Below, piece after piece: positions 1 through 64,000 of a stretch of DNA of 64,000 nucleotides. The notes beneath the pieces are model-generated. The model made no database searches, was not told where the DNA came from, and worked only from the letters and a program-made list of their open reading frames with translations. Each line of letters starts with the position of its first letter. Within the stretch, counting starts at the first letter, position 1. The stretch comes from Mariluticola halotolerans (GTDB lineage Bacteria; Pseudomonadota; Alphaproteobacteria; Rhizobiales; Devosiaceae). The position numbers were made by a program, and so were the translations under genes. The stretch is from NCBI RefSeq assembly GCF_021611515.1, contig NZ_CP090960.1, positions 1,612,001 through 1,676,000 of the forward strand, given 5' to 3'.

Positions 1-471
1 GTCCACGAAGAACGTGACCGGCATTTTTACTGTTTCGCCCGGTGCAAGCACCTGTTCGGTGAAACAGAAACACTCGATCTTGTTGAAATAGACGCCCGCC
101 TTTTGCGGGGTCACATTGAAGCTTGCCGTCGTCATCAAGGGCCGCGCAGTCAGATTGGTCGCGGTGAATTCGATGGTTTCGGGCGTGCCAATCGCACCGG
201 AGATCGGTTTGGCGGGTGTAACGCGGATGGGCAGACCGCTGGAAACGGTCGCGTCGAAACGCGTTACCATTTCGCGGCCGATGACGCCTTTGAGATTGGC
301 CTCTGCGCGCTGGGTCGTGCCACCATAGCCGGTGACCTGACAGAATATCGAATAGAGGGGCACTGCCGCATAGGCCATGCCGATCATGCCCAAAACCAGC
401 AGCGCCAGCACACCGGCCGTTCTCAGGTTACTTCTTGTCGCGGGTTCGAGCGTTGTGTCCATCTGGCTCAT
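1..471 (-). CDS. ctaG: Cytochrome c oxidase assembly protein CtaG (Cox11 family), 3' end cut by window edge
   Basis: Copper chaperone that delivers copper to the CuB site of cytochrome c oxidase subunit I in the periplasm. The translation from 471 reads MSQMDTTLEPATRS, then one N-terminal membrane segment (about residues 17-35) and the Cox11 domain. The copper-binding motif IECFCF, with its two cysteines, is visible near position 80-90, and the frame runs off the left edge just after the VTFFVD motif. A GAGGGG ribosome site sits just before the start; a second ATG lies at 462. The gene follows coxF by 8 bases in the ctaB-coxF-ctaG order typical of Hyphomicrobiales. Only about 157 N-terminal residues are present, so the C-terminus is unseen. 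Confidence 0.93.
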   Translation of the reverse strand, partial: MSQMDTTLEPATRSNLRTAGVLALLVLGMIGMAYAAVPLYSIFCQVTGYGGTTQRAEANLKGVIGREMVTRFDATVSSGLPIRVTPAKPISGAIGTPETIEFTATNLTARPLMTTASFNVTPQKAGVYFNKIECFCFTEQVLAPGETVKMPVTFFVD

Positions 472-479
472 ATTGCCCC

Positions 480-632
480 TCACAACGGACGATCAAATAC
501 TGACGGGCCCATCTTGACCACGGTCAGCACATAGAACACCACAACCAGCACACCCAGGGCGATGCCGATGGCAACCGACCGCTTGCGGCGGCGGGCCTTG
601 ATTTCCTCGTCACTCAATTGCACCGGGGCCAT
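480..632 (-). CDS. coxF: CoxF small membrane protein
   Basis: A 50-residue protein too short for most gene finders. It begins [19 protein letters not shown], carries one membrane helix ([18 protein letters not shown]) and ends [10 protein letters not shown]. The basic stretch before the helix predicts the N-terminus in the cytoplasm. Its ATG overlaps the TAA of ctaB by one base (TAATG), implying translational coupling. Small proteins at this exact place between ctaB and ctaG are called CoxF in rhizobia; their role in oxidase assembly is not established. Position, helix and overlap are seen directly; the name comes from synteny. Confidence 0.82.
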
Positions 633-1561
633 TAGACAGCTCCAAACCATCTGATGATGCCGACGTCAGCCAGCAGCGCCAGAAACAGGATGAACAGATA
701 ATAGAGGGAGTAGACAAACAGCGTGCGCGCGCGGCGGCGCATCTCTGCCCCCTCGGCCATGCGCAACCGCACAGCGAGCACTGAAAAGCCCAAACCCAGA
801 ATTGTTGCGGGGACCGCATAGAACCAGCCGACAAGTCCGGTCAGTACAGGCGTGAAGGCCACCAGCGTCAGCAGCACGGAATAGACGACGATCTGGTTCT
901 GCGTCGAACGTTCGCCGGCCACATTGGGCATCATGGGAATGCCGGCGGCGGCATAATCTGATTTTTTGTAGAGCGCCAGCGCCCAGAAATGGGGTGGTGT
1001 CCACAAAAAGATAATCAGGAACAGGGCCATGGCATCAAGCGATATCTGGCCGGTCATTGCCGCCCAGCCCACCATTGGCGGGAACGCACCGGCTGCGCCG
1101 CCGATGACGATATTCTGCGGCGTCGCGCGCTTCAGCCAGACCGTGTAAATGACCGCGTAAAAGAAGATGGTGAAGGCCAGAAGACCGGCCGCCACCCAAT
1201 TGGTTGCCAGCCCCAAAAGACCGACAGAGAAAGCTGCAAGCACAATACCGAAAACCAGGGCATCGTCCCGCACCATGCGGCCACCGGGAATAGGCCGGTT
1301 GGCCGTACGGCTCATCACGGCATCGATATCGGCCTCATACCACATGTTCAGCGCACCCGAGGCCCCTGCCCCGACCGCGATGCAGAAAATGGCGATGAGG
1401 CCGACAAAAGGATGCACGCCCACAGGCGCCACGACCATACCAACGAGGGCCGTGAACACCACAAGCGACATCACACGCGGCTTGAGAAGCGCGAGATAAT
1501 CCTCTACGCGCGCTTCCCTTGCGTGGGTCGAAATGTTCTGGCTGTCGTCAATATAGGCCAA
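632..1561 (-). CDS. ctaB: Protoheme IX farnesyltransferase (heme O synthase) CtaB
   Basis: Integral membrane prenyltransferase of the UbiA superfamily that adds a farnesyl group to heme B to give heme O, a precursor of the heme A used by the aa3 oxidase. At 309 residues it has the usual length. The Asp-rich prenyl-diphosphate site [19 protein letters not shown] is near residues 93-111, and about eight to nine hydrophobic segments follow. It lies 12 bases downstream of ctaD and overlaps coxF by one base, so it is part of the oxidase operon. Confidence 0.97.
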
Positions 1562-1573
1562 AGCGATACCCTG

Positions 1574-3298
<1,725 letters not shown>

Positions 3299-4204
3299 TT
3301 AGTTGATTGCAGCCAGTGTCAGGTTGGCATCAGACACATCGCCTGCGCGCAACGCATCCATCCATGTGGCGAACTCTTCCTTGGTGACCACGCGAATGGC
3401 GATGGGCATATAGGCATGATCCTTGCCGCAAAGTTCGGAACACTGACCGTAATAAAGACCGGTCTTGCGTGCGTTGAACCATGTCTCATTGAGACGGCCC
3501 GGCACCGCATCGATCTTGATACCGAATGACGGCATGGCGAACGCGTGAATAACGTCAGCAGCGGTCACATGGACGCGCACTGTTGTATCCACAGGCACCA
3601 CAAGCTCGTTATCCACGGCCAGCAAACGAGGCTGATTGGGCTTCTGGTCGGCGCGATCCTGCTCCGACAGCAAAATGGAATCGAACCCGACTTCGTCCTG
3701 ATCGGAATATTCATAGCCCCAGTACCACTGATAGCCGGTTGCCTTGACGGTCAACGTGGCGGCGGGCACTTCCACTTCACCCCAGGAGAAGATGTTGGAG
3801 CCGAGATATTTGCGCTCCCCGTCCGGCACAGTCAGCTGATCGGTCAGCACGCCGAAAGACGGGATCGCGATCACGATGAGTACCAGGATCGGTGCAACGG
3901 TCCAGACGATTTCAACCAGCGTGTTGTGGGTGAATTTTGCCGGCACCGGGTTGGCGCGCCGATTGAAGCGCACAATGATGATCAGCAACAATGCCAGCAC
4001 CAGCAGAACGATGGCTGTGATGGTCCACATCAAAACACCGTTATGAAAGGCGATGATGGAGTCCATGATCGGTGTCACGGATTCCTGAAAGCCGATCGCG
4101 CCGGGTACGGGCGCGGTAACGTCTTGTGCCAATGCGGCAGTCGGCACGAGCGCCGTGAGTGCTAAAAGCGTGATTTTAAAGAGACGGAAAAACAATCCGG
4201 TCAC
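3299..4204 (-). CDS. ctaC: Cytochrome c oxidase subunit II
   Basis: Periplasmic-facing subunit that accepts electrons from cytochrome c at the binuclear CuA centre. I prefer a GTG start at 4204: it has a GGGGAG ribosome site six bases upstream and gives a clean signal peptide (MTGLFFRLFKITLLALTAL...AALA-Q). An open frame extends to 4273 but its extra residues look non-coding. The 301-residue product has two membrane helices (about residues 45-70 and 90-110), then a cupredoxin domain with the CuA motif YGQCSELCGKDHAYMP. It is the first gene of the oxidase operon, and a TTGAT-N4-ATCAA palindrome stands 61 bases upstream of the start. Confidence 0.97.
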   Translation of the reverse strand: MTGLFFRLFKITLLALTALVPTAALAQDVTAPVPGAIGFQESVTPIMDSIIAFHNGVLMWTITAIVLLVLALLLIIIVRFNRRANPVPAKFTHNTLVEIVWTVAPILVLIVIAIPSFGVLTDQLTVPDGERKYLGSNIFSWGEVEVPAATLTVKATGYQWYWGYEYSDQDEVGFDSILLSEQDRADQKPNQPRLLAVDNELVVPVDTTVRVHVTAADVIHAFAMPSFGIKIDAVPGRLNETWFNARKTGLYYGQCSELCGKDHAYMPIAIRVVTKEEFATWMDALRAGDVSDANLTLAAIN

Positions 4205-4264
4205 CTGAATCTCCCCTGAATTCCCGTTTGGTTCAGTCACAGCCACTTTTTTGTTGCAGCACCC

Positions 4265-4278
4265 TTGATTCATATCAA
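4265..4278. promoter_or_regulatory. FNR/FixK-type box upstream of ctaC
   Basis: The 14 bases TTGATTCATATCAA match the FNR/FixK consensus TTGAT-N4-ATCAA at all ten specified positions. The site is 61 bases upstream of the preferred ctaC start and about 290 bases from ialB, so ctaC is the likely target. I could not place a convincing -35/-10 pair, so whether binding would activate or repress is open. Confidence 0.65.
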
Positions 4279-4564
4279 AGCGCCCGACTCAAAGCGGAGC
4301 AAGATGTAAGTTTTTTGACCTAAACCACATCCCGCCAGAATAGGCAATTCCGCAACAGCCCAGTTGAGTGCGTCATATTGCGCTTCTCGGGATGTTTTAT
4401 AAAGAGATTTCCCCGCCTGCCTCACCCTTGCCGCAGTTTTCCAGATCAATGTGCCCGCGTTATAGTGCGCCAGGTGCCTCTTGCTGTTGACAAAAGCAGG
4501 AGCCCTGACAGACACAGGATCATACCGTTTCCGGCCTACAGATTCGTCAGGAGTTCTGAGCGAA
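4279..4564. other. Intergenic region between ctaC and ialB
   Basis: No convincing gene. A minus-strand open frame covers 4270-4599 but has no recognisable domain, overlaps the FNR-like box and lacks a good ribosome site. The right end contains the AGGAG ribosome site for ialB (4549-4553). Promoters for both divergent genes presumably lie here but cannot be placed with confidence. Confidence 0.5.
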
Positions 4565-5077
4565 GTGAGACATATTTTTATTCGTTGTGCCGCCGTCATC
4601 GCTTTCGCGCTGTCGGCACAGATATCATTTGCACCCGCAGCTTTTGCTCAGGGCATCGTCAAGGAACAGCACGGTGACTGGCAGATCAGCTGCGATACGC
4701 CGCCAGGCGCCAGTTTTGAGCAATGCGCGATTATCCAGAACGTGACGGCTGAAGATCAGCCAAATGTCGGGCTTTCCGTCATCGTGCTGAAAACAGCGGA
4801 CCGGCAGGCCCGCCTGCTGCGTGTGCTGGCCCCGCTCGGGGTTTTGCTGCCCAACGGGCTTGGCCTCAACATTGACGGCACCGATATGGGGCGGGTTGCC
4901 TTTGTGCGCTGCCTGCCCAATGGCTGCGTTGCCGAAGTGATCATGGATGATGCGCTGCTGGAGACGCTGTCGAGCGGGTCATCGGCTATATTTGTGGTGT
5001 TCCGGACCCCTGAAGAGGGAATCGGCATTCCGGTATCGCTGAACGGCTTCAAGGCCGGGTTTGACGCACTGCCCTGA
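4565..5077 (+). CDS. Invasion-associated locus B (IalB) family secreted protein
   Basis: I choose the GTG at 4565, because it follows an AGGAG site and begins a clean signal peptide (MRHIFIRCAAVIAFALSA...AFA-QG). The open frame continues to 4481 but adds residues unlike a leader. The mature 140-odd residues carry the IalB features: the opening HGDWQISCDTPPG, a four-cysteine pattern (ISCDT, FEQCAII, RCLPNGC) and a C-terminal region ending FKAGFDALP. IalB proteins were named from Bartonella erythrocyte invasion, but most alphaproteobacteria have them and their general role is unknown; periplasmic or surface location is inferred. An intrinsic terminator follows at 5104. Confidence 0.85.
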   Translation: MRHIFIRCAAVIAFALSAQISFAPAAFAQGIVKEQHGDWQISCDTPPGASFEQCAIIQNVTAEDQPNVGLSVIVLKTADRQARLLRVLAPLGVLLPNGLGLNIDGTDMGRVAFVRCLPNGCVAEVIMDDALLETLSSGSSAIFVVFRTPEEGIGIPVSLNGFKAGFDALP

Positions 5078-5103
5078 TTTTATAGAGATCAGCACAAGAT
5101 TGT

Positions 5104-5137
5104 GCCGTGCCGGTTTTCCGCCGGCGCGGCTTTTTTT
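5104..5137 (+). terminator. Intrinsic terminator of ialB
   Basis: A ten-base stem (5104-5113 with 5121-5130, one G-T wobble) closes a seven-base loop and is followed by seven T residues, 27 bases after the ialB stop codon. Confidence 0.8.
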
Positions 5138-5240
5138 GTTGTTGCGGACAAAAAAATCCGGGCACTGCGCCTCGTCGGGGGACGATTTGCAGGCCCGGCA
5201 GGGTCAGGGAAAGACTGACGGGACGTCAGCCTCATCAAAC

Positions 5241-5271
5241 GCGCAAACGGGACTCGTAAACCCGTTTGTGC
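5241..5271. repeat. Hairpin with GCAAACGGG/CCCGTTTG arms
   Basis: Eleven-base arms (5241-5251 and 5261-5271, one wobble pair) flank a nine-base loop in the gap between the convergent ialB and DUF1127 genes. Similar arms recur at 26718-26737 and, as a single arm, at 39326. Confidence 0.5.
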
Positions 5272-5303
5272 ATAAGATTCTTGAAACTGAAAAACGCCAG
5301 TGA

Positions 5304-5324
5304 CGGGCGGGAGGTTCCCGCCCG
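5304..5324 (-). terminator. Stem-loop downstream of the 61-residue DUF1127 gene
   Basis: A perfect nine-base GC-rich stem (5304-5312 with 5316-5324) and a three-base loop lie 11 bases past the DUF1127 stop codon. On the minus strand a short T-run (GTTTTTC) comes some bases later, so termination is plausible but not textbook. Confidence 0.5.
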
Positions 5325-5335
5325 GCCGGCTGGAC

Positions 5336-5521
5336 TTAGCGCATCCAGGAGCTGGCGCGCTGGTTGCGACGCTCGGCGAGCAGGGATGTGGCACCTGCCC
5401 CCATGCGGCCGGCATCAGCCAGATCGCTGCGGCTGAGGCCGAGATCATTCAGCATCCGGTCGTCGAGAGCTGAAAGAGACTGAAGACCGGCGCGGCGCGA
5501 GAAAAACGAAAACAGAGACAT
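5336..5521 (-). CDS. Small DUF1127 protein
   Basis: A 61-residue basic protein beginning MSLFSFFSRRAG. The DUF1127 core is LSALDDRMLNDLGLSRSDL at about residues 16-34, followed by a short tail ending in SSWMR. DUF1127 (YjiS-like) proteins are common in alphaproteobacteria; some members bind RNA or affect phosphate, carbon or stress physiology, but the function of this one is not known. It lies 24 bases downstream of a second DUF1127 gene on the same strand and probably shares its transcript. A stem-loop follows its stop. Confidence 0.85.
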   Translation of the reverse strand: MSLFSFFSRRAGLQSLSALDDRMLNDLGLSRSDLADAGRMGAGATSLLAERRNQRASSWMR

Positions 5522-5545
5522 CTTTGGAATCCGAATGGTTGAATG

Positions 5546-5806
5546 TTAGCGGGACAAGGTGCCAGCACGTGCACGTTCGGCGCGGCGGGCAGAGAGGGAG
5601 GGACCACCGTGGAGCGAATCCACAATGTCCTGACGGGTCAGGCCAAGGTCCAGTAACCGGTCCTCGTCCATCTGGAGAAGCGCCTTCATTGCCTTACGCC
5701 GGGCACGCAATTCGGCGTCCGTGCGCAACCAGGTCACGACGGCGTGGAATGGGGTGAACGGTGCAGCGGCAATTGTAGACCGCTCGCTTGCAAGCAAGTA
5801 GGCCAT
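5546..5806 (-). CDS. Second small DUF1127 protein
   Basis: I place the start at 5806 (MAYLLASERST), which has a GGAGAA ribosome site five bases upstream; the open frame reaches 5905. The 86-residue product has a DUF1127 core at residues 46-66 (MDEDRLLDLGLTRQDI), then an Arg-rich tail. It is transcribed away from the adjacent LysR-type gene across a 154-base gap, which suggests that the LysR protein could control it. Function unknown. Confidence 0.82.
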   Translation of the reverse strand: MAYLLASERSTIAAAPFTPFHAVVTWLRTDAELRARRKAMKALLQMDEDRLLDLGLTRQDIVDSLHGGPSLSARRAERARAGTLSR

Positions 5807-5960
5807 GGCATTTCTCCAATGTTTAAAGTCCCCTGGGAACGGGGCGGGTTGTCGCGGCTGAAGTGCTGCCACCGACAATAATTCAGATAGGCTCTTGCCT
5901 TGCATCAGTCCAACAAATAGATTTCATCATATCGATCAATATTCGTGATGGGTTTGACTT

Positions 5961-6854
5961 ATGGCTACGCCGCTTGACCTCGACCAGTTGCAAACCTTCT
6001 GCGCCATCGCTGATTGCGGCAGCTTCACCGAAGCGGCGCGGCGTCTTTACAAAACCCAGTCGGCGGTCTCCATGCAGATAAAACGGCTGGAAGAGCGGCT
6101 CGATCAGCCCTTGCTGCTGCGTGAAGGCCGCACCGTGTCCCTGACACCGGAAGGGGATGCGCTTTATGCGCGGGCGCGGCGCATGCTGCGGGTCAATGCC
6201 GAGATTATCGACATGTTCTCGGAAGGCGATCTTGCGGGTAATATCCGGTTTGGCATTCCTGATGACTATGCTGTTCGTTTGTTGCCGATCGTTCTTTCCA
6301 GTTTTCAGCGCACGCATCCCAAAATCGTTGTCGATGTGAAATGCATGTCTTCAGAGGATCTGCTCGATGGCATGCGCACCGGTCGGTTTGACCTGATCGT
6401 TTTCTCCCAGGGCACGATGCATGAGTTCGGCGAATTGTTCCGCACCGAGAAAATGTTCTGGGTCAGCTCACATGGCGGGCTGGCGCTGGGGTCGGATCCT
6501 CTGCCCCTCGCCTCGGGTTCGCAAAGCTGTTACTGGCGCGCCAATGCTGTCGATGCGCTGAACCGGATCGGCAAGGATTATCGCATCGCTTACACCTCAT
6601 CGAATGCGACGGCCATTTCAAGTGCGGTGCTGGCCGATCTGGCAGTCGGGTTTTTGCCCGAGAGCGCGCTACAGCCCGGCATGCGGGTGGTTGACGATTC
6701 GTATGGCCTGCCCCGGCTCAATGACGCACAGATTGCGCTGATGCGCGCCAGCCATGCCTATGGCGGCATTTATGACGCGCTGGCCACGCATATCGTTGGC
6801 AGTATGGGCAATCTCGAGGGGCATCAGACAAACCTGTCGGACGCGGCTGAATAG
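5961..6854 (+). CDS. LysR-family transcriptional regulator
   Basis: A 297-residue LysR protein. The winged helix-turn-helix covers residues 7-66 (LDQLQTFCAIADCGSFTEAA then YKTQSAVSMQIKRLE). The rest is a periplasmic-binding-protein-like effector domain of about 200 residues. It is divergent from the two DUF1127 genes, the classical layout for LysR autoregulation plus control of the neighbour. The gap contains an ATAT-N6-ATAT inverted repeat near 5927-5940 that could be a binding site, but this is weak. The ligand cannot be predicted. Confidence 0.93.
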   Translation: MATPLDLDQLQTFCAIADCGSFTEAARRLYKTQSAVSMQIKRLEERLDQPLLLREGRTVSLTPEGDALYARARRMLRVNAEIIDMFSEGDLAGNIRFGIPDDYAVRLLPIVLSSFQRTHPKIVVDVKCMSSEDLLDGMRTGRFDLIVFSQGTMHEFGELFRTEKMFWVSSHGGLALGSDPLPLASGSQSCYWRANAVDALNRIGKDYRIAYTSSNATAISSAVLADLAVGFLPESALQPGMRVVDDSYGLPRLNDAQIALMRASHAYGGIYDALATHIVGSMGNLEGHQTNLSDAAE

Positions 6855-6880
6855 GCGGGCGCACCACGCCCGCCCCGAAA

Positions 6881-8257
6881 TCAGAATGCGGCGTCGCTAT
6901 AAACCCTGTCGATATCGCCGGCCCAGGCCCCGTGATAAAGATCGAGCAGGCGGTCGGCGCGTGTCTTGCCCAGCTTCAATGTATTTTGCAGCGGGGTGAG
7001 GAACAGGGTTTCGTCAGCCCCTTCCCAGTTCAGCTTGTTGCGCGCCTTCAGCCCGGCATGGGCGATGTCGACCATTTCACGGGCCAGATCGTGGACATTG
7101 CGATCGCGGAATGCGGTTTTCAGTGCGGTGACCGGCACGGCATCGCGCAGGGTCTGGCGTTCTTCCTTGGTCCAATCCTTGACCATGTCCCAGGCCGCAT
7201 CGAGCGCGGATTGATCATAAAGCAAACCGGCCCAAAGCGCCGGCAGGGCACAAATTTCCTGCCATGGGCCACCATCGGCCCCGCGCATTTCAAGAAACTG
7301 CTTCAGCCGCACTTCGGGGAAAATCGTTGAAATGTGGTCTTCCCAATCGGCATGGGTTGGTGTTTCGCCCGGCAATTGCGGCAACTTGCCATCGATGAAG
7401 GCCCGGAAGCTTTCGCCAGCGGTATTGATATAATTGCCATTGCGACGGATGAAATACATCGGCACATCGAGCGCATAATCCACATAGCGCTCGAAGCTCA
7501 TGCCATCCTCGAAGGCAAAAGGCAGCATGCCGGTACGATCTGCATCGGTATCGCGCCAGATTTGCGAACGGAATGACAAATAGCCATTGGGTTTGCCATC
7601 AAGGAAGGGTGAATTGGCAAACAATGCGGTCACGACCGGCTGCAGGGCGAGGCTGACACGCAGCTTTTTGACCATGTCGGCTTCGGAGCCAAAATCGAGA
7701 TTGGCCTGCACAGTGCAGGAGCGGAACATCATCGAGGTGCCCAGAGTGCCCACCTTTTCCATATAGGGGGCCATGATCGCATAGCGGCTTTTGGGCATTT
7801 GCGGGATTTCCGCCAGGCTCCAGGTCGGGGTGACACCCAGACCGAGAAAGCCGATACCGAGCGGATCGGCCACAGCGCGCAACTGGCGCAGGTGGTCGTT
7901 GGTCTCGGTGCAGGTTTCATGCACATTTGCCAGTGGCGCGCCCGACAACTCGAACTGCCCGCCCGGCTCCAGTGAAATCGCGCCGCCGCCATCGCTTGAT
8001 TTCAGGCCGATCAGCTTGCCGTCATCATGGACCGCCTCCCACGCACCGCTTTGCATCATGCCTTCGAGCAGGGCGCGAATGCCTTTGTCGCCCGCATAGG
8101 GGACAGGCTTCAACGTTTCGCGATAAAAAGAAAACTTCTCGTGCTCGGTGCCAATGCGCCACTCGGATTTCGGCTTGCAGCCCCGGGACAGCGCTTCAAT
8201 CAGATCAGCGCGTGAACCCAGTAGCGGGGAATCACCATTATCGGTGGCCATCGACAT
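6881..8257 (-). CDS. gshA: Glutamate-cysteine ligase, plant/rhizobial type
   Basis: First enzyme of glutathione synthesis, joining glutamate and cysteine with ATP in the cytoplasm. The motif IGTEHEKFSF near residue 38 and the later SCTVQANLDFGS region mark the GCS2/plant-type family found in rhizobia, not the E. coli type. I use the ATG at 8257 (MSMATDNGDSPLLG), giving 458 residues, the usual length; upstream codons to 8323 look non-coding. It is convergent with the LysR gene 26 bases away. rsmE lies upstream on the same strand with a 120-base gap. Confidence 0.95.
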   Translation of the reverse strand: MSMATDNGDSPLLGSRADLIEALSRGCKPKSEWRIGTEHEKFSFYRETLKPVPYAGDKGIRALLEGMMQSGAWEAVHDDGKLIGLKSSDGGGAISLEPGGQFELSGAPLANVHETCTETNDHLRQLRAVADPLGIGFLGLGVTPTWSLAEIPQMPKSRYAIMAPYMEKVGTLGTSMMFRSCTVQANLDFGSEADMVKKLRVSLALQPVVTALFANSPFLDGKPNGYLSFRSQIWRDTDADRTGMLPFAFEDGMSFERYVDYALDVPMYFIRRNGNYINTAGESFRAFIDGKLPQLPGETPTHADWEDHISTIFPEVRLKQFLEMRGADGGPWQEICALPALWAGLLYDQSALDAAWDMVKDWTKEERQTLRDAVPVTALKTAFRDRNVHDLAREMVDIAHAGLKARNKLNWEGADETLFLTPLQNTLKLGKTRADRLLDLYHGAWAGDIDRVYSDAAF

Positions 8258-8377
8258 ATTCGAATTATCCTGTTTCAACCCAGCAGCAACATTTCCGGTT
8301 GCTCCGCAATAAACGGATTGCAACCGGACAGGAAGCGCTGCGCGACCATATAAGGCATTGCGCCGAAATCAATCCTT

Positions 8378-9127
8378 TTATCGCCAATCACCGATGGTTG
8401 ATTGAATTACCGCCAGTGCGGCCACTGCAGCCGTATCGGCCCGCAGAATACGCGGCCCCAGCGAAACCGGGACGGTGAAGGCCTGATCACGCAATAATGC
8501 GCGCTCTTCCTCGGCAAAGCCACCCTCTGGCCCGATCAGCAGACCGAGACGCTGCCCCTCAAGCGCGTTCAAAGCTGCTATCGGCGACCCGGCAGCCTCT
8601 TCTTCATCGGCGACGATGAGCTTGCGGTCGCCATGAATTTCGCTCCAGGTAGCCAGCAATTGCCCGAGACTGGTCTGTTCGGGGATTTCGGGCACGTTGA
8701 GCACTTCGCACTGTTCTGCGGCCTCAATGGCATTGGCGCGCATGCGCTCCAGCTTGAGATGGCTGACTTGCGTGTACCGGGTCATGACCGGCTGGATGAT
8801 CCCGGCGCCCATTTCGGTCGCCTTTTGAATCATGTAATCGAGCCGGGCGGATTTGAGCGGCGCAAAACCGTACCAGAGATCGTTGGGCGGGGTTTGTTCG
8901 GCGCTTTGTTCGATCAGGAACAGCAAGGCGGCTTTCCGGCCCTCGGGCACAATCTCGGCCAGCCAGGCCCCATCGCGCCCGTTGAACACAATCGTTTGGT
9001 CCCCTGCCCGGCTGCGCAAGACATTGAGCAGATAATTGCTCTGGTCGCGATCCAGCGGAATTTGCGCGCCCGCCTGCAGGGGGTGTTCTACGTATAATCG
9101 CTTCAAGGTCTTGTGGGTCCGGGGCAT
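8378..9127 (-). CDS. rsmE: 16S rRNA m3U1498 methyltransferase RsmE
   Basis: SPOUT-class methyltransferase acting on U1498 of 16S rRNA in the 30S subunit. The 249-residue protein has an N-terminal PUA-like part (RLYVEHPL...LLNVLRSRAGD) and the trefoil-knot SAM site LLIGPEGGFAEEE near residues 198-210, followed by the conserved LGPRILRADTA. It is divergent from ubiA, a pairing common in Hyphomicrobiales. Confidence 0.96.
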   Translation of the reverse strand: MPRTHKTLKRLYVEHPLQAGAQIPLDRDQSNYLLNVLRSRAGDQTIVFNGRDGAWLAEIVPEGRKAALLFLIEQSAEQTPPNDLWYGFAPLKSARLDYMIQKATEMGAGIIQPVMTRYTQVSHLKLERMRANAIEAAEQCEVLNVPEIPEQTSLGQLLATWSEIHGDRKLIVADEEEAAGSPIAALNALEGQRLGLLIGPEGGFAEEERALLRDQAFTVPVSLGPRILRADTAAVAALAVIQSTIGDWR

Positions 9128-9189
9128 CGTGGCTTGACTTCACTTCTCAGCTGATTAGCGTCCCCGGCATATAATAGGAGTGGGCGAGC

Positions 9190-10125
9190 ATGCAAACTGA
9201 AGATCGCAATCCCGGCAGCGTTGCCGATGCAGTGCGCGGCAACTGGGTGGACCGGTTCGCGCCGGATTGGGCGAAACCCTATTTGCGCCTTGCGCGGCTT
9301 GATCGCCCGATCGGGTTTCAGCTTTTGTTCTGGCCTTGCGCCTATTCGGTGGGGCTTGCGGCTGTTGCCCGGCCCAACACGGCCTTTAACTGGCTTTCGA
9401 TTCTGCTGTTCCTGATCGGGGCCATCGCCATGCGGGGTGCGGGCTGCACCTTTAACGACATTGTTGACCGGGACATTGACGACAAGGTTGCGCGCACCCG
9501 GTTGCGGCCCATCCCCAGCGGGCAGGTATCCACCAAACAGGCCATTGCCTTTCTGGTGCTGCAGGCGCTCGTCGGGCTGGCGGTGCTGGTGCAGTTCAAC
9601 ACATTCACAATCTGGCTGGGCGTTGCCTCTTTGGCGCTGGTGGCCATTTATCCGTTCATGAAACGGGTGACCTACTGGCCGCAATTCTTTTTGGGTCTCG
9701 CCTTCTCTTATGGCGCGCTGATGGGCTGGGCTTCGGAATTCGGGGCGCTGTTTCAGCCGCCCATTCTGCTTTATCTCGGCTGCATCTGCTGGGTGATCGG
9801 CTATGACACAATTTATGCGCTGCAGGATGTGGAAGACGATGCGCTGATCGGCGTCAAATCCACTGCGCGCCTGTTTGGCGAGAATACGCGGGCCATGGTG
9901 GCTGTGTTTTATGCCGCTGGATTTGCCCTTTGGGTCTGGGCCGGCCTGTCGGCGAGCGCCGGCACGGCATTTCTTGTGGCCATGGTTTTGCCGGCCGCCA
10001 TTCTGATCTGGCAGGTGGCAACGCTTGACCCCAAGGATGGTGACAACTGCCTGAAACGGTTCAAGGCCAACCACTATACGGGGCTGGCCTTCACCTTGGC
10101 ATTATGGCTCGCCTGGAAGTTTTAA
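9190..10125 (+). CDS. ubiA: 4-hydroxybenzoate polyprenyltransferase UbiA
   Basis: Membrane enzyme that attaches the polyprenyl tail to 4-hydroxybenzoate in ubiquinone synthesis. The 311-residue protein has the substrate motif LDRPIGFQLLFWPC, the first Asp-rich site NDIVDRDIDDKVARTR near residues 93-108, and the second around QDVEDDALIGVKSTA. About eight membrane helices are predicted. A TAGGAG ribosome site precedes the start. Confidence 0.97.
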   Translation: MQTEDRNPGSVADAVRGNWVDRFAPDWAKPYLRLARLDRPIGFQLLFWPCAYSVGLAAVARPNTAFNWLSILLFLIGAIAMRGAGCTFNDIVDRDIDDKVARTRLRPIPSGQVSTKQAIAFLVLQALVGLAVLVQFNTFTIWLGVASLALVAIYPFMKRVTYWPQFFLGLAFSYGALMGWASEFGALFQPPILLYLGCICWVIGYDTIYALQDVEDDALIGVKSTARLFGENTRAMVAVFYAAGFALWVWAGLSASAGTAFLVAMVLPAAILIWQVATLDPKDGDNCLKRFKANHYTGLAFTLALWLAWKF

Positions 10126-10151
10126 AGGCGCGCCTTATCCTTACGAAATCG

Positions 10152-10664
10152 TCAGGCGGTTTCGCTGCCGGGCTTGCGCCGGTTCAGAAAACGCGGACGG
10201 CGATTGGATTGGTTGACCGTCTGGCGGCGGCTGGTCTCGTTACCAACGACAACGCCATCAACCTGCTGGCTATAGGGCATCAGGTTGCCATCGCCGGATT
10301 TGATATAGAGCGGCAGGCGGAGCTTGCGGCCCCAGTTCTGCCATTCCGCGACAACGTCTGAATTGCCGATTTCCTGAAATACGCGATAGTTCAGGTCCTT
10401 GTCCTCGTGCACCAGTTCGATGGCACTCGAGAGCACACCCTCATCGGTGATGCTGGTAGAGACGGCGACGCCGAAATATTCACTCACCGGCACCTTGATC
10501 TTGATGGCGACACCGCTTTTCTCAAGCTTTCTGCGCACCGTCACGGTCATTACCGGTGGTTTGTTTTCATTGTCATTTGCAGCGGAAAACTGCCCGCGCT
10601 GCGCGCGTGCCGCCCCGAACAAAACTACGCCGGATGAACTTTGCATCCCCACGCCCCGAACCAT
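10152..10664 (-). CDS. DUF6101-like hypothetical protein
   Basis: The ATG at 10664 follows a good AGGAAGG site, giving 170 residues (MVRGVGMQSSSGV). The product has no membrane segment. The centre reads VAIKIKVPVSEYFGVAVS, followed by a predicted beta-rich region, and the C-terminus is basic (PRFLNRRKPGSETA). These features and its place next to ubiA match what I recall of DUF6101, a family of unknown function in Hyphomicrobiales. It is convergent with ubiA (26-base gap) and divergent from the CysQ-like gene. Confidence 0.65.
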   Translation of the reverse strand: MVRGVGMQSSSGVVLFGAARAQRGQFSAANDNENKPPVMTVTVRRKLEKSGVAIKIKVPVSEYFGVAVSTSITDEGVLSSAIELVHEDKDLNYRVFQEIGNSDVVAEWQNWGRKLRLPLYIKSGDGNLMPYSQQVDGVVVGNETSRRQTVNQSNRRPRFLNRRKPGSETA

Positions 10665-10901
10665 TATCTCAACCTTCCTGTCAACTTCCGAGAGCTTTTT
10701 TTGTTTGGTGCTCTCTTGTTGACCCCAACCTACGCGCATCCCTTCTCGTTCCACTTAAAAAACTGGGTTAAGTTTTTGTTGTTTTGAAAAGGGTTAGCAG
10801 GTCCTCAATTGGTGTAAGGGCCGATTAACCGAACCCGGTGCGCTTGCGCATTCGCAGGCGCTCGCATAGGAAGCGCATATAAGGAGACTCCCCGAGCGCC
10901 C

Positions 10902-11747
10902 ATGGCTGAAAACGCTGTTCATGACATTGAGGCCGACCTGCAACTTTTGCGTTCGAACGCGGTGGCAGCGGGGATCATTGCGGCCGGTTATTTCCGCCGC
11001 GAGCTCAAATCCTGGACCAAGGAAAACGCCTCCCCGGTTACCGAGGCGGACTTTCTCGTCGACAAGTTCTTAATGCAGTCGCTGCGCGCTGCGCGGCCCG
11101 GCTATGGCTGGTTGAGCGAGGAAAGCGTTGATGACCAGTCCCGGCTCAAGGCAGAGCGCGTTTTCATTATCGATCCGATTGATGGCACCCGCGCCTTCAT
11201 GCGCGGCGATGATTGCTGGGCCATCTCGCTGGCAGTGGTGGAGAATGGCCACCCGATTGCCGGTGTGATTTATGCCCCGGCGCGCGATGAACTTTATCAT
11301 GCCTCAAAAGGCGGCGGTGCCTTTTTGAACGGAGAGAAGCTGACCCCGGATCTCACCCTCCAGCGCCCCGCCATCATTCCCGCGCCCGGTGCGGTGCATA
11401 CGGAACTGAAAGCGGATGGTCTCGATTATGTACGCGGCGACCATTATCCCTCGCTGGCCTATCGGCTGGTGCAGGTGGCGACAGGCCGGGTGGATGCGGC
11501 GGTGGCCCGGCGCGGCGCGCAGGACTGGGACATTGCCGGGGCGGCCATCATTCTTTCCGAATGCGGGATCAATTTCGAGGATGTGTGCTGCGGCACCCCG
11601 CTCTATAATCGTGCTGACACGCGGCACAGCGCCCTTGCGGCCATGGCTGACGAAACGCTAAAACCTTTGGTTCATGGTGCCTTGTTGCGGGTGTATGGAT
11701 GCCCCGACACGTGTACCGATGACCTCAATCTGGAGCAGCGAAGCTGA
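10902..11747 (+). CDS. Inositol monophosphatase-family phosphatase (CysQ-like 3'(2'),5'-bisphosphate nucleotidase)
   Basis: A 281-residue member of the Li-sensitive, Mg-dependent sugar/nucleotide phosphatase family. Metal-binding motifs are visible: the acidic SEES (near residue 71), IDPIDGTRAF (near 90) and WDIAGAAIIL (near 210). CysQ members remove the 3' phosphate of PAP from sulfate assimilation, while SuhB/IMP members act on inositol phosphate; sequence alone does not separate them here. The stop overlaps the DUF4170 start by one base (TGATG), so the two are translationally coupled. Confidence 0.9.
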   Translation: MAENAVHDIEADLQLLRSNAVAAGIIAAGYFRRELKSWTKENASPVTEADFLVDKFLMQSLRAARPGYGWLSEESVDDQSRLKAERVFIIDPIDGTRAFMRGDDCWAISLAVVENGHPIAGVIYAPARDELYHASKGGGAFLNGEKLTPDLTLQRPAIIPAPGAVHTELKADGLDYVRGDHYPSLAYRLVQVATGRVDAAVARRGAQDWDIAGAAIILSECGINFEDVCCGTPLYNRADTRHSALAAMADETLKPLVHGALLRVYGCPDTCTDDLNLEQRS

Positions 11748-11980
11748 TGACAAGCGCACAAGAGAAACAACTCCTGCATCTGGTGATCGGCGGGGAACTC
11801 TCCGATCTCGACAATATCCAGTTCACCGACCTTGATGCCGTGGACATTGTTGGCGTCTATCCGAACTACAAAGCGGCCTATGATGTGTGGAAGACCAAGG
11901 CACAGATGACGGTCGACAATGCGCATATGCGCTATTTCATCGTGCATTTGCACCGCTTGATGGACCCGGACGAAGACTAG
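11747..11980 (+). CDS. DUF4170 protein
   Basis: A 77-residue acidic protein (MTSAQEKQLLHLVIGGEL...LHRLMDPDED). The pattern ELSDLDNIQFTDLDAVDIVG and the middle YKAAYDVWKTKAQ are characteristic of DUF4170, found in alphaproteobacteria next to the CysQ-like phosphatase. Function unknown. It is coupled to the upstream gene by a one-base overlap. A 15-base-stem hairpin follows. Confidence 0.88.
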   Translation: MTSAQEKQLLHLVIGGELSDLDNIQFTDLDAVDIVGVYPNYKAAYDVWKTKAQMTVDNAHMRYFIVHLHRLMDPDED

Positions 11981-12016
11981 GTAACTGGCGTTCAAGACAC
12001 CTGTTTCGCGTCCCTC

Positions 12017-12052
12017 ACGTCGTCATTCCCGCGCAGCCGGGAATGACGACGT
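12017..12052. repeat. Palindromic repeat with GTCATTCCC arms, copy 1
   Basis: A perfect 15-base stem (12017-12031 with 12038-12052) around a six-base loop, in the 91-base gap between convergent genes. The inner core recurs at 48903-48928. It could act as a two-way terminator, though neither side has a clear T-run. Confidence 0.7.
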
Positions 12053-12071
12053 GTTGAAACGTATTCCGTTT

Positions 12072-13214
12072 TCAGGCACTCAAATCAGCAACCACCGCCT
12101 GCATGGTGCCCGGCCCGCCAAGGCGGGACCGGCCGATAGTGCCGAGCCGAACGGTTTCAGCGGGGTCGGCCAGCAGACGCTGCAAAGCGCTGGCCAGTGC
12201 GGTTGCATCGGGCGGGGTGAGAATGCGGGCTTCGCCCATTAGCGCCTGTTCATCGGCCATGCGTTTGGGGCGGTTGTCGGCGCGGTTGAATGTGATGACC
12301 GGTTTGCCAAGGCCCAGCGCCTGCTGGGTGGCCGTGCCCGCCTGGGACAGAACAATGTCGCTGCCAACGATCAGGTTGCCGATGGCCCCGGTGGCCAGAT
12401 GCAGTACCAGACCATCGCCTTTGAGCTGACCCAGATCGGCGAGGGTTTCATCGCGGGGTGGTTCATGCACGAGGCCGGTGGCACGGGCTAATTCGGCGAC
12501 ATCAATGCCGCCCGCGACAGCGACAAAAATATCGGGCACCAGATCCGCTGGCAATTGCCGCAAGGCCGCTACCTGAAGTTTCAGGCTTTCGCCGGTCCAC
12601 ACGCGGCTGCCGGGTAACAGGGCCACGGCACGTGCGTGCTGGCGTTTGCTGGCCATTTCGTAGGTACCATAAGGCACGGTATCGAGCATGATATTGCCCG
12701 CGCTCATGGCCAGAATACCCTTGTCGCTCAGGCCTTTGGACAGCATGGTGTCGCGGCAATAGGTTTTTTTGGCAATAGAGCCGATCAGCCAGCGCTCGGG
12801 CGCGGAATAGCTATGGGCATAGCCGGATTTGAAGACGTCGAGATAGATATCGATGGGCAGACCCGCCAGCCTGCACAACAGGGGCGTTACCGCATCCCCG
12901 ACCGCAACCACCTTGTCATAGTGCCCCCGCGCCTGCCGCAGAAACCGGATTGCGGGCCAGATGCTTTTTAGCATGCCGCCCTTAACATCGCGGGCAACCG
13001 AGCCGGACGTGTGCCGCCAGCCTTCGCTGGGCATGAAGGAACGCGGGCCGACTATGGGGCATAGGTTTGTATAGGCATTGCCGGCGCCGACCACGGGATA
13101 GGCCTCGGCGGCGATGTTTTCCGGCAGCTTGGCGATAATCGCGGCCGCTATGGAATCCTCGCCATTGCCATTGGCGATAAACAAGATGCGTTGGGGGCCG
13201 CCTGACATTGCCAA
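12072..13214 (-). CDS. Lipid-A-disaccharide synthase-related protein (LpxB-like GT-B fold)
   Basis: A 380-residue cytosolic protein. The start motif ILFIANGNGEDSIAAAI and the C-terminal SQAGTATQQALGLGKPVITF (about residues 300-320) match the family described from cyanobacteria as lipid-A-disaccharide synthase-related (TIGR03492, from memory). The GTAT element corresponds to the UDP-sugar site of LpxB and MurG-like enzymes, so a glycosyltransferase role is likely; the acceptor is unknown. It is three bases downstream of the DUF2093 gene and probably co-transcribed. In other Hyphomicrobiales, waaA and lpxK usually lie between DUF4170 and DUF2093; neither is here. Confidence 0.78.
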   Translation of the reverse strand: MAMSGGPQRILFIANGNGEDSIAAAIIAKLPENIAAEAYPVVGAGNAYTNLCPIVGPRSFMPSEGWRHTSGSVARDVKGGMLKSIWPAIRFLRQARGHYDKVVAVGDAVTPLLCRLAGLPIDIYLDVFKSGYAHSYSAPERWLIGSIAKKTYCRDTMLSKGLSDKGILAMSAGNIMLDTVPYGTYEMASKRQHARAVALLPGSRVWTGESLKLQVAALRQLPADLVPDIFVAVAGGIDVAELARATGLVHEPPRDETLADLGQLKGDGLVLHLATGAIGNLIVGSDIVLSQAGTATQQALGLGKPVITFNRADNRPKRMADEQALMGEARILTPPDATALASALQRLLADPAETVRLGTIGRSRLGGPGTMQAVVADLSA

Positions 13215-13217
13215 TGC

Positions 13218-13436
13218 TTATCTGTCGGCGTAGCGCATATAGGCTTCGTAGGCGGCATCGACATCGATATAGGCTTCCTGCCGGTCGACATTCCAGTATT
13301 TCAGGTCATCGATCAGGATCGGCTTGCCGGTTATGGCGCAGCGCACAAAGCTGCCGGGCTGAATGATGTCGAAATCGGCATCGCCATAGCGCAGCTTGGC
13401 TTCGGAAGGTGCAAAATTGGGATCGAGAATGTTCAT
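13218..13436 (-). CDS. DUF2093 protein
   Basis: A 72-residue protein. The core LRYGDADFDIIQPGSFVRCA followed by ITGKPI and LKYWNVDRQEAY defines DUF2093, a small alphaproteobacterial family of unknown function often found near xseA or mutL. It lies 64 bases downstream of xseA and 3 bases upstream of the LpxB-related gene, all on the minus strand. Confidence 0.9.
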   Translation of the reverse strand: MNILDPNFAPSEAKLRYGDADFDIIQPGSFVRCAITGKPILIDDLKYWNVDRQEAYIDVDAAYEAYMRYADR

Positions 13437-13500
13437 GAGCCTATCTTAACTTCTGCCCGCGCTTTAACAATGCCCCACCTATAGCCAGTTTGACGCCCAA

Positions 13501-14931
13501 TCAAAAGAGCGTCGTCTGGGGATCGTCCGGATTTGCCTTTGGCGGCGTTGATTTCGCCGGTTTGGGTTTGGCCGGGGCGCCGCTGGTATCGCCGACCATG
13601 ACGCCGACCTTGCCATCGGCAAATTCAAGTGTCAGCCCGTCGCCCGGCTGCAAGCCATCCGCCGCGCGCACCAGAGCGCCTTTGGTATCGGTGACCAGCG
13701 CGAAGCCGCGCCGCAGCGCCGATTTGTGGCTGAGACTGTCGAGCAGTTTGGCAATGCCGTTGAGGTGGCGCTGCCGGTCGGCCAGCGAGCGGGTCACCGC
13801 ATTGGGGATGCGCCCGGTTAATTGATCAAGGTGGCGATGCGCGTCGCCGGTGCGCTGGCGCAACAGGGTTGCGGAAAGGCGCGGGGCGATATTGGCCAGA
13901 TGCAGGGCCTTTTTCTGCCGGGCGGCGCGCAGGCCGCCGGAGAGGCGCTCCCCGGCGAAATCGAGGCGCTGGCGGGCATTGGCGACCAGATCGAGCGGGC
14001 GCGGCAGCCCGGCACTGGCAGCACGCAACCGGTCGCGATAGGAGGCGGCGACACGGCGGGTGGCGGCGCGCTGGCGGGTGCCCAAATCCTCGACATAGGC
14101 AATCAGTTCGGCGCGGACGGGCACGGCCATTTCAGCGGCCCCTGTCGGGGTGGGCGCGCGCCGGTCGGCGGCATAATCGACAAGGGTGATATCGGTTTCG
14201 TGACCCACCGCAGAGATCACCGGAATATCGCTTTCGGCGACGGCGCGGACCACGGCTTCCTCGTTAAAGCCCCAAAGATCTTCAACCGAACCACCGCCAC
14301 GGGCAACGATGATCAGATCAGGCCGGGCAATTGGCCCGCCCGCTTGCAACGCATTGAAACCGCGTACGGCGGCGGCGACTTCGGGGGCGCAGCTATCGCC
14401 CTGCACACGCACGGGCCAGACAATCACATGGGTTGGAAACCGGTCATCGAGCCGGTGCAGGATATCGCGGATCACCGCACCGGTTGGTGACGTGACAACG
14501 CCGATCACCTGGGGGAGATAGGGCAGTTCCTTTTTGCGGTCCTTGTCGAACAGGCCTTCGGCCAGCAATTTCTTGCGGCGCTCCTCGAGCAGGGCCATGA
14601 GCGCGCCGACACCGGCGGGTTCGACATTTTCGACAATGATCTGGTATTTTGACTGGCCGGGAAAGGTGGTCAGCTTGCCGGTGACAATGACTTCCATGCC
14701 CTGTTCGGGCTGGATGCGCCAGCGGGCGACAACGCCCTTCCAGGCGACGGCGGACATGACGGCGTTCTCGTCTTTCAGGTCGAAATAAAGATGGCCGGAG
14801 CCGGGCCGCGACAGCCGTCCCACCTCGCCCCGCACGCGGACATGGCCGAACTGGTCTTCAATCGTGCTCTTTACGGCCGAGGAAATTTCCGAGACGGTAA
14901 ATTCATGGGCATTTGTGGGTGCATCACTCAT
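13501..14931 (-). CDS. xseA: Exodeoxyribonuclease VII large subunit
   Basis: Catalytic subunit of exonuclease VII, which degrades single-stranded DNA to oligonucleotides together with XseB. The 476-residue protein has an N-terminal OB fold ([20 protein letters not shown]), the XseA catalytic domain ([56 protein letters not shown]) and a long Arg/Ala-rich helical region. A Pro/Lys-rich tail ends [10 protein letters not shown]. It is divergent from purD. Confidence 0.97.
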
Positions 14932-15026
14932 GAACTAGCAGTGCCCTGTCCATAATAGCCACGTCAAGGGTGGCGGGCGGCGGGACCACATGATAGACGG
15001 TCGCGACGCAGAAATTTGGGGGCCGG

Positions 15027-16310
15027 GTGATGAAGGTTTTGCTGATCGGATCGGGTGGACGCGAACACGCGCTGGCCTGGAAGATGGCTCAATCGCCGCG
15101 ACTGGAAAAACTCTATGTGGCGCCGGGCAATGGCGGCACGGCGCTGGTGGCGGAAAACATCGCTCTGGATGTCACCGATCATGCCGCAGTTACCCGCTTC
15201 TGCCAGACCGAGGCAATTGATCTGGTTGTTGTCGGGCCGGAAGCACCGCTTGTGGCCGGGCTGGCCGATGACCTGCGCGCTGCAGGTTTTGACGTTTTCG
15301 GGCCCAGCAAGGCCGCCGCACAATTGGAAGGCTCAAAAGCCTTCACCAAAGTGCTCTGCGATGAAATGAACATTCCCACAGCCGGTTATGGTCGTTTTGA
15401 CAGCCTCGAACCCGCGCTCGCCTATGTACGGGTGCAAGGCGCGCCGATTGTCATCAAGGCGGACGGGCTGGCCGCCGGCAAGGGCGTGACTGTTGCCATG
15501 ACACTTGAAGAAGCGGAAGCGGCGCTGGTCGATTGTTTTTCCGGCAGTTTTGGTGCGGCGGGCGCCGAAGTGGTGATCGAGGAATTTCTCGAAGGGGAAG
15601 AAGTTTCGATTTTTGCCATTTGCGACGGCGAGCGGTTTGTAACCCTTGCCAGCGCGCAGGACCATAAACGTGCCTATGACAATGATGAGGGCCCTAACAC
15701 CGGCGGCATGGGGGCCTATTCGCCCGCTGCCGTGATGACGCCTGAACTGTTGACCGAGGTGGAGCGCAATATCATTGCCCCGACAGTCAAAGGCATGGTG
15801 CAGCGCGGCACGCCGTTTCAGGGTGTGCTTTACGCGGGGCTGATTCTGACGGCGGAAGGCCCGAAGCTGATTGAATATAATGCGCGCTTTGGCGACCCGG
15901 AATGTCAGGTGCTGATGTTGCGGCTTAAATCCGATGTGATTGAAATTCTTGAAGCCTCAGCCAAAGGCGACATGACCGGGATTGTGCCGGACTGGCAGGA
16001 TGATGTGGCGCTGACCGTGGTGATGGCCGCAAAGGGCTATCCGGGGAGCTACGCCAAGGGCACCCCCATTCATCAGGCCGATGCGCAGAATAGCGCCGAT
16101 GTGCAGGTTTTTCATGCGGGCACCGCACGGGACGGTGAGATGCTGAGAGCCAATGGCGGGCGTGTGCTCAACGTCACGGCTCTGGGCGGGACCACCGCTG
16201 ACGCACAGGCAAAAGCCTATGAAGCGCTTGACCGGATTGACTGGGCGGACGGGTTTTGCCGCCGCGACATCGGGTGGCGCGCCATCGCCCGCGAGCACAA
16301 AAACGCTTAA
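15027..16310 (+). CDS. purD: Phosphoribosylamine-glycine ligase PurD
   Basis: ATP-grasp enzyme for the second step of purine synthesis, joining glycine to phosphoribosylamine. The start [20 protein letters not shown] is diagnostic. The ATP-grasp domain contains [15 protein letters not shown] (near residue 145), [13 protein letters not shown] and [13 protein letters not shown]. The initial ATG overlaps a second in-frame ATG at 15030. It reads 427 residues, the normal length. It is followed 75 bases later by the patatin gene. Confidence 0.98.
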
Positions 16311-16385
16311 CCACTTTCAAAGCCGCATTTGCTAATCTACGCTTCAGTTTGCGCCAGATGGCGCTGATAGCTGAAGGGAACTCAG

Positions 16386-17249
16386 GTGAGCACGATAACG
16401 GGGCCACGTATTGGCATCGCGCTTGGCGGCGGGTCTGCCCGTGGCCTGGCGCATATCTCGTTTATCGAAGCCATGGATGAACTTGGCCTGCGGCCATCGG
16501 TGATTGCAGGCACATCTATCGGCTCGCTGATTGGGGCCGGGTGGGCCGCCGGCATGACCGGCCGCGATATCCGGGAACATTCGTTCGAGGTTTTGGGCGA
16601 CATGCGTTCGATCACCGGGCGCCTGTGGCAAACCCAGATGAGGGGTTTTCGCAATGTGTTTCGTAGCGGCATTTCCATGCAGCTCGACGCGCTGCAAATA
16701 ACCCGCGCCTTTCTGCCCCCCGGTTTTACCGATGATTTCCGCGATTTGCGCACGCCGCTTTATATTATCGCCACCGATTTCCGGTCCTGGCATCAGGCGG
16801 TTTTCCATTCCGGGCCGATTGTGCCCGCGATTGCCGGATCGATTGCCATTCCCAGCCTTTTCAAACCGGTGGAGTTTGACGGGCGGCTGCTGGTGGACGG
16901 GGGCGTGGTCAACCCCATGCCGCTTGATGCGGTGGCGGCGGATACAGATATTCTGATCGGTATTGATGTGAATGGTGACCCGCCCGAGCATGCAACCACC
17001 CGCATTCCCTCGGCGATTGACCTGACGCTTGGCTCGGCGCAGATCATGATGCATTCCCTGATCGCCCATTATATCGCCGCCTATCCGCCCGATATCTATA
17101 TCCGCCCGCATGTGAGTGCGTTCGGCGCTTATGAATACTGGCGGGTGCGCGAGATCGTGGAAGCCGGTGCCCGCGACAAGGAACGGTTCAAGCGGCTGCT
17201 GGGCGAAAAGGTTGAGGCGTTTATCGCCGGGCAACAAAAAATGCTTTGA
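16386..17249 (+). CDS. Patatin-like phospholipase
   Basis: A 287-residue patatin-domain protein, likely a lipid acyl hydrolase of the RssA/YlbK type. It has the oxyanion loop GGGSARGL (residues 15-22), the nucleophile elbow GTSIGS (near residue 43) and the catalytic Asp in DGGVVNPMP (near residue 175). No signal peptide is seen, so it should be cytoplasmic or peripheral. The start is a GTG with an AGGGAA site six bases upstream. Its last 29 bases overlap the end of tadA on the opposite strand. Substrate unknown. Confidence 0.92.
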   Translation: MSTITGPRIGIALGGGSARGLAHISFIEAMDELGLRPSVIAGTSIGSLIGAGWAAGMTGRDIREHSFEVLGDMRSITGRLWQTQMRGFRNVFRSGISMQLDALQITRAFLPPGFTDDFRDLRTPLYIIATDFRSWHQAVFHSGPIVPAIAGSIAIPSLFKPVEFDGRLLVDGGVVNPMPLDAVAADTDILIGIDVNGDPPEHATTRIPSAIDLTLGSAQIMMHSLIAHYIAAYPPDIYIRPHVSAFGAYEYWRVREIVEAGARDKERFKRLLGEKVEAFIAGQQKML

Positions 17250-17682
17250 GCATATCGGCGGCCCGCCTTTCGCCAAGTCCCGCAATCACTTCGGGGGCAT
17301 GGTGGCAGGTGGGCTGGGCGAAAAACCTGACGCCGCTTTCCACAGCCCCGCCCTTCGGATCATCAGCCGCATAATAGAGCCGCCTTATCTTGGCATGGGC
17401 GATTGCGCCCGCGCACATGGTGCAGGGTTCCAGCGTGACATAGAGATCGCAATCAGCCAGCCGTTGCGCCCCGACAGCTGCCAGCGCCGCCCTGATGGCC
17501 ATCAGTTCGGCATGGGCTGTGGGATCGCCCAGTTCGCGCATGCGGTTACGTTCCGCCGCCACCAGTTCGCCATTGCGCATGATGACAGCACCAACGGGCA
17601 CTTCGCCCGCATTGGCGGCCTGTTCGGCCAGGGCAAGGGCGTGGTCCATGGGGGAAGCATTTTGTTTCATGAAATGAGCCAT
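17221..17682 (-). CDS. tadA: tRNA adenosine(34) deaminase TadA
   Basis: Zinc deaminase that converts A34 to inosine in tRNA-Arg(ACG). The 153-residue protein has the Zn and catalytic motifs HAELMA (near residue 57) and PCTMCAGAI (near residue 87), plus the family's VPVGAVI start. Its 3' end overlaps the patatin gene by 29 bases, tail to tail. It is divergent from mutL with an 81-base gap. A shorter start at the ATG of MDHALALAEQ is possible. Confidence 0.96.
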   Translation of the reverse strand: MAHFMKQNASPMDHALALAEQAANAGEVPVGAVIMRNGELVAAERNRMRELGDPTAHAELMAIRAALAAVGAQRLADCDLYVTLEPCTMCAGAIAHAKIRRLYYAADDPKGGAVESGVRFFAQPTCHHAPEVIAGLGERRAADMLKAFFVARR

Positions 17683-17763
17683 AGCAGCTTTGGATTGTCC
17701 TGTGGAGCGGGGTGCATTGCCGCGCTGCCCGCTCTACTCTCAGCCGACAGGAGAATCACCCCA

Positions 17764-19569
17764 ATGCCCATTCGCCAATTACCCGACGACCTGGTGAACC
17801 GCATCGCTGCCGGCGAAGTGGTGGAGCGGCCTGCCAGCGTGGTCAAGGAACTGGTGGAGAATGCGCTCGATGCGGGGGCGGCACGCATTATCATCACCAC
17901 ATCGGGCGGCGGCAAAAGCCTGATCCGCATCGAGGATGATGGCTGCGGCATGGACGAAGCTGATCTGGTGCTCTCGGTTGAGCGGCATGCGACCTCGAAA
18001 CTGCAATCGGATGATCTCGAGGATATCCGTTCGCTGGGGTTTCGCGGTGAGGCGCTGGCCTCTATCGGCTCGGTGTCCGATCTGACCCTCTCCTCGCGCC
18101 CGGCGGATGCGGAAAGCGGGTTGCGGCTGGAGATGAAGCGCGGGGTGGCGCACGGCCCCTACCCGTTCTCGATGAACAAGGGCACGATCATTGAGGTCAA
18201 GAACCTGTTTGCCGCGATACCGGCACGGCTGAAATTTCTCAAATCCGACCGGGCCGAGACGGGGGCAATCACCGATGTGATCAAGCGGCTGGCCATGGCC
18301 AATCCGGAAGTGCATTTCGTGCTCGATGGCAGCGACCGCACGGCGGTGAACTGGCCGGCGCAGAGTGGCCCCGGTGCGCTGCAAGCGCGGGTGGCGCAGG
18401 TGGTGGGCGCGGATTTTGCCGACAATGCGGTGACCCTTGGGGCGTCACGGCACGGCATTGTGGTGGCGGGCCTTGCGGGATTGCCCACCTTCACGCGGGC
18501 CAATTCCCTTAGCCAGTTCTATTTCGTCAATGGCCGCTCGGTGCGCGACAAGGTGTTGCTGGGGGCTGTGCGCGGGGCCTATGCCGATTTCATTTTCCGT
18601 GACCGGTTTCCCGCCATTGCATTGTTTGTAGCCATTGATCCGCATGAGGTGGACGTCAATGTGCACCCGGCCAAGGCGGAATTGCGGTTTCGCGATCAGG
18701 GCGCGGTGCGCAGCGCGGTTTATCGCGCCATTCAGGAAGCGCTGGCCGCCGCCGGTTACAAGGCCTCGTCAACCGTTGCCGAGGCAACGCTGAATGCCTT
18801 TCAGGCCCCGCATGCGCCAAACCCTTCAGCCCCCGGCCCGGCTGATCAGTTCTCATCCGGCCTAGCCGCGCCGCGCGATTTTGCCCCGGCCCCGCAAAAC
18901 TGGCAGGTGCCAACCACCCCGTCTTTTGGCGGGTTGAATGAACCGAGCGCCCGGTTTGAAACCTATCAGCCAATTGCAGAAGCGCCGGATTATCCGCTTG
19001 GGGCGGCGCGGGCGCAGATGTTTGAGAATTTCATTGTCGCGCAGAGCGGCGATGCACTGGTGTTGATTGACCAGCATGCCGCCCATGAACGGCTGGTCTA
19101 TGAGAAGTTCAAAACGCAACTGGCGGCAGGCCCGGTGGCGAGCCAGGCGCAATTAATCCCCATTGTCATCGAAATGCCCGAGGAAGACTGCGACCGGCTG
19201 GAGGCGGCAGCGGAATTTCTTGAAAAGCTGGGGCTTTATATCGACCGGTTCGGGCCGGGGGCGATTGCGGTCAATGAAACACCGGCGCTATTGGGACAGG
19301 CTGATGTGACCGGGCTGATCAAGGATCTGGCCGACGGGTTGGCCGAATGGGACACGACTGCAGCACTCTCGGAACGGCTCGACGCGATTATCGCGCGCAT
19401 GGCCTGCCATGGCTCGGTGCGTTCGGGACGGCAATTGCGGGTTGATGAAATGAATGCGCTATTGCGCGACATGGAAGCCACCCCGCATTCGGGCCAGTGC
19501 ATCCATGGGCGGCCCACCTATGTCGAGCTGAAAAAGAGCGATATCGAACGCCTGTTCGGGCGGCGCTAG
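17764..19569 (+). CDS. mutL: DNA mismatch repair protein MutL, endonuclease type
   Basis: GHKL ATPase that links MutS recognition to strand incision. The ATG at 17764 follows an AGGAGA site; the open frame extends upstream to 17116 but that part is antisense to tadA. The N-terminal ATPase shows NRIAAGEVVERPASVVKELV, ENALDAGA, DDGCGMDE and GFRGEAL. A Pro/Ala-rich linker covers about residues 340-410. The C-terminal dimer domain carries DQHAAHERLVYE, which fits the nuclease motif DQHA-x2-E-x4-E, with ACHGSVRSG and CIHGRP. That is the nicking type of MutL used by bacteria without MutH. Length 601 residues. Confidence 0.98.
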   Translation: MPIRQLPDDLVNRIAAGEVVERPASVVKELVENALDAGAARIIITTSGGGKSLIRIEDDGCGMDEADLVLSVERHATSKLQSDDLEDIRSLGFRGEALASIGSVSDLTLSSRPADAESGLRLEMKRGVAHGPYPFSMNKGTIIEVKNLFAAIPARLKFLKSDRAETGAITDVIKRLAMANPEVHFVLDGSDRTAVNWPAQSGPGALQARVAQVVGADFADNAVTLGASRHGIVVAGLAGLPTFTRANSLSQFYFVNGRSVRDKVLLGAVRGAYADFIFRDRFPAIALFVAIDPHEVDVNVHPAKAELRFRDQGAVRSAVYRAIQEALAAAGYKASSTVAEATLNAFQAPHAPNPSAPGPADQFSSGLAAPRDFAPAPQNWQVPTTPSFGGLNEPSARFETYQPIAEAPDYPLGAARAQMFENFIVAQSGDALVLIDQHAAHERLVYEKFKTQLAAGPVASQAQLIPIVIEMPEEDCDRLEAAAEFLEKLGLYIDRFGPGAIAVNETPALLGQADVTGLIKDLADGLAEWDTTAALSERLDAIIARMACHGSVRSGRQLRVDEMNALLRDMEATPHSGQCIHGRPTYVELKKSDIERLFGRR

Positions 19570-19584
19570 GCGGGACTTTTGCCT

Positions 19585-19609
19585 TTTGCAATCATTTTTT
19601 GATTGCAAA
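19585..19609. promoter_or_regulatory. Probable HicB operator upstream of hicA
   Basis: A perfect ten-base inverted repeat, TTTGCAATCA (19585-19594) and its complement (19600-19609), with a five-T spacer. A third half-site, TGCAATCA at 19630-19637, reaches the first base of the hicA start codon. The layout fits autoregulation by HicB. The palindrome could also serve as a terminator for mutL, whose stop is 16 bases before. Confidence 0.65.
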
Positions 19610-19636
19610 TTGCCCCGGCAATGCTCATATGCAATC

Positions 19637-19891
19637 ATGAACAGCAAGCATGCAAAAGTGCTGAAGGCGATCTTTACCGATCCTGTATCGGGCACAATTG
19701 CATGGGTATCGATTGAAAACCTGCTTGTGGCGGGTGGATGCAAAGTGATTGAGGGTAGCGGATCGCGCGTTCGATTTGAGAAGGGCGGCGTTATCGCCAC
19801 CTTCCATCGTCCGCACCCCGAAAAGGAAGCCAAGCGTTACCAGGTGCGGGATGCGCGGGATTTCCTGATAAAAATCGGACTAACACCATGA
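19637..19891 (+). CDS. hicA: HicA-family toxin
   Basis: An 84-residue mRNA interferase-like protein of a type II toxin-antitoxin pair. It begins MNSKHAKVLKAIF and shows the double-stranded-RNA-binding-like pattern of HicA (VSIENLLVAGGCKVIEGSGS then a strand, and RDARDFLIKIGL at the end). It belongs to the subtype with GSRVRF where others have GSH, and with FHRPHPEKEA in the last third. Gene order toxin first, with a four-base ATGA overlap to hicB, is classical. The open frame runs upstream to 19586, but the ATG at 19637 begins the domain. Confidence 0.9.
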   Translation: MNSKHAKVLKAIFTDPVSGTIAWVSIENLLVAGGCKVIEGSGSRVRFEKGGVIATFHRPHPEKEAKRYQVRDARDFLIKIGLTP

Positions 19892-20331
19892 AGAAAAATC
19901 TGAGTTACCAAGGCTATCAGGCCAGTGTGGAATTTGATGCGGAGGATGATATTTTTGTTGGCCGTGTGCTCGGCATCAATGATGTTGTCGGCTTTCACGC
20001 AGATGATGTGAAAACATTGAAGCAGGCATTTGCCGAGGCGGTTGACGATTATCTCGCCACCTGCCGCAAACTGGGAAAGACGCCGGAGAAGTTGTTTTCC
20101 GGAAATCTAATGTTGCGGATTGCCCCAAGCGTGCACGCGAAAGCGTCTCTGGCGGCGGAAGCCGAGGGGAAAAGTCTCAATCAGTGGAGTGAAGAGGTTT
20201 TGTTGCGTGCTACGACTAGGTTTTCTGATAACCTGAAAGCAAGACAGATCGTCGCTAAAACGAATAGAGGCCGCCAAGCGGCGCGTTTGTTGTCTAAGAC
20301 GTCTTCGTTCAAGCGGCAACTTAAACGCTGA
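19888..20331 (+). CDS. hicB: HicB-family antitoxin
   Basis: A 147-residue antitoxin. The N-terminal partial RNase-H-like domain starts LSYQGYQASVEFDAEDDIFVG and contains FHADDVKTLKQAFAEAVDDY. A C-terminal ribbon-helix-helix DNA-binding segment follows (LRIAPSVHAKASLAAEAEG, SLNQWSEEVLLRA). An extra basic tail of about 30 residues ends SSFKRQLKR. It should neutralise HicA and repress the promoter through the palindromes upstream. Confidence 0.9.
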   Translation: MKKNLSYQGYQASVEFDAEDDIFVGRVLGINDVVGFHADDVKTLKQAFAEAVDDYLATCRKLGKTPEKLFSGNLMLRIAPSVHAKASLAAEAEGKSLNQWSEEVLLRATTRFSDNLKARQIVAKTNRGRQAARLLSKTSSFKRQLKR

Positions 20332-20334
20332 AAA

Positions 20335-20889
20335 TTAGCTATAGCGCAGGATATGGATCGCCGTATCGCCATAGTCGCGGCGGTCTTTGAGGGTGAAACC
20401 GGCGGGCAGGTCCAGCACCACGTCCTTGCGTTCCTCGAGCACGATTGTCGCCTCGGGGACAATCCAGCCGCCATTGGCGGCGCTGGCCAGGGCCTGCTCG
20501 CCCAAGCCCTTGCCATAGGGCGGATCGAGAAAGACCAGATCGAAGGGCGCGAATTTTTCGATGGGGCCGAGATCGGTCGCGTCGCGCTTTAACAGTTTGC
20601 TCTGACCGCCAATGCCAAAGGCATCGACATGGTCGCGGATCAGGCCGCGTGCTTCGACACCGCTATCGACAAAGGCGACAAAGCTGGCACCGCGCGACAA
20701 GGCTTCCAGCCCCAGCGCGCCGGTGCCAGCAAAAACGTCGAGCACCCGCACGCCGTCTAAATGCGGGCCGAGGCGGCTTGCCAGAATGTTGAACAGGGAT
20801 TCGCGGACGCGATCCGAGGTCGGGCGAATATCATCGCTCGCAGGGGATTTCAGCTGTTTGCCCTTGAACCGGCCGGCAACAATACGCAT
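20335..20889 (-). CDS. rsmD: 16S rRNA guanine(966)-N2 methyltransferase RsmD
   Basis: Class I SAM-dependent methyltransferase for G966 of 16S rRNA. The 184-residue protein has MRIVAGRFKGKQL at the start, the SAM site VLDVFAGTGALGLEALSRGA (about residues 49-68) and the catalytic DPPYGKG (near residue 122). It lies six bases downstream of the pseudouridine synthase gene. Its end comes three bases from the hicB stop on the other strand. Confidence 0.96.
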   Translation of the reverse strand: MRIVAGRFKGKQLKSPASDDIRPTSDRVRESLFNILASRLGPHLDGVRVLDVFAGTGALGLEALSRGASFVAFVDSGVEARGLIRDHVDAFGIGGQSKLLKRDATDLGPIEKFAPFDLVFLDPPYGKGLGEQALASAANGGWIVPEATIVLEERKDVVLDLPAGFTLKDRRDYGDTAIHILRYS

Positions 20890-20895
20890 CAGGCT

Positions 20896-22326
20896 TTAGC
20901 GGGGGGTGCGGCCACGGGGCGGGCCCTTGCGCGGGCCGCCGGCGGATGGACGATCGCCCGAGGGCCGGCCAGCGGGCCTGCCGCCCGGTTTGCCGCCGGG
21001 CTTGCCACCACGGGGGCCTGAAGACGAGCGGGCATCGCCCGTTGGCCTTGCGCTGCGGGGCTTGTCGCCGAAACCACCGGGACGGCGATCACCGCCACCG
21101 GGGGCGCGATCATCCTTGCCCCTTGGCGGGCGGGGCGACCGGGGCCGGTCACCGAAGGAACGTTCGCCATCGGCGCGGCCACCGCGCGGGCGTTCATCAT
21201 CGCGGCGCGCCGCGCCGTCACGTTTGAAGCCGCCACCGCGTGCATCATCATCGGCCCGCGGGCGCTTGGCCTTGGGTTCGAATTCGACGGAATCGCGGCC
21301 ATCGGTGAAATGCACCGTGCGGCGTTCAACCGGTTTTTCCTCGCGCGGGGCGCGGGGCTTGAATTCAAAATTGCCTTTGCGCTCTGGCGCGTTCTTGCGC
21401 GGCTTGCCACCTGCGGGGGCCGGTGCGGGCTTTGGCGCGCCGGTGCGGCCGCGCGGCTTTGGCTGACGGATCAGCTCGCCTTCGGGTCTTTTGCGCATGC
21501 GCTGATTGGGATCGCGGGCGGCAACTTCAGGCGGTGCATCGGCGGGCAAGGGACTATCGAAATCCACCCCGGCTTCTGCGGCCAGCTTTTTGCCCAACTG
21601 GTCGCGCAGCACGCGGGCACGCACAACCAGCACACCGCCCACCGGCACATCGCCCAGCTGGAACGGCCCGTAAGATGTGCGGATCAGGCGGTTCACCTGC
21701 AGGCCCAGTTCGGCCAGCACATTCTTGACTTCGCGGTTCTTGCCCTCACGCAGCGCGAGGGTGATCCAGACATTGGCCCCCTGCTCGCGCTCCAGCTCGG
21801 CTTCGATCGGGCCATATTTGACGCCATCGACGGTGATGCCGTTTTTCAGGGAATCGAGCTTGGCCTGGGTCACGGAACCATGGGCGCGCACGCGGTAACG
21901 GCGCAGCCAGCCGGTGGCGGGCAATTCCAGCACACGCTTCAAGCCGCCATCATTGGTCAGCAGCAGCAGGCCTTCGGTATTGATATCGAGACGGCCGATG
22001 GTGAGCACGCGCGGCAGGCCGTTTTTTTCGAGAGCCTCGAAAATCGTCTCGCGCCCCTCGGGGTCCTTTTCCGTCACCACCAGCCCGGCGGGCTTGTGAT
22101 ACAGCCAGACGCGGGTGCCGGCACGGGCGACCAGCGGATTGCCATCGACGACGATCTTGTCGGTATCGACAACATTGAAGGCGGGGGTGCGAATCTGCTT
22201 GCCGTTGACGCTGACGCGGCCTTCGGTGATCCAGACTTCGGCATCGCGGCGCGAGCACAGCCCGGCGCGGGCGATGACTTTGGCGAGCCTGTTTCCAGTG
22301 GCGGGTGTTCCGGTGGCATCGGGCAT
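20896..22326 (-). CDS. RluB/RsuA-family 23S rRNA pseudouridine synthase with long disordered tail
   Basis: The first 240 residues are an S4 RNA-binding domain (RLAKVIARAGLCSRRDAEVWI) and an RsuA-type synthase domain with the catalytic Asp in IGRLDINTEGLLLL (near residue 115). This family isomerises a uridine in the 23S rRNA peptidyl-transferase region (RluB, RluE, RluF) or in 16S rRNA (RsuA). The last 230 or so residues are low-complexity, rich in Arg, Gly, Pro and Asp, with repeats such as GGKPGGKPGGRP. Total length is 476 residues against about 250-290 for most family members. It sits six bases upstream of rsmD. Confidence 0.94.
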   Translation of the reverse strand: MPDATGTPATGNRLAKVIARAGLCSRRDAEVWITEGRVSVNGKQIRTPAFNVVDTDKIVVDGNPLVARAGTRVWLYHKPAGLVVTEKDPEGRETIFEALEKNGLPRVLTIGRLDINTEGLLLLTNDGGLKRVLELPATGWLRRYRVRAHGSVTQAKLDSLKNGITVDGVKYGPIEAELEREQGANVWITLALREGKNREVKNVLAELGLQVNRLIRTSYGPFQLGDVPVGGVLVVRARVLRDQLGKKLAAEAGVDFDSPLPADAPPEVAARDPNQRMRKRPEGELIRQPKPRGRTGAPKPAPAPAGGKPRKNAPERKGNFEFKPRAPREEKPVERRTVHFTDGRDSVEFEPKAKRPRADDDARGGGFKRDGAARRDDERPRGGRADGERSFGDRPRSPRPPRGKDDRAPGGGDRRPGGFGDKPRSARPTGDARSSSGPRGGKPGGKPGGRPAGRPSGDRPSAGGPRKGPPRGRTPR

Positions 22327-22464
22327 GCCGTAACTCCTTTGGAGCGGCGCAAAGCGCCGGACCCCACCCTTGTTTCTTCAAAACAGGGATGCGGCCCAAT
22401 GTTTGTTATGCAGTAGCGGCAAAGCGGGTGTCACCGCAATGCCTGGCTTCTGCGTCGATTGAAT

Positions 22465-23055
22465 TTATTGCAGCGCGGCGCGAAGCTCCGGCGGGCAAGC
22501 TGGATCATCAAGCGTCACGAGGTCACCATTTTCGGCCAGACAAACCAGATCCTGGCCACCAACCGTGGTGAAATATTCGTCGGGGGGCAAAAACAGCGGC
22601 CGGCTGCTGGCCTTGGCCTTGAGGCGGGCGGCTGTCATGCGGGCTGTGAGCTGGCGGGATTCTGTTTCGGTCAGCGGACGCCCGGAAACGGAACGCAAAT
22701 CAACCACGCGGGCATTGCGCAGGCGGCGCAGTTCGTCCTCGGTCAGGTTGGAGGCGTCAATCTGCACCTTGTCGGAATCTTCGGGCAACAGGCCGGCGGT
22801 TTCCTCTGTGGGGGGCGGCAACGCATTCTTGTCCTTGGGCAGAACAAGCGGCGCGCGCGGCGTCTCGATCATCGGCTTTTTCTCTTTGGGCATCATGCCC
22901 AGACCCTGCAGGGTCTGGTTGGCCACTTCACGCTCAAAAGTGGAGGCGTCCACAAGGGCATTGGTGCCCTCAACGGTCGTGCAGGCGCTCAGCGCGAAAG
23001 ATGCAAACAGCAAGGCTGCTGCAAAACCGGCGCGCCCATTGTTGAGGAAACTCAT
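22465..23055 (-). CDS. Putative lipoprotein, function unknown
   Basis: A 196-residue protein with a signal peptide ending in a lipobox, FALSAC, cleaved before Cys25. The mature part is acidic to mixed, has Pro-rich stretches (PPPTEETAGLLPEDSD), a DELRRLRNARVVDLRSVSG segment and a C-terminal Cys pair (QDLVCLAENGDLVTLDDPAC). I do not recognise a domain. It follows lspA by 83 bases on the same strand, downstream of ileS-lspA. Attachment to the inner or outer membrane is inferred from the lipobox only. Confidence 0.78.
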   Translation of the reverse strand: MSFLNNGRAGFAAALLFASFALSACTTVEGTNALVDASTFEREVANQTLQGLGMMPKEKKPMIETPRAPLVLPKDKNALPPPTEETAGLLPEDSDKVQIDASNLTEDELRRLRNARVVDLRSVSGRPLTETESRQLTARMTAARLKAKASSRPLFLPPDEYFTTVGGQDLVCLAENGDLVTLDDPACPPELRAALQ

Positions 23056-23138
23056 ACTTAACTGCCCTTTAAATCACTGCCGCCGCGACAAGATGCAGCG
23101 TTATACCCGATTGCCGCGTCTAAGACCAGAATTTGGCA

Positions 23139-23633
23139 TCATTGCGGTTGCGTGCCCGATTTCTTGTGCGGCCAGACCATATCAACAAGCAACAAGCCAA
23201 CGCCAAGTGTTATCGCAGCATCAGAGATATTGAATATATAAAACGACCATGTTCCCCAATGAAAATGGAAAAAGTCCGGTACGGCGCCATAAAGGAACCG
23301 GTCGATGACGTGAGACGCCGCGCCACCGAGGCAGATCGCCAGCCCGCAGCGCACCAGCGCTGTTTCCGCCTTCACCCACCAAAAGCCGAGCAGCACCATC
23401 GCCGCCAGCATGATGACCAGCAGGGCGCCCGGCGGCAAAAAGTCCAGCAGACCATAGGAAATACCGGGGTTCCAGACGAGCACATAATCGAAAAAGCTGG
23501 TGACATTGGTGAACTCACCGCCCCGCCAGCCAGCCATTTCGACCTGATAATATTTGTGCCCGCGATCCAGCGCAAAGGCGAGCGCGCCCAGCCAGAGGCT
23601 GAGCCCGAGCGCTTTTCTGCCCATCAAATCCAT
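23139..23633 (-). CDS. lspA: Lipoprotein signal peptidase LspA
   Basis: Inner-membrane aspartyl protease that removes signal peptides from diacylglyceryl prolipoproteins. The ATG at 23633 (MDLMGRKALG) lies two bases after the ileS stop; the upstream open frame is antisense-like. Four membrane helices are predicted in 164 residues. The catalytic Asp residues are visible in YGAVPDFF and FNISDAAI. The usual G-N-x-x-D-R motif reads ASHVIDR, with His where Asn is normal. It is coupled to ileS, a common arrangement. Confidence 0.95.
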   Translation of the reverse strand: MDLMGRKALGLSLWLGALAFALDRGHKYYQVEMAGWRGGEFTNVTSFFDYVLVWNPGISYGLLDFLPPGALLVIMLAAMVLLGFWWVKAETALVRCGLAICLGGAASHVIDRFLYGAVPDFFHFHWGTWSFYIFNISDAAITLGVGLLLVDMVWPHKKSGTQPQ

Positions 23634-23635
23634 TC

Positions 23636-26623
23636 TCAAAGACCGGCTGCGGCGCGTTCGCGCATGGCGTCGGCATCGCGCGGGCTGAGTTCGGGATATT
23701 CGGGATCGGTGCCCACATCGGGCGACACTTTCCAGGAGCGGGCGCAACGGGTGCCCTCAGCCCTTGCAAAGACCACCGAGACACCGGGCACATCGTCCAG
23801 CCGGAAGGCTTCCGCAGGCCCCTCACCCTGGATGATATCGATGCCCGAGGTGATGGCGATTTCGGCAAAATCCTGGCCGTGCAGCGCCACATAAAGATCG
23901 GTATCAGCGACATAGACCTTTGGCGCGGCTTCCAGTGACGAACCGATATTCTTGTCGCGACGCTCAATTTCCAGCGCGCCGGTGACGACGCGGCGGACGG
24001 TGCGGATTTTCTTCCACTTTTCCGACAGGGAGGCATCTGCCCATTCGGCGGGAATTTCTGGGAAAGTGCGCAAGTGGACGGAAGAGCCATCTTCGGGATG
24101 ACGCTCGAGCCAGACCTCTTCCATGGTGAACACCAGAATGGGGGCCAACCATGCCGTGACGCAGGAGAACAACTCATTGAGAACTGTGAGTGCTGCGCGG
24201 CGTTTGGGCGAAGAGATTGGATCGCAATAGAGCGCGTCTTTGCGGATATCAAAATAGAATGCCGAGAGCTCGATATTCATGAAGTTCGAGACCAGCGAGA
24301 CGACGCGCTTGTAGTCATAGGCGAAATAGGCCTTGCGCACCTGGCCATCAAGTTCAGCCAAGCGATTGAGCATAAGGCGCTCAAGCTCTGGCATTTCGGC
24401 TGCAGCCACATCTTCGGCTGGCTTGTGATGCGCGAGACTGCCCAGCATAAAGCGCAGGGTGTTGCGCATTTTGCGGTAGTTTTCGACAACGTTCTTGATG
24501 ATCTCATCGCCAATACGATGATCTTCAGAATAATCGATGCTGGCGGCCCAGAGACGCAGAATGTCGGCGCCATATTGCTTGATGATGTCTTGCGGGGCGA
24601 CGGTGTTGCCCAAGGACTTAGACATTTTCATGCCATTCTTATCCATGGTGAAGCCATGGGTGATGACCTGATCATAAGGCGCGCGGCCATTGGTGCCGCA
24701 GCTTTCGAGCAAGGACGAATGGAACCAGCCGCGATGCTGATCTGACCCTTCCAGATAAACATCGGCAGGCCATTTCAGATGAGGCCATTGTTCGCGATTG
24801 CGCAGGCAGAATGCATGAGACGAGCCAGAATCAAACCAGACATCGAGAATGTCTGATACAGCTTCCCACTCATCATGGTTTTCGACCGCATCACCAAGGA
24901 AGCGTGCGGACGCCCCCTCCTCAAACCACGCATCTGCACCTTCAGCTTTGAAGGCTGCGATAATGCGGGCGTTGACGGCTTCGTCTTTGAGGATTTCGCC
25001 GGTTTCCTTATTGATGAACACGGCGATAGGCACACCCCAGGCGCGTTGCCGCGACAACACCCAATCGGGGCGATCTGCAATCATGGCGCGCAAGCGGTTT
25101 TGTCCGGCAGCGGGGACGAAATGGGTGTCGTCGATGGCGTTCAACGCGCGATTTCTAAGTGTGTCCGTCCCAATTACTGCACGCTGCCCCAAATCCAGCT
25201 CGCTGCCATCCGATAACTTCCACTCCAAGTCCTTGTCCATATAGACAAACCATTGCGGCGTATTGCGGAAGATGATCGGCTTTTTCGAGCGCCATGAATG
25301 CGGGTATGAATGCTTGAGACGACCGCGGGCGAACAAATTATTGGCACCAATAAGCGCGGTGATGACACGCTGATTGGCGTCACCCTTTTTGCCCTTGTCA
25401 TCCATGATACGCGCAGCACCACCTTCAGCGTCCGGGCCAAATCCGGGCGCATCTTTGGTGTAATAGCCTGCGTCATCGACTGCGAAGGGGATGTCTGACG
25501 AAATGCCACGCGCTTCGGTTTCTTGTGCGTTGTCCATCCAGATTTCGAAATCGTCCATGCCGTGGCCCGGTGCTGTGTGCACAAAGCCGGTACCTGCATC
25601 GTCAGTGACGTGGTCACCATCGAGAAGGGGCACATCAAAATCATAGCCGCCGGCGAAGCCGTTGAGCGGATGCGATAAGATCATTGAACCTAGCTCATCA
25701 GCAGCGACATCGCTGAGACGATTGAAAGTGAGCTTGGCTTTTTCTGCACTGGCATCAGCAAGCGCATCAGCAAAGATCAGCTTGTCGCCGGGTTGCGGGC
25801 CGAATTCATTTTCTGCACTCGCCACTTCATAAAGGCCGTAATTGATCTTTGAAGAATAGGAGACGGCACGGTTAGCCGGAATGGTCCACGGTGTTGTTGT
25901 CCAGATCACGACGGAAGCGTCGGCGTGTGCGCCGGACGACACCGGAAATTTCACCCAGATCGCATCAGATTCCACGTCATGATATTCGATCTCGGCTTCG
26001 GCCAGGGCCGTGCGTTCAACCACGGACCACATCACAGGCTTGGAGCCACGATAAAGTTGACCAGAGGTCGAGAACTTCATCAATTCTTCGGCGATGGTTG
26101 CTTCGGCGTCATAGCTCATTGTCAGATATGGGTTGTCCCATTCACCAACAATGCCAAGCCGCTTGAACTCTTCGCGCTGCACACCAACCCAATGCTCAGC
26201 AAAAGTGCGGCATTCCTTGCGGAATTCATTGACCGGCACTTCGTCTTTATTCTTGCCTTTGGCGCGGTATTGCTCTTCGATTTTCCATTCGATGGGCAGG
26301 CCGTGACAATCCCAGCCCGGCACATAGGGGCTGTCATAGCCCAGCATCTGCATGGAGCGGGAAACGAGATCCTTGAGGGTCTTGTTCAGCGCATGGCCGA
26401 TATGGATGTTGCCGTTCGCATATGGCGGGCCATCATGCAGGACGAATTTTTCACGTCCTTTGGATTGCTCACGCAGGGTATTGTAGAGATCCATCTTCTC
26501 CCAGCGTTCCAGCCATTCCGGCTCGCGCTTGGGCAGGCCCGCGCGCATGGGAAATTCGGTCTGCGGCAGAAACAGGGTTTTGGAATAGTCGCGGGTGGTC
26601 GCGCCTTCAGCGGTGTCGGTCAT
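23636..26623 (-). CDS. ileS: Isoleucyl-tRNA synthetase
   Basis: Class I synthetase charging tRNA-Ile. The 995-residue protein has the HIGH-type motif [15 protein letters not shown] (near residue 67), a CP1 editing domain in the first half ([15 protein letters not shown], and [11 protein letters not shown]), the KMSKS motif [13 protein letters not shown] (near residue 660) and a C-terminal anticodon-binding helical domain. The C-terminal Cys-rich zinc motif of some IleS is absent, as in other alphaproteobacteria I recall. lspA follows within two bases. Confidence 0.98.
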
Positions 26624-26717
26624 AATAGCCTTCGGGAATTCTTGATTTTGAGATCAGATCCGGTCTCTGGTTCTAGCAAGAGCGGAACAATGGTGCCAGT
26701 TTGTTACCGGGACAGAA

Positions 26718-26737
26718 GCAAACGGGAGCCCGTTTGC
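26718..26737. repeat. Short GCAAACGGG/CCCGTTTGC hairpin between ileS and ribF
   Basis: A perfect nine-base stem with a two-base loop just past the ribF stop codon (minus strand). The right arm and the following CGCTATCCC recur almost identically at 39326-39344. No T-run follows on the minus strand, so a terminator role is not clear. Confidence 0.5.
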
Positions 26738-26745
26738 CGCTATCC

Positions 26746-27732
26746 CTAGATAATGAACCCCAGTTCCCTGTCGAGATCCGATAGCGGCTGGACGTTTTGC
26801 AATACGTCCCGTGCCTTGGCGCTATCCTTGTCCATCTGCTTAATCAAACCCTCTAGTCCGTCAAAGGTCATCTGCCCCCGGATATGGCTTATTAGCGCCA
26901 CTTCGACTTTTTCTCCATAAATATCTTCATCGAAATCAAAAATATGGACTTCAAACGGGGGCTGAACATTGTCGAACATCGGCTTGCCAAAGCTGGCCAC
27001 GCCATCGAGCAGACGGTCGCCGAGCCGCAAACGGACGGCATAAATCCCCTGGGTGAGCCGTGAATTATCCGGGAGGGCAAAATTGGCGGTGGGATAGCCC
27101 AATTCGCGCCCGCGCTGATCGCCCACAATCACCGTGCCCTCGACAATCCAGTGATAACCGAGCAGCCGGTTGGCGGTTTCCAGTTCGCCGGTATTAAGGG
27201 CATCGCGGATGCGGGAAGAGGAAACCGGTTCCGACCCCTCTTCGAGCAGGTTGAGCTGGTGCACTTCAAAGCCGTGCCGTGTGCCCGCCTGGGCCAGAAA
27301 TTCAGGGGTGCCGCCACGGCGCTTGCCGAAATGGAAATCCTCGCCCACCACCACAGCCTCTGCATTGAGCGCATCGATGATGAAGCGGCCGACGAAATCC
27401 TCGGCCTCGACCCCGGCCAGATCGCGGTTGAACGGCATAACGACAATCCCGTCAAAACCGAACGCCTTGGCCAGACGCGCTTTCTGGATGCCATCGGTCA
27501 GTCGGAACATGAATGGTTCGGGCGCGAAAACGTCGCGCGGGTGCGGCTCGAAGGTGAGCACAACCGCCGGCTTGCCCTTTGACTTTGCAAGGCTGGTGGC
27601 ACTGGCAAAAACACGCTGGTGTCCCCGGTGGCAGCCATCGAAATTGCCGATGGCGACAACCCCGTTGCGTAGTCCGGATGGGACATCGCCCAAGCCGTGT
27701 AGAATTTTGAATTCCGTCAAACTAGACCTCAT
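26746..27732 (-). CDS. ribF: Bifunctional riboflavin kinase / FAD synthetase
   Basis: Makes FMN and then FAD from riboflavin. The N-terminal adenylyltransferase domain has AIGNFDGCHRGHQRVF (near residue 27) and SSSRIRDAL (near 165). The C-terminal riboflavin kinase domain has GYPTANFAL (near residue 213) and the acidic FDFDEDIYGEKV. I use the ATG at 27732 (MRSSLTEFKIL); an ATG four codons upstream at 27744 is also possible. No FMN riboswitch is visible upstream. Confidence 0.96.
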   Translation of the reverse strand: MRSSLTEFKILHGLGDVPSGLRNGVVAIGNFDGCHRGHQRVFASATSLAKSKGKPAVVLTFEPHPRDVFAPEPFMFRLTDGIQKARLAKAFGFDGIVVMPFNRDLAGVEAEDFVGRFIIDALNAEAVVVGEDFHFGKRRGGTPEFLAQAGTRHGFEVHQLNLLEEGSEPVSSSRIRDALNTGELETANRLLGYHWIVEGTVIVGDQRGRELGYPTANFALPDNSRLTQGIYAVRLRLGDRLLDGVASFGKPMFDNVQPPFEVHIFDFDEDIYGEKVEVALISHIRGQMTFDGLEGLIKQMDKDSAKARDVLQNVQPLSDLDRELGFII

Positions 27733-27881
27733 AGAGGACGCCATCCAAATGGGGATGCGCCCCCGGTTATATCACGGCACGGACCGTGCACCCTGTCAGG
27801 TTTGCACCCGGATGCCTTGAAATGCGGCGCGACCCTGCCCTTTTCCTGCGTTATTTGCAACATTTTGCCGCGAATATGCAA

Positions 27882-28742
27882 TCAGGTCAGGCGGGACTGG
27901 AACCCGGCCAGCCGCGCGCCGGTGGGTGCCACCAGCGCCTTTATCGCCTCCGGATCGGGGTTGCCGAAAGCATCGATTTCATCAGCGTGGATCGATCCGG
28001 TGATAAACAGGAAATCGACCCCGGCATCCGCGGCACCGGTTGCATCGGTGCGCACGCTGTCGCCAATGGCAACAACCCGGCGCGGATCAATGGCGCGGCC
28101 CGCCGCCTTTTCAAGCGCTGCAAGGGATTCCTTGTAGATCGGCGGATAGGGCTTGCCGGCCAGCGCGACCGTGCCGCCCCGCGCCGCATAGATATCGGCC
28201 AGGGCACCGGCGCAATAGACCATTTTATCGCCCACCTCGACGACCTTGTCAGGGTTGGCGCAGATCATGGGCAGGCCCAGCTCAAGCCATTCGCCCATGC
28301 GAGTTTCATAATCATCCGGGGTCTGGGCGGGATCATCCAGCCCGGTCACAACCACAGCTGAAGCGGTGGCAGCCGGCCCCTCGGCCACATCGAGACCTTC
28401 AAGGATCGGGTGATCGCTGCCCGGCCCGACATGGTGGATCGACTGGCCCTTATAGGTTGCGATCAGGGCGCGGGTTACGTCCCCCGATGTGACCATGGCA
28501 TCATAGGCTTCGCGCGGCACGCCCATGTCGTCGAGCATCTGAACGATATGGGGCGTGGTACGGGCCGCATTGGTGATCAAAACCACATGGCCGCCCGCGC
28601 GGCGAAACGCCACCAGCGCCTCAACCGCCGATGGATAAGGCGTTATGCCGTTATGAACGACACCCCAGACATCGGACAGCACGCCATCATAAAGGCCGGA
28701 CAAGTCGGAGAGGCGCGGCAAGGCGCCTGCATTTTCTGGCAC
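27882..28742 (-). CDS. HAD-superfamily hydrolase, subclass IIA (TIGR01459-like)
   Basis: A 286-residue phosphatase-like protein. Motif I is DVWGVVHNG (residues 24-32, where the second Asp of the usual DxD is Gly-shifted as in this subclass). Motif II lies in VVLITNAARTT and motif IV in VAIGDSVRTDATGAADAG (near residue 225). NagD-type HADs remove phosphate from sugar phosphates or nucleotides; the substrate here is unknown. It is 16 bases downstream of the EAL gene, so they likely form one transcript. Confidence 0.88.
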   Translation of the reverse strand: MPENAGALPRLSDLSGLYDGVLSDVWGVVHNGITPYPSAVEALVAFRRAGGHVVLITNAARTTPHIVQMLDDMGVPREAYDAMVTSGDVTRALIATYKGQSIHHVGPGSDHPILEGLDVAEGPAATASAVVVTGLDDPAQTPDDYETRMGEWLELGLPMICANPDKVVEVGDKMVYCAGALADIYAARGGTVALAGKPYPPIYKESLAALEKAAGRAIDPRRVVAIGDSVRTDATGAADAGVDFLFITGSIHADEIDAFGNPDPEAIKALVAPTGARLAGFQSRLT

Positions 28743-28758
28743 GATCGTTCCTTACGGT

Positions 28759-30021
28759 TCAGGTGCGGGCCCGCTCACGCGCGCCCTGGGCGCGGACGGG
28801 CTGCCCCACTGACATGTTCGCCGGCACAGGTCCCGGCATCGAGATGTGATTGCCTTGCACGAAACGCACACCGTCTTCAAGCAAAGACAATATCTGCTGT
28901 TCGCTGTGTACGTCTGTCATGATGAGATCAATGCCGTAGCGATTGATATAGGCGGCGACATCCGAGCTATGGAAATCGGTGAAGGTTTCCGGCTGGTTGA
29001 TGAAACGGGTCGCATCGGCGCGCACAGAGGTGACGCCCGCCTCTTCCATCTCGGCAAAATTCATGCGCAGCGTTTTCATGTCGATGACAGAGACGCCGGC
29101 CCCCTTCTCGACCAGCATGGCGAGGGCGTGCTTTTCCATGGCGTTCAGCCCGCTCCATTGCCGTTCCTTGATCGCGAAACTGATATCCTTGGCCATGGCC
29201 CGGCTGCCATCCAGCCGGGTGACCGCCCGTTCCACCGCATCGGGATCGGCAAGGGTTGCGCGTGACAAGGGCGCGAAAATTGCAATCGGCTCACCGGCGG
29301 CGCGGGCCTGACGGGCCAGATAAACCGCCTTCTCCCAGGCCATCTGCTCGATTTTCTGAATCAGCGCATCGCCGCCCCGGCGCGGTGTGAAATCGCAGGC
29401 ATCGGTATATTCGCCGTTCTCCAGCTGGATGCGGGGCAGCAAATCATAGCCATTGGTGCGGCGCTGCGGCAGGGTGACGATCGGCTGGACGTGGAAGACC
29501 AGACGTTCATCCTGCAATGCCCGCTCAACGGCGTCGGCAGTCAGCTGCACTTCAGGTGTCAGCGCTGCCTTGCCCGAAGGTTCGTCGAAAAACCTGTCAT
29601 CCTCGTCGGGCACGCTGGTTTGGGGCTTTTCCATGCGGGCTGCAAGATCGATATGACCCTGCTCGAGATCTGCCACCGCCTCGGCGACCTGTTGCACCAC
29701 CGTGCCGATGACGGACACATCTGCTTCCAGCGCTTCAAGGCGCTGACCGGCTTCGACATTGGCCATTTCATTAATGCGCTGGCTGAGCACCTGCCCGGCC
29801 TGTGCATCTGTGGAGAGCAGGCGCGACAAATCCTCGATCCCGCGTTCAAGGCGGGATTCGGCCCGGCGGCGCAGGGTGCGTTCAAGCATGACGATAGCGA
29901 GGGCGACGCCGACCAGCCCGGTCAGGGTCGCCTCTATCGGCGTAAACATCAGCCCAAAATAGGCAGTGGCCGCAATGGCCGCGCCTGCCAGGGAAATAAA
30001 TATGTAAACCAAAGCCTGCAC
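28759..30021 (-). CDS. Membrane-anchored degenerate EAL-domain protein
   Basis: About 420 residues. Two hydrophobic helices at the N-terminus are followed by a coiled-coil-rich stretch (RLEALEADVSVIGTVVQQVA) and an EAL-like domain from about residue 165. The signature Glu-Ala-Leu is replaced: after VFHVQPIVTLPQ the place of GYEALLR reads GYDLLPRI. Other metal-binding positions also look altered, so c-di-GMP hydrolysis is unlikely; a binding or scaffold role is possible. I favour a GTG at 30021 preceded by GGAGG; a TTG at 30114 extends the frame but lacks a ribosome site. It is divergent from the sigma-54 response regulator. Confidence 0.85.
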   Translation of the reverse strand: MQALVYIFISLAGAAIAATAYFGLMFTPIEATLTGLVGVALAIVMLERTLRRRAESRLERGIEDLSRLLSTDAQAGQVLSQRINEMANVEAGQRLEALEADVSVIGTVVQQVAEAVADLEQGHIDLAARMEKPQTSVPDEDDRFFDEPSGKAALTPEVQLTADAVERALQDERLVFHVQPIVTLPQRRTNGYDLLPRIQLENGEYTDACDFTPRRGGDALIQKIEQMAWEKAVYLARQARAAGEPIAIFAPLSRATLADPDAVERAVTRLDGSRAMAKDISFAIKERQWSGLNAMEKHALAMLVEKGAGVSVIDMKTLRMNFAEMEEAGVTSVRADATRFINQPETFTDFHSSDVAAYINRYGIDLIMTDVHSEQQILSLLEDGVRFVQGNHISMPGPVPANMSVGQPVRAQGARERART

Positions 30022-30192
30022 GAGTGGCTTTCCGCCTCCGTTGACGGAATCGATTGCCCCTCTTAGCACCCCCAGCCCAATGTCAAAAGCTCGGCAAGGT
30101 TCTTCTTGTTTCAAAACGCTTTATTTACCCTGTTCATCAACAATTGAATTCAGGAACAAGCTCCAAACCCCCAGAAGAGGGAATATGCCCTG

Positions 30193-31623
<1,431 letters not shown>

Positions 31624-31639
31624 TCAAGGCCTTCTAGGT

Positions 31640-32218
31640 TCAGATTTCCCAGGTGGAACTGTAATTACGTCCGGCCAGCTTGTCGCACAATTCCTTGGCG
31701 ACCTGCATGCTCTTGTCGACACGGGTCGCAACCACGTCGTCCAGCTCGCCTTCTTCTGTCCAGTGCCGGTTATGGGCATAGACGTTGTAGGGATTGATGA
31801 TGCATTTGAAATCCAGCATCAGCGCCGTGGCGATTTCGCGGAAGGCGGTATAGCTGTGTGGCAGGCCGCCGATATTGACGAACGAGACCACCTTGTCAAA
31901 AAGCGCACCCTGCTGTGATCCGTCCGGGCTGGTGGCGCCGATATATTCAATGAACTTTTTCAGTTCCGAGCTGATGCCCCAGTTATAGACGGGGCTGCAC
32001 AGAACCAGACCATCGCTGGCCAGCACCTTCGCGTGAAGATCGTTGAAGGCCTCAGTTGCGAAGATTTCGTTATTGTCGAAATTGGGCAGGTTAAGATCAT
32101 GCAGGTCAATAAACGTGGTTTCCGCACCAAGCGCCTGCAACCGCTCTTCACACAGCAGGGCCAGACGACGGCTTCGTCCCACCTTGTTGGGAGCTGCGCA
32201 GATAATTGTGATATTCAT
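31640..32218 (-). CDS. NADPH-dependent FMN reductase-family flavoprotein
   Basis: A 192-residue flavodoxin-fold protein. The FMN phosphate loop is at the start (ICAAPNKVGRSRRLA), and LVLCSPVYNWGISSELKKFI (about residues 72-91) is the typical substrate/FMN segment, followed by VSFVNIGGLPHSY. Members reduce flavins, quinones, azo dyes or metals with NAD(P)H. The specific role is unknown. It is tail-to-tail with the sigma-54 regulator (16-base gap). Confidence 0.88.
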   Translation of the reverse strand: MNITIICAAPNKVGRSRRLALLCEERLQALGAETTFIDLHDLNLPNFDNNEIFATEAFNDLHAKVLASDGLVLCSPVYNWGISSELKKFIEYIGATSPDGSQQGALFDKVVSFVNIGGLPHSYTAFREIATALMLDFKCIINPYNVYAHNRHWTEEGELDDVVATRVDKSMQVAKELCDKLAGRNYSSTWEI

Positions 32219-32484
32219 AAATGGCCCAATCCTTTTACCAGCCCATCAGGGCCTCTACCAGTATGTCCCTCCGTTGGGGGCCGGTATCATGAGGAGACAT
32301 GGCCCTATTTATAGACACTATCGCTGATGGCAACCCCCTGCACGGCTAATGCCGGCGGATACGGCGATTTTGTCCCCAACGGCCATACTCGTGTTGCCCA
32401 TGTTTCGTCACATAAATTTGTTGGGTTGATGGAATGCCAAGACCAAAGGCCGAGAAAATTTTGCTGCGGCGAAATCCCCCCTCC
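32219..32484. other. Upstream region of groESL and the flavin reductase
   Basis: About 265 bases without a supported gene. Short frames here are shadows. The left end holds the ribosome site and presumably the promoter of the minus-strand flavin reductase; the right end leads into the groES promoter. Confidence 0.5.
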
Positions 32485-32513
32485 TTGACTCCTCGCTTCA
32501 GCATTCATATATC
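32485..32513 (+). promoter_or_regulatory. Promoter of groES-groEL
   Basis: TTGACT (32485-32490), a 17-base spacer and TATATC (32508-32513) form a good housekeeping-type promoter. Transcription would begin near 32520, directly at the CIRCE element. Confidence 0.75.
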
Positions 32514-32521
32514 CACGGCAG

Positions 32522-32554
32522 CTGTTAGCACTCCTCGTTAGTGAGTGCTAACAG
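32522..32554 (+). promoter_or_regulatory. CIRCE element (HrcA operator) of groESL
   Basis: TTAGCACTC (32525-32533), nine bases, then GAGTGCTAA (32543-32551) is the exact CIRCE consensus; the pairing extends three bases further on each side. It lies just downstream of the promoter, 54 bases before groES. HrcA binding here represses the operon until heat stress; hrcA itself is not in the window. Confidence 0.97.
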
Positions 32555-32608
32555 TCCCAGTTTCACTATCCATTTGGATTTCAATTTTAGAAACGTGAAG
32601 GAGCGAAC

Positions 32609-32899
32609 ATGAGCTTCCGTCCCCTGCATGATCGCGTCGTTGTTCGGCGTGTTGATAGCGAAGAGAAGACAGCTGGCGGGATCATCATCCCCGACACCGC
32701 GAAAGAAAAGCCCTCTGAAGGCGTTATCGTCTCTGTTGGCCCTGGTGCCCGTGACGATGCCGGCAAGCACATTGCCCCCGACGTCAAGGCTGGTGATCGC
32801 GTGCTGTTCGGCAAATGGTCCGGCACCGAAGTCAAGGTTGGCGGTGAAGACCTGCTGATCATGAAAGAAAGCGACATCATGGGCGTGATCGAGGCGTAA
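32609..32899 (+). CDS. groES: Co-chaperonin GroES
   Basis: The 10-kDa lid of the GroEL folding chamber, a heptamer in the cytosol. The 96-residue protein has the family start [20 protein letters not shown], the mobile loop [13 protein letters not shown] and the end [23 protein letters not shown] site precedes the ATG. Promoter and CIRCE element lie upstream; groEL follows after 43 bases. Confidence 0.99.
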
Positions 32900-32924
32900 A
32901 ACCTCTCACCCTCCGTTAACTTAA

Positions 32925-34592
<1,668 letters not shown>

Positions 34593-34652
34593 GCTCAACC
34601 CCTTACGTCTACCAGGTTTCGTTCCGTTACTTCCCAGTCACGGACGAACAGG

Positions 34653-34684
34653 AAAAGCGCCGGTGGCAACACCGGCGCTTTTTT
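34653..34684 (+). terminator. Intrinsic terminator of groESL
   Basis: A perfect 13-base stem (34653-34665 with 34670-34682) closes a GCAA tetraloop and runs into six T residues. The matching A-run at the start means it can also serve the minus-strand TSUP gene. Confidence 0.95.
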
Positions 34685-34717
34685 ATGCAGTAACCAGTTA
34701 TTCCCGAAATGCCCGGC

Positions 34718-35467
34718 TCAGGCGGTCCACAACAGCCTTGCGGCCAAAATGACCGAGATCACCACGACCAGCGGCTTGATCAGCCTTGCGCCAAAGCGGA
34801 TGCCGGTCAGGGCGCCGAGATAACCGCCGATCACCTGCCCTGCCGCCATGACGATCGCGACAGGCCAGAGCACATCGCCCGCCGGAATGAACAGGGCGAG
34901 CGCTGCCAGATTCGAGATGAAATTGAGCACTTTGGTGTGCCCCGCCGCCCGTGTGATGCCCAGGCCGAACAGGGTGACGAAGGCAATGGTGAAGAACGAG
35001 CCGGTGCCGGGCCCGAAAATGCCGTCGTAAAAGCCGATGCCGAAACCAAAGAGGGGCACGAACAAGCCGAATTGCAGCCGCGCGGCGCGGCTTTCATCGG
35101 TGATTTTCGGGGCGAGCAGAAAATAGAGCGCGATGCCGATCAGGGCGAAGGGCACGACCACTTTGAGCGTGGAGGTGTCGATGCTTTTGACCGCGACTGC
35201 GCCCAGATAGGAACCGATGAAGGTGGCGATCATGGCCGGGATCATCGGCGTCAGGGCCACAAGGCCCCGCCGCCAGAAGGTCAGTGCCGCAATGCCGGTG
35301 CCAATGGCACCTTGCATCTTGTTGGTGGCGAGCGCTGCGACCGGCGGCACGCCGACCGAGAGAAGCGCCGGCAGGGCGATCAAGCCACCGCCCCCGGCAA
35401 TCGCATCGATAAAGCCGGCGAGTGCGCCAACACCCCCCAGCAGTATCAGCGTCAAAATGTCGGGCAA
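34718..35467 (-). CDS. TSUP (TauE/SafE) family membrane exporter
   Basis: A 249-residue protein with seven to eight membrane helices. The repeat motif GGVGALAGFIDAIAGGGGLI at the start and the internal GIGFYDGIFGPGTGSFFTIA are typical of the family that transports sulfite, sulfoacetate or related anions. Its start is two bases from the hisG stop, so it is the last gene of the hisS-hisZ-hisG operon, although no link to histidine is known. Substrate unknown. Confidence 0.92.
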   Translation of the reverse strand: MPDILTLILLGGVGALAGFIDAIAGGGGLIALPALLSVGVPPVAALATNKMQGAIGTGIAALTFWRRGLVALTPMIPAMIATFIGSYLGAVAVKSIDTSTLKVVVPFALIGIALYFLLAPKITDESRAARLQFGLFVPLFGFGIGFYDGIFGPGTGSFFTIAFVTLFGLGITRAAGHTKVLNFISNLAALALFIPAGDVLWPVAIVMAAGQVIGGYLGALTGIRFGARLIKPLVVVISVILAARLLWTA

Positions 35468-35469
35468 GA

Positions 35470-36180
35470 TCAGCCCTCGTTCGCGACGACGCCGATGGCG
35501 TCAAGCAATTGCGACAGCACCAGGCGCTGGGCCGGGGACCATTGCGATCCGCGCGACACGATCAAATGGGCCGAACTTTTCAAAATTGTGCCATCCACCA
35601 GAATGCGCAGCCCGTTGGCCTTAAGGGTCGAGCCGGTCGAGGTGATATCGACAATCAGGTCTGCAGCGCCCGAGGCGGGAGCGGCTTCCGTCGCGCCGAC
35701 GCTTTCGACAATGCGGTATTCGGCAATGCCGTGCTCGGCGAAATAGCGTCGGGTCAGATTGACATATTTGGTGGCCACCCGCAGGTAGCGGCCATGCCGG
35801 GCGCGGAAATCCGAGGCGACATCGGAGAGGTCGCGCATATGGGTGACATCGATCCAGGCGTCGGGGATGGCAACCACCACATCGGCTTCGCCAAAGCCCA
35901 GATCGCAGGCCAGCACCACGCTTTCGGGGCCGTTTTCAGCCGTTTCGTGGATCAGATCGACGCCGGTAATGCCCAGGTCCACCGTGCCGCGCACCAGCTC
36001 GCGGGCGATTTCCCCCGCCGGCATGAAGCGCACGGACACCTCGTCAATGCCCTCAAGCGCGCCCGCATAGGAGCGCGCGCCGCCCGGCCGGGTGATCGAG
36101 AGGCCCGCCTCGGCAAATACCGCGCGGGAGAGTTCTTCCAGACGCCCTTTTGAGGGCACAGCGAGAATGACGTCTCTCAT
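35470..36180 (-). CDS. hisG: ATP phosphoribosyltransferase catalytic subunit, short form
   Basis: First enzyme of histidine synthesis, joining ATP and PRPP. The ATG at 36180 overlaps the hisZ stop (ATGA), giving 236 residues; the longer frame to 36222 is out of place. Motifs are VILAVPSKGRLEEL at the start, DLGITGVDLIHE (near residue 70) and the PRPP loop LIVDITSTGSTLKANGL (near residue 172). It lacks the C-terminal ACT-like regulatory domain of long HisG, so it needs HisZ, which is encoded just upstream. Confidence 0.97.
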   Translation of the reverse strand: MRDVILAVPSKGRLEELSRAVFAEAGLSITRPGGARSYAGALEGIDEVSVRFMPAGEIARELVRGTVDLGITGVDLIHETAENGPESVVLACDLGFGEADVVVAIPDAWIDVTHMRDLSDVASDFRARHGRYLRVATKYVNLTRRYFAEHGIAEYRIVESVGATEAAPASGAADLIVDITSTGSTLKANGLRILVDGTILKSSAHLIVSRGSQWSPAQRLVLSQLLDAIGVVANEG

Positions 36181-37256
36181 AGCCGTGTCTCCGCTTCCAG
36201 CCGGTCGACCCAGACCGCGCAACCGGACGCGGTGATGCGGCGCGATGCGCCCAGCCGTTCAAGCATGCGGTCATATTCGCCGCCCGAAACGAGCGTGCCG
36301 TTATGGCCCTTCATCTCGAAAACGATGCCGGTGTAATAATCGAGCCTTGGGCTGAACCCGCCCTCAAAGCTGATTTCGCCGACATTTTCCGCCGCTTCCA
36401 GCGTTTCAAAATGCGTCATCAGCCGCGCCAGCGGCTCTGAAATATCAATGCCCTGATCTTCGGCGAGGCCTTCAATGGAGATCAGCGCCGTGCGCGCATC
36501 AGCGGCGACCGAGAGATAATTTTGCAAAAGCGTAATCGTCTCCGAGGGCACGCGGGCGGCGGCCAGGGCCTGCTTTTCATAATAACGTTCGGCGATTTCT
36601 TCAGGCGAACGGCTGCCGGTCAGGCTCAGTCCGGCATTGACCATCTGGTCGGCAACCACGCCAAGCAGTTCCTCGCGCTTCCAGGGCAAAGACCCCGCGG
36701 TTGCGCTGTGCGGATCGGCGAGACGATCGAGCAGGCGCGCCATGGCTTCGGGATGGCCGAAACGGTGCCGAATGCGGCTGCGCCAGACATCGGGCATGTC
36801 GGCAGCGGCGAGCAGCGCTTCGAACAGGGCAACCGATCCGAGGCGGACGCTTGGCCTGATGCCATAGGTATCGAGCGCGGAAAGCGCGAAAGCCAGCACA
36901 CGGTCCAGCGCGGCATCGGGGTCTTTTTGCGCGAACAGTTCCAGCCCGGCCTGATCGAACTCGGTGGGGCCGCTCACGCGCTGGCGAAAGATGGGACCGA
37001 GATAGCCGAATGCTTCAGGCAGGCCCGCACTCTCGCTTTCGAGATAGGCGGTGGTGATGGGCAGGGTGAAATCGGGCCGGAGGCAATATTCGATACCATC
37101 GCTGCCATTGGTCAGCAGCAGGCGGCGGCCAAAATCCTCGCCCGCGAGATCAAAATAGGGATTGGCGGGCAATAGGATGGGCGGGTTCACCGCGGTGATC
37201 CCCTGCCCGTTCGTCAATGCTGCCAGCGCTGCGCGCCGTGTTGCCGCGTCGCTCAT
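36177..37256 (-). CDS. hisZ: ATP phosphoribosyltransferase regulatory subunit HisZ
   Basis: A class II histidyl-tRNA synthetase-like protein that forms a complex with short HisG and carries the histidine feedback site. The ATG at 37256 overlaps the hisS stop, giving 359 residues. Motif 2-like [20 protein letters not shown] (near residue 80-100) and the end region [17 protein letters not shown] are seen. The catalytic synthetase residues are not conserved. Four-base overlaps on both sides couple it to hisS and hisG. Confidence 0.95.
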
Positions 37257-38794
37257 TTTCGTTTTGCATCCAGCCAGGCTTTGACCGCCGGCAATGCGGC
37301 AATCTTTTCCACCAGTTCGCTGCGGTCGCATTCGAACTGGCCGGGCCGTTCGGCCTTCCATTGCTCATTGTCGGTGATTTCGGCGGACATTTCCTTGCCG
37401 ACAATCAAATCCTTGATCTGCACCTTGCCCGCCTCACGCTCCTGCGACCCTTCAATGACCACGGCGGGCGCGTTGCGCTGATCGGCATAGGCAAACTGCT
37501 TGCCGACATTCTTGGGATTGCCAAGGAACATTTCGGCCCGGATACCGGCGGCACGCAATTCGGCGACCATTTTCTGGTAGCCGGGTTTCTGGTCCTTATC
37601 CATCACGCAAACGACAACCGGGCCAACGGGCTGTTCGGCCCCGACATTGCCGGTCAGCTTGAGGGCATGGGCCAGCCGTGACACGCCAATGGAAAAGCCG
37701 GTTGCGGGCACAGGCTGCTTGCGGAAACGCGACACCAGCCCGTCATAACGGCCACCGCCGCCGACGGAACCGAAGACGACTTCCTGGCCTTTTTCGTTGG
37801 TCACGGGGAAGGTCAGTTCAATTTCAAAAACCGGGCCGGTGTAATATTCAAGGCCACGGACGACGGAGGGGTCTAATATTATCCGCCCTGAATAGCCGGA
37901 CGCAGCAAATGTTTTGGCCATCGAAATTAGCTCATCTATTCCCTGAGCGCCGATTTGCGAGTCGCCAACTACCGTTTTGAAAGATGTAGCCGCGTTCTCG
38001 AACAAGGCGTCGCTTTTGCTTTGGCTGTTTATATAGGCCTGACCGAGACCTTTGATGTTGTGCCCTTCAACCAAATATCCGATGACCGTATTAACTTGAT
38101 CGTTGTTCAGTTTCGCTCCCTTGGTAAAATCACCGCTCTCATCCTTACGGCCTTCGCCGAGCAACAACTTCACACCTTCAAAGCCAAACTTGTCGAGCTT
38201 GTCGATGGCGCGCAGCACTGCCAGCTTCTGGCCCTCGTCTGTCACCCCGGCGCTTTCCAGCACCCCGTCCAGCACCTTGCGGTTATTGACCCGGACGACA
38301 TATTTGCCTTCAAGCCCCAGCGCATCCATGGTGTCGGCCATCATCATGCACATTTCGGCGTCCGCCTCGGGTCCGGCGGCCCCGACCGTATCGGCATCGA
38401 ACTGCATGAACTGGCGGAACCGCCCCGGCCCCGGCTTTTCATTGCGGAACACATAGCCCTGGCGATAGGTGCGGTAGGGTTTGGGCAGGGTTTCGAAATT
38501 TTCGGCGAAATGACGGGCGAGCGGCGCGGTCAAATCATAGCGCAGGCTCATCCATTGCTCGTCATCATCCTGCAGCGAGAACACACCGGCATTGGGCCGG
38601 TCCGTATCGGGCAGGAACTTGCCGAGCGTATCGGTATATTCAAAAAATGGTGTCTCGACGGGGTCAAAGCCGTAGCGCTCATAAACCTCGCGGATTTTGG
38701 CGATCATTGTGTTGGTTGTGGCCACGTCTGTGGCGGTGCGATCTTCAAACCCGCGTGGCAGGCGCGGGGCGATCAGCGCATTTTTCTTGGACAT
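37253..38794 (-). CDS. hisS: Histidyl-tRNA synthetase
   Basis: Class II synthetase charging tRNA-His. I use the ATG at 38794 ([19 protein letters not shown]), after an AGGTAAG site; the open frame extends to 38917. The 513 residues include motif 2 ([20 protein letters not shown]), the histidine motif [14 protein letters not shown] and motif 3 (YDGLVSRF near SVGGGGRYD). It has an insertion compared with the 420-residue bacterial type, as in other alphaproteobacteria, whose tRNA-His lacks G-1. The tRNA-His gene is at 42.9 kb. Confidence 0.97.
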
Positions 38795-38926
38795 GGGTCT
38801 TACCTGAAACCTGAGGGGCACAAATTGCCCCGAAACTCGCGCCGTTCCTAGCGGATTGAGCGGTTTGGGGCAAGGCATGGTGCAAGCCCGCCCGCAAGGG
38901 GCGCGGCTTGCACGCATGCGCTTGTT

Positions 38927-39148
38927 CTACCACCGCATAAGGTCCCAGGCATTCAGACGCTCAGGCTTGAGCGGCAGGCCGACATCCTTGCGCAGGCTGT
39001 TGGGCAGGTGTTCGGGTATCCGCTGGGCCCGGCGACGCCGATAGGCACGCACACGTGCCATCACCCAGCGGGCGAAACGGGGCAGAATCCTGAATATATA
39101 TAGCGTGCGGGCGCGCCGGGGGCGGCCCTCAAATGGTTGAATCGACAT
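38927..39148 (-). CDS. Small DUF1127-like basic protein
   Basis: A 73-residue, strongly basic protein: an Arg-rich N-terminal helix (ARWVMARVRAYRRRRAQRIP) followed by LPNSLRKDVGLPLKPERL, which resembles the DUF1127 core (L-x-D-x-x-L-x-D-I-G-L). The match is weaker than for the pair at 5.3-5.8 kb. It stands alone, 133 bases upstream of hisS on the same strand. Confidence 0.7.
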   Translation of the reverse strand: MSIQPFEGRPRRARTLYIFRILPRFARWVMARVRAYRRRRAQRIPEHLPNSLRKDVGLPLKPERLNAWDLMRW

Positions 39149-39505
39149 AGCTATCCTGCGTTCACGCGTCAGCGCAAACCGGCTCCTGATTGAAAGCTGT
39201 GATGATCAGACGAACGCCAGACGGCATTGTGCCGTTGGGTCAGGCTGTCATTGAGTTATGTTTTTTGGAAAAGTGTCCGGCACGGGAGAAAACCCGGCGA
39301 CAGAGTCATCGTTAGGATCGATGGACCCGTTTGCCGCTATTCCCGTTACGCGGGGTAACAACACAATACATCATGTAGAGTCTCCCTTGTTGCGTGTAAT
39401 CACGGGGGTTGAACAGACCCGTGTCTCATAGACCTGTGCGGGAACAGAGACAAGCACAGATGTGGCAGGTTGACGCAGGCTGCCGGCAAGTGTTGCAAGT
39501 TTACA
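39149..39505. other. Gap between a DUF1127-like gene and tag
   Basis: No supported gene. It holds a copy of the CCCGTTTGCCGCTATTCCC element at 39326-39344, otherwise found at the ribF end, and a short GC-rich inverted repeat near 39340-39360. The promoter of the DUF1127-like gene should lie in the left part but is not clear. Confidence 0.5.
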
Positions 39506-40102
39506 TCAGCCTGGTCGAACAAAGCCCTGCCGCAGCGTTTCCACCTCATGCCGGCAAAAGCAGTGTTCGGTATGGTCATTGACCAGCCCCATGGCCTGCA
39601 TGAAGGCATAGGCCGTGGTGGGCCCGACAAAGGACCATCCCCGCTTTTTCAGATCGGCCGAGAGGGCGCGGGACGCATCGGTCTGGGCCAGGGTTTTCAG
39701 CACATCGGCGGTGAACACATCCGGCCTGTCGACCTCTTTGGGCTCAAAGCGCCAGAAATAGGCGGCGAGCGAGCCGAACTCGTCGCGCAGTTCAATGGCG
39801 CGGGCGGCATTGTTGATGGTGGAGGCAATCTTGCCGCGATGCCGGATAATGCCGGTATCGGTCAAAAGCCGCTCGATATCGGCTTCTGTGAAACGCGCAA
39901 CACGCTCGAAATCAAAGCCCGCAAACACTTCGCGAAAGCGTTCCCGCTTTTTCAGAATCGTGAACCAGCTGAGCCCGGACTGAAAACCTTCCAGACAGAT
40001 TTTCTCGAACAGCCGAAAATCCCCGGTAACGGGGCGTCCCCATTCCTGATCGTGATAAGCCTGATAAAGAGGATCTTCGCCCGCCCAGAAACACCGTTCC
40101 AC
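39506..40102 (-). CDS. tag: DNA-3-methyladenine glycosylase I
   Basis: Base-excision repair enzyme removing 3-methyladenine from alkylated DNA. The 198-residue protein starts (GTG) MERCFWAGEDPLYQAYHDQEWG, with Cys4 and His17 of the zinc site, and ends with the matching His and Cys in NDHTEHCFCRHE. The helix-hairpin-helix and the binding-pocket segment FQSGLSWFTILKKRERFREVF (Glu and Trp) are visible. A GAGAAG-like ribosome site precedes the GTG. It is divergent from the L,D-transpeptidase gene. Confidence 0.96.
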   Translation of the reverse strand: MERCFWAGEDPLYQAYHDQEWGRPVTGDFRLFEKICLEGFQSGLSWFTILKKRERFREVFAGFDFERVARFTEADIERLLTDTGIIRHRGKIASTINNAARAIELRDEFGSLAAYFWRFEPKEVDRPDVFTADVLKTLAQTDASRALSADLKKRGWSFVGPTTAYAFMQAMGLVNDHTEHCFCRHEVETLRQGFVRPG

Positions 40103-40335
40103 TCTTCTCGTCCCCTATCGAATCCCAAGATCACCATTGTGCATCTTGCCATGTCAGAACCTGTCAGGACAGGTCAGGGGCGGCCGCTGTGTGTTTACCT
40201 CTTCTCAACCATGGCAGGTGGCAAAAGCTTTACCATGCCCCTTCACGTAATCTTGGCCAATATGCGTAACCATAAGGGGAGTATTGCCGGTTCTTCATAA
40301 AGCACCGGCCGGGCATAAATGTAGTGAGTATTGCC

Positions 40336-40977
40336 ATGTTGCGGAAATTTCCTCGCGCCAAGCGCGCGGTCAGCGTTTTGCTGGCGGGTCTGTTGACGAT
40401 CACCCCGGCCATGGCCGCCGGCGGATTTGCAAACCAGCACCGTAAAAATATCTATTATGCGCCCCCGCCGGGGATGACCCTGACCAAGGGCACACCCACC
40501 AACGGGCTGGCGCTGCGCTCAAAATACGGGGTCAATCCACAATTGCTGCGTCAGGTCGTGCGCTATAAATCAGACCAGCGCGCGGGCACAATTGTCGTGA
40601 ATACCGGGCAAAAATACCTTTATCTGGTGATGAGCAATGGTTTGGCGATGCGCTATGGCATTGGCGTTGCGCGCAGCGGCTTCGAATGGTCGGGCACACA
40701 CCGGGTCTCGGCAAAACGCGAATGGCCGAGCTGGACACCGCCGAAGGAAATGATCGCCCGGCAGCCGGAAATTCCGCACTTCATGGAAGGTGGACCGGAC
40801 AACCCGCTGGGTGCGCGCGCGCTTTATATCGGCGCCACACTTTACCGGATTCACGGCACCAATCAGCCCTGGACCATTGGCGGCAATGTGTCGTCTGGCT
40901 GCATCAGACTGACCAATGACGACATCATTGATCTTTACGGGCGCATAAAAATTGGCGCGAAAGTGGTGGTTCTTTAG
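40336..40977 (+). CDS. L,D-transpeptidase (YkuD/ErfK family)
   Basis: Periplasmic enzyme that forms 3-3 cross-links in peptidoglycan or attaches proteins to it. I take the ATG at 40336, which begins a signal peptide (MLRKFPRAKRAVSVLLAGLL...AMAAGG); a GTG at 40324 is also possible. The YkuD domain covers about residues 75-213, with the conserved His in YRIHGTNQPWTIGG and the catalytic Cys in NVSSGCIRLTNDDI. Length 213 residues. The TadG-like gene follows 52 bases later. Confidence 0.94.
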   Translation: MLRKFPRAKRAVSVLLAGLLTITPAMAAGGFANQHRKNIYYAPPPGMTLTKGTPTNGLALRSKYGVNPQLLRQVVRYKSDQRAGTIVVNTGQKYLYLVMSNGLAMRYGIGVARSGFEWSGTHRVSAKREWPSWTPPKEMIARQPEIPHFMEGGPDNPLGARALYIGATLYRIHGTNQPWTIGGNVSSGCIRLTNDDIIDLYGRIKIGAKVVVL

Positions 40978-41029
40978 TTACTAATTTCAGGCACACTGCA
41001 CTCTTTGACGAGTTTGGGTGCTGGATATT

Positions 41030-42853
41030 ATGCGCGATTTTTTAAAACTTGTGGGCAGGTTTGCCCGTAACGAAGATGGTGCCTTTCTTATCCTGTTCGG
41101 GGTTATGGCCATTGTTCTGGTCGCCCTGTCCGGCGCTGTCGTTGATTATGTGATGCTGGAACAGGCGCGCAACCGCGCCCAGGTGGCGCTCGATGCCGCC
41201 GCGCTTTCCCTGCAGCCCAAAATTTATGAAAAGACCGACGCCGAGCTGAAAACGTTGATACGTGCGCTTGTCGACCAACAGATCGACGATGACCGCATCG
41301 GCGCGGTCATTGAGTCGGTGGACACAGATGATGAAGAGGGTTCGCTGCTGGTGCAGGCCCGCCTGACGGTGCCCACGACCTTTGTTGCCTTGCTCGGCTT
41401 TGAGAATTTCACCCCTGCCGTTGTCTCCAAAGCGACCCGCAAGAAGCTGTTTCTTGAAGTGGCCATGGTGCTCGACAATTCAGGATCGATGGATGACGAA
41501 AGCCGGATGGTCAATCTAAAGAAGGCTGCCAAAAGCGCCACCGATATTCTTTACGAATACAAAAACCCCGCTGACGGCGGTGACGGCAGTGTTTCCGACA
41601 GCACCTATATCAGCGTCGTACCCTTCAATTTCTGGGTCAATATCGGGTCATCCAACCGGAATGCGGCATGGATGGATACAGGCGGGCTTTCCGAGGCGTC
41701 CCAGGACAATTTTGACAATGATGATAATTCATCCAACACGTTCAACGGTCCGGCCCCGCGCTTTTCGTATTACGACGGCATCAACAATGTCTCCTGGGCC
41801 GGCTGCGTGGAGGCGCGCAAACAGCCCTATGATGCTGATGATACCGTCCCGAATGCTGCCACGCCGGATACGTTGTTTATCCCCGCGTTCCAGCCGGACG
41901 AGCCGGATACAGGCGGCAGCTATTACAATAATTACATCAGTGACGATCCGCAGAGCTGCCAGCCTTACGGCACCTGCACCTGGAAGCGGGTTTATTACAA
42001 CTGCAATTCCAGCGGCAACAATTGCAACAGTTCGAACAATTATTACTCCGGCACAAGCGAGGATGGCAGAACGAATACCGACAACAGCGCCTGTTCCTGC
42101 TCCGGGGAAACCACGACCACGGTCAGCGACAATACCTACCGCTATTATGGTGAGTACCGGCGTGAGCGCATTCGCACCTGCTTCACACGGATTTCATTCG
42201 TATCGAAACTGAGCGACCGCGAACGCCAGGAACGCATTTGCAAATACAATAATGTATCCGCTAACACATCCGGCTCGAACCGCTTTGGCCCGAATGCTGC
42301 CTGCGTATCAACACCGCTCCTGCCGCTGACCAATACCCGCGCTTCGGTGATCAGCACCATCGATAGCATGGTGTCCAACGGTGCCACCAATATTCATCAG
42401 GGTGCGATTTGGGGTTTCCATGCACTTTCACCCACCGCGCCGCTTGAAGAGGGCCGGAATTATGAAACCGCGACCTACAAGGTCATGATCCTGATGACGG
42501 ATGGCCAGAACACCTATTACAGCAATAACAGCGATTCCTCCCGGCTCAACGGCGCCTATTACTATGCGCCTTACGGGTTCCCGGTGAACCGGCGCATGGG
42601 TGACGAATCCAAGTCAGATGGTGAAATGGAAGACCTTGTCGACGCGCGCCTGCTCAAGACGTGCGAGAACATGAAGGCCGCCGGCATCGATATTTTCACG
42701 ATCGGCCTGAAGCCGCCCGAAAGCGTGAAATCCATGCTGACCAGCTGTGCCAAGGACGCAACGCAAGCGTTCTTCCCCACGAATGCATCCGAGTTGACGG
42801 GTGTGTTTGAAGAAATCGCGCTGCAATTGGCAGATTTGCGACTGGCACAATAA
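41030..42853 (+). CDS. TadG-like pilus-assembly protein with VWA domain
   Basis: A 607-residue protein. The N-terminus has the TadE/TadG pattern: basic residues, then NEDGAFLILFGVMAIVLVAL and a membrane helix, so it anchors in the inner membrane facing the periplasm. A von Willebrand A domain follows, with the metal site DNSGSM near residue 149 and TDGQ later (near residue 495). Between them is an unusual stretch (about residues 300-380) rich in Asn, Ser, Tyr and Cys. Start could be the GTG at 41018. No other tad genes are next to it; TadG proteins assist Flp pilus or surface assembly. Confidence 0.88.
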   Translation: MRDFLKLVGRFARNEDGAFLILFGVMAIVLVALSGAVVDYVMLEQARNRAQVALDAAALSLQPKIYEKTDAELKTLIRALVDQQIDDDRIGAVIESVDTDDEEGSLLVQARLTVPTTFVALLGFENFTPAVVSKATRKKLFLEVAMVLDNSGSMDDESRMVNLKKAAKSATDILYEYKNPADGGDGSVSDSTYISVVPFNFWVNIGSSNRNAAWMDTGGLSEASQDNFDNDDNSSNTFNGPAPRFSYYDGINNVSWAGCVEARKQPYDADDTVPNAATPDTLFIPAFQPDEPDTGGSYYNNYISDDPQSCQPYGTCTWKRVYYNCNSSGNNCNSSNNYYSGTSEDGRTNTDNSACSCSGETTTTVSDNTYRYYGEYRRERIRTCFTRISFVSKLSDRERQERICKYNNVSANTSGSNRFGPNAACVSTPLLPLTNTRASVISTIDSMVSNGATNIHQGAIWGFHALSPTAPLEEGRNYETATYKVMILMTDGQNTYYSNNSDSSRLNGAYYYAPYGFPVNRRMGDESKSDGEMEDLVDARLLKTCENMKAAGIDIFTIGLKPPESVKSMLTSCAKDATQAFFPTNASELTGVFEEIALQLADLRLAQ

Positions 42854-42878
42854 GGGCTGAGAAATCATCCGGGGAGAG

Positions 42879-42955
42879 TGGTACCGCCTCCCCGGATCGA
42901 ACGGGGGACCTCTAGATCCACATTCTAGCGCTCTAACCAACTGAGCTAAGGCGGC
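42879..42955 (-). tRNA. tRNA-His (anticodon GTG)
   Basis: Reading the minus strand from 42955, all four arms fold: acceptor GCCGCCT with AGGCGGT (G1-U72 wobble), D arm with AGTTGGTTA loop, anticodon stem CTAGA/TCTAG with loop ATGTGGA (anticodon GTG), T stem CCCCG/CGGGG with TTCGATC. The discriminator base is A73 and CCA is encoded. No extra G-1 opposite a C73 is encoded, as is known for many alphaproteobacterial tRNA-His genes. Confidence 0.96.
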
Positions 42956-42988
42956 ACACGTCTTCGGAACAGGTCCGAAGCCGGGCGG

Positions 42989-43017
42989 AACATAGGGCGA
43001 CTTGCCCGACCTGACAA
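42989..43017 (-). promoter_or_regulatory. Promoter of tRNA-His
   Basis: On the minus strand TTGTCA (43012-43017), a 17-base spacer and TATGTT (42989-42994) lie about 35-60 bases upstream of the tRNA 5' end. Confidence 0.7.
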
Positions 43018-43207
43018 GGCCGAATTTGCGGTTTGCGTCCAGGGATCGCCTCCACCCCCTCCGAACTTAACCATGCAGGCGATTGTTTGCCCGATACAGG
43101 CTCTCCCCGGTGGACCGCGCCTCATCCACACGATATTGAGGATTTGTAAAAATCTTGCCGCAATTTGTGCCAGAATGGCACATTGGCGCGTGGTGTTGTG
43201 AGTAGTG

Positions 43208-45802
43208 ATGGGTATCAACGGGGTCAATTCTGAGGCTAGGCGACGCGCCATCGGTTATTTGACCGATCCTCGTCCGGCGTGGCTGTGGACAGCCAATGGC
43301 GATGAATTGTTGTGGCGCAACCCGGCGGCAAAACTTTTCCGCGCCAAGTCCAAGCGCCATGGGCTCAAACTCGCCCCGCTGGCGGTGCCGATCAAAGGTC
43401 AGGTTTCCCGCATTATCCGGCTGGGGGCCACTGGCCGCGCTTCACTGTCTCGCATTCAGTTTCTGGCCGGCAGCAAGCCGGTTTCCGCAACCTGCACCTG
43501 CACCCCCCTGCCGCTTGATGACGGCCGGGTGGCCTTGCTGGTTGTGGCCGTAGACCGCATCGACAAGGAATTGATGGCCGAGCACGGCCTGAGCGCTGAA
43601 ATTCTCGATGATGTTTTTGACACCAATACCGGGTTTGTCATCAACGATGCCAAGGGCAATGTGCTGGCGGCGTCTGCCAGTGCCGCACATTTTGACAGCG
43701 CGCGTGACGAGGCCATCAGCCTGAGCGCCGGCCCGAACGCCGCCAAAGTGGTTCTGTTTGCCGCCGATCAGCTTGACGTGTCAGACGAAAGCCCCGTGTC
43801 TGAGATTGCGCCGGAACCGGATACCGACACGGTGCCCGCACGCGATCTTGGTTCCCTGCTCGACAGGCTGGCGGACGACGAGGCCCTTTTCACCCCGCTC
43901 GGCCCCGAGGATGATGTCATTCCTGAAGGCATTTCCAGCCCGGTGACGTTCTCACCTGCGCCAGACGGTGCTGTACCTGTGCAAGAGCGCGCCGAAGATG
44001 CAGCATCTGATGCCGTCGAAGACGACGACACAATTGTTGATGAAACCATATCCACCCCGGATGCCGATCAGCCGGACGATCAAAGCGATATAGATCCGCC
44101 GGTGGAAGCGACCCTGCCTGAGGTGGCCGAAAGCCTTTGGCGGATTGTGGGCCGGGGGTTTGAACCCGAGACGGTTGCCGACGACACCCCAGAACCGGAA
44201 AGCGCGCCCGCGCCTGCCGCTGAAGATGTCAGCTCGCGCTATAATTTCGAGGAATTATCGCGGATATTGTCCGACCGTGTTGGCCGCGAGCGTCAGGCCA
44301 GCGAATCCGGCACGCCCGACGTGGTGCAATTGCCGCCCAGCAAGGCGCCATCGCAGCAAAACAGCCTCGTCAATCTCAGCGATGAAAGCCTGGTGCTCAA
44401 CCGGTTGCCGCTGGGTTTGCTGATTTTCCGCGATCAGCAAATCCTTTTTGCCAACCGCGCCCTGACCGAACTGGTCGGCTATCCCGACAGTGCCAGCCTG
44501 CGCGCTGTGGGCATGGGGGCGATTTTCCCCTCGCCCTCCCAGACAGGTGAAAACGCCGGCCCGGTGAACCATCTGGCCCATCGCGACGGCAGCCAGGTGC
44601 CGGTTGCGGCCCGTCTGCAATCTGTCACATGGCAGGGTGGCCCCGCCTTCATGCTCACCGCCCGGCACGAATTGCCACCGGTTGGCCCGGAAATGGCGGT
44701 CCGCAGTTTTGCCGAATCCCTTGCCGCGGTCGATGGCAGCGGCTTTCTGGAAACCAGCCGCGCGGGGATTATTTCCAGCGTGTCGGGACAGGCCGCAGCC
44801 CTTCTCGGGCGCACGCCGGAAGTGCTTATTGGCCGTCCGCTCGTTTTGATGGCGGGCCATAAAGAAGCGGCGAACCTGCGCGAATTTCTGGAAAAGCCCG
44901 CCCGGTTTGCCGGCACAGCGCGCCCCAGCCTGATCATGCGCGGCATCGATCCGACGCTGGAAATCATTCTGTTTGCCGAAGGTCAGGCGGGCATTGTCAC
45001 CGGTTATTTTGGTCTGGTGCGCCGTGCCGCCGCCGTGAGCGACAGCCCGGACCGCGCCTTTGCGCCCGCCCCGGTTGAACCGGCGCATGAGAACGGGATT
45101 GATCCTTCCATTCTCAGCCGCCTCAGCCGTGGTGTGCGGCGGCCGCTCAATACGATTATCGGTTTTGCCGAGCTGATCCGCAGCCATGCATTCGGCCAGA
45201 TCGAGAATGAGCGCTACACAGAATATGCGCGCGACATCAAATTTGCCGGGCAGGAAATTGTCGGCGTTATTGATGAGCTCGAAGATTTCGTGCGCCTGCA
45301 CACAGGAGAGTATCAGGCAGCTCCCGTCGATTTTGATCTCGGGCTTTTGCTCGATAAATGCATGGTGCGGGTGCGCGGTGCGGCCGGCGCGGCGCGGGTT
45401 CTCGTGCGCAGCGCCATTTCCGAACGCCTGCCGCATATCCGTGCCGACGAAGCCTCCCTTGAGCAAGCCATTCTCAACCTGCTTGCCAGCGCCATCGACC
45501 AGACCCCACAGGGCGGACAGGTCGTGCTTTCGGCGCAACGCGAGGAAGATGGCGCGGTGGCCATTCACGTGCGCGACAGCGGCAGTTCGACCAATGACCT
45601 CTCAGAGCGCTTTGTTGTCTTCCGTGACGGGCTGGACCCCTCCGGTGCCGTGCGCCGTCCGGTGCATTCAAGCGTGGGGCTGGCGCTGACGCGCTCGCTG
45701 CTTGCGGTCAACACCTGCACGCTCACAATTGATCCCGCCGTGGGTGCCGGCACGCTGCTCAGCCTCGTCATTCCAGCCGACATGGCGGTGGATCGCGACT
45801 GA
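43208..45802 (+). CDS. Large PAS histidine-kinase-like protein with lost catalytic residues
   Basis: An 864-residue soluble protein (ATG at 43208; a GTG precedes it directly). An N-terminal sensor-like region (to about 170) is followed by an acidic, Asp/Glu/Pro-rich linker (about 190-400), one or two PAS-like segments (420-600), then DHp and ATPase domains. The DHp segment reads LSRGVRRPLNTIIGFAEL where kinases have LSHELRTPLNAIIGF, so the phospho-His (near residue 641) is Arg. The N-box reads ILNLLASAIDQTP, with Ser for Asn, and the G1 box is DSGSSTND instead of DxGxG. It resembles PdhS/DivL/PleC-type kinases in its DHp but should not phosphorylate itself. Confidence 0.85.
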   Translation: MGINGVNSEARRRAIGYLTDPRPAWLWTANGDELLWRNPAAKLFRAKSKRHGLKLAPLAVPIKGQVSRIIRLGATGRASLSRIQFLAGSKPVSATCTCTPLPLDDGRVALLVVAVDRIDKELMAEHGLSAEILDDVFDTNTGFVINDAKGNVLAASASAAHFDSARDEAISLSAGPNAAKVVLFAADQLDVSDESPVSEIAPEPDTDTVPARDLGSLLDRLADDEALFTPLGPEDDVIPEGISSPVTFSPAPDGAVPVQERAEDAASDAVEDDDTIVDETISTPDADQPDDQSDIDPPVEATLPEVAESLWRIVGRGFEPETVADDTPEPESAPAPAAEDVSSRYNFEELSRILSDRVGRERQASESGTPDVVQLPPSKAPSQQNSLVNLSDESLVLNRLPLGLLIFRDQQILFANRALTELVGYPDSASLRAVGMGAIFPSPSQTGENAGPVNHLAHRDGSQVPVAARLQSVTWQGGPAFMLTARHELPPVGPEMAVRSFAESLAAVDGSGFLETSRAGIISSVSGQAAALLGRTPEVLIGRPLVLMAGHKEAANLREFLEKPARFAGTARPSLIMRGIDPTLEIILFAEGQAGIVTGYFGLVRRAAAVSDSPDRAFAPAPVEPAHENGIDPSILSRLSRGVRRPLNTIIGFAELIRSHAFGQIENERYTEYARDIKFAGQEIVGVIDELEDFVRLHTGEYQAAPVDFDLGLLLDKCMVRVRGAAGAARVLVRSAISERLPHIRADEASLEQAILNLLASAIDQTPQGGQVVLSAQREEDGAVAIHVRDSGSSTNDLSERFVVFRDGLDPSGAVRRPVHSSVGLALTRSLLAVNTCTLTIDPAVGAGTLLSLVIPADMAVDRD

Positions 45803-45882
45803 TCCAACGGTGATATGTCAGCAAATAATGCCGACGGCCTCTCCCACTAATCCCCTGTTTTAACTCCAGAATCATCTGAAGC

Positions 45883-45899
45883 TTTTGAACGATTCTAAA
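45883..45899. promoter_or_regulatory. Iron control element (Irr box) upstream of fbpA
   Basis: TTTTGAACGATTCTAAA agrees at all but one specified position with the rhizobial ICE consensus TTTRGAAYNRTTCYAAA. It is 114 bases upstream of the iron-transport gene. A possible promoter, TTCAAA (45901-45906) and TATTTA (45924-45929) with 17 bases between, lies just downstream. Irr binds ICE under iron limitation in Hyphomicrobiales. Confidence 0.7.
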
Positions 45900-46012
45900 G
45901 TTCAAAGCCTCGGTAACATATTGTATTTACTTCATTTCTTGACACGCCGACTGCAAACGGCGAAAAGGATCGCGTTTGCGCGGGACCTTGAACCCCGTCG
46001 GAAGGAGAAATC

Positions 46013-47056
46013 ATGTCACTCAAGTCAATTGCTGCCATTTCCCTCATCTGCACGACAGCTCTGATGGGCGCCGCACCGGCATATGCCGATGCAGGCACCG
46101 TCAATATTTATTCCTATCGGCAGCCCTATCTGATCGAGCCGCTGCTGAGCCGTTTTGAAGAAGAAACCGGCATCAAGCCCGTCGTCCTTTTCGCCGATAG
46201 CGGCCTGATCGAACGCGCGGCGGCCGAGGGTGAAAACTCACCCGCCGATCTCATTCTGACCACGGATATCGGCAATCTGGCTGCCGCCAAGGAAGCCGGG
46301 ATTTACCAGCCGATCGTGCTCGACAGCGTCGCCGCGCGCGTGCCTTCCGCCTATCAGGACCCGGACGGGGCCTGGGCTGCCATGTCGCTGCGTGCCCGCG
46401 TGTTCTATGCCTCGGCTGACCGGGTGAGCGAAGAGGCGATTGGCTATGACGATATCGCCGGGCCCGACTGGAAAGGCCGCCTTTGCACCCGTTCGGGCCA
46501 GCATGTCTACAATATCGGGCTTGTCGCTGCCCATATCGCCCATAATGGTGTCGATGAAACCCGCGAATGGCTTGCCGGGGTTCGGGAGAACCTGGCCTCC
46601 AAGCCCACAGGCGGCGACCGTACGCAGGTCAAATCCATTTTCTCAGGTGCCTGTGATCTGGCAATCGGCAATACCTATTACATGGGCCTGATGCTGAATA
46701 ACGAGGAAGAGCCAGAGCAGAAGGACTGGGCCGCCGCTGTGCGGATCGTATTCCCGACCTTTGAGGAAGGCGGCACCCACGTCAATGTGTCCGGCGTTGT
46801 GCTGGCCAAGAACGCGCCGAACAAGGCGAATGCTGAAAAGCTGATCGACTTTCTGGTGTCGGATGAAGGCCAGTCACTCTATGCCGAGACCAATTACGAA
46901 TATCCCGTTGTCGCCGAGGTTGCACCCTCCGACACCGTCAAGGCATGGGGCGCTTTGGTGCCCGATCCCACCCCCCTCAGCGAAATCGCGTCGCACCGTG
47001 CGGAAGCCAGTGCGCTGATGGACGAATTGCAGTTTGACGACGGACCGCAAAACTAG
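46013..47056 (+). CDS. fbpA: Iron(III) ABC transporter substrate-binding protein (FbpA-like)
   Basis: Periplasmic ferric-ion-binding protein. The 347 residues begin with a signal peptide (MSLKSIAAISLICTTALMG...AYA-DAG). The mature start VNIYSYRQPYLIEPLLSRFEEETGIKP and SDEGQSLYAETNYEYPV near the C-terminus fit the FbpA/FutA family; the Tyr pair at the end (YAETNYEY) is the usual iron-binding element. GAAGGAG lies before the ATG. A stem-loop separates it from the permease gene. No ATPase gene is next to the pair. Confidence 0.92.
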   Translation: MSLKSIAAISLICTTALMGAAPAYADAGTVNIYSYRQPYLIEPLLSRFEEETGIKPVVLFADSGLIERAAAEGENSPADLILTTDIGNLAAAKEAGIYQPIVLDSVAARVPSAYQDPDGAWAAMSLRARVFYASADRVSEEAIGYDDIAGPDWKGRLCTRSGQHVYNIGLVAAHIAHNGVDETREWLAGVRENLASKPTGGDRTQVKSIFSGACDLAIGNTYYMGLMLNNEEEPEQKDWAAAVRIVFPTFEEGGTHVNVSGVVLAKNAPNKANAEKLIDFLVSDEGQSLYAETNYEYPVVAEVAPSDTVKAWGALVPDPTPLSEIASHRAEASALMDELQFDDGPQN

Positions 47057-47073
47057 GATTTGTCGGAATTGCG

Positions 47074-47099
47074 GGGCATGGTTGCTTGCAGCCATGCCC
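47074..47099 (+). other. Intercistronic stem-loop between fbpA and fbpB
   Basis: A twelve-base stem (47074-47085 with 47088-47099, one G-T wobble) 17 bases after the fbpA stop codon, followed by TTTG. It likely acts to stabilise the 3' end or reduce read-through, so that the binding protein is made in excess of the permease. Confidence 0.6.
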
Positions 47100-47157
47100 T
47101 TTGCACACTACCAAGGGTAAAGCTGCCGTTTCGCCGAAGCGGGGCGTCAGGCCGGAG

Positions 47158-48834
47158 ATGGTGGCGATAGCACTTGCCAAGCACATAGCGGGAAAAACGC
47201 AAGGCTGGAAGCTGCTGCCGATTGGCAGCCTGGTGCTTGTGCTCGCGGCCGGCCTGCCCATTATTTCCCTTCTCATTGCCGCCTTTGGTGCTGTGCCTTC
47301 AGGCAATAGCGGGCTCTTGGCCCGGATGCTGCCGATTGCCTTGCGCGATACGGGCTGGCTGATGCTGCAGGTGGGCATTGCCACCGGCACAATCGGACTG
47401 CTGGCCGCCTGGCTGGTGGCCCATTTCGATTTTCCAGGGCGTCGGCTGCTCGATTGGGGGCTTGTGCTGCCCCTGGCCATCCCCACCTATCTCAGCGCCT
47501 ATGCCTGGGTGGAATTTCTTGATTTCACCGGCCCGATACAAACGGGCGTCAGAATGCTGACAGGGGCCAGCTCGATCCGGGATTACTGGTTTCCCGAAAT
47601 CCAGACACCGGCAGGTGCCGCGCTGGTGATGAGCCTTGTGCTCTATCCTTATGTCTATTTGAGCTGCCGGGCGTTCTTTCTCATGCAGTCCGGCTCGATG
47701 ACCGCCGCATCGCGCGTGCTGGGTGCCGGGGCCTATCGCACTTTTTTCACCATTGCCCTGCCTCTCTCGCGCCCGGCCATTGTTGTTGGTGTCACCCTTG
47801 CGTTGATGGAAGTGCTCAATGATCTGGGTGCCGTGCAGTATTTCGGGGTCAACAGTCTCACCGCTGTCATCTATTCCACCTGGCTGAACCGGGCCAATTT
47901 TGCCGGCGCAGCGCAGCTTGCCGTCACCATTGTGCTGATTGTCGGCATCCTGATCTGGGCCGAACAGCACGAGGCAAAGCGGCGGCGCTATCTCGGCCAC
48001 CGCGATTCCCAGACGCCACCCCCGCTGGAGCGGCTTTATGGCTGGCGCGCCTTTGCCGCGAGCGCTGCCTGCACCCTTTTGCTGGCGCTCGGCTTTGGCG
48101 TGCCGGTTTTTGAACTGGTGTCGCTATCGGCCAAATACCTGATGGCCGGGCGCAGCGTTGCCGGTATTCTGCCGGCCCTGTTCAACACGCTGACGCTGGC
48201 TTTCATGGGGGCGCTCGTTTGCGTTGTCATCGGTCTTTATTCGGCCCGCCATTTCAACAGCAAGCGCACCGGGCGCAGTGCCAAGGGCATGTTGCGCATT
48301 GCAACCCTTGGCTATGCCCTGCCCGGCACTGTGTTGGCGCTCGGGCTGACCGCCCCGCTAGGTCTGCTGGATGGCTGGCTCAATGACTTTACCCGCGCCA
48401 CGCTGGACTGGATGCCGGGGCTGATCATTTCCGGCTCGTTCTTTGCGCTGGTCTATGCCTATTCAATCCGCTTTCTCGCGGTCAGCCATAATACGCTGGA
48501 TGCGGCGATCAAACGGCGCGGCCCATCCCTCCTCGATGCCGCCCAGGTTTTGGGTGCCCATGGCTGGCGGCTCGCCTTCCGGGTGGATTTGCCAACGCTG
48601 ACGCCCGCCATTATCAGCGCGGCAACGCTGGTATTTGTGGAATGCGTCAAGGAATTGCCGGCAACGCTTTTATTACGGCCGCTGGGCGTCGAAACGCTGG
48701 CCACGCTGGTCTATCAGCAGGCGAGCGCCGAAGTGTTCACCTCGGCAGCCTTGCCAGCGCTGGCGATTGTGCTGGCCGGCCTTGTGCCAGTGGTGCTGGC
48801 CAGCCATTTGTCCGGCCGCCGCCGGGTCAGCTGA
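47158..48834 (+). CDS. fbpB: Iron(III) ABC transporter permease (FbpB-like)
   Basis: Inner-membrane permease with two fused permease halves, each of six or so helices, for 558 residues. Each half carries an EAA-type coupling motif (SRVLGAGAYRTFFTIALPLSRPAI and AAQVLGAHGWRLAFRVDLPT; the usual EAA residue region). I choose the ATG at 47158 (MVAIALAKHIAG), because the frame's upstream ATG at 47086 sits inside the hairpin. FbpB uses FbpC as ATPase; no fbpC follows here. Confidence 0.93.
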   Translation: MVAIALAKHIAGKTQGWKLLPIGSLVLVLAAGLPIISLLIAAFGAVPSGNSGLLARMLPIALRDTGWLMLQVGIATGTIGLLAAWLVAHFDFPGRRLLDWGLVLPLAIPTYLSAYAWVEFLDFTGPIQTGVRMLTGASSIRDYWFPEIQTPAGAALVMSLVLYPYVYLSCRAFFLMQSGSMTAASRVLGAGAYRTFFTIALPLSRPAIVVGVTLALMEVLNDLGAVQYFGVNSLTAVIYSTWLNRANFAGAAQLAVTIVLIVGILIWAEQHEAKRRRYLGHRDSQTPPPLERLYGWRAFAASAACTLLLALGFGVPVFELVSLSAKYLMAGRSVAGILPALFNTLTLAFMGALVCVVIGLYSARHFNSKRTGRSAKGMLRIATLGYALPGTVLALGLTAPLGLLDGWLNDFTRATLDWMPGLIISGSFFALVYAYSIRFLAVSHNTLDAAIKRRGPSLLDAAQVLGAHGWRLAFRVDLPTLTPAIISAATLVFVECVKELPATLLLRPLGVETLATLVYQQASAEVFTSAALPALAIVLAGLVPVVLASHLSGRRRVS

Positions 48835-48902
48835 AGCGGCCTTTCCCTGCATTGCCCTTCGACAATCTCACGGTGAGGGGCAGTGCTTGCAGCCCCCACA
48901 AT

Positions 48903-48928
48903 GTCATTCCCGCGCAGGCGGGGATGAC
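48903..48928. repeat. Palindromic repeat with GTCATTCCC arms, copy 2
   Basis: GTCATTCCCGC and GCGGGGATGAC are inverted around a short loop, with one wobble. The arms match the inner part of the element at 12017-12052. It lies between the convergent fbpB and aglK genes. Confidence 0.65.
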
Positions 48929-48956
48929 AGGGAACAGGTGACTTTGCTGCCCGACC

Positions 48957-49964
48957 CTAATGGGCGATCGGCAGGCCTTTGTCATCAAACAGGTGATAGA
49001 GATTGTCGCGCGGGGAGAAGCTGATCGAATCGCCGGTGCGGTAATCAGACTTGCCTTCCTGACGGATGATCACCGGCTCGTCGGCGCCCATGTTCACGTA
49101 CACATAGGAATCGGAACCCAGATTTTCCGAATAGATGACCTTGCCGGACCACGCGCCATCGCCATTGGCGACCTGCAGATGCTCGGGCCGGACGCCAACA
49201 GTTGTCGCCTTGAACTTTTCGGCATCCGGGCCGCTCATGAAGTTCATTTTCGGCGAACCGATAAACTGGGCCACGAACAGCGATTTCGGATTCTCATAGA
49301 GTTCCATGGGGGTGCCGACCTGCTGCACGATACCGTCGCGCAGAACCACAATCCGGTCCGCCATGGTCATGGCTTCCACCTGGTCATGGGTCACATAGAT
49401 CATGGTGGTGTCCGGCAGGCTGTCGTTCAGCGTGGCGATTTCCATGCGCATCTGCACGCGCAGCGCCGCATCGAGGTTGGAAAGCGGTTCGTCGAACAGG
49501 AAGACCTTGGGATCCCGCACAATGGCCCGGCCAATGGCAACGCGCTGGCGCTGACCACCTGAAAGCGCCTTGGGCAGGCGATCAAGATAATCGGTCAATT
49601 GCAACTTGTCCGCCGCGGCATCGACCATTTGCTTGATCTTTTCCTTGGGCAGTTTTTGCAATTTCAGCGAATAGGCCATGTTATCGAACACGGTCATATG
49701 CGGGTAAAGCGCATAGGACTGGAACACCATGGCAATGCCGCGCTTTGAAGGGGCGACGTCATTGACCATGCGCCCGTCGATTTCCAGCGTGCCCTTTGTG
49801 ATGCTTTCCAGCCCGGAGATGCACCGCAACAGGGTGGATTTGCCGCAGCCGGAGGGTCCGACAAAAACGACAAATTCGCCCGATTTGATATCGAGGTTGA
49901 TGTCCTTCAAAATCTCCACAGCGCCGTAATTCTTGTAGAGATTCCTGATCTTGAGATCGGCCAT
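48957..49964 (-). CDS. aglK: Alpha-glucoside ABC transporter ATP-binding protein AglK
   Basis: Cytosolic ATPase that powers uptake of sucrose, maltose, trehalose and similar sugars through AglF/AglG. The 335-residue MalK/UgpC-type protein has Walker A GPSGCGKST (near residue 36), the signature ALSGGQRQRVAIGRA (near residue 134), Walker B VFLFDEPLSNLD and a C-terminal OB-type regulatory domain (VGVRPEHLQVANGDGAW). It lies 111 bases downstream of aglA, separated from the other agl genes by aglA and the inverted aglR. Confidence 0.95.
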   Translation of the reverse strand: MADLKIRNLYKNYGAVEILKDINLDIKSGEFVVFVGPSGCGKSTLLRCISGLESITKGTLEIDGRMVNDVAPSKRGIAMVFQSYALYPHMTVFDNMAYSLKLQKLPKEKIKQMVDAAADKLQLTDYLDRLPKALSGGQRQRVAIGRAIVRDPKVFLFDEPLSNLDAALRVQMRMEIATLNDSLPDTTMIYVTHDQVEAMTMADRIVVLRDGIVQQVGTPMELYENPKSLFVAQFIGSPKMNFMSGPDAEKFKATTVGVRPEHLQVANGDGAWSGKVIYSENLGSDSYVYVNMGADEPVIIRQEGKSDYRTGDSISFSPRDNLYHLFDDKGLPIAH

Positions 49965-50075
49965 GCTGTTCCCCCTCGACGTTATCGCCAGTGCCGGTGG
50001 ATCCGGCTATTTAAAAATCGTTCAAAGCCCGCTCTGCCCGGGCGGACACAGTTCCTGATGCAGCTTGTGCCTGGT

Positions 50076-51749
50076 TCAGCCTGCAGCCCCTATGTAAGCG
50101 CCAAACGGCACCAAATTCAACAAGCCCGTTGTCTCGACCGATATGGTGCCGGGCGCATCAATATCGGTGAGCGTCATCGCTTCGGGTGGCTGATAGGCTA
50201 TTGCCGCGTCACTCATGTTGAACGCGCAGAACAGCCTCTCGCCCTCATATTCCCGCGTGAACGCCAATACGCCATCCGGCGCATCAACCAGGGTGATGGC
50301 GCCCTTCACCAGAGCCGGGTGCTGTTTACGGAAGCGGGTCAATGCGCGGTAGAATGCCAGGGTGGAATTATTCTGGCTTTCCTGCACATCGACTGCCCGG
50401 CCCAGATGGTCCGAGGGCACGGGCAACCAGGCATGCGGGGCCGTTGAAAAGCCGCCCAGATGGGAGGCGGATTGCCACACCATTGGTGTCCGGCACCCGT
50501 CGCGGCCCTTGTAATTGGGCCAGAATTCCTTGCCATAGGGATCGACCAGATCGTCAAAGGCGATCTCGGCCTCGGTCAGCGCCAGTTCCTCGCCCTGATA
50601 GAGACAAACCGATCCTTTCATGCTCATCAACAACGTTGCGGCCAGACGCGCGAACACGTCCTCATTGCCGTGCCGGGTCCAGCGGCTGACATGACGGGTG
50701 ACGTCATGGTTGGAGAAGGCAAGGCATGTCCAGCCATCCGGGGCTTCACGCTCAATGGTCTCAATCGACTCGCGGAAATGTTCGGGAGTGAACTCGCCGC
50801 CCAGAAAGTCGAACGTATAGGCCATGTGCAGGTGATTGTCGCCGGAGGTATATTCCGCCATGACTTCAAGCTGACGCTGGGCGTCGCCGATCTCGCCGAC
50901 CGATGTGGTGCCGGGAAATTCGTCGAGCAGGGCGCGGATGTCTTCCATGAAGACGACATTTTCCGGCTGACTCTTGTCGTAGATATGATCCTGCAGATTA
51001 TAGGGGTTCACATCCGGGGCGGTGGAGGCATTGTAATCCTCGGGCTTGACCGCCGGATTGGGTTCGAGCCCTTGCGAGCAGAAATAGAAATTGACCGTAT
51101 CGAGCCGGAAGCCATCAACACCGCGCTCCAGCCAGAACCGCATTTCACCCAAAAGCGCCTTGCGCACCTCGGGATTGTGGAAATTCAGGTCCGGCTGGCT
51201 GGCGAGGAAATTGTGCATGTAATACTGCATGCGGCGCGGGTCCCAGGTCCAGGCCGAACCGCCAAAGATCGACAGCCAGTTATTGGGCGGGGTGCCATCG
51301 GGCTTCGGATCGGCCCAGACATACCAGTCCTTGCGGGCATTGGTGCGCGACTGGCGGCTTTCCTGAAACCAGGCATGCTGATCCGAGGAATGGCTGATCA
51401 CCTGATCGATGATCACCTTCAGCCCGAGTTCATGGGCCTTTTCAAGCAGACGGTCAAAATCCTCGATAGTGCCAAAAACCGGATCGACATCGCGGTAGTT
51501 GGAGACGTCATAGCCGAAATCCTTCATCGGCGAGGTGAAGAAGGGCGATAGCCAGATCGCATCGACCCCGAGATCCGCCACATATTCCAGCCGCTGGGTA
51601 ATGCCGACGAGATCGCCGATACCGTTGCCGCTATGATCCTGAAACGAGCGCGGATAGATCTGGTAGATCACCGCGCCGCGCCACCAGTCCGGATCCGTGG
51701 CGGTGGGTGTTTCGTGATAGGATTCCGCCGACGCCAAACCGTGAATCAA
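50076..51749 (-). CDS. aglA: Alpha-glucosidase (GH13) AglA
   Basis: Cytosolic retaining hydrolase that splits imported alpha-glucosides. The TTG at 51749 follows a GGGAGAG site and gives 557 residues (MIHGLASAESYHETP); an ATG at 51791 is less convincing. GH13 motifs are visible: conserved VIIDQVISHSSDQ, the nucleophile Asp in GFRLDTVNFY, the acid/base Glu in SVGEIGD and the third Asp in LAFSNHDVTRH. A LacI-type palindrome (AAAACGTTTT) lies in the gap to the divergent aglR. Confidence 0.95.
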   Translation of the reverse strand: MIHGLASAESYHETPTATDPDWWRGAVIYQIYPRSFQDHSGNGIGDLVGITQRLEYVADLGVDAIWLSPFFTSPMKDFGYDVSNYRDVDPVFGTIEDFDRLLEKAHELGLKVIIDQVISHSSDQHAWFQESRQSRTNARKDWYVWADPKPDGTPPNNWLSIFGGSAWTWDPRRMQYYMHNFLASQPDLNFHNPEVRKALLGEMRFWLERGVDGFRLDTVNFYFCSQGLEPNPAVKPEDYNASTAPDVNPYNLQDHIYDKSQPENVVFMEDIRALLDEFPGTTSVGEIGDAQRQLEVMAEYTSGDNHLHMAYTFDFLGGEFTPEHFRESIETIEREAPDGWTCLAFSNHDVTRHVSRWTRHGNEDVFARLAATLLMSMKGSVCLYQGEELALTEAEIAFDDLVDPYGKEFWPNYKGRDGCRTPMVWQSASHLGGFSTAPHAWLPVPSDHLGRAVDVQESQNNSTLAFYRALTRFRKQHPALVKGAITLVDAPDGVLAFTREYEGERLFCAFNMSDAAIAYQPPEAMTLTDIDAPGTISVETTGLLNLVPFGAYIGAAG

Positions 51750-51810
51750 TGCAAACTCTCCCAATCCCGGCAGTAGCCAGCGTTCATGCACTGCCCCGCC
51801 CGGAATTTTA

Positions 51811-51824
51811 CCAAAACGTTTTAG
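51811..51824. promoter_or_regulatory. AglR operator between aglA and aglR
   Basis: The palindrome CAAAACGTTTTA at this place shares its ten-base core AAAACGTTTT (51813-51822) with the tandem sites upstream of aglE. Its position in the gap between the divergent aglA and aglR fits control of both. Confidence 0.7.
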
Positions 51825-51922
51825 TTGCTGAACATTATCGAAAACATTGGCATTTCGTCAACTGAAAGAGTTAGGCTACACTGGAATTTGCATTATACAA
51901 AAGGCATAGAAATCAACAGCTT

Positions 51923-53023
51923 ATGGCGAAAGACCGTAAAACCAGCTCTCTGACCCGCCCAACCGGCGTGCGTAGTGTCACGATCAAGGACCTCGCCGCG
52001 GAGCTAGAGCTGTCGATTACCACCATTTCCCGGGCGCTGAATGGCTATACCGATGTGGGGGAGAAGACCCGCAAACGCGTGGAGGAAGCCGCCCAGCGCG
52101 TGGGCTATCGCCCCAATCGCAATGCGCAGCGTCTGGTCACCCAGCGCACCCATAGTTTCGCCTGGGTGCAAGCCGACAATGACCGCAAATTCGTCGATCC
52201 GCATTTCGTTGAAGTCATGTCGGGCGTGTTGCGCGCGGCACGGGGCCATAATTACGATCTGGTGCTGACCAGCGCCCTGCCCGACCAGCGCATGACCGCT
52301 TATGACCGCTATGTACGCGACAATAGTGTGGACGGCTTTATTGTCGATCTGCCGCAACCGGGCGACCCGTGCATCAGCTTTCTGCTCGATGCCCACCGGC
52401 CGTTTGTCGTGCATGGGCGCGAGGAGCGGGCTGATCAATATGGCTGGGTCGATATCGATAATTTCGGCAATTTCTACGATCTGACCCGATTGATGATCGC
52501 CAATGGTCATCGCCATATCGCCTTTATCAATGGCGACGAGACCTATTCATTTGCCATTGCCCGGCGCAAGGGGGCCGAGGCGGCGGTGCGCGATATGGGC
52601 CTTGCGCCAGACAGTCTCACCATTCTCAGTTCGGTCCACCCGATGACCGATGCCGGATTTCAGCTGACCGAACAGGCGCTGAACCTGCCCGGGGTCAGCG
52701 CCCTGCTCTACTCATCTACCCTGATGGCGGTTGAGGGGTATGCGGCAATCGCCCGGGCGGGCCGTGAGGTCGATGGCGTCGATCTGGCCGTTGGCACCAT
52801 GGATGATGAATTGCATTTTCTTGATATCGGCAGGTTTACCGGCCAGTTCACCTTTGTGCGCTCCTCACTGCGGGAGGCGGGTGCGGCGCTGATCGCGGAA
52901 CTGATCCGTGAATGCGAAGATGGGCAGCCCCCCGCCGGCACGATCATACCTTCCAGCTTTCAGTGCGCGGCAGGCATGGACGCTGCCATTCTCGCAACCC
53001 CACGCCTCAGCGCCGAAACCTAG
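51923..53023 (+). CDS. aglR: LacI-family regulator AglR
   Basis: A 366-residue repressor. The N-terminal helix-turn-helix is VTIKDLAAELELSITTISRA with the LacI hinge continuing to RPNRNAQRL (about residues 16-70). The rest is a sugar-binding fold ending in the dimer region. It stands inside the agl cluster, pointing the opposite way, between aglG and aglA. In Sinorhizobium, AglR controls aglEFGAK; the operators here match that role. It probably represses without alpha-glucosides. Confidence 0.9.
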   Translation: MAKDRKTSSLTRPTGVRSVTIKDLAAELELSITTISRALNGYTDVGEKTRKRVEEAAQRVGYRPNRNAQRLVTQRTHSFAWVQADNDRKFVDPHFVEVMSGVLRAARGHNYDLVLTSALPDQRMTAYDRYVRDNSVDGFIVDLPQPGDPCISFLLDAHRPFVVHGREERADQYGWVDIDNFGNFYDLTRLMIANGHRHIAFINGDETYSFAIARRKGAEAAVRDMGLAPDSLTILSSVHPMTDAGFQLTEQALNLPGVSALLYSSTLMAVEGYAAIARAGREVDGVDLAVGTMDDELHFLDIGRFTGQFTFVRSSLREAGAALIAELIRECEDGQPPAGTIIPSSFQCAAGMDAAILATPRLSAET

Positions 53024-53052
53024 CCCTGTCTCAGGCCTTGATGCCTCCCTTT

Positions 53053-53151
53053 CGTCATCGCGAGGCGCGCAGCGCTGTGGCGATCCAGAGCCACAAGCGC
53101 TGGTGCCAGCCGCTTCTGGATTGCCACGCGCCTTTGGCGCTCACAATGACG
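53053..53151. repeat. Long imperfect inverted repeat (CGTCATCGCGAG type) between aglR and aglG
   Basis: The element begins CGTCATCGCGAG and ends CTCACAATGACG, with inner arms GGCGATCCAGA (53079-53089) and TCTGGATTGCC (53115-53125). It can fold into a long stem. Elements with the same CGTCAT...ATGACG ends are frequent between genes in alphaproteobacteria, from memory. Confidence 0.65.
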
Positions 53152-53171
53152 GCGCCGCCCGTTCGACCCAT

Positions 53172-53201
53172 AAAAAAAGGCCGGCATCGCAGCCGGCCTT
53201 T
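53172..53201 (-). terminator. Intrinsic terminator of the aglEFG transcript
   Basis: On the minus strand a ten-base stem (53192-53201 with 53176-53185), a six-base loop and seven T residues follow the aglG stop by about 30 bases. It has A residues on the other side and can also stop aglR transcription. Confidence 0.9.
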
Positions 53202-53230
53202 AGTTTGGGGAGGTCAATATCTTGTGCGGC

Positions 53231-54433
53231 TTATCCGCCTTTTACCGAACCGGCCAACAGGCCGCGGACGAAATAGCGCTGCAGTGAGAAGAACACGATC
53301 AGCGGCACGATGATGGAGATGAACGCGCCGGATGTGAGGATTTCCCAATTGTCACCGCGTGAGCCGAGCAGTTCGCGCAAACGGCCGGTCAGCACCAGTG
53401 TTTGTTCGGTATTGCCCAGAAAGACCGTTGCCACCAGCAGGTCATTCCACACCCAAAGGAACTGGAAGATGGCGAATGACGCCAGAGCCGGGAACGACAG
53501 CGGCAGCACCATGGTGGTGAAAATGTGGAAATGCGAGGCCCCGTCCACGCGGGCGGATTCCATGATTTCGCGTGGCAATCCGGCCATGTAATTGCGCAAC
53601 AGATAAATGGCCAAAGGTAGGCCGAACCCGGTATGGGCCAGCCAGATGCCCAGATAGGTCTTGCTCTGCCCCCCGGTCATATTGGCAATGCCATTATACA
53701 TGCGCAAAAGCGGGATCAGCGACATTTGCAGCGGCACCACCAGCAGGCCCACCACAACCGCCACCAATATGCCACGCCCCGGGAACTGCATCCAGGCCAG
53801 TGCATAGGCGGCAAAGGCGGCGATCAGGATGGGGATGATCGTTGCCGGGATTGTGACGGTGAACGAGTTGATGAATGACCGTCCGATGCCATTGGAATTG
53901 ATCACCTCAATATAATTGTCGAGGGTGAATTGCGGGGGGATGGAGGCAATATAGAATACGCGCGGCCCGCGTGTATGCGTGAATTCGGTTGCGGACACCC
54001 AATCAAAACTGCCATCCGCCATAACGGTGATCTCACCGCCGTCACGCATGGGCAATGTGTCGCCCGGTTGCGCGGCCGCGAGATCATTATTGCCAAGCCC
54101 ATAGCTGACAATGGTGCGGCTGGAATCCGGTTCAAACAGCCGGCCGCTGATGTGGAATGTGCCATTTTCAGCGACCTGATCCTTGGCTGTGCCCAGCCGT
54201 GCAACCTCGCTGCGGTCTGTGGCGACAAGCGCCGTCCACCAGCCGGAAATCGTCAGCTGGTCCTTGTCGCGCACCGAACTGACCAGAAGGCCGGCGGTGG
54301 GAAAGGTCCACAACAGCACAAGGAACAAAAGTGCGGCGTGGGCGGCCATGCGGCCCCATTTTATCCGCGCCAGGAATGAGGGGCGGGCTGGCATATCAGA
54401 TATCTTGGCATCTGCCACAGCTGTGTTGGTCAT
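53231..54433 (-). CDS. aglG: Alpha-glucoside ABC transporter permease AglG
   Basis: Inner-membrane permease of the MalG type, 400 residues. It has one helix near residues 30-52, a periplasmic loop of about 120 residues (SGWWTALVATDRSEVARLG ... IPPQFTLDNYIEVI), then five helices with the EAA motif ESARVDGASHFHIFTTMVLP. The large loop is typical of AglG relative to MalG. Start overlaps the aglF stop by one base (TGATG). It ends the aglE-aglF-aglG transcript at a strong terminator. Confidence 0.95.
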   Translation of the reverse strand: MTNTAVADAKISDMPARPSFLARIKWGRMAAHAALLFLVLLWTFPTAGLLVSSVRDKDQLTISGWWTALVATDRSEVARLGTAKDQVAENGTFHISGRLFEPDSSRTIVSYGLGNNDLAAAQPGDTLPMRDGGEITVMADGSFDWVSATEFTHTRGPRVFYIASIPPQFTLDNYIEVINSNGIGRSFINSFTVTIPATIIPILIAAFAAYALAWMQFPGRGILVAVVVGLLVVPLQMSLIPLLRMYNGIANMTGGQSKTYLGIWLAHTGFGLPLAIYLLRNYMAGLPREIMESARVDGASHFHIFTTMVLPLSFPALASFAIFQFLWVWNDLLVATVFLGNTEQTLVLTGRLRELLGSRGDNWEILTSGAFISIIVPLIVFFSLQRYFVRGLLAGSVKGG

Positions 54434-55446
54434 CAGCGGGTTACCTCCTCAGCGTTGGCATTGCGGATATTCCACACCATGATCGGCAGCACGGCCAGCA
54501 TGATGACAATGGCAATGGTGGAACTGCGCCCACTGTCGCCGCCACCCCGGAACATCCAGTCGAACATCAGGTTGGCGAGCACCTGGGTGTCCCATTGGCC
54601 ATTGGTCATGGCCAGAACGATATCGAACACCTTGAGCACGGTAATGGTGATCGTGGTCCAGACCACCAGAATGGTGGGAAATATCTGCGGGATCATGATG
54701 TCGAAGAAAATCCGGATATCACTGGCACCGTCGATACGGGCAGCTTCCAGCGTTTCATCGGGAATGCCGCGCAGGGCTGCAGACAGGATGACCATGGCAA
54801 AACCGGTCTGAATCCAGATCAGGATGACCATGAGGAAAATGCTGTTCCAGAACGGCAACGTGATCCAGGCCTGCGGCGTGCCGCCAAAGGCCTGCACGAT
54901 GGCGTTGAGCACACCAATCTGGTCAGCTTCCGGGCCGCGGTAATCATAGACAAATTTCCAGATCACCGACGCGCCGACAAAGGAGATGGCCATGGGCATG
55001 AAGATCAGCGACTTGGCGATATTGCCCCACCAGAGCCGGTCAGCCAGCACCGCGACCAGAAGGCCGAAGGCGGTTGCCGCGGAGGGCACAATGATCAGCC
55101 AGAGCAGGTTATTGCCGATGGACTGAAGAAAATTGGGATCCTGAAAGGCCCAGAGGTAGTTGGAAAAGCCGATAAAATTATTGCCGGTGCGGTCGCCGAA
55201 AGACAGCCAGAGCGTGGCGAAAACCGGATAGGCAAGATAAAGGCCCATGAAAAACAGGGCGGGTGCCAGAAACAGCCAGGGGCGGATTTTGGTGCGCAAT
55301 GTGTCGCGACGAACCGATTCGCGACCACCCATTTCATCCGAGGCGAGAAACTTGTCGAGCAACCAATTGGTGCCCCAGAAATACAAAAAGCACGCCATAA
55401 CACCAACGATTACGGTGATGAGCGCGTAAGTTATCTGTTCCAACAT
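54433..55446 (-). CDS. aglF: Alpha-glucoside ABC transporter permease AglF
   Basis: Inner-membrane permease of the MalF type, 337 residues, with six or more helices. The EAA motif ETLEAARIDGASDIRIFFDIMIP lies near residues 232-254. It works with AglG as the translocation pore and with AglK as ATPase. It is 91 bases downstream of aglE; a stem-loop sits in that gap. The stop overlaps the aglG start. Confidence 0.95.
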   Translation of the reverse strand: MLEQITYALITVIVGVMACFLYFWGTNWLLDKFLASDEMGGRESVRRDTLRTKIRPWLFLAPALFFMGLYLAYPVFATLWLSFGDRTGNNFIGFSNYLWAFQDPNFLQSIGNNLLWLIIVPSAATAFGLLVAVLADRLWWGNIAKSLIFMPMAISFVGASVIWKFVYDYRGPEADQIGVLNAIVQAFGGTPQAWITLPFWNSIFLMVILIWIQTGFAMVILSAALRGIPDETLEAARIDGASDIRIFFDIMIPQIFPTILVVWTTITITVLKVFDIVLAMTNGQWDTQVLANLMFDWMFRGGGDSGRSSTIAIVIMLAVLPIMVWNIRNANAEEVTR

Positions 55447-55499
55447 CTGAAAACTCCCCCCTCAGATCGTCTTCACCGGTTTGCCCGGCATCTTAGTTT

Positions 55500-55522
55500 G
55501 GCCCGGCGCTGAGCGCCGGGCC
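55500..55522 (-). other. Intercistronic stem-loop between aglE and aglF
   Basis: A perfect ten-base GC-rich stem (55500-55509 with 55513-55522) and a TGA loop, 16 bases past the aglE stop. No T-run follows on the minus strand. It is the expected place for an mRNA-stabilising hairpin that raises binding-protein yield. Confidence 0.65.
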
Positions 55523-55537
55523 AGAGTTTTCATTGTC

Positions 55538-56857
55538 TTATTTGATCGAATCCCAGCTGGCCTGGATTTCGTCAGCCACTTCCTGAGCGGACTTGCCGCC
55601 GACATAGTCGACCATGCCCGTCCAGAAGGACCCGGCGCCAACGGCACCCGGCATCAGATCGGAACCATCGAAACGGAAGGTGGTGGCATTGGTGAGGATT
55701 TCACCGAGACCGCGCTGGGTATCGTCGGCATAGGCTGCCGGATCAACACCCTTGAACGGGGTCAGGAAGCCGGAAAGACCCATCCATGTTTCATGTGCTT
55801 CTTTTGTCTCGAGATATTTGATGAAAGCAACAGCGGCCGAGCTGTCCTTGGTGATGGCAAACAGGGTGCCAGCGCCAAGTACCGGGTTGCCGAGGTCTTT
55901 TTCAGCAAAGGGCGGGAAGTAGAAGAAGTCTGCATCGACGCCCATTTCCGTGCCTTCAGGGAAGAAGGAGGGAATGAACGAGGCCTGGTGATGCATGTAG
56001 CATTTGGGCGGCACGGCGAAGAGGCCCTTGGGGCTATCGCGGAAGTCGGTCGCACCAACAGCGGCAGCACCGCCATCCACCATGGCATCATCCTTGGCGA
56101 ACATGCCGAAGGTTTCAATCGCTTCAACAACACGCGGGTCGTTGAATTTGACTTCATTGCTTACCCACTGGTCATAGACTTCAGGGGACTGCGTGCGCAG
56201 CATGATGTCTTCAATCCAGTCGGTGGCCGGCCAGCCGGTAGCAGCGCCTGAACCCAGACCAATGCACCAGGGCGTGCCGCCATCGGCAACGATCTGCTTG
56301 GACAGGGCGATCAGGTCTTCCATGCTTTCGGGCACGTCATAGCCTGCATCGGCGAAATTATCCGGCGAATACCAGACCAGCGATTTCACATCCGCCTTGA
56401 AGGGGAACGCGAACAGCTTGGTCTCGCCATTCTGGTCCGGATAGCTGGAGAGATCGACCCAGGACTGTCCGGCGGAATAGTTATCCGTCAGATAGGCCTT
56501 CACATCGTCGTCAAGCGCGGTCAACTGGCCCTTGGCGGCAAGGTCGGCTGCAAGGCCGGGCTGCGGGAACACCGCAATATTGGGGGGTGAACCGGCGGAC
56601 GTATCGATAACGATCTGCTGTTCGAAGCTGTCGGAACCGGAATAGTTCACCGTGGCGCCGGTCGCGGCCGTAAAGCCGTCGATGACCTTCTGGAAGTTTT
56701 CCTGATCGGCCGTCAGCCAGGGGCCAAAAATGGTCAGCGTCTCACCGCTGAGGTCCATGGCTTCAACATCAGACATCATGGTCTGGGCGTTGACGCCGGT
56801 CGCGCATGCCAAAAGCATCGCTACAGCAGATACGCCTGCTCTTAGTTTCTTGTGCAT
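55538..56857 (-). CDS. aglE: Alpha-glucoside-binding periplasmic protein AglE
   Basis: High-affinity periplasmic receptor of the agl transporter, 439 residues. The ATG at 56857 follows a GGAGG site and starts a signal peptide (MHKKLRAGVSAVAMLLACATGVNA-Q). The mature protein has the extracellular sugar-binding fold: LTIFGPWLTADQENFQKVID at the start and RFDGSDLMPGAVGAGSFWTG near the C-terminus. First gene of the aglEFG transcript, behind two LacI-type operators. Confidence 0.95.
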   Translation of the reverse strand: MHKKLRAGVSAVAMLLACATGVNAQTMMSDVEAMDLSGETLTIFGPWLTADQENFQKVIDGFTAATGATVNYSGSDSFEQQIVIDTSAGSPPNIAVFPQPGLAADLAAKGQLTALDDDVKAYLTDNYSAGQSWVDLSSYPDQNGETKLFAFPFKADVKSLVWYSPDNFADAGYDVPESMEDLIALSKQIVADGGTPWCIGLGSGAATGWPATDWIEDIMLRTQSPEVYDQWVSNEVKFNDPRVVEAIETFGMFAKDDAMVDGGAAAVGATDFRDSPKGLFAVPPKCYMHHQASFIPSFFPEGTEMGVDADFFYFPPFAEKDLGNPVLGAGTLFAITKDSSAAVAFIKYLETKEAHETWMGLSGFLTPFKGVDPAAYADDTQRGLGEILTNATTFRFDGSDLMPGAVGAGSFWTGMVDYVGGKSAQEVADEIQASWDSIK

Positions 56858-56932
56858 ATAGTCCTCCCATTGCACCATATTTAAGGGCTCAAACTCTCAA
56901 ATAACGAGCTGGCCCCCGCCCTTCCGGAATCT

Positions 56933-56962
56933 CCAAAACGTTTTGGATTTCAAAACGTTTTG
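56933..56962. promoter_or_regulatory. Two tandem AglR operators upstream of aglE
   Basis: CCAAAACGTTTTGG (56933-56946) and CAAAACGTTTTG (56951-56962) are perfect palindromes whose centres are 17 bases apart. The core AAAACGTTTT also occurs at 51813-51822 next to aglA and aglR. The three sites define the likely AglR regulon. Confidence 0.82.
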
Positions 56963-57177
56963 GCCGCTGTTTGTATCGGTATGCCGGTCGGTTAGCGGTC
57001 CCTCAAATTGGCACAAACCCGCGGGGTTGCCAAGTCGCTTGTCCATCGCGATCAAAGTATCCGCCAAATGTTTGCGGCAAATAGCAAGTCGTACTGACCC
57101 TAGTTTCGTCGCCGGAACCCCTCACCTCCCGTGCCGCGCATGATCCGCACTGAACCCTGCCTCGCTGGCCTTCCCTG

Positions 57178-58491
57178 TCAGCTATTATGCAACAGGCCCT
57201 GAAAAGCGCGGTAGCTGGCCTTGGGGCTGCGCTTCTGGGTTTCGTAATCCACGTGCACCAAGCCGAATCGTTTGGCATAGCCTTCGGCCCATTCAAAATT
57301 GTCGAGCAGTGACCAGGCGAAATAGCCGCGCACATCGGCGCCCTGCCGCTGCGCTTCCAGCACCGCCTTCAGATGCGCTTCGTAATAATTCACCCGGCGC
57401 GGATCATCGATCCCCTCAACCTCGGCCATGCCGTTCTCGGTCACGAAAATCGGCAGCTTTTTATAGTCATCGGACACGCGCACCAGCAGATCCGTCAGGC
57501 CTTGCGGATAGATTTCCCAACCAATATCGGTTTTCTCCAGCGGGCCCTCGACCGGCTTTGCCGGAAATGCCGGTGTTGCCGGATCGTCGGCGATCAGCGA
57601 GCGGGTGTAATAATTGATCCCCAGCCAGTCGATCGGCGTGCCCACAACCGCCATGTCATCGGCAAAGCCGTCGGGCAGATGGTCGCCAAGCCGTTTCACG
57701 ATGTCGGCGGGGTATTCTCCCTTGAGTACCCCATCGAGATACCAGCGGTTGAAAATACCGTCGAACAGATGCGTCGCTGCCTTGTCCGCCGGGCTGTCTG
57801 TTGCCGGTTCGGACTTTTGCAGGTTGAGCACGATGCCAAGGTTCTTCGCGCCTTCGGCCCGCAGGGCGTTGACCGCTGTGCCATGGGCCAGCAGCACATG
57901 GTGCATGGCGCGGGCCGTGGCGCGGATATCGCGATAGCCGGGTGCATGGGCACCGATGAAATGGCTGAGAAAGGCGACACACCAGGGTTCGTTGATTGTC
58001 GCCATGGCGTCCAGCCGGTCGCCGAATTTTTGCTGCACCAGCACGGCGTAATCGGCGAACCAGCCGGCGATATCGCGGTTCATCCAGCCGCCCTTGTCCT
58101 GCAAGGGCGAGGGCAGATCCCAGTGGTAGAGCGTGGCATAAGGTTTGAGACCCCGTTCCAGCATGCCATCGATCAGCCGGTCGTAAAAATCCACGCCCTT
58201 GTCGTTCACCGTCCCGGTGCCCGCCGGAATCAGCCGGGGCCAGGCAAAGGAAAAGCGGTAGGCATCAAATCCTGCATCGCGCATCAGGTCGAGGTCTTCG
58301 GGCCAGCGATTGTAATGGTCGCAGGCCATTACCCCGCTATCGCCCTTGTCGGTATTGCCGGGGGTTGCCGCAAAACTGTCCCAGATGGCGGGGCCGCGCC
58401 CGTCTGTCTGCCCGCCCTCGATTTGATAAGCGGCCGTGGCGGCACCGAAGGTGAAGTCAGGTCCGAACTGGTTGCGTGACACTGAAAACAT
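57178..58491 (-). CDS. bglA: Beta-glucosidase (GH1)
   Basis: Cytosolic retaining hydrolase of beta-glucosides. I use the ATG at 58491 (MFSVSRNQFGPDFTFGAATA), after a GAGGGAG site, for 437 residues. The acid/base Glu is in ATINEPWCV (near residue 165) and the nucleophile Glu in IFVTENGM (near residue 345), with the sugar-binding IEGG at the start and AWSLLDNFEW near the end. No signal peptide. It is 320 bases upstream of aglE on the same strand but has its own promoter and a different operator. Confidence 0.95.
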   Translation of the reverse strand: MFSVSRNQFGPDFTFGAATAAYQIEGGQTDGRGPAIWDSFAATPGNTDKGDSGVMACDHYNRWPEDLDLMRDAGFDAYRFSFAWPRLIPAGTGTVNDKGVDFYDRLIDGMLERGLKPYATLYHWDLPSPLQDKGGWMNRDIAGWFADYAVLVQQKFGDRLDAMATINEPWCVAFLSHFIGAHAPGYRDIRATARAMHHVLLAHGTAVNALRAEGAKNLGIVLNLQKSEPATDSPADKAATHLFDGIFNRWYLDGVLKGEYPADIVKRLGDHLPDGFADDMAVVGTPIDWLGINYYTRSLIADDPATPAFPAKPVEGPLEKTDIGWEIYPQGLTDLLVRVSDDYKKLPIFVTENGMAEVEGIDDPRRVNYYEAHLKAVLEAQRQGADVRGYFAWSLLDNFEWAEGYAKRFGLVHVDYETQKRSPKASYRAFQGLLHNS

Positions 58492-58520
58492 GATTGGCTC
58501 CCTCGCGCGCTGGCAATTTT

Positions 58521-58534
58521 TGTAATCGATTACA
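58521..58534. promoter_or_regulatory. LacI-type operator of bglA
   Basis: The perfect palindrome TGTAATCGATTACA lies 30 bases upstream of the bglA ATG, just past the -10 site. It has the size and central CG of a LacI-family operator, but differs from the AglR core AAAACGTTTT. The cognate regulator is not in the window. Confidence 0.7.
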
Positions 58535-58544
58535 GAATTGCAGC

Positions 58545-58572
58545 GGTTTAGCGCACCCAATCAGTGTGTCAA
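58545..58572 (-). promoter_or_regulatory. Promoter of bglA
   Basis: TTGACA (58567-58572), 16 bases, then TAAACC (58545-58550) on the minus strand. The -35 is perfect, the -10 weak. The operator at 58521-58534 would lie at about the start site, as for repression. Confidence 0.55.
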
Positions 58573-58613
58573 GTCAGTTTGGGGGCGGCACCGGGGCTGA
58601 AGGGCGCCCCGTC

Positions 58614-60665
58614 TCAGCCATTCACCTCAATAAGGCCGGGGGCCTTTGCGGGCTGTTGGTCATTTTCGCCGAGATTGGACAGCACAAAGGCCGCCAGCTC
58701 GGTATCCGGCATGGCCTTGGCGTAAAGATAGCCCTGAAAATAATCACATTCGAGGTCAGACAATACTTCGGCCTGCTCTTCCGTCTCGATACCTTCCGCC
58801 GTCACCGTCATGTCGAGCCGATGCCCCAGAAGAATGATGGTTTCGAGGACTTCCCTGACTTTTTCCTTGTCATCGGCCAGTCCGGCGATGAACGAGCGAT
58901 CGATCTTGATCTTGTCGAAACCGAATTTCCACAAGTAGCCAAGACTGGAATAGCCGGTACCAAAGTCGTCCATGGCGATCGAAACACCGAGCTGGCGCAA
59001 TTCATCAAGCTGGGTGGCAACCTTTTCGGTATTGTCCATCAACAGGCTTTCGGTGACTTCCAGTTCCAGACGTTTCGGGTCCAGACCGCTTTTGGCGAGC
59101 GCGCGCTTGACGATGGATACCAGAGAACCATCATCAAATTGCCGCGCGGACAGGTTCACCGCCACGAATAGCGGTTCCGGCCAGTCGCGGGCCGCTGTGA
59201 CCGCCTTTTCCAGCACCCAGCCGCCAATCGTGCCGATCACACCCATGGCTTCGGCAATCGGGATAAATTCTGCGGGAGGAATGGCAATGCCCTCGGCATC
59301 ATTCAGGCGCAATAAGGCCTCGAACCCGGCGCATTGCTTACTTCCCTGATGCAGGAGCGGCTGGAAATGCAGCTCGAAACGATCATTGTCGATACCGGCG
59401 CGGATGGCTGTCTCGATCCGCTGACGCCGCTTCTGGCGCGCTTCCAGATCGGGGGTGAAGATACAATAGGTGTTGCGGCCTTCCATCTTGGCTTCGTAAA
59501 GCGCGATATCGGCCTTTTGCATGCGCGCCTCGAGCGATAGCGGGGTGTCGCCCGCGTAATGGATTCCGAGGCTGAGATGTCCCCTGATCGTCTGGCCATC
59601 ACGATGCACAGGAACGGAGGCTGCCGCCTGGATTTTTTTCACCAGTGTTTCAATCTCTTGCACGCTGCCGCGCTGGGCGAGGATGACGAACTCGTCGCCA
59701 CCAAGGCGCCCGGCCACGTCACCATCCGCCAGATTGCGGGAAATGGCCTCACCGACATGGCGCAAAAACGCGTCGCCACCCTTGTGCCCGAACGTATCGT
59801 TGATGGATTTGAAGTGGTCGAGATCAATAAAGATCATGCCGGTACGGGCCAGATCCACATCGCCGGAAGCCAGTTTCTGGTCAAGCATGGAGGTAAATCC
59901 CGCCCGATTCAGCAATTGGGTGACCTGATCATAGCGCGCCAGGTAATCCACCTGTTTGCGCGACCGGGCTTCCTGCCTGGTTTTGATGACGAAGGCGATA
60001 TAGGCAATGCTGAAAACAAGCGCAAAGATCGCGGCGACCGAAAGGGAGAGCACGCTGAAGGATTGGTGGAAAAGGCGGGCAATGACTGTCTGATCGACCA
60101 TAACCTGGGCCACGTCGGTCACTGTGCCATCTGCGCCGTGCAGTGGCACAAAAGCTTCGATATACGTATCAGGCAGCCCAAGACCGGGCGCCCCATGATG
60201 CAATTGCGACTGGCTCACGCCTTCCACCCGCACGGTTTCAATAATGGTGTCATGGCTGTGATCGGACGGATCGCCGGCCGTAGCTATATGACCATCATCA
60301 TGCTGGGTCGCCGTGACGACATGGTAATGGAAAACGTCGCCGGCGCTGCCGAAGCCTTCGACTTGTATATGATTGCCCCTTCCGGCCGACGGGATCGCCT
60401 GCCCCACAGACAGATCCGCACCGTGGTCGTCTTCATGGGCGTGATGGTCCCCGGCATCGGGTGACACAGCTTCAGGTTCTGATTCCATGGCGGGCATATT
60501 GCCGGCGGCCAGCTGTTCAAGGTGGCGTGTCCATAATTCGGCCGTATGCAATCCGGCAACCGAGACCGCCTTGTCGACGGCAACCTTCAATCCGGATGTC
60601 GCACCAACCGCAATGATAGCGACGAATGCGAGTAATCCAAAAACATATAAAGCCGACTTCACCAT
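58614..60665 (-). CDS. GGDEF-EAL c-di-GMP protein with histidine-rich periplasmic domain
   Basis: A 683-residue inner-membrane protein. Two membrane helices (about residues 5-25 and 205-230) flank a periplasmic domain of about 180 residues with three His clusters: DHHAHEDDHGAD, ATQHDDGH and DPSDHSHDT. The GGDEF domain (about 240-400) keeps RLGGDEFVIL; the EAL domain (about 415-660) keeps GFEALLR, ESLLMDN, DDFGTGYSS and the AEGIET. Both active sites look intact, so it may make or break c-di-GMP. The His clusters suggest metal sensing, which is inference. GGGAGG lies four bases before the ATG. Confidence 0.93.
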   Translation of the reverse strand: MVKSALYVFGLLAFVAIIAVGATSGLKVAVDKAVSVAGLHTAELWTRHLEQLAAGNMPAMESEPEAVSPDAGDHHAHEDDHGADLSVGQAIPSAGRGNHIQVEGFGSAGDVFHYHVVTATQHDDGHIATAGDPSDHSHDTIIETVRVEGVSQSQLHHGAPGLGLPDTYIEAFVPLHGADGTVTDVAQVMVDQTVIARLFHQSFSVLSLSVAAIFALVFSIAYIAFVIKTRQEARSRKQVDYLARYDQVTQLLNRAGFTSMLDQKLASGDVDLARTGMIFIDLDHFKSINDTFGHKGGDAFLRHVGEAISRNLADGDVAGRLGGDEFVILAQRGSVQEIETLVKKIQAAASVPVHRDGQTIRGHLSLGIHYAGDTPLSLEARMQKADIALYEAKMEGRNTYCIFTPDLEARQKRRQRIETAIRAGIDNDRFELHFQPLLHQGSKQCAGFEALLRLNDAEGIAIPPAEFIPIAEAMGVIGTIGGWVLEKAVTAARDWPEPLFVAVNLSARQFDDGSLVSIVKRALAKSGLDPKRLELEVTESLLMDNTEKVATQLDELRQLGVSIAMDDFGTGYSSLGYLWKFGFDKIKIDRSFIAGLADDKEKVREVLETIILLGHRLDMTVTAEGIETEEQAEVLSDLECDYFQGYLYAKAMPDTELAAFVLSNLGENDQQPAKAPGLIEVNG

Positions 60666-60703
60666 GTTGCCTCCCGATCGATTCAGGCAAAGTCACATGG
60701 AAA

Positions 60704-60733
60704 GATTGATCATTAGTTTGTTCTAATTCAATC
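60704..60733. promoter_or_regulatory. Inverted repeat upstream of the GGDEF-EAL gene
   Basis: GATTGA(TC)ATTAG and CTAATTCAATC are inverted around a six-base spacer (60704-60716 and 60723-60733); two extra bases break one arm. It is 38 bases upstream of the GGDEF-EAL start. It could be an operator; the regulator is unknown. Confidence 0.4.
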
Positions 60734-60821
60734 TCGCCGCTACCGCGTAATCTGGTTAAAAAAGCCTAAACCAGCCCGGGAACGGGTATCGGGGCCTTTG
60801 GCCCCGATCCAGCTTTGCCGT

Positions 60822-61907
60822 TCAGCGGCGCAATGCCGGTGTGTCAGCGAGCATTTTTTGCGCTACCGCCTTGAAAGCCTTGGCTTCCGGCCCGTCGGGG
60901 GCCGAGGCGACGACCGGTGCGCCGGCATCGGACTGTTCGCGGATTGACATGTGCAAAGGCACCTCGCCAAGGAATTCAAGCCCCAGCTCACCCGCTGCTG
61001 TCTTTGCGCCGCCATGCCCGAAAATGTCATAGCGATTGCCGGTATCGGGGGCGATGAAATAGCTCATGTTCTCGACCAGCCCGAAAATCCGGATCTGCAA
61101 ACGCCGGAACATGTCGAGCGCCTTTTTGGCATCGATCAGAGCCAGGTCCTGGGGGGTGGAGACAATCACCGCGCCGGAGAGTTCAACCTGCTGGCAGAGC
61201 GAAATCTGGATGTCGCCGGTGCCGGGGGGCAGATCGACAATCAGCACATCGAGTTCGCCCCAATCGGTCTCGCGCAACAGCTGGCGGAGGGCCGATGTCG
61301 CCATCGGGCCACGCCAGACCACAGCCTGATCCTTTTCCAGCATCGAGCCGATGGAAATCGCCTTGAGGCCATAAGCTTCATGGGCCACAAAAATCCCGTC
61401 ATCACGCACCGCCGGCTTGCCTTCAAGCCCGAGCAGTTTGGGCACGGAGGGCCCATAAAGATCAGCGTCCAGCACGCCGACTTTCAGCCCTTCGGCCTGC
61501 AGGGCCAGCGCCAGATTGACCGCACAGGTGGATTTACCCACCCCGCCCTTACCCGAGGCAACAGCGATGATATGGCGAATGCCTTTCACGGCTGATTTCT
61601 GGGCCGGTGGCTGGCGTTGCTGTGGCGCGGCACCCCCCTTGCCGGCACTGGCCGGGGCGCGATCGGCGGTCAGCGAGACCATGATCTTGCGCCCCTCGGC
61701 CACGGCTTCGGCCGCTTCGGTGGCGGCGGCCCGCACGGGGCCGAACGCGCCTTCCATGCCGGGCTCCACCGAAATGGCGAAGGCCACGGCACTTGGGGTG
61801 ACGATGATATCACTCAGCCCGGCATAGCCGGAAAGGTGTTCGCCGCCGGGGATTTCGACGCGCGCAAGCGCTTCGCGTACCGCGTCGGCAATCGGATTAT
61901 CAGCCAT
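60822..61907 (-). CDS. mrp: Mrp/ApbC-family P-loop ATPase
   Basis: A 361-residue iron-sulfur cluster carrier-type protein. The N-terminal MIP18-like domain (ADAVREALARVEIPGGEHL) is followed by a linker rich in Ala, Pro and Gln, then the ATPase with the deviant Walker A SGKGGVGKST (near residue 120) and DLPPGTGDIQIS. The CxxC pair that binds the cluster in typical ApbC is absent: the segment reads NMSYFIAPDTGNRYDIFG. I use the ATG at 61907 (MADNPIAD). It lies 13 bases downstream of the aldolase gene. Confidence 0.94.
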   Translation of the reverse strand: MADNPIADAVREALARVEIPGGEHLSGYAGLSDIIVTPSAVAFAISVEPGMEGAFGPVRAAATEAAEAVAEGRKIMVSLTADRAPASAGKGGAAPQQRQPPAQKSAVKGIRHIIAVASGKGGVGKSTCAVNLALALQAEGLKVGVLDADLYGPSVPKLLGLEGKPAVRDDGIFVAHEAYGLKAISIGSMLEKDQAVVWRGPMATSALRQLLRETDWGELDVLIVDLPPGTGDIQISLCQQVELSGAVIVSTPQDLALIDAKKALDMFRRLQIRIFGLVENMSYFIAPDTGNRYDIFGHGGAKTAAGELGLEFLGEVPLHMSIREQSDAGAPVVASAPDGPEAKAFKAVAQKMLADTPALRR

Positions 61908-61920
61908 GCAAATTCCGGCT

Positions 61921-62574
61921 TTAGAGGATCGACTGGCCTGTAGCTTTCCAGTCTTTGACAAACGCTTCGAGACCTTTGTCCGTCAGCGGATGTTTGGCAA
62001 GCTGACGAATGACCGCAGGCGGGATCGTGGCCACATCAGCCCCGGCAAGCGCTGCCTGGGAGACATGGTTCATGCCCCGGATGGACGCGGCGAGGATCTC
62101 GGTGGAATAGGCGTAATTATCGTAAATCACGCGAATATCCTCGATCAGCTGCATGCCATCCATATTGATGTCATCCAGACGCCCGATAAACGGCGAGATA
62201 TAGGTCGCGCCAACCTTGGCAGCCAGGAGGGCCTGGGTGGCGGAGAAGCACAAGGTGACATTGGTCTTGATGTCATTGTCGGAGAAGTGCTTGCAGGCCT
62301 TCAGCCCGTCCCAGGTCAGCGGCACCTTGATGACGACATTGTCGGCGATCTTGGCCAGATGTTCACCCTCAGCGATCATGCCCTTGACCTCGGTCGAGGC
62401 CACTTCGGCAGAAACGGGGCCCGGCACGATCTTGCAGATTTCCGCAATGACTTCCTTGAAATCACGGCCGGATTTGGCAATCAGGCTGGGATTTGTGGTC
62501 ACGCCATCCAGAAGCCCGGTTTCGTAAAGCTCCTGGATATCCTTGACTTCAGCGGTATCGACGAAAAACTTCAT
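61921..62574 (-). CDS. fsa: Transaldolase-like fructose-6-phosphate aldolase
   Basis: A 217-residue TalC/FSA-type class I aldolase. It starts [16 protein letters not shown], shows the catalytic Schiff-base Lys in [12 protein letters not shown] (near residue 85), and keeps [20 protein letters not shown] and [10 protein letters not shown]. Small members of this family are either transaldolases of the pentose phosphate pathway or fructose-6-phosphate aldolases; sequence alone does not decide. The ATG at 62574 follows a GGAGGAA site. Confidence 0.92.
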
Positions 62575-62652
62575 GACGTTCCTCCAGGAAATAATAAAAA
62601 TTAATGTCCAGAGATTGTGCAGCACGCCGGAGCGTGCGTGCAAGATCAATCG

Positions 62653-63837
62653 CTAGCGGGCAACAGCCAGCAAGGCATCGGCCAGTTCGCCCACCCGGTC
62701 TTCGGGAATGCCGGCAACGTTGATGCGGCTGTCATCTATCATATAGATGCCATTTGACAGTTTTAAATGCTCAACCTGGGCTTTATCGAGCCCTAGCAGC
62801 GAGAACATGCCCCGGTGCCGCGCGACAAAATCAAAGTCGGTGGCATTGGACCGTTCGCGGATGGCGTCGGCCAGCTTGACGCGCAGGCGCACCATGCGTT
62901 CGCGCATCTCTTTGAGTTCAGCTTCCCATTCAGCCCGCAATGCAGGGTCGGAGAGGATCAACCGGACGATTTCCGCACCATGATCGGGCGGCTGCGAATA
63001 GGAGGCACGAATGATATTGGCCATTTGCGAATAGGCAATGGCGGCCGTGTTCTCGTCGCTACCAACGCAAACCGCACAACCGGCCCGCTCGCGATAGAGC
63101 CCGAAATTCTTCGAGGCGGAAAAGGCCAGCATCACTTCCGGCAGTTCGCTTGCCAGTTTGCGCGGGGCATAGGCATCCGCCTCAAGCCCGTCACCAAAAC
63201 CGAGATAGGCCAGATCGATCAGCGGGAAAGCGCCGGTCTTTTTGAGGCTTGCCGCCACCTTGTCCCATTGTTCATTGGTCAGGTTGGCGCCGGTGGGATT
63301 GTGGCAGCACGCGTGCAGCAGCACCGTGTCCTCAGGCCCCATCTTGTCGAGGCAGGCCAGCATCTCGTCGAATTTGACGTCGCCGCTTTCCGCATCGAAA
63401 TAGGGATAGGCCTTTACATTCAGCCCGGCCAGTTCGCACATCGGCTGGTGGTTTGGCCAGGAGGGATCAGAGATCCACATCGTGCCGCCCGGGCGCGCCC
63501 GGTTCAGCAATTGCAGCAAGACCCAGATCGAGCCGGTGCCGCCGGGGGCCTGTACCGAGGCGATGCGGGATTTTTCAATCGCGTCGCCAAACACCAGGTC
63601 GGTCACTGCATCGCAAAATCCGCGATTGCCGGAAACCCCGACATAGGTCTTGGTCTTGGCGTCGGCAAAAACCTTCTGCTCGGCTTTTTTGACCGCAGAC
63701 ATGATCGGCGTTTCGCCGGTCGGGTCTTTATAGACACCAATGCCGAGATCGGTTTTGTCTTTACGCGGATCCGCCCGGTATTCGCCCATCAGGGCAAAAA
63801 TCTTGTCGACGGGGGCCTTCTTCAAAGTTTCGAACAT
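62653..63837 (-). CDS. Aromatic/aspartate amino acid aminotransferase
   Basis: Cytosolic PLP enzyme of class I aminotransferases, 394 residues. The start MFETLKKAPVDKIFALMGEYRADPR and the PLP-Lys motif LAFSASKNFGLYRERAG (Lys near residue 243) are those of the AatA/TyrB type. Also visible are LLHACCHNPTGANLT (near residue 178) and the substrate Arg in SRINVAGI near the C-terminus. It transfers amino groups between aspartate or aromatic amino acids and 2-oxo acids. It lies 78 bases upstream of fsa on the same strand. Confidence 0.95.
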   Translation of the reverse strand: MFETLKKAPVDKIFALMGEYRADPRKDKTDLGIGVYKDPTGETPIMSAVKKAEQKVFADAKTKTYVGVSGNRGFCDAVTDLVFGDAIEKSRIASVQAPGGTGSIWVLLQLLNRARPGGTMWISDPSWPNHQPMCELAGLNVKAYPYFDAESGDVKFDEMLACLDKMGPEDTVLLHACCHNPTGANLTNEQWDKVAASLKKTGAFPLIDLAYLGFGDGLEADAYAPRKLASELPEVMLAFSASKNFGLYRERAGCAVCVGSDENTAAIAYSQMANIIRASYSQPPDHGAEIVRLILSDPALRAEWEAELKEMRERMVRLRVKLADAIRERSNATDFDFVARHRGMFSLLGLDKAQVEHLKLSNGIYMIDDSRINVAGIPEDRVGELADALLAVAR

Positions 63838-64000
63838 TAGATTGGTTTCCGAGCACTAAAATTGCCCGGCCTTTATAGGCTGACCACAAGAATTTGCAAT
63901 CGGCCTTAGCGCCCGCGCCCTTTTTGACGGCAACAAAAGCGGGCCCTAAGTCCTTGATTGGCCGCATGCCGCAACGGCACAAGTGGTGCTCCCGTGTTGC

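What the first reader, a model, noticed from the sequence alone, without database searches (positions are those of the whole stretch)
12072..13214. LpxB-related gene in the place where waaA and lpxK are expected
The neighbourhood CysQ-like, DUF4170, [waaA, lpxK], DUF2093 is familiar from Hyphomicrobiales (from memory). Here waaA and lpxK are missing and a member of a family best known from cyanobacteria stands instead. This could mean altered or lost lipid A, or a different envelope glycolipid.
Basis: partly seen in the sequence, partly recalled or inferred. Interest (0 to 1): 0.62.

Follow-up and report, generated by a model that had tools for sequence, protein, structure and literature searches.

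The report
Sugar transferase replacing lipid A genes
In a family of soil and marine bacteria the genes that finish the usual endotoxin anchor (lipid A) are gone, and in many of them an uncharacterised sugar-transfer enzyme sits in their place, which points to a different, little-studied way of building the outer membrane.

Summary
The gene at 12072-13214 (-) encodes a full-length, divergent relative of TIGR03492 with a predicted GT-B glycosyltransferase fold. It lies where other families of the order carry waaA-lpxK, between DUF4170 and DUF2093. Profile searches of the genome (99.97% complete) find no WaaA, LpxK or KdsA, but do find LpxA, LpxC, LpxD, LpxI, LpxB and LptD: lipid A is altered rather than lost. 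The family is Devosiaceae: 61 of 61 genomes have LpxC and LptD, 0 of 61 LpxK, 8 of 61 WaaA and KdsA. The TIGR03492-like gene is in 36 of 61, never with WaaA, and in 35 of those 36 next to DUF2093. In 25 genomes outside the family with distant relatives, LpxC is found in 24 and LpxK in 2; in 16 of the 25 loci lpx, msbA or lpt genes lie in the fetched flanks, in four as one long run around it. Best reading: it puts a sugar on unphosphorylated, Kdo-free lipid A, as cyanobacterial LPS would need. Donor, linkage and lipid chemistry are untested. Seventeen Devosiaceae have neither gene, and two control genomes do not fit the pattern.

The parts
12072..13214 (-). TIGR03492-like GT-B glycosyltransferase (380 aa); third gene of an apparent xseA-DUF2093-this gene run, starting 3 bases after the DUF2093 stop codon
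13218..13436 (-). DUF2093 protein, right border of the waaA-lpxK slot
   Evidence: PF09866 E 1.5e-21
13501..14931 (-). exodeoxyribonuclease VII large subunit (xseA), named by recall from its sequence; conserved flank used as anchor in relatives
   Evidence: ORF; found at the same place in loci
11747..11980 (+). DUF4170 protein, left border of the slot
   Evidence: PF13773 E 1.8e-23
10902..11747 (+). inositol monophosphatase / CysQ-like protein, conserved left flank
   Evidence: PF00459 E 3.8e-44; TIGR01331 and TIGR02067 below cut-off
9190..10125 (+). UbiA 4-hydroxybenzoate octaprenyltransferase, conserved outer flank (not part of the mechanism)
   Evidence: TIGR01474 356 bits over cut-off

Best explanation
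The window lies in a Devosiaceae genome that makes an LPS-type outer membrane by a shortened route. LpxA, LpxC, LpxD, LpxI and LpxB build the acylated glucosamine disaccharide 1-phosphate. LpxK (4' phosphate) and Kdo synthesis and transfer (KdsA, WaaA) are gone. The lipid still leaves through LptD. The gene at 12072-13214 encodes a nucleotide-sugar-dependent GT-B glycosyltransferase that has taken the waaA-lpxK place. It most likely transfers the first non-Kdo sugar onto this disaccharide (or onto the early core) at the inner face of the inner membrane, giving an unphosphorylated, Kdo-free anchor on which the rest of the saccharide is built. Shown: gene content, slot, exclusion of WaaA, gene linkage to lpx/msbA/lpt in other phyla, predicted fold, conserved nucleotide-site residues. 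Inferred: the acceptor (lipid A disaccharide), the step, and export of the product by LptD. Unknown: the donor sugar and the hydroxyl used.
For: (1) Own genome: no PF04413, PF02606 or TIGR01362; LpxC, LpxD, LpxA, LpxI, LpxB and LptD present. (2) 61 Devosiaceae: LpxC 61, LptD 61, LpxK over cut-off 0, WaaA 8, KdsA the same 8. In 40 genomes of 40 other families of the order: LpxC 34, LpxK 32, WaaA 32, KdsA 38, LptD 38. (3) The TIGR03492-like gene (E <= 1e-35) is in 36 of 61 Devosiaceae and 0 of 40 others, 35 of 36 beside DUF2093, and 0 of the 8 WaaA genomes have it. In genus g11 (11 genomes), 4 carry it and 7 carry WaaA and KdsA; in the four of these seven that were read (G025, G031, G042, G050) a Kdo cassette fills the same slot. 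(4) Of 25 genomes outside the family with distant relatives, 24 have LpxC and 2 have LpxK. (5) In 16 of these 25 loci lpx, msbA, lptB or lptF/G genes lie in the fetched flanks, against 0 of 55 Devosiaceae-type loci scanned the same way. L111, L112, L118 and L130 read lpxC-fabZ-lpxA-lpxI-lpxB-LpxB paralogue-msbA-this gene-GT2-lptB-lptF/G (GT2 on the other strand in L112). (6) AlphaFold2 model pLDDT 92.9, GT-B fold. Profile homology to LpxB, E 4.3e-22, keeps the PGSR motif and an invariant Asp at the place taken to be the LpxB base D98. (7) In six of 55 Devosiaceae-type loci a frame that Pfam calls O-antigen ligase lies next to it in the slot. (8) Cyanobacteria are reported to have lpxA, C, D and B only, and LPS without Kdo or phosphate, with GalA at C4' and glucose at C6' in marine Synechococcus (PMC3087551, PMC4515613, passages read). 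The Synechococcus elongatus control rings for TIGR03492, LpxB and LpxC and not for LpxK or WaaA.
Against: 17 of 61 Devosiaceae have neither the gene nor WaaA; in 10 of the 13 whose slot was read it is empty. So the gene is not needed for LpxK-less lipid A in all relatives. Two of the three control genomes that ring for TIGR03492 do not fit: Deinobacterium chartae has no LpxC or LpxB, and Bacteroides ihuae has LpxC, LpxK and WaaA (only two of the three are over the cut-off and one search does not say which, so this one may be a weak LpxB cross-match). In 9 of the 25 distant loci no LPS gene was seen in the fetched DNA, including the two nearest to the Devosiaceae clade (L110, L119); in none of the 55 Devosiaceae-type loci do lpx, msbA or lpt genes lie nearby. 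Two distant genomes have LpxK as well and one has no LpxC. The window protein is below the TIGR03492 cut-off. The 25 distant genomes are mostly MAGs of unstated completeness and are 25 of 80 kept loci of 276 matching stretches, so absence of LpxK there is weaker evidence than in Devosiaceae. No enzyme assay or LPS structure exists here.
Confidence: 0.64

Rival explanations
1. The enzyme glycosylates another envelope lipid (a glycolipid of the inner or outer membrane) and its place in the waaA-lpxK slot is incidental or only reflects a general switch in envelope lipids.
For: Deinobacterium chartae rings for TIGR03492 but not for LpxC or LpxB. Devosia nitraria has a large amount of an unidentified glycolipid (PMC5644702, passages). 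17 of 61 LpxK-less Devosiaceae do without it. No lpx, msbA or lpt gene lies near it in 55 Devosiaceae-type loci.
Against: Gene runs with lpx, msbA and lpt genes in other phyla, 24 of 25 distant carriers with LpxC, exclusion with WaaA in the same slot.
Confidence: 0.23
2. It is a second disaccharide-synthase-like enzyme that adds a further acylated amino sugar (from UDP-diacylglucosamine) to lipid X or to the disaccharide, rather than a plain sugar.
For: Full-length homology to LpxB and a similar active-site layout.
Against: Separate clade from LpxB. The LpxB ribose-binding Glu position is an invariant Gln. The genome already has LpxB.
Confidence: 0.06
3. It is a UDP-sugar 2-epimerase of the WecB fold that makes a precursor, not a transferase.
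For: The best structural matches are UDP-GlcNAc 2-epimerases, Z up to about 24; PF02350 and TIGR00236 weak hits.
Against: Those hits are far below their cut-offs (13.4 bits against 30.6, and 13.1 against 210). The profile comparison with LpxB is strong over nearly the whole length. MurG, MGD1 and other transferases score Z about 20.
Confidence: 0.04
4. The gene is a passenger with no role in lipid A; WaaA-LpxK loss and its arrival are unrelated.
For: The slot is empty in 10 of 13 'neither' genomes read, so loss of waaA-lpxK and gain of this gene need not be one event.
Against: Retention in 36 of 61 genomes and invariant active-site residues in 52 aligned sequences from several phyla, and the pairing with LpxC outside the family.
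Confidence: 0.03

Closest known systems
TIGR03492 (NCBIfam hypothetical equivalog, lipid-A-disaccharide synthase-related protein)
   Same: Full-length profile match; same clade as members that pass the cut-off (L105 272 bits, L112 311 bits)
   Different: 179 bits, below the cut-off of 219; Devosiaceae form their own branch (99/96) next to two proteobacterial MAGs (L110, L119); the model is a hypothetical equivalog without an assigned reaction
LpxB lipid A disaccharide synthase (PF02684 / TIGR00215; GT19 by recall)
   Same: GT-B fold, PGSR pyrophosphate motif, Thr and Asp active-site positions
   Different: Separate clade; no Pfam LpxB hit; NGxGED instead of GExSGD; invariant Gln at the LpxB E281 position; a true LpxB is elsewhere in the genome
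WaaA Kdo transferase and LpxK 4' kinase
   Same: Same chromosomal slot; the steps expected after LpxB
   Different: No PF04413 or PF02606 in the protein or the genome; not found together with WaaA in any of 61 Devosiaceae
Four-enzyme (lpxA, C, D, B) Kdo-free lipid A route of Cyanobacteria and Dictyoglomi (PMC3087551, passages)
   Same: LpxK, WaaA and Kdo genes absent; TIGR03492 rings in the Synechococcus elongatus control
   Different: Here it appears as a loss inside an alphaproteobacterial order where 32 of 40 other families sampled have LpxK, and LpxI and an LptD matched by PF04453 are kept
Diderm Firmicutes lpx cluster (lpxACDIBK/waaM/waaA/kdsABCD; PMC5007114, passages)
   Same: Similar lpx-msbA-lpt gene run, with a DUF3084-like frame (label by recall) in L111, L112 and L130
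   Different: In L111, L112, L118 and L130 this gene and a second LpxB-like gene stand in the run, and LpxK was not found in those four genomes

Membership tests
TIGR03492 | Curated whole-protein score cut-off (219.2 bits) | tested here: not met
   179.4 bits, E 8.8e-53, positions 1-392 of 396
TIGR03492 | Lies in one clade with members that pass the cut-off, apart from LpxB | tested here: met
   T3492 clade 100/100, LpxB clade 100/99; L105 and L112 pass the cut-off
TIGR03492 | Placement relative to cyanobacterial members | not tested
   No locus titled as a cyanobacterium among the 80; plasmid search empty
LpxB (PF02684 / TIGR00215) | Profile match over cut-off | tested here: not met
   No PF02684 or TIGR00215 hit at E <= 0.1
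LpxB (PF02684 / TIGR00215) | Catalytic Asp (E. coli D98) and PGSR motif | tested here: met
   D107 aligns with the invariant Asp of six LpxB, taken to be D98; P201-R204 with PGSR (residue table of PMC5785501); D107, P201, G202 invariant in 52 sequences
LpxB (PF02684 / TIGR00215) | Ribose-binding Glu (E281) | tested here: not met
   Invariant Gln 298 at that place in 52 of 52
WaaA | Glycos_transf_N (PF04413) | tested here: not met
   Not found in the protein or the whole genome
LpxK | PF02606 kinase domain | tested here: not met
   Not found in the protein or the whole genome; the fold is GT-B
WecB UDP-GlcNAc 2-epimerase | Profile match over cut-off | tested here: not met
   PF02350 13.4 bits of 30.6; TIGR00236 13.1 of 210
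WecB UDP-GlcNAc 2-epimerase | Epimerase catalytic residues | not tested
   Only the fold was compared
Kdo-free, LpxK-free lipid A route (cyanobacterial type) | LpxA, LpxC, LpxD and LpxB present; LpxK and WaaA absent | tested here: met
Kdo-free, LpxK-free lipid A route (cyanobacterial type) | LPS chemistry without phosphate at 4' and without Kdo | not testable with these tools
   Needs LPS extraction, mass spectrometry and NMR

The most novel reading that the evidence does not exclude
TIGR03492-type enzymes are the unrecognised next enzyme of an LpxK- and Kdo-independent LPS route shared by Cyanobacteria, several diderm Bacillota, Margulisbacteria-type lineages, Spirochaetes and Devosiaceae: they glycosylate the LpxB product directly. 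The classical LpxK-WaaA route would then be one of two widespread ways to continue from LpxB, and Devosiaceae switched from one to the other inside Alphaproteobacteria.
Probability: 0.38. Interest if true: 0.86.

Novelty: new variant of a known kind. Interest (0 to 1): 0.72.

Why it matters
LpxK and Kdo transfer are treated as standard steps of LPS assembly. An alphaproteobacterial family that keeps LpxC and LptD but has no LpxK, and mostly no Kdo genes, is a cultivable test case for what lipid A can do without. The linked gene gives a concrete candidate for the first core glycosyltransferase of Kdo-free LPS, a gap also in cyanobacteria, whose lipid A carries GalA and glucose where phosphate and Kdo would be. 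It also gives a testable annotation for a 'hypothetical' protein family.

Tried and rejected
Considered and rejected: loss of lipid A (LpxC, the lpxD-lpxA-lpxI-lpxB cluster and LptD are present). WaaA or LpxK moved elsewhere (whole-genome searches empty). Assembly gap (99.97% complete, 2 contigs, and LpxK is missing from all 61 family genomes searched). The gene being LpxB itself (true LpxB elsewhere, separate clade). Weak TIGR03492 hits in 14 further genomes (E 5e-6 to 9e-4, about profile positions 180-260 in most) were not counted: in the own genome the same weak hit falls in lpxB; for the other genomes this is inferred.

Led nowhere: literature searches for the family name (0 papers) and for Devosia with lpxK (0 papers); Devosia with lipopolysaccharide and lipid A (20 papers, 15 listed, none on Devosia LPS by title). 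Searches gave listings only, apart from the papers then read in passages. Snyder et al. 2009 on Synechococcus LPS is not held. The library holds open-licence papers only, so this does not show that nothing is in print. No cyanobacterial homologue could be fetched.

Controls: the Devosiaceae-type loci served as a control for chance matches in the neighbour scan (0 of 55); that result also means that in this family the gene is not beside lpx or lpt genes. The chance of no overlap between WaaA (8) and this gene (36) in 61 genomes is 3.7e-4 if genomes were independent, and 0.003 within genus g11; they are not independent.

Full report
Observation. The frame 12072-13214 (-) encodes 380 residues and starts 3 bases after the DUF2093 stop codon. 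It matches TIGR03492 over nearly the whole profile (E 8.8e-53, 179.4 bits, cut-off 219.2). DUF2093, DUF4170 and the CysQ-like phosphatase flank it as described. The classical slot was checked directly: L160 and L161 show DUF4170-DUF374-waaA-lpxK-DUF2093, and lpxK is within 5 kb of DUF2093 in 28 of 32 other-family genomes that have lpxK (read from the places; in the four others it is on another contig or 100 kb away).

What the genome has and lacks. The window is G000:C1:1612001-1676000 of a 3.45 Mb, 2-contig, 99.97% complete genome. Whole-genome searches find LpxB, LpxC and LptD. The stretch around lpxB holds bamA-lpxD-fabZ-lpxA-lpxI-lpxB (LpxI and LpxB there score below their NCBIfam cut-offs, LpxB passes Pfam's). 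WaaA, LpxK and KdsA are not found. So the pathway can run to the disaccharide 1-phosphate and the export protein is kept, but the 4' kinase and Kdo genes are gone.

The family. Named relatives of the protein are mostly Devosia, with Pelagibacterium, Maritalea and Cucumibacter, and contig lengths tie several f1 genomes to them, so family f1 is taken to be Devosiaceae. In one and the same set of 101 genomes (61 of f1 including the own one, 40 from 40 other families of the order), the counts for Devosiaceae and for the others are: LpxC 61 of 61 and 34 of 40; LptD 61 and 38; LpxK over cut-off 0 and 32 (two Devosiaceae have matches near 20 bits, below the 27-bit cut-off); WaaA 8 and 32; KdsA 8 and 38, the same 8 Devosiaceae genomes; TIGR03492-like at E <= 1e-35 36 and 0 (recount). 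Several of the 61 are incomplete (for example G007 71%, G008 60%, G047 74%).

Exclusion and slot. None of the 61 has both WaaA and the TIGR03492-like gene. 35 of the 36 genes are next to DUF2093; the exception is G034, where the slot is empty and the gene sits elsewhere. G006 and G017 have two tandem copies (G006 read). In genus g11 four genomes carry the gene and seven carry WaaA and KdsA. In the four of those seven that were read (L144, L145, L147, L149) the slot holds waaA, a SIS-CBS protein (kdsD), a cytidylyltransferase (kdsB), kdsA and other envelope genes (with the places), and no LpxK was found in these genomes. So even the WaaA-bearing Devosiaceae lack LpxK. In G003 the slot holds only a DUF374 gene and waaA is on another contig. 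17 genomes have neither; the slot was read in 13 of these: empty in 10, filled by an unnamed 400-aa family in G009, a 640-base gap without a frame of 230 aa or more in G020, contig end in G026. Of the 80 loci, 55 are close (38% identity or more, titled Devosiaceae genera or unclassified relatives). DUF2093 abuts or overlaps the gene in 54 of these 55 by the coordinates (not L071). DUF374, the usual neighbour of waaA, is beside it in 8 by BLAST (2 checked by Pfam), and a frame that Pfam calls O-antigen ligase in 6. This fits replacement of waaA-lpxK in place.

Beyond the family. The scan kept 80 of 276 matching stretches; 25 of the 80 lie outside the Devosiaceae group, titled Bacillota or Clostridia, Halanaerobiales, Margulisiibacteriota, Saganbacteria, WOR-1, Atribacteria, Spirochaetes, Aminicenantes, Eremiobacterota, proteobacteria and unnamed bacteria. 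LpxC is present in 24 of these 25 genomes (not in G117) and LpxK in 2 (G104 and G109). LpxC without LpxK holds in 22 of 25. In the 40 other families of the order, LpxC without LpxK holds in 2 of 34 LpxC genomes, both fragmented assemblies (510 and 770 contigs). In 16 of the 25 loci lpx, msbA, lptB or lptF/G genes lie in the fetched flanks, and in none of the 55 close loci. L111, L112, L118 and L130 read lpxC-fabZ-lpxA-lpxI-lpxB-LpxB paralogue-msbA-TIGR03492-GT2-lptB-lptF/G (L112 checked by profiles, where MsbA is just under its cut-off; GT2 is on the other strand and about 1 kb separates msbA from the gene in L112). In L105 and L106 it converges on a lpxB-lpxA-fabZ-lpxC run with one frame of about 200 aa between. 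msbA ends within 50 bases of it or overlaps it in 8 loci. By contrast, published diderm Firmicutes clusters carry lpxK and waaA (PMC5007114, passages).

The protein. Across 52 sequences I13, N15, G16, G18, E19, D20, G65, D76, G106, D107, R154, L162, G173, N174, P201, G202, T294, Q298, G303, P305, G366 and G369 are invariant. The model has pLDDT 92.9 and pTM 0.89 and a GT-B fold, nearest in PDB to UDP-GlcNAc 2-epimerases, with MurG and MGD1 at Z about 20 and LpxB at Foldseek E 2.8e-9. Profile comparison with six LpxB gives E 4.3e-22 over 348 columns: D107 falls on their invariant Asp, taken to be the E. coli base D98; 201-204 on PGSR; T294 and Q298 on the positions of T277 and E281 (residue table of PMC5785501; the E. 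coli numbering is transferred by alignment and spacing). The catalytic and nucleotide sites thus look active, with a family-specific Gln. The LpxB residues E15 and S17 are not kept at the aligned places. The tree puts the TIGR03492 group (100/100) apart from LpxB and from the second LpxB-like group, and Devosiaceae on one branch (99/96) with L110 and L119 next to it.

Mechanism. From established pathway knowledge, the LpxB product without LpxK keeps a free 4' hydroxyl and without WaaA a free 6' hydroxyl. Cyanobacterial LPS is the known case: in marine Synechococcus GalA at C4' and a glucose chain at C6', no phosphate, no Kdo (PMC4515613, passages), with lpxA, C, D and B alone (PMC3087551, passages). 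The Synechococcus elongatus control rings for TIGR03492, LpxB and LpxC and not for LpxK or WaaA. I therefore take the enzyme to put the first sugar on this unphosphorylated lipid A. Shown: gene content, slot, exclusion, gene linkage, predicted fold and site residues. Inferred: acceptor and step. Not known: donor and linkage. Devosia nitraria has 3-hydroxy C18:0 (2.5%) and a large unidentified glycolipid (PMC5644702, passages); the hydroxy acid fits lipid A, and the glycolipid fits the main rival.

Against. 17 of 61 Devosiaceae do without the gene. Deinobacterium chartae rings for it without LpxC or LpxB, and Bacteroides ihuae rings for it although it has LpxC, LpxK and WaaA (possibly a weak match). 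The two nearest outside relatives (L110, L119) show no LPS gene in their flanks, although their genomes have LpxC (G106, G115). The distant genomes are mostly MAGs, so missing LpxK may partly be missing DNA. Direction of evolution (loss first or gain first) was not resolved.

Verdict. The strongest new point is the tie, across several phyla, between TIGR03492-like genes and LPS pathways without LpxK. The six literature searches closest to the point returned no paper that by its listing makes this link; the library is limited to open licences.

Noticed in passing
genomes G064, G073, G081, G095, G096, G097 (six other families of the order); L155-L159: LptD is present but LpxC, LpxK and WaaA are not found, while KdsA is kept in 5 of 6; in G097 DUF4170 and DUF2093 are adjacent. 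These may be outer membranes without lipid A that still keep LptD.
   Followed up: partly
L132:3114-4316 (-); L153:4009-5214 (-) and L071:8593-9798 (-): A roughly 400-aa family with no Pfam hit at E <= 0.001 fills the waaA-lpxK slot in G009, and a 37% identical homologue sits next to the relocated TIGR03492-like gene in G034 / Pelagibacterium sediminicola. It may be a second alternative enzyme for the same step.
   Followed up: partly
L107, L108, L111, L112, L114, L118, L122, L123, L127, L129, L130: A third LpxB-like clade ('NSPGE' motif, my label) recurs near TIGR03492 in 11 of 25 distant loci, 10 of them also with msbA; in L112 it matches PF02684 over the cut-off (82 bits) but TIGR00215 only below its cut-off.
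   Followed up: partly
L144, L145, L147, L149: Kdo cassette (waaA, kdsD, kdsB, kdsA and, in single genomes, an O-antigen ligase or LpxL) between DUF4170 and DUF2093 in genus g11, without LpxK in the genome; this suggests Kdo on lipid A lacking a 4' phosphate.
   Followed up: partly
L150 (G006), 4864-7171 (-): Two tandem TIGR03492-like genes in the slot, 68% and 46% identical to the window protein; they fall apart in the tree, so two specificities are possible.
   Followed up: partly
window 43205-45802 (+) and 41018-42853 (+): Long open frames (865 and 611 aa) with no Pfam match at E <= 1e-10.
   Followed up: no
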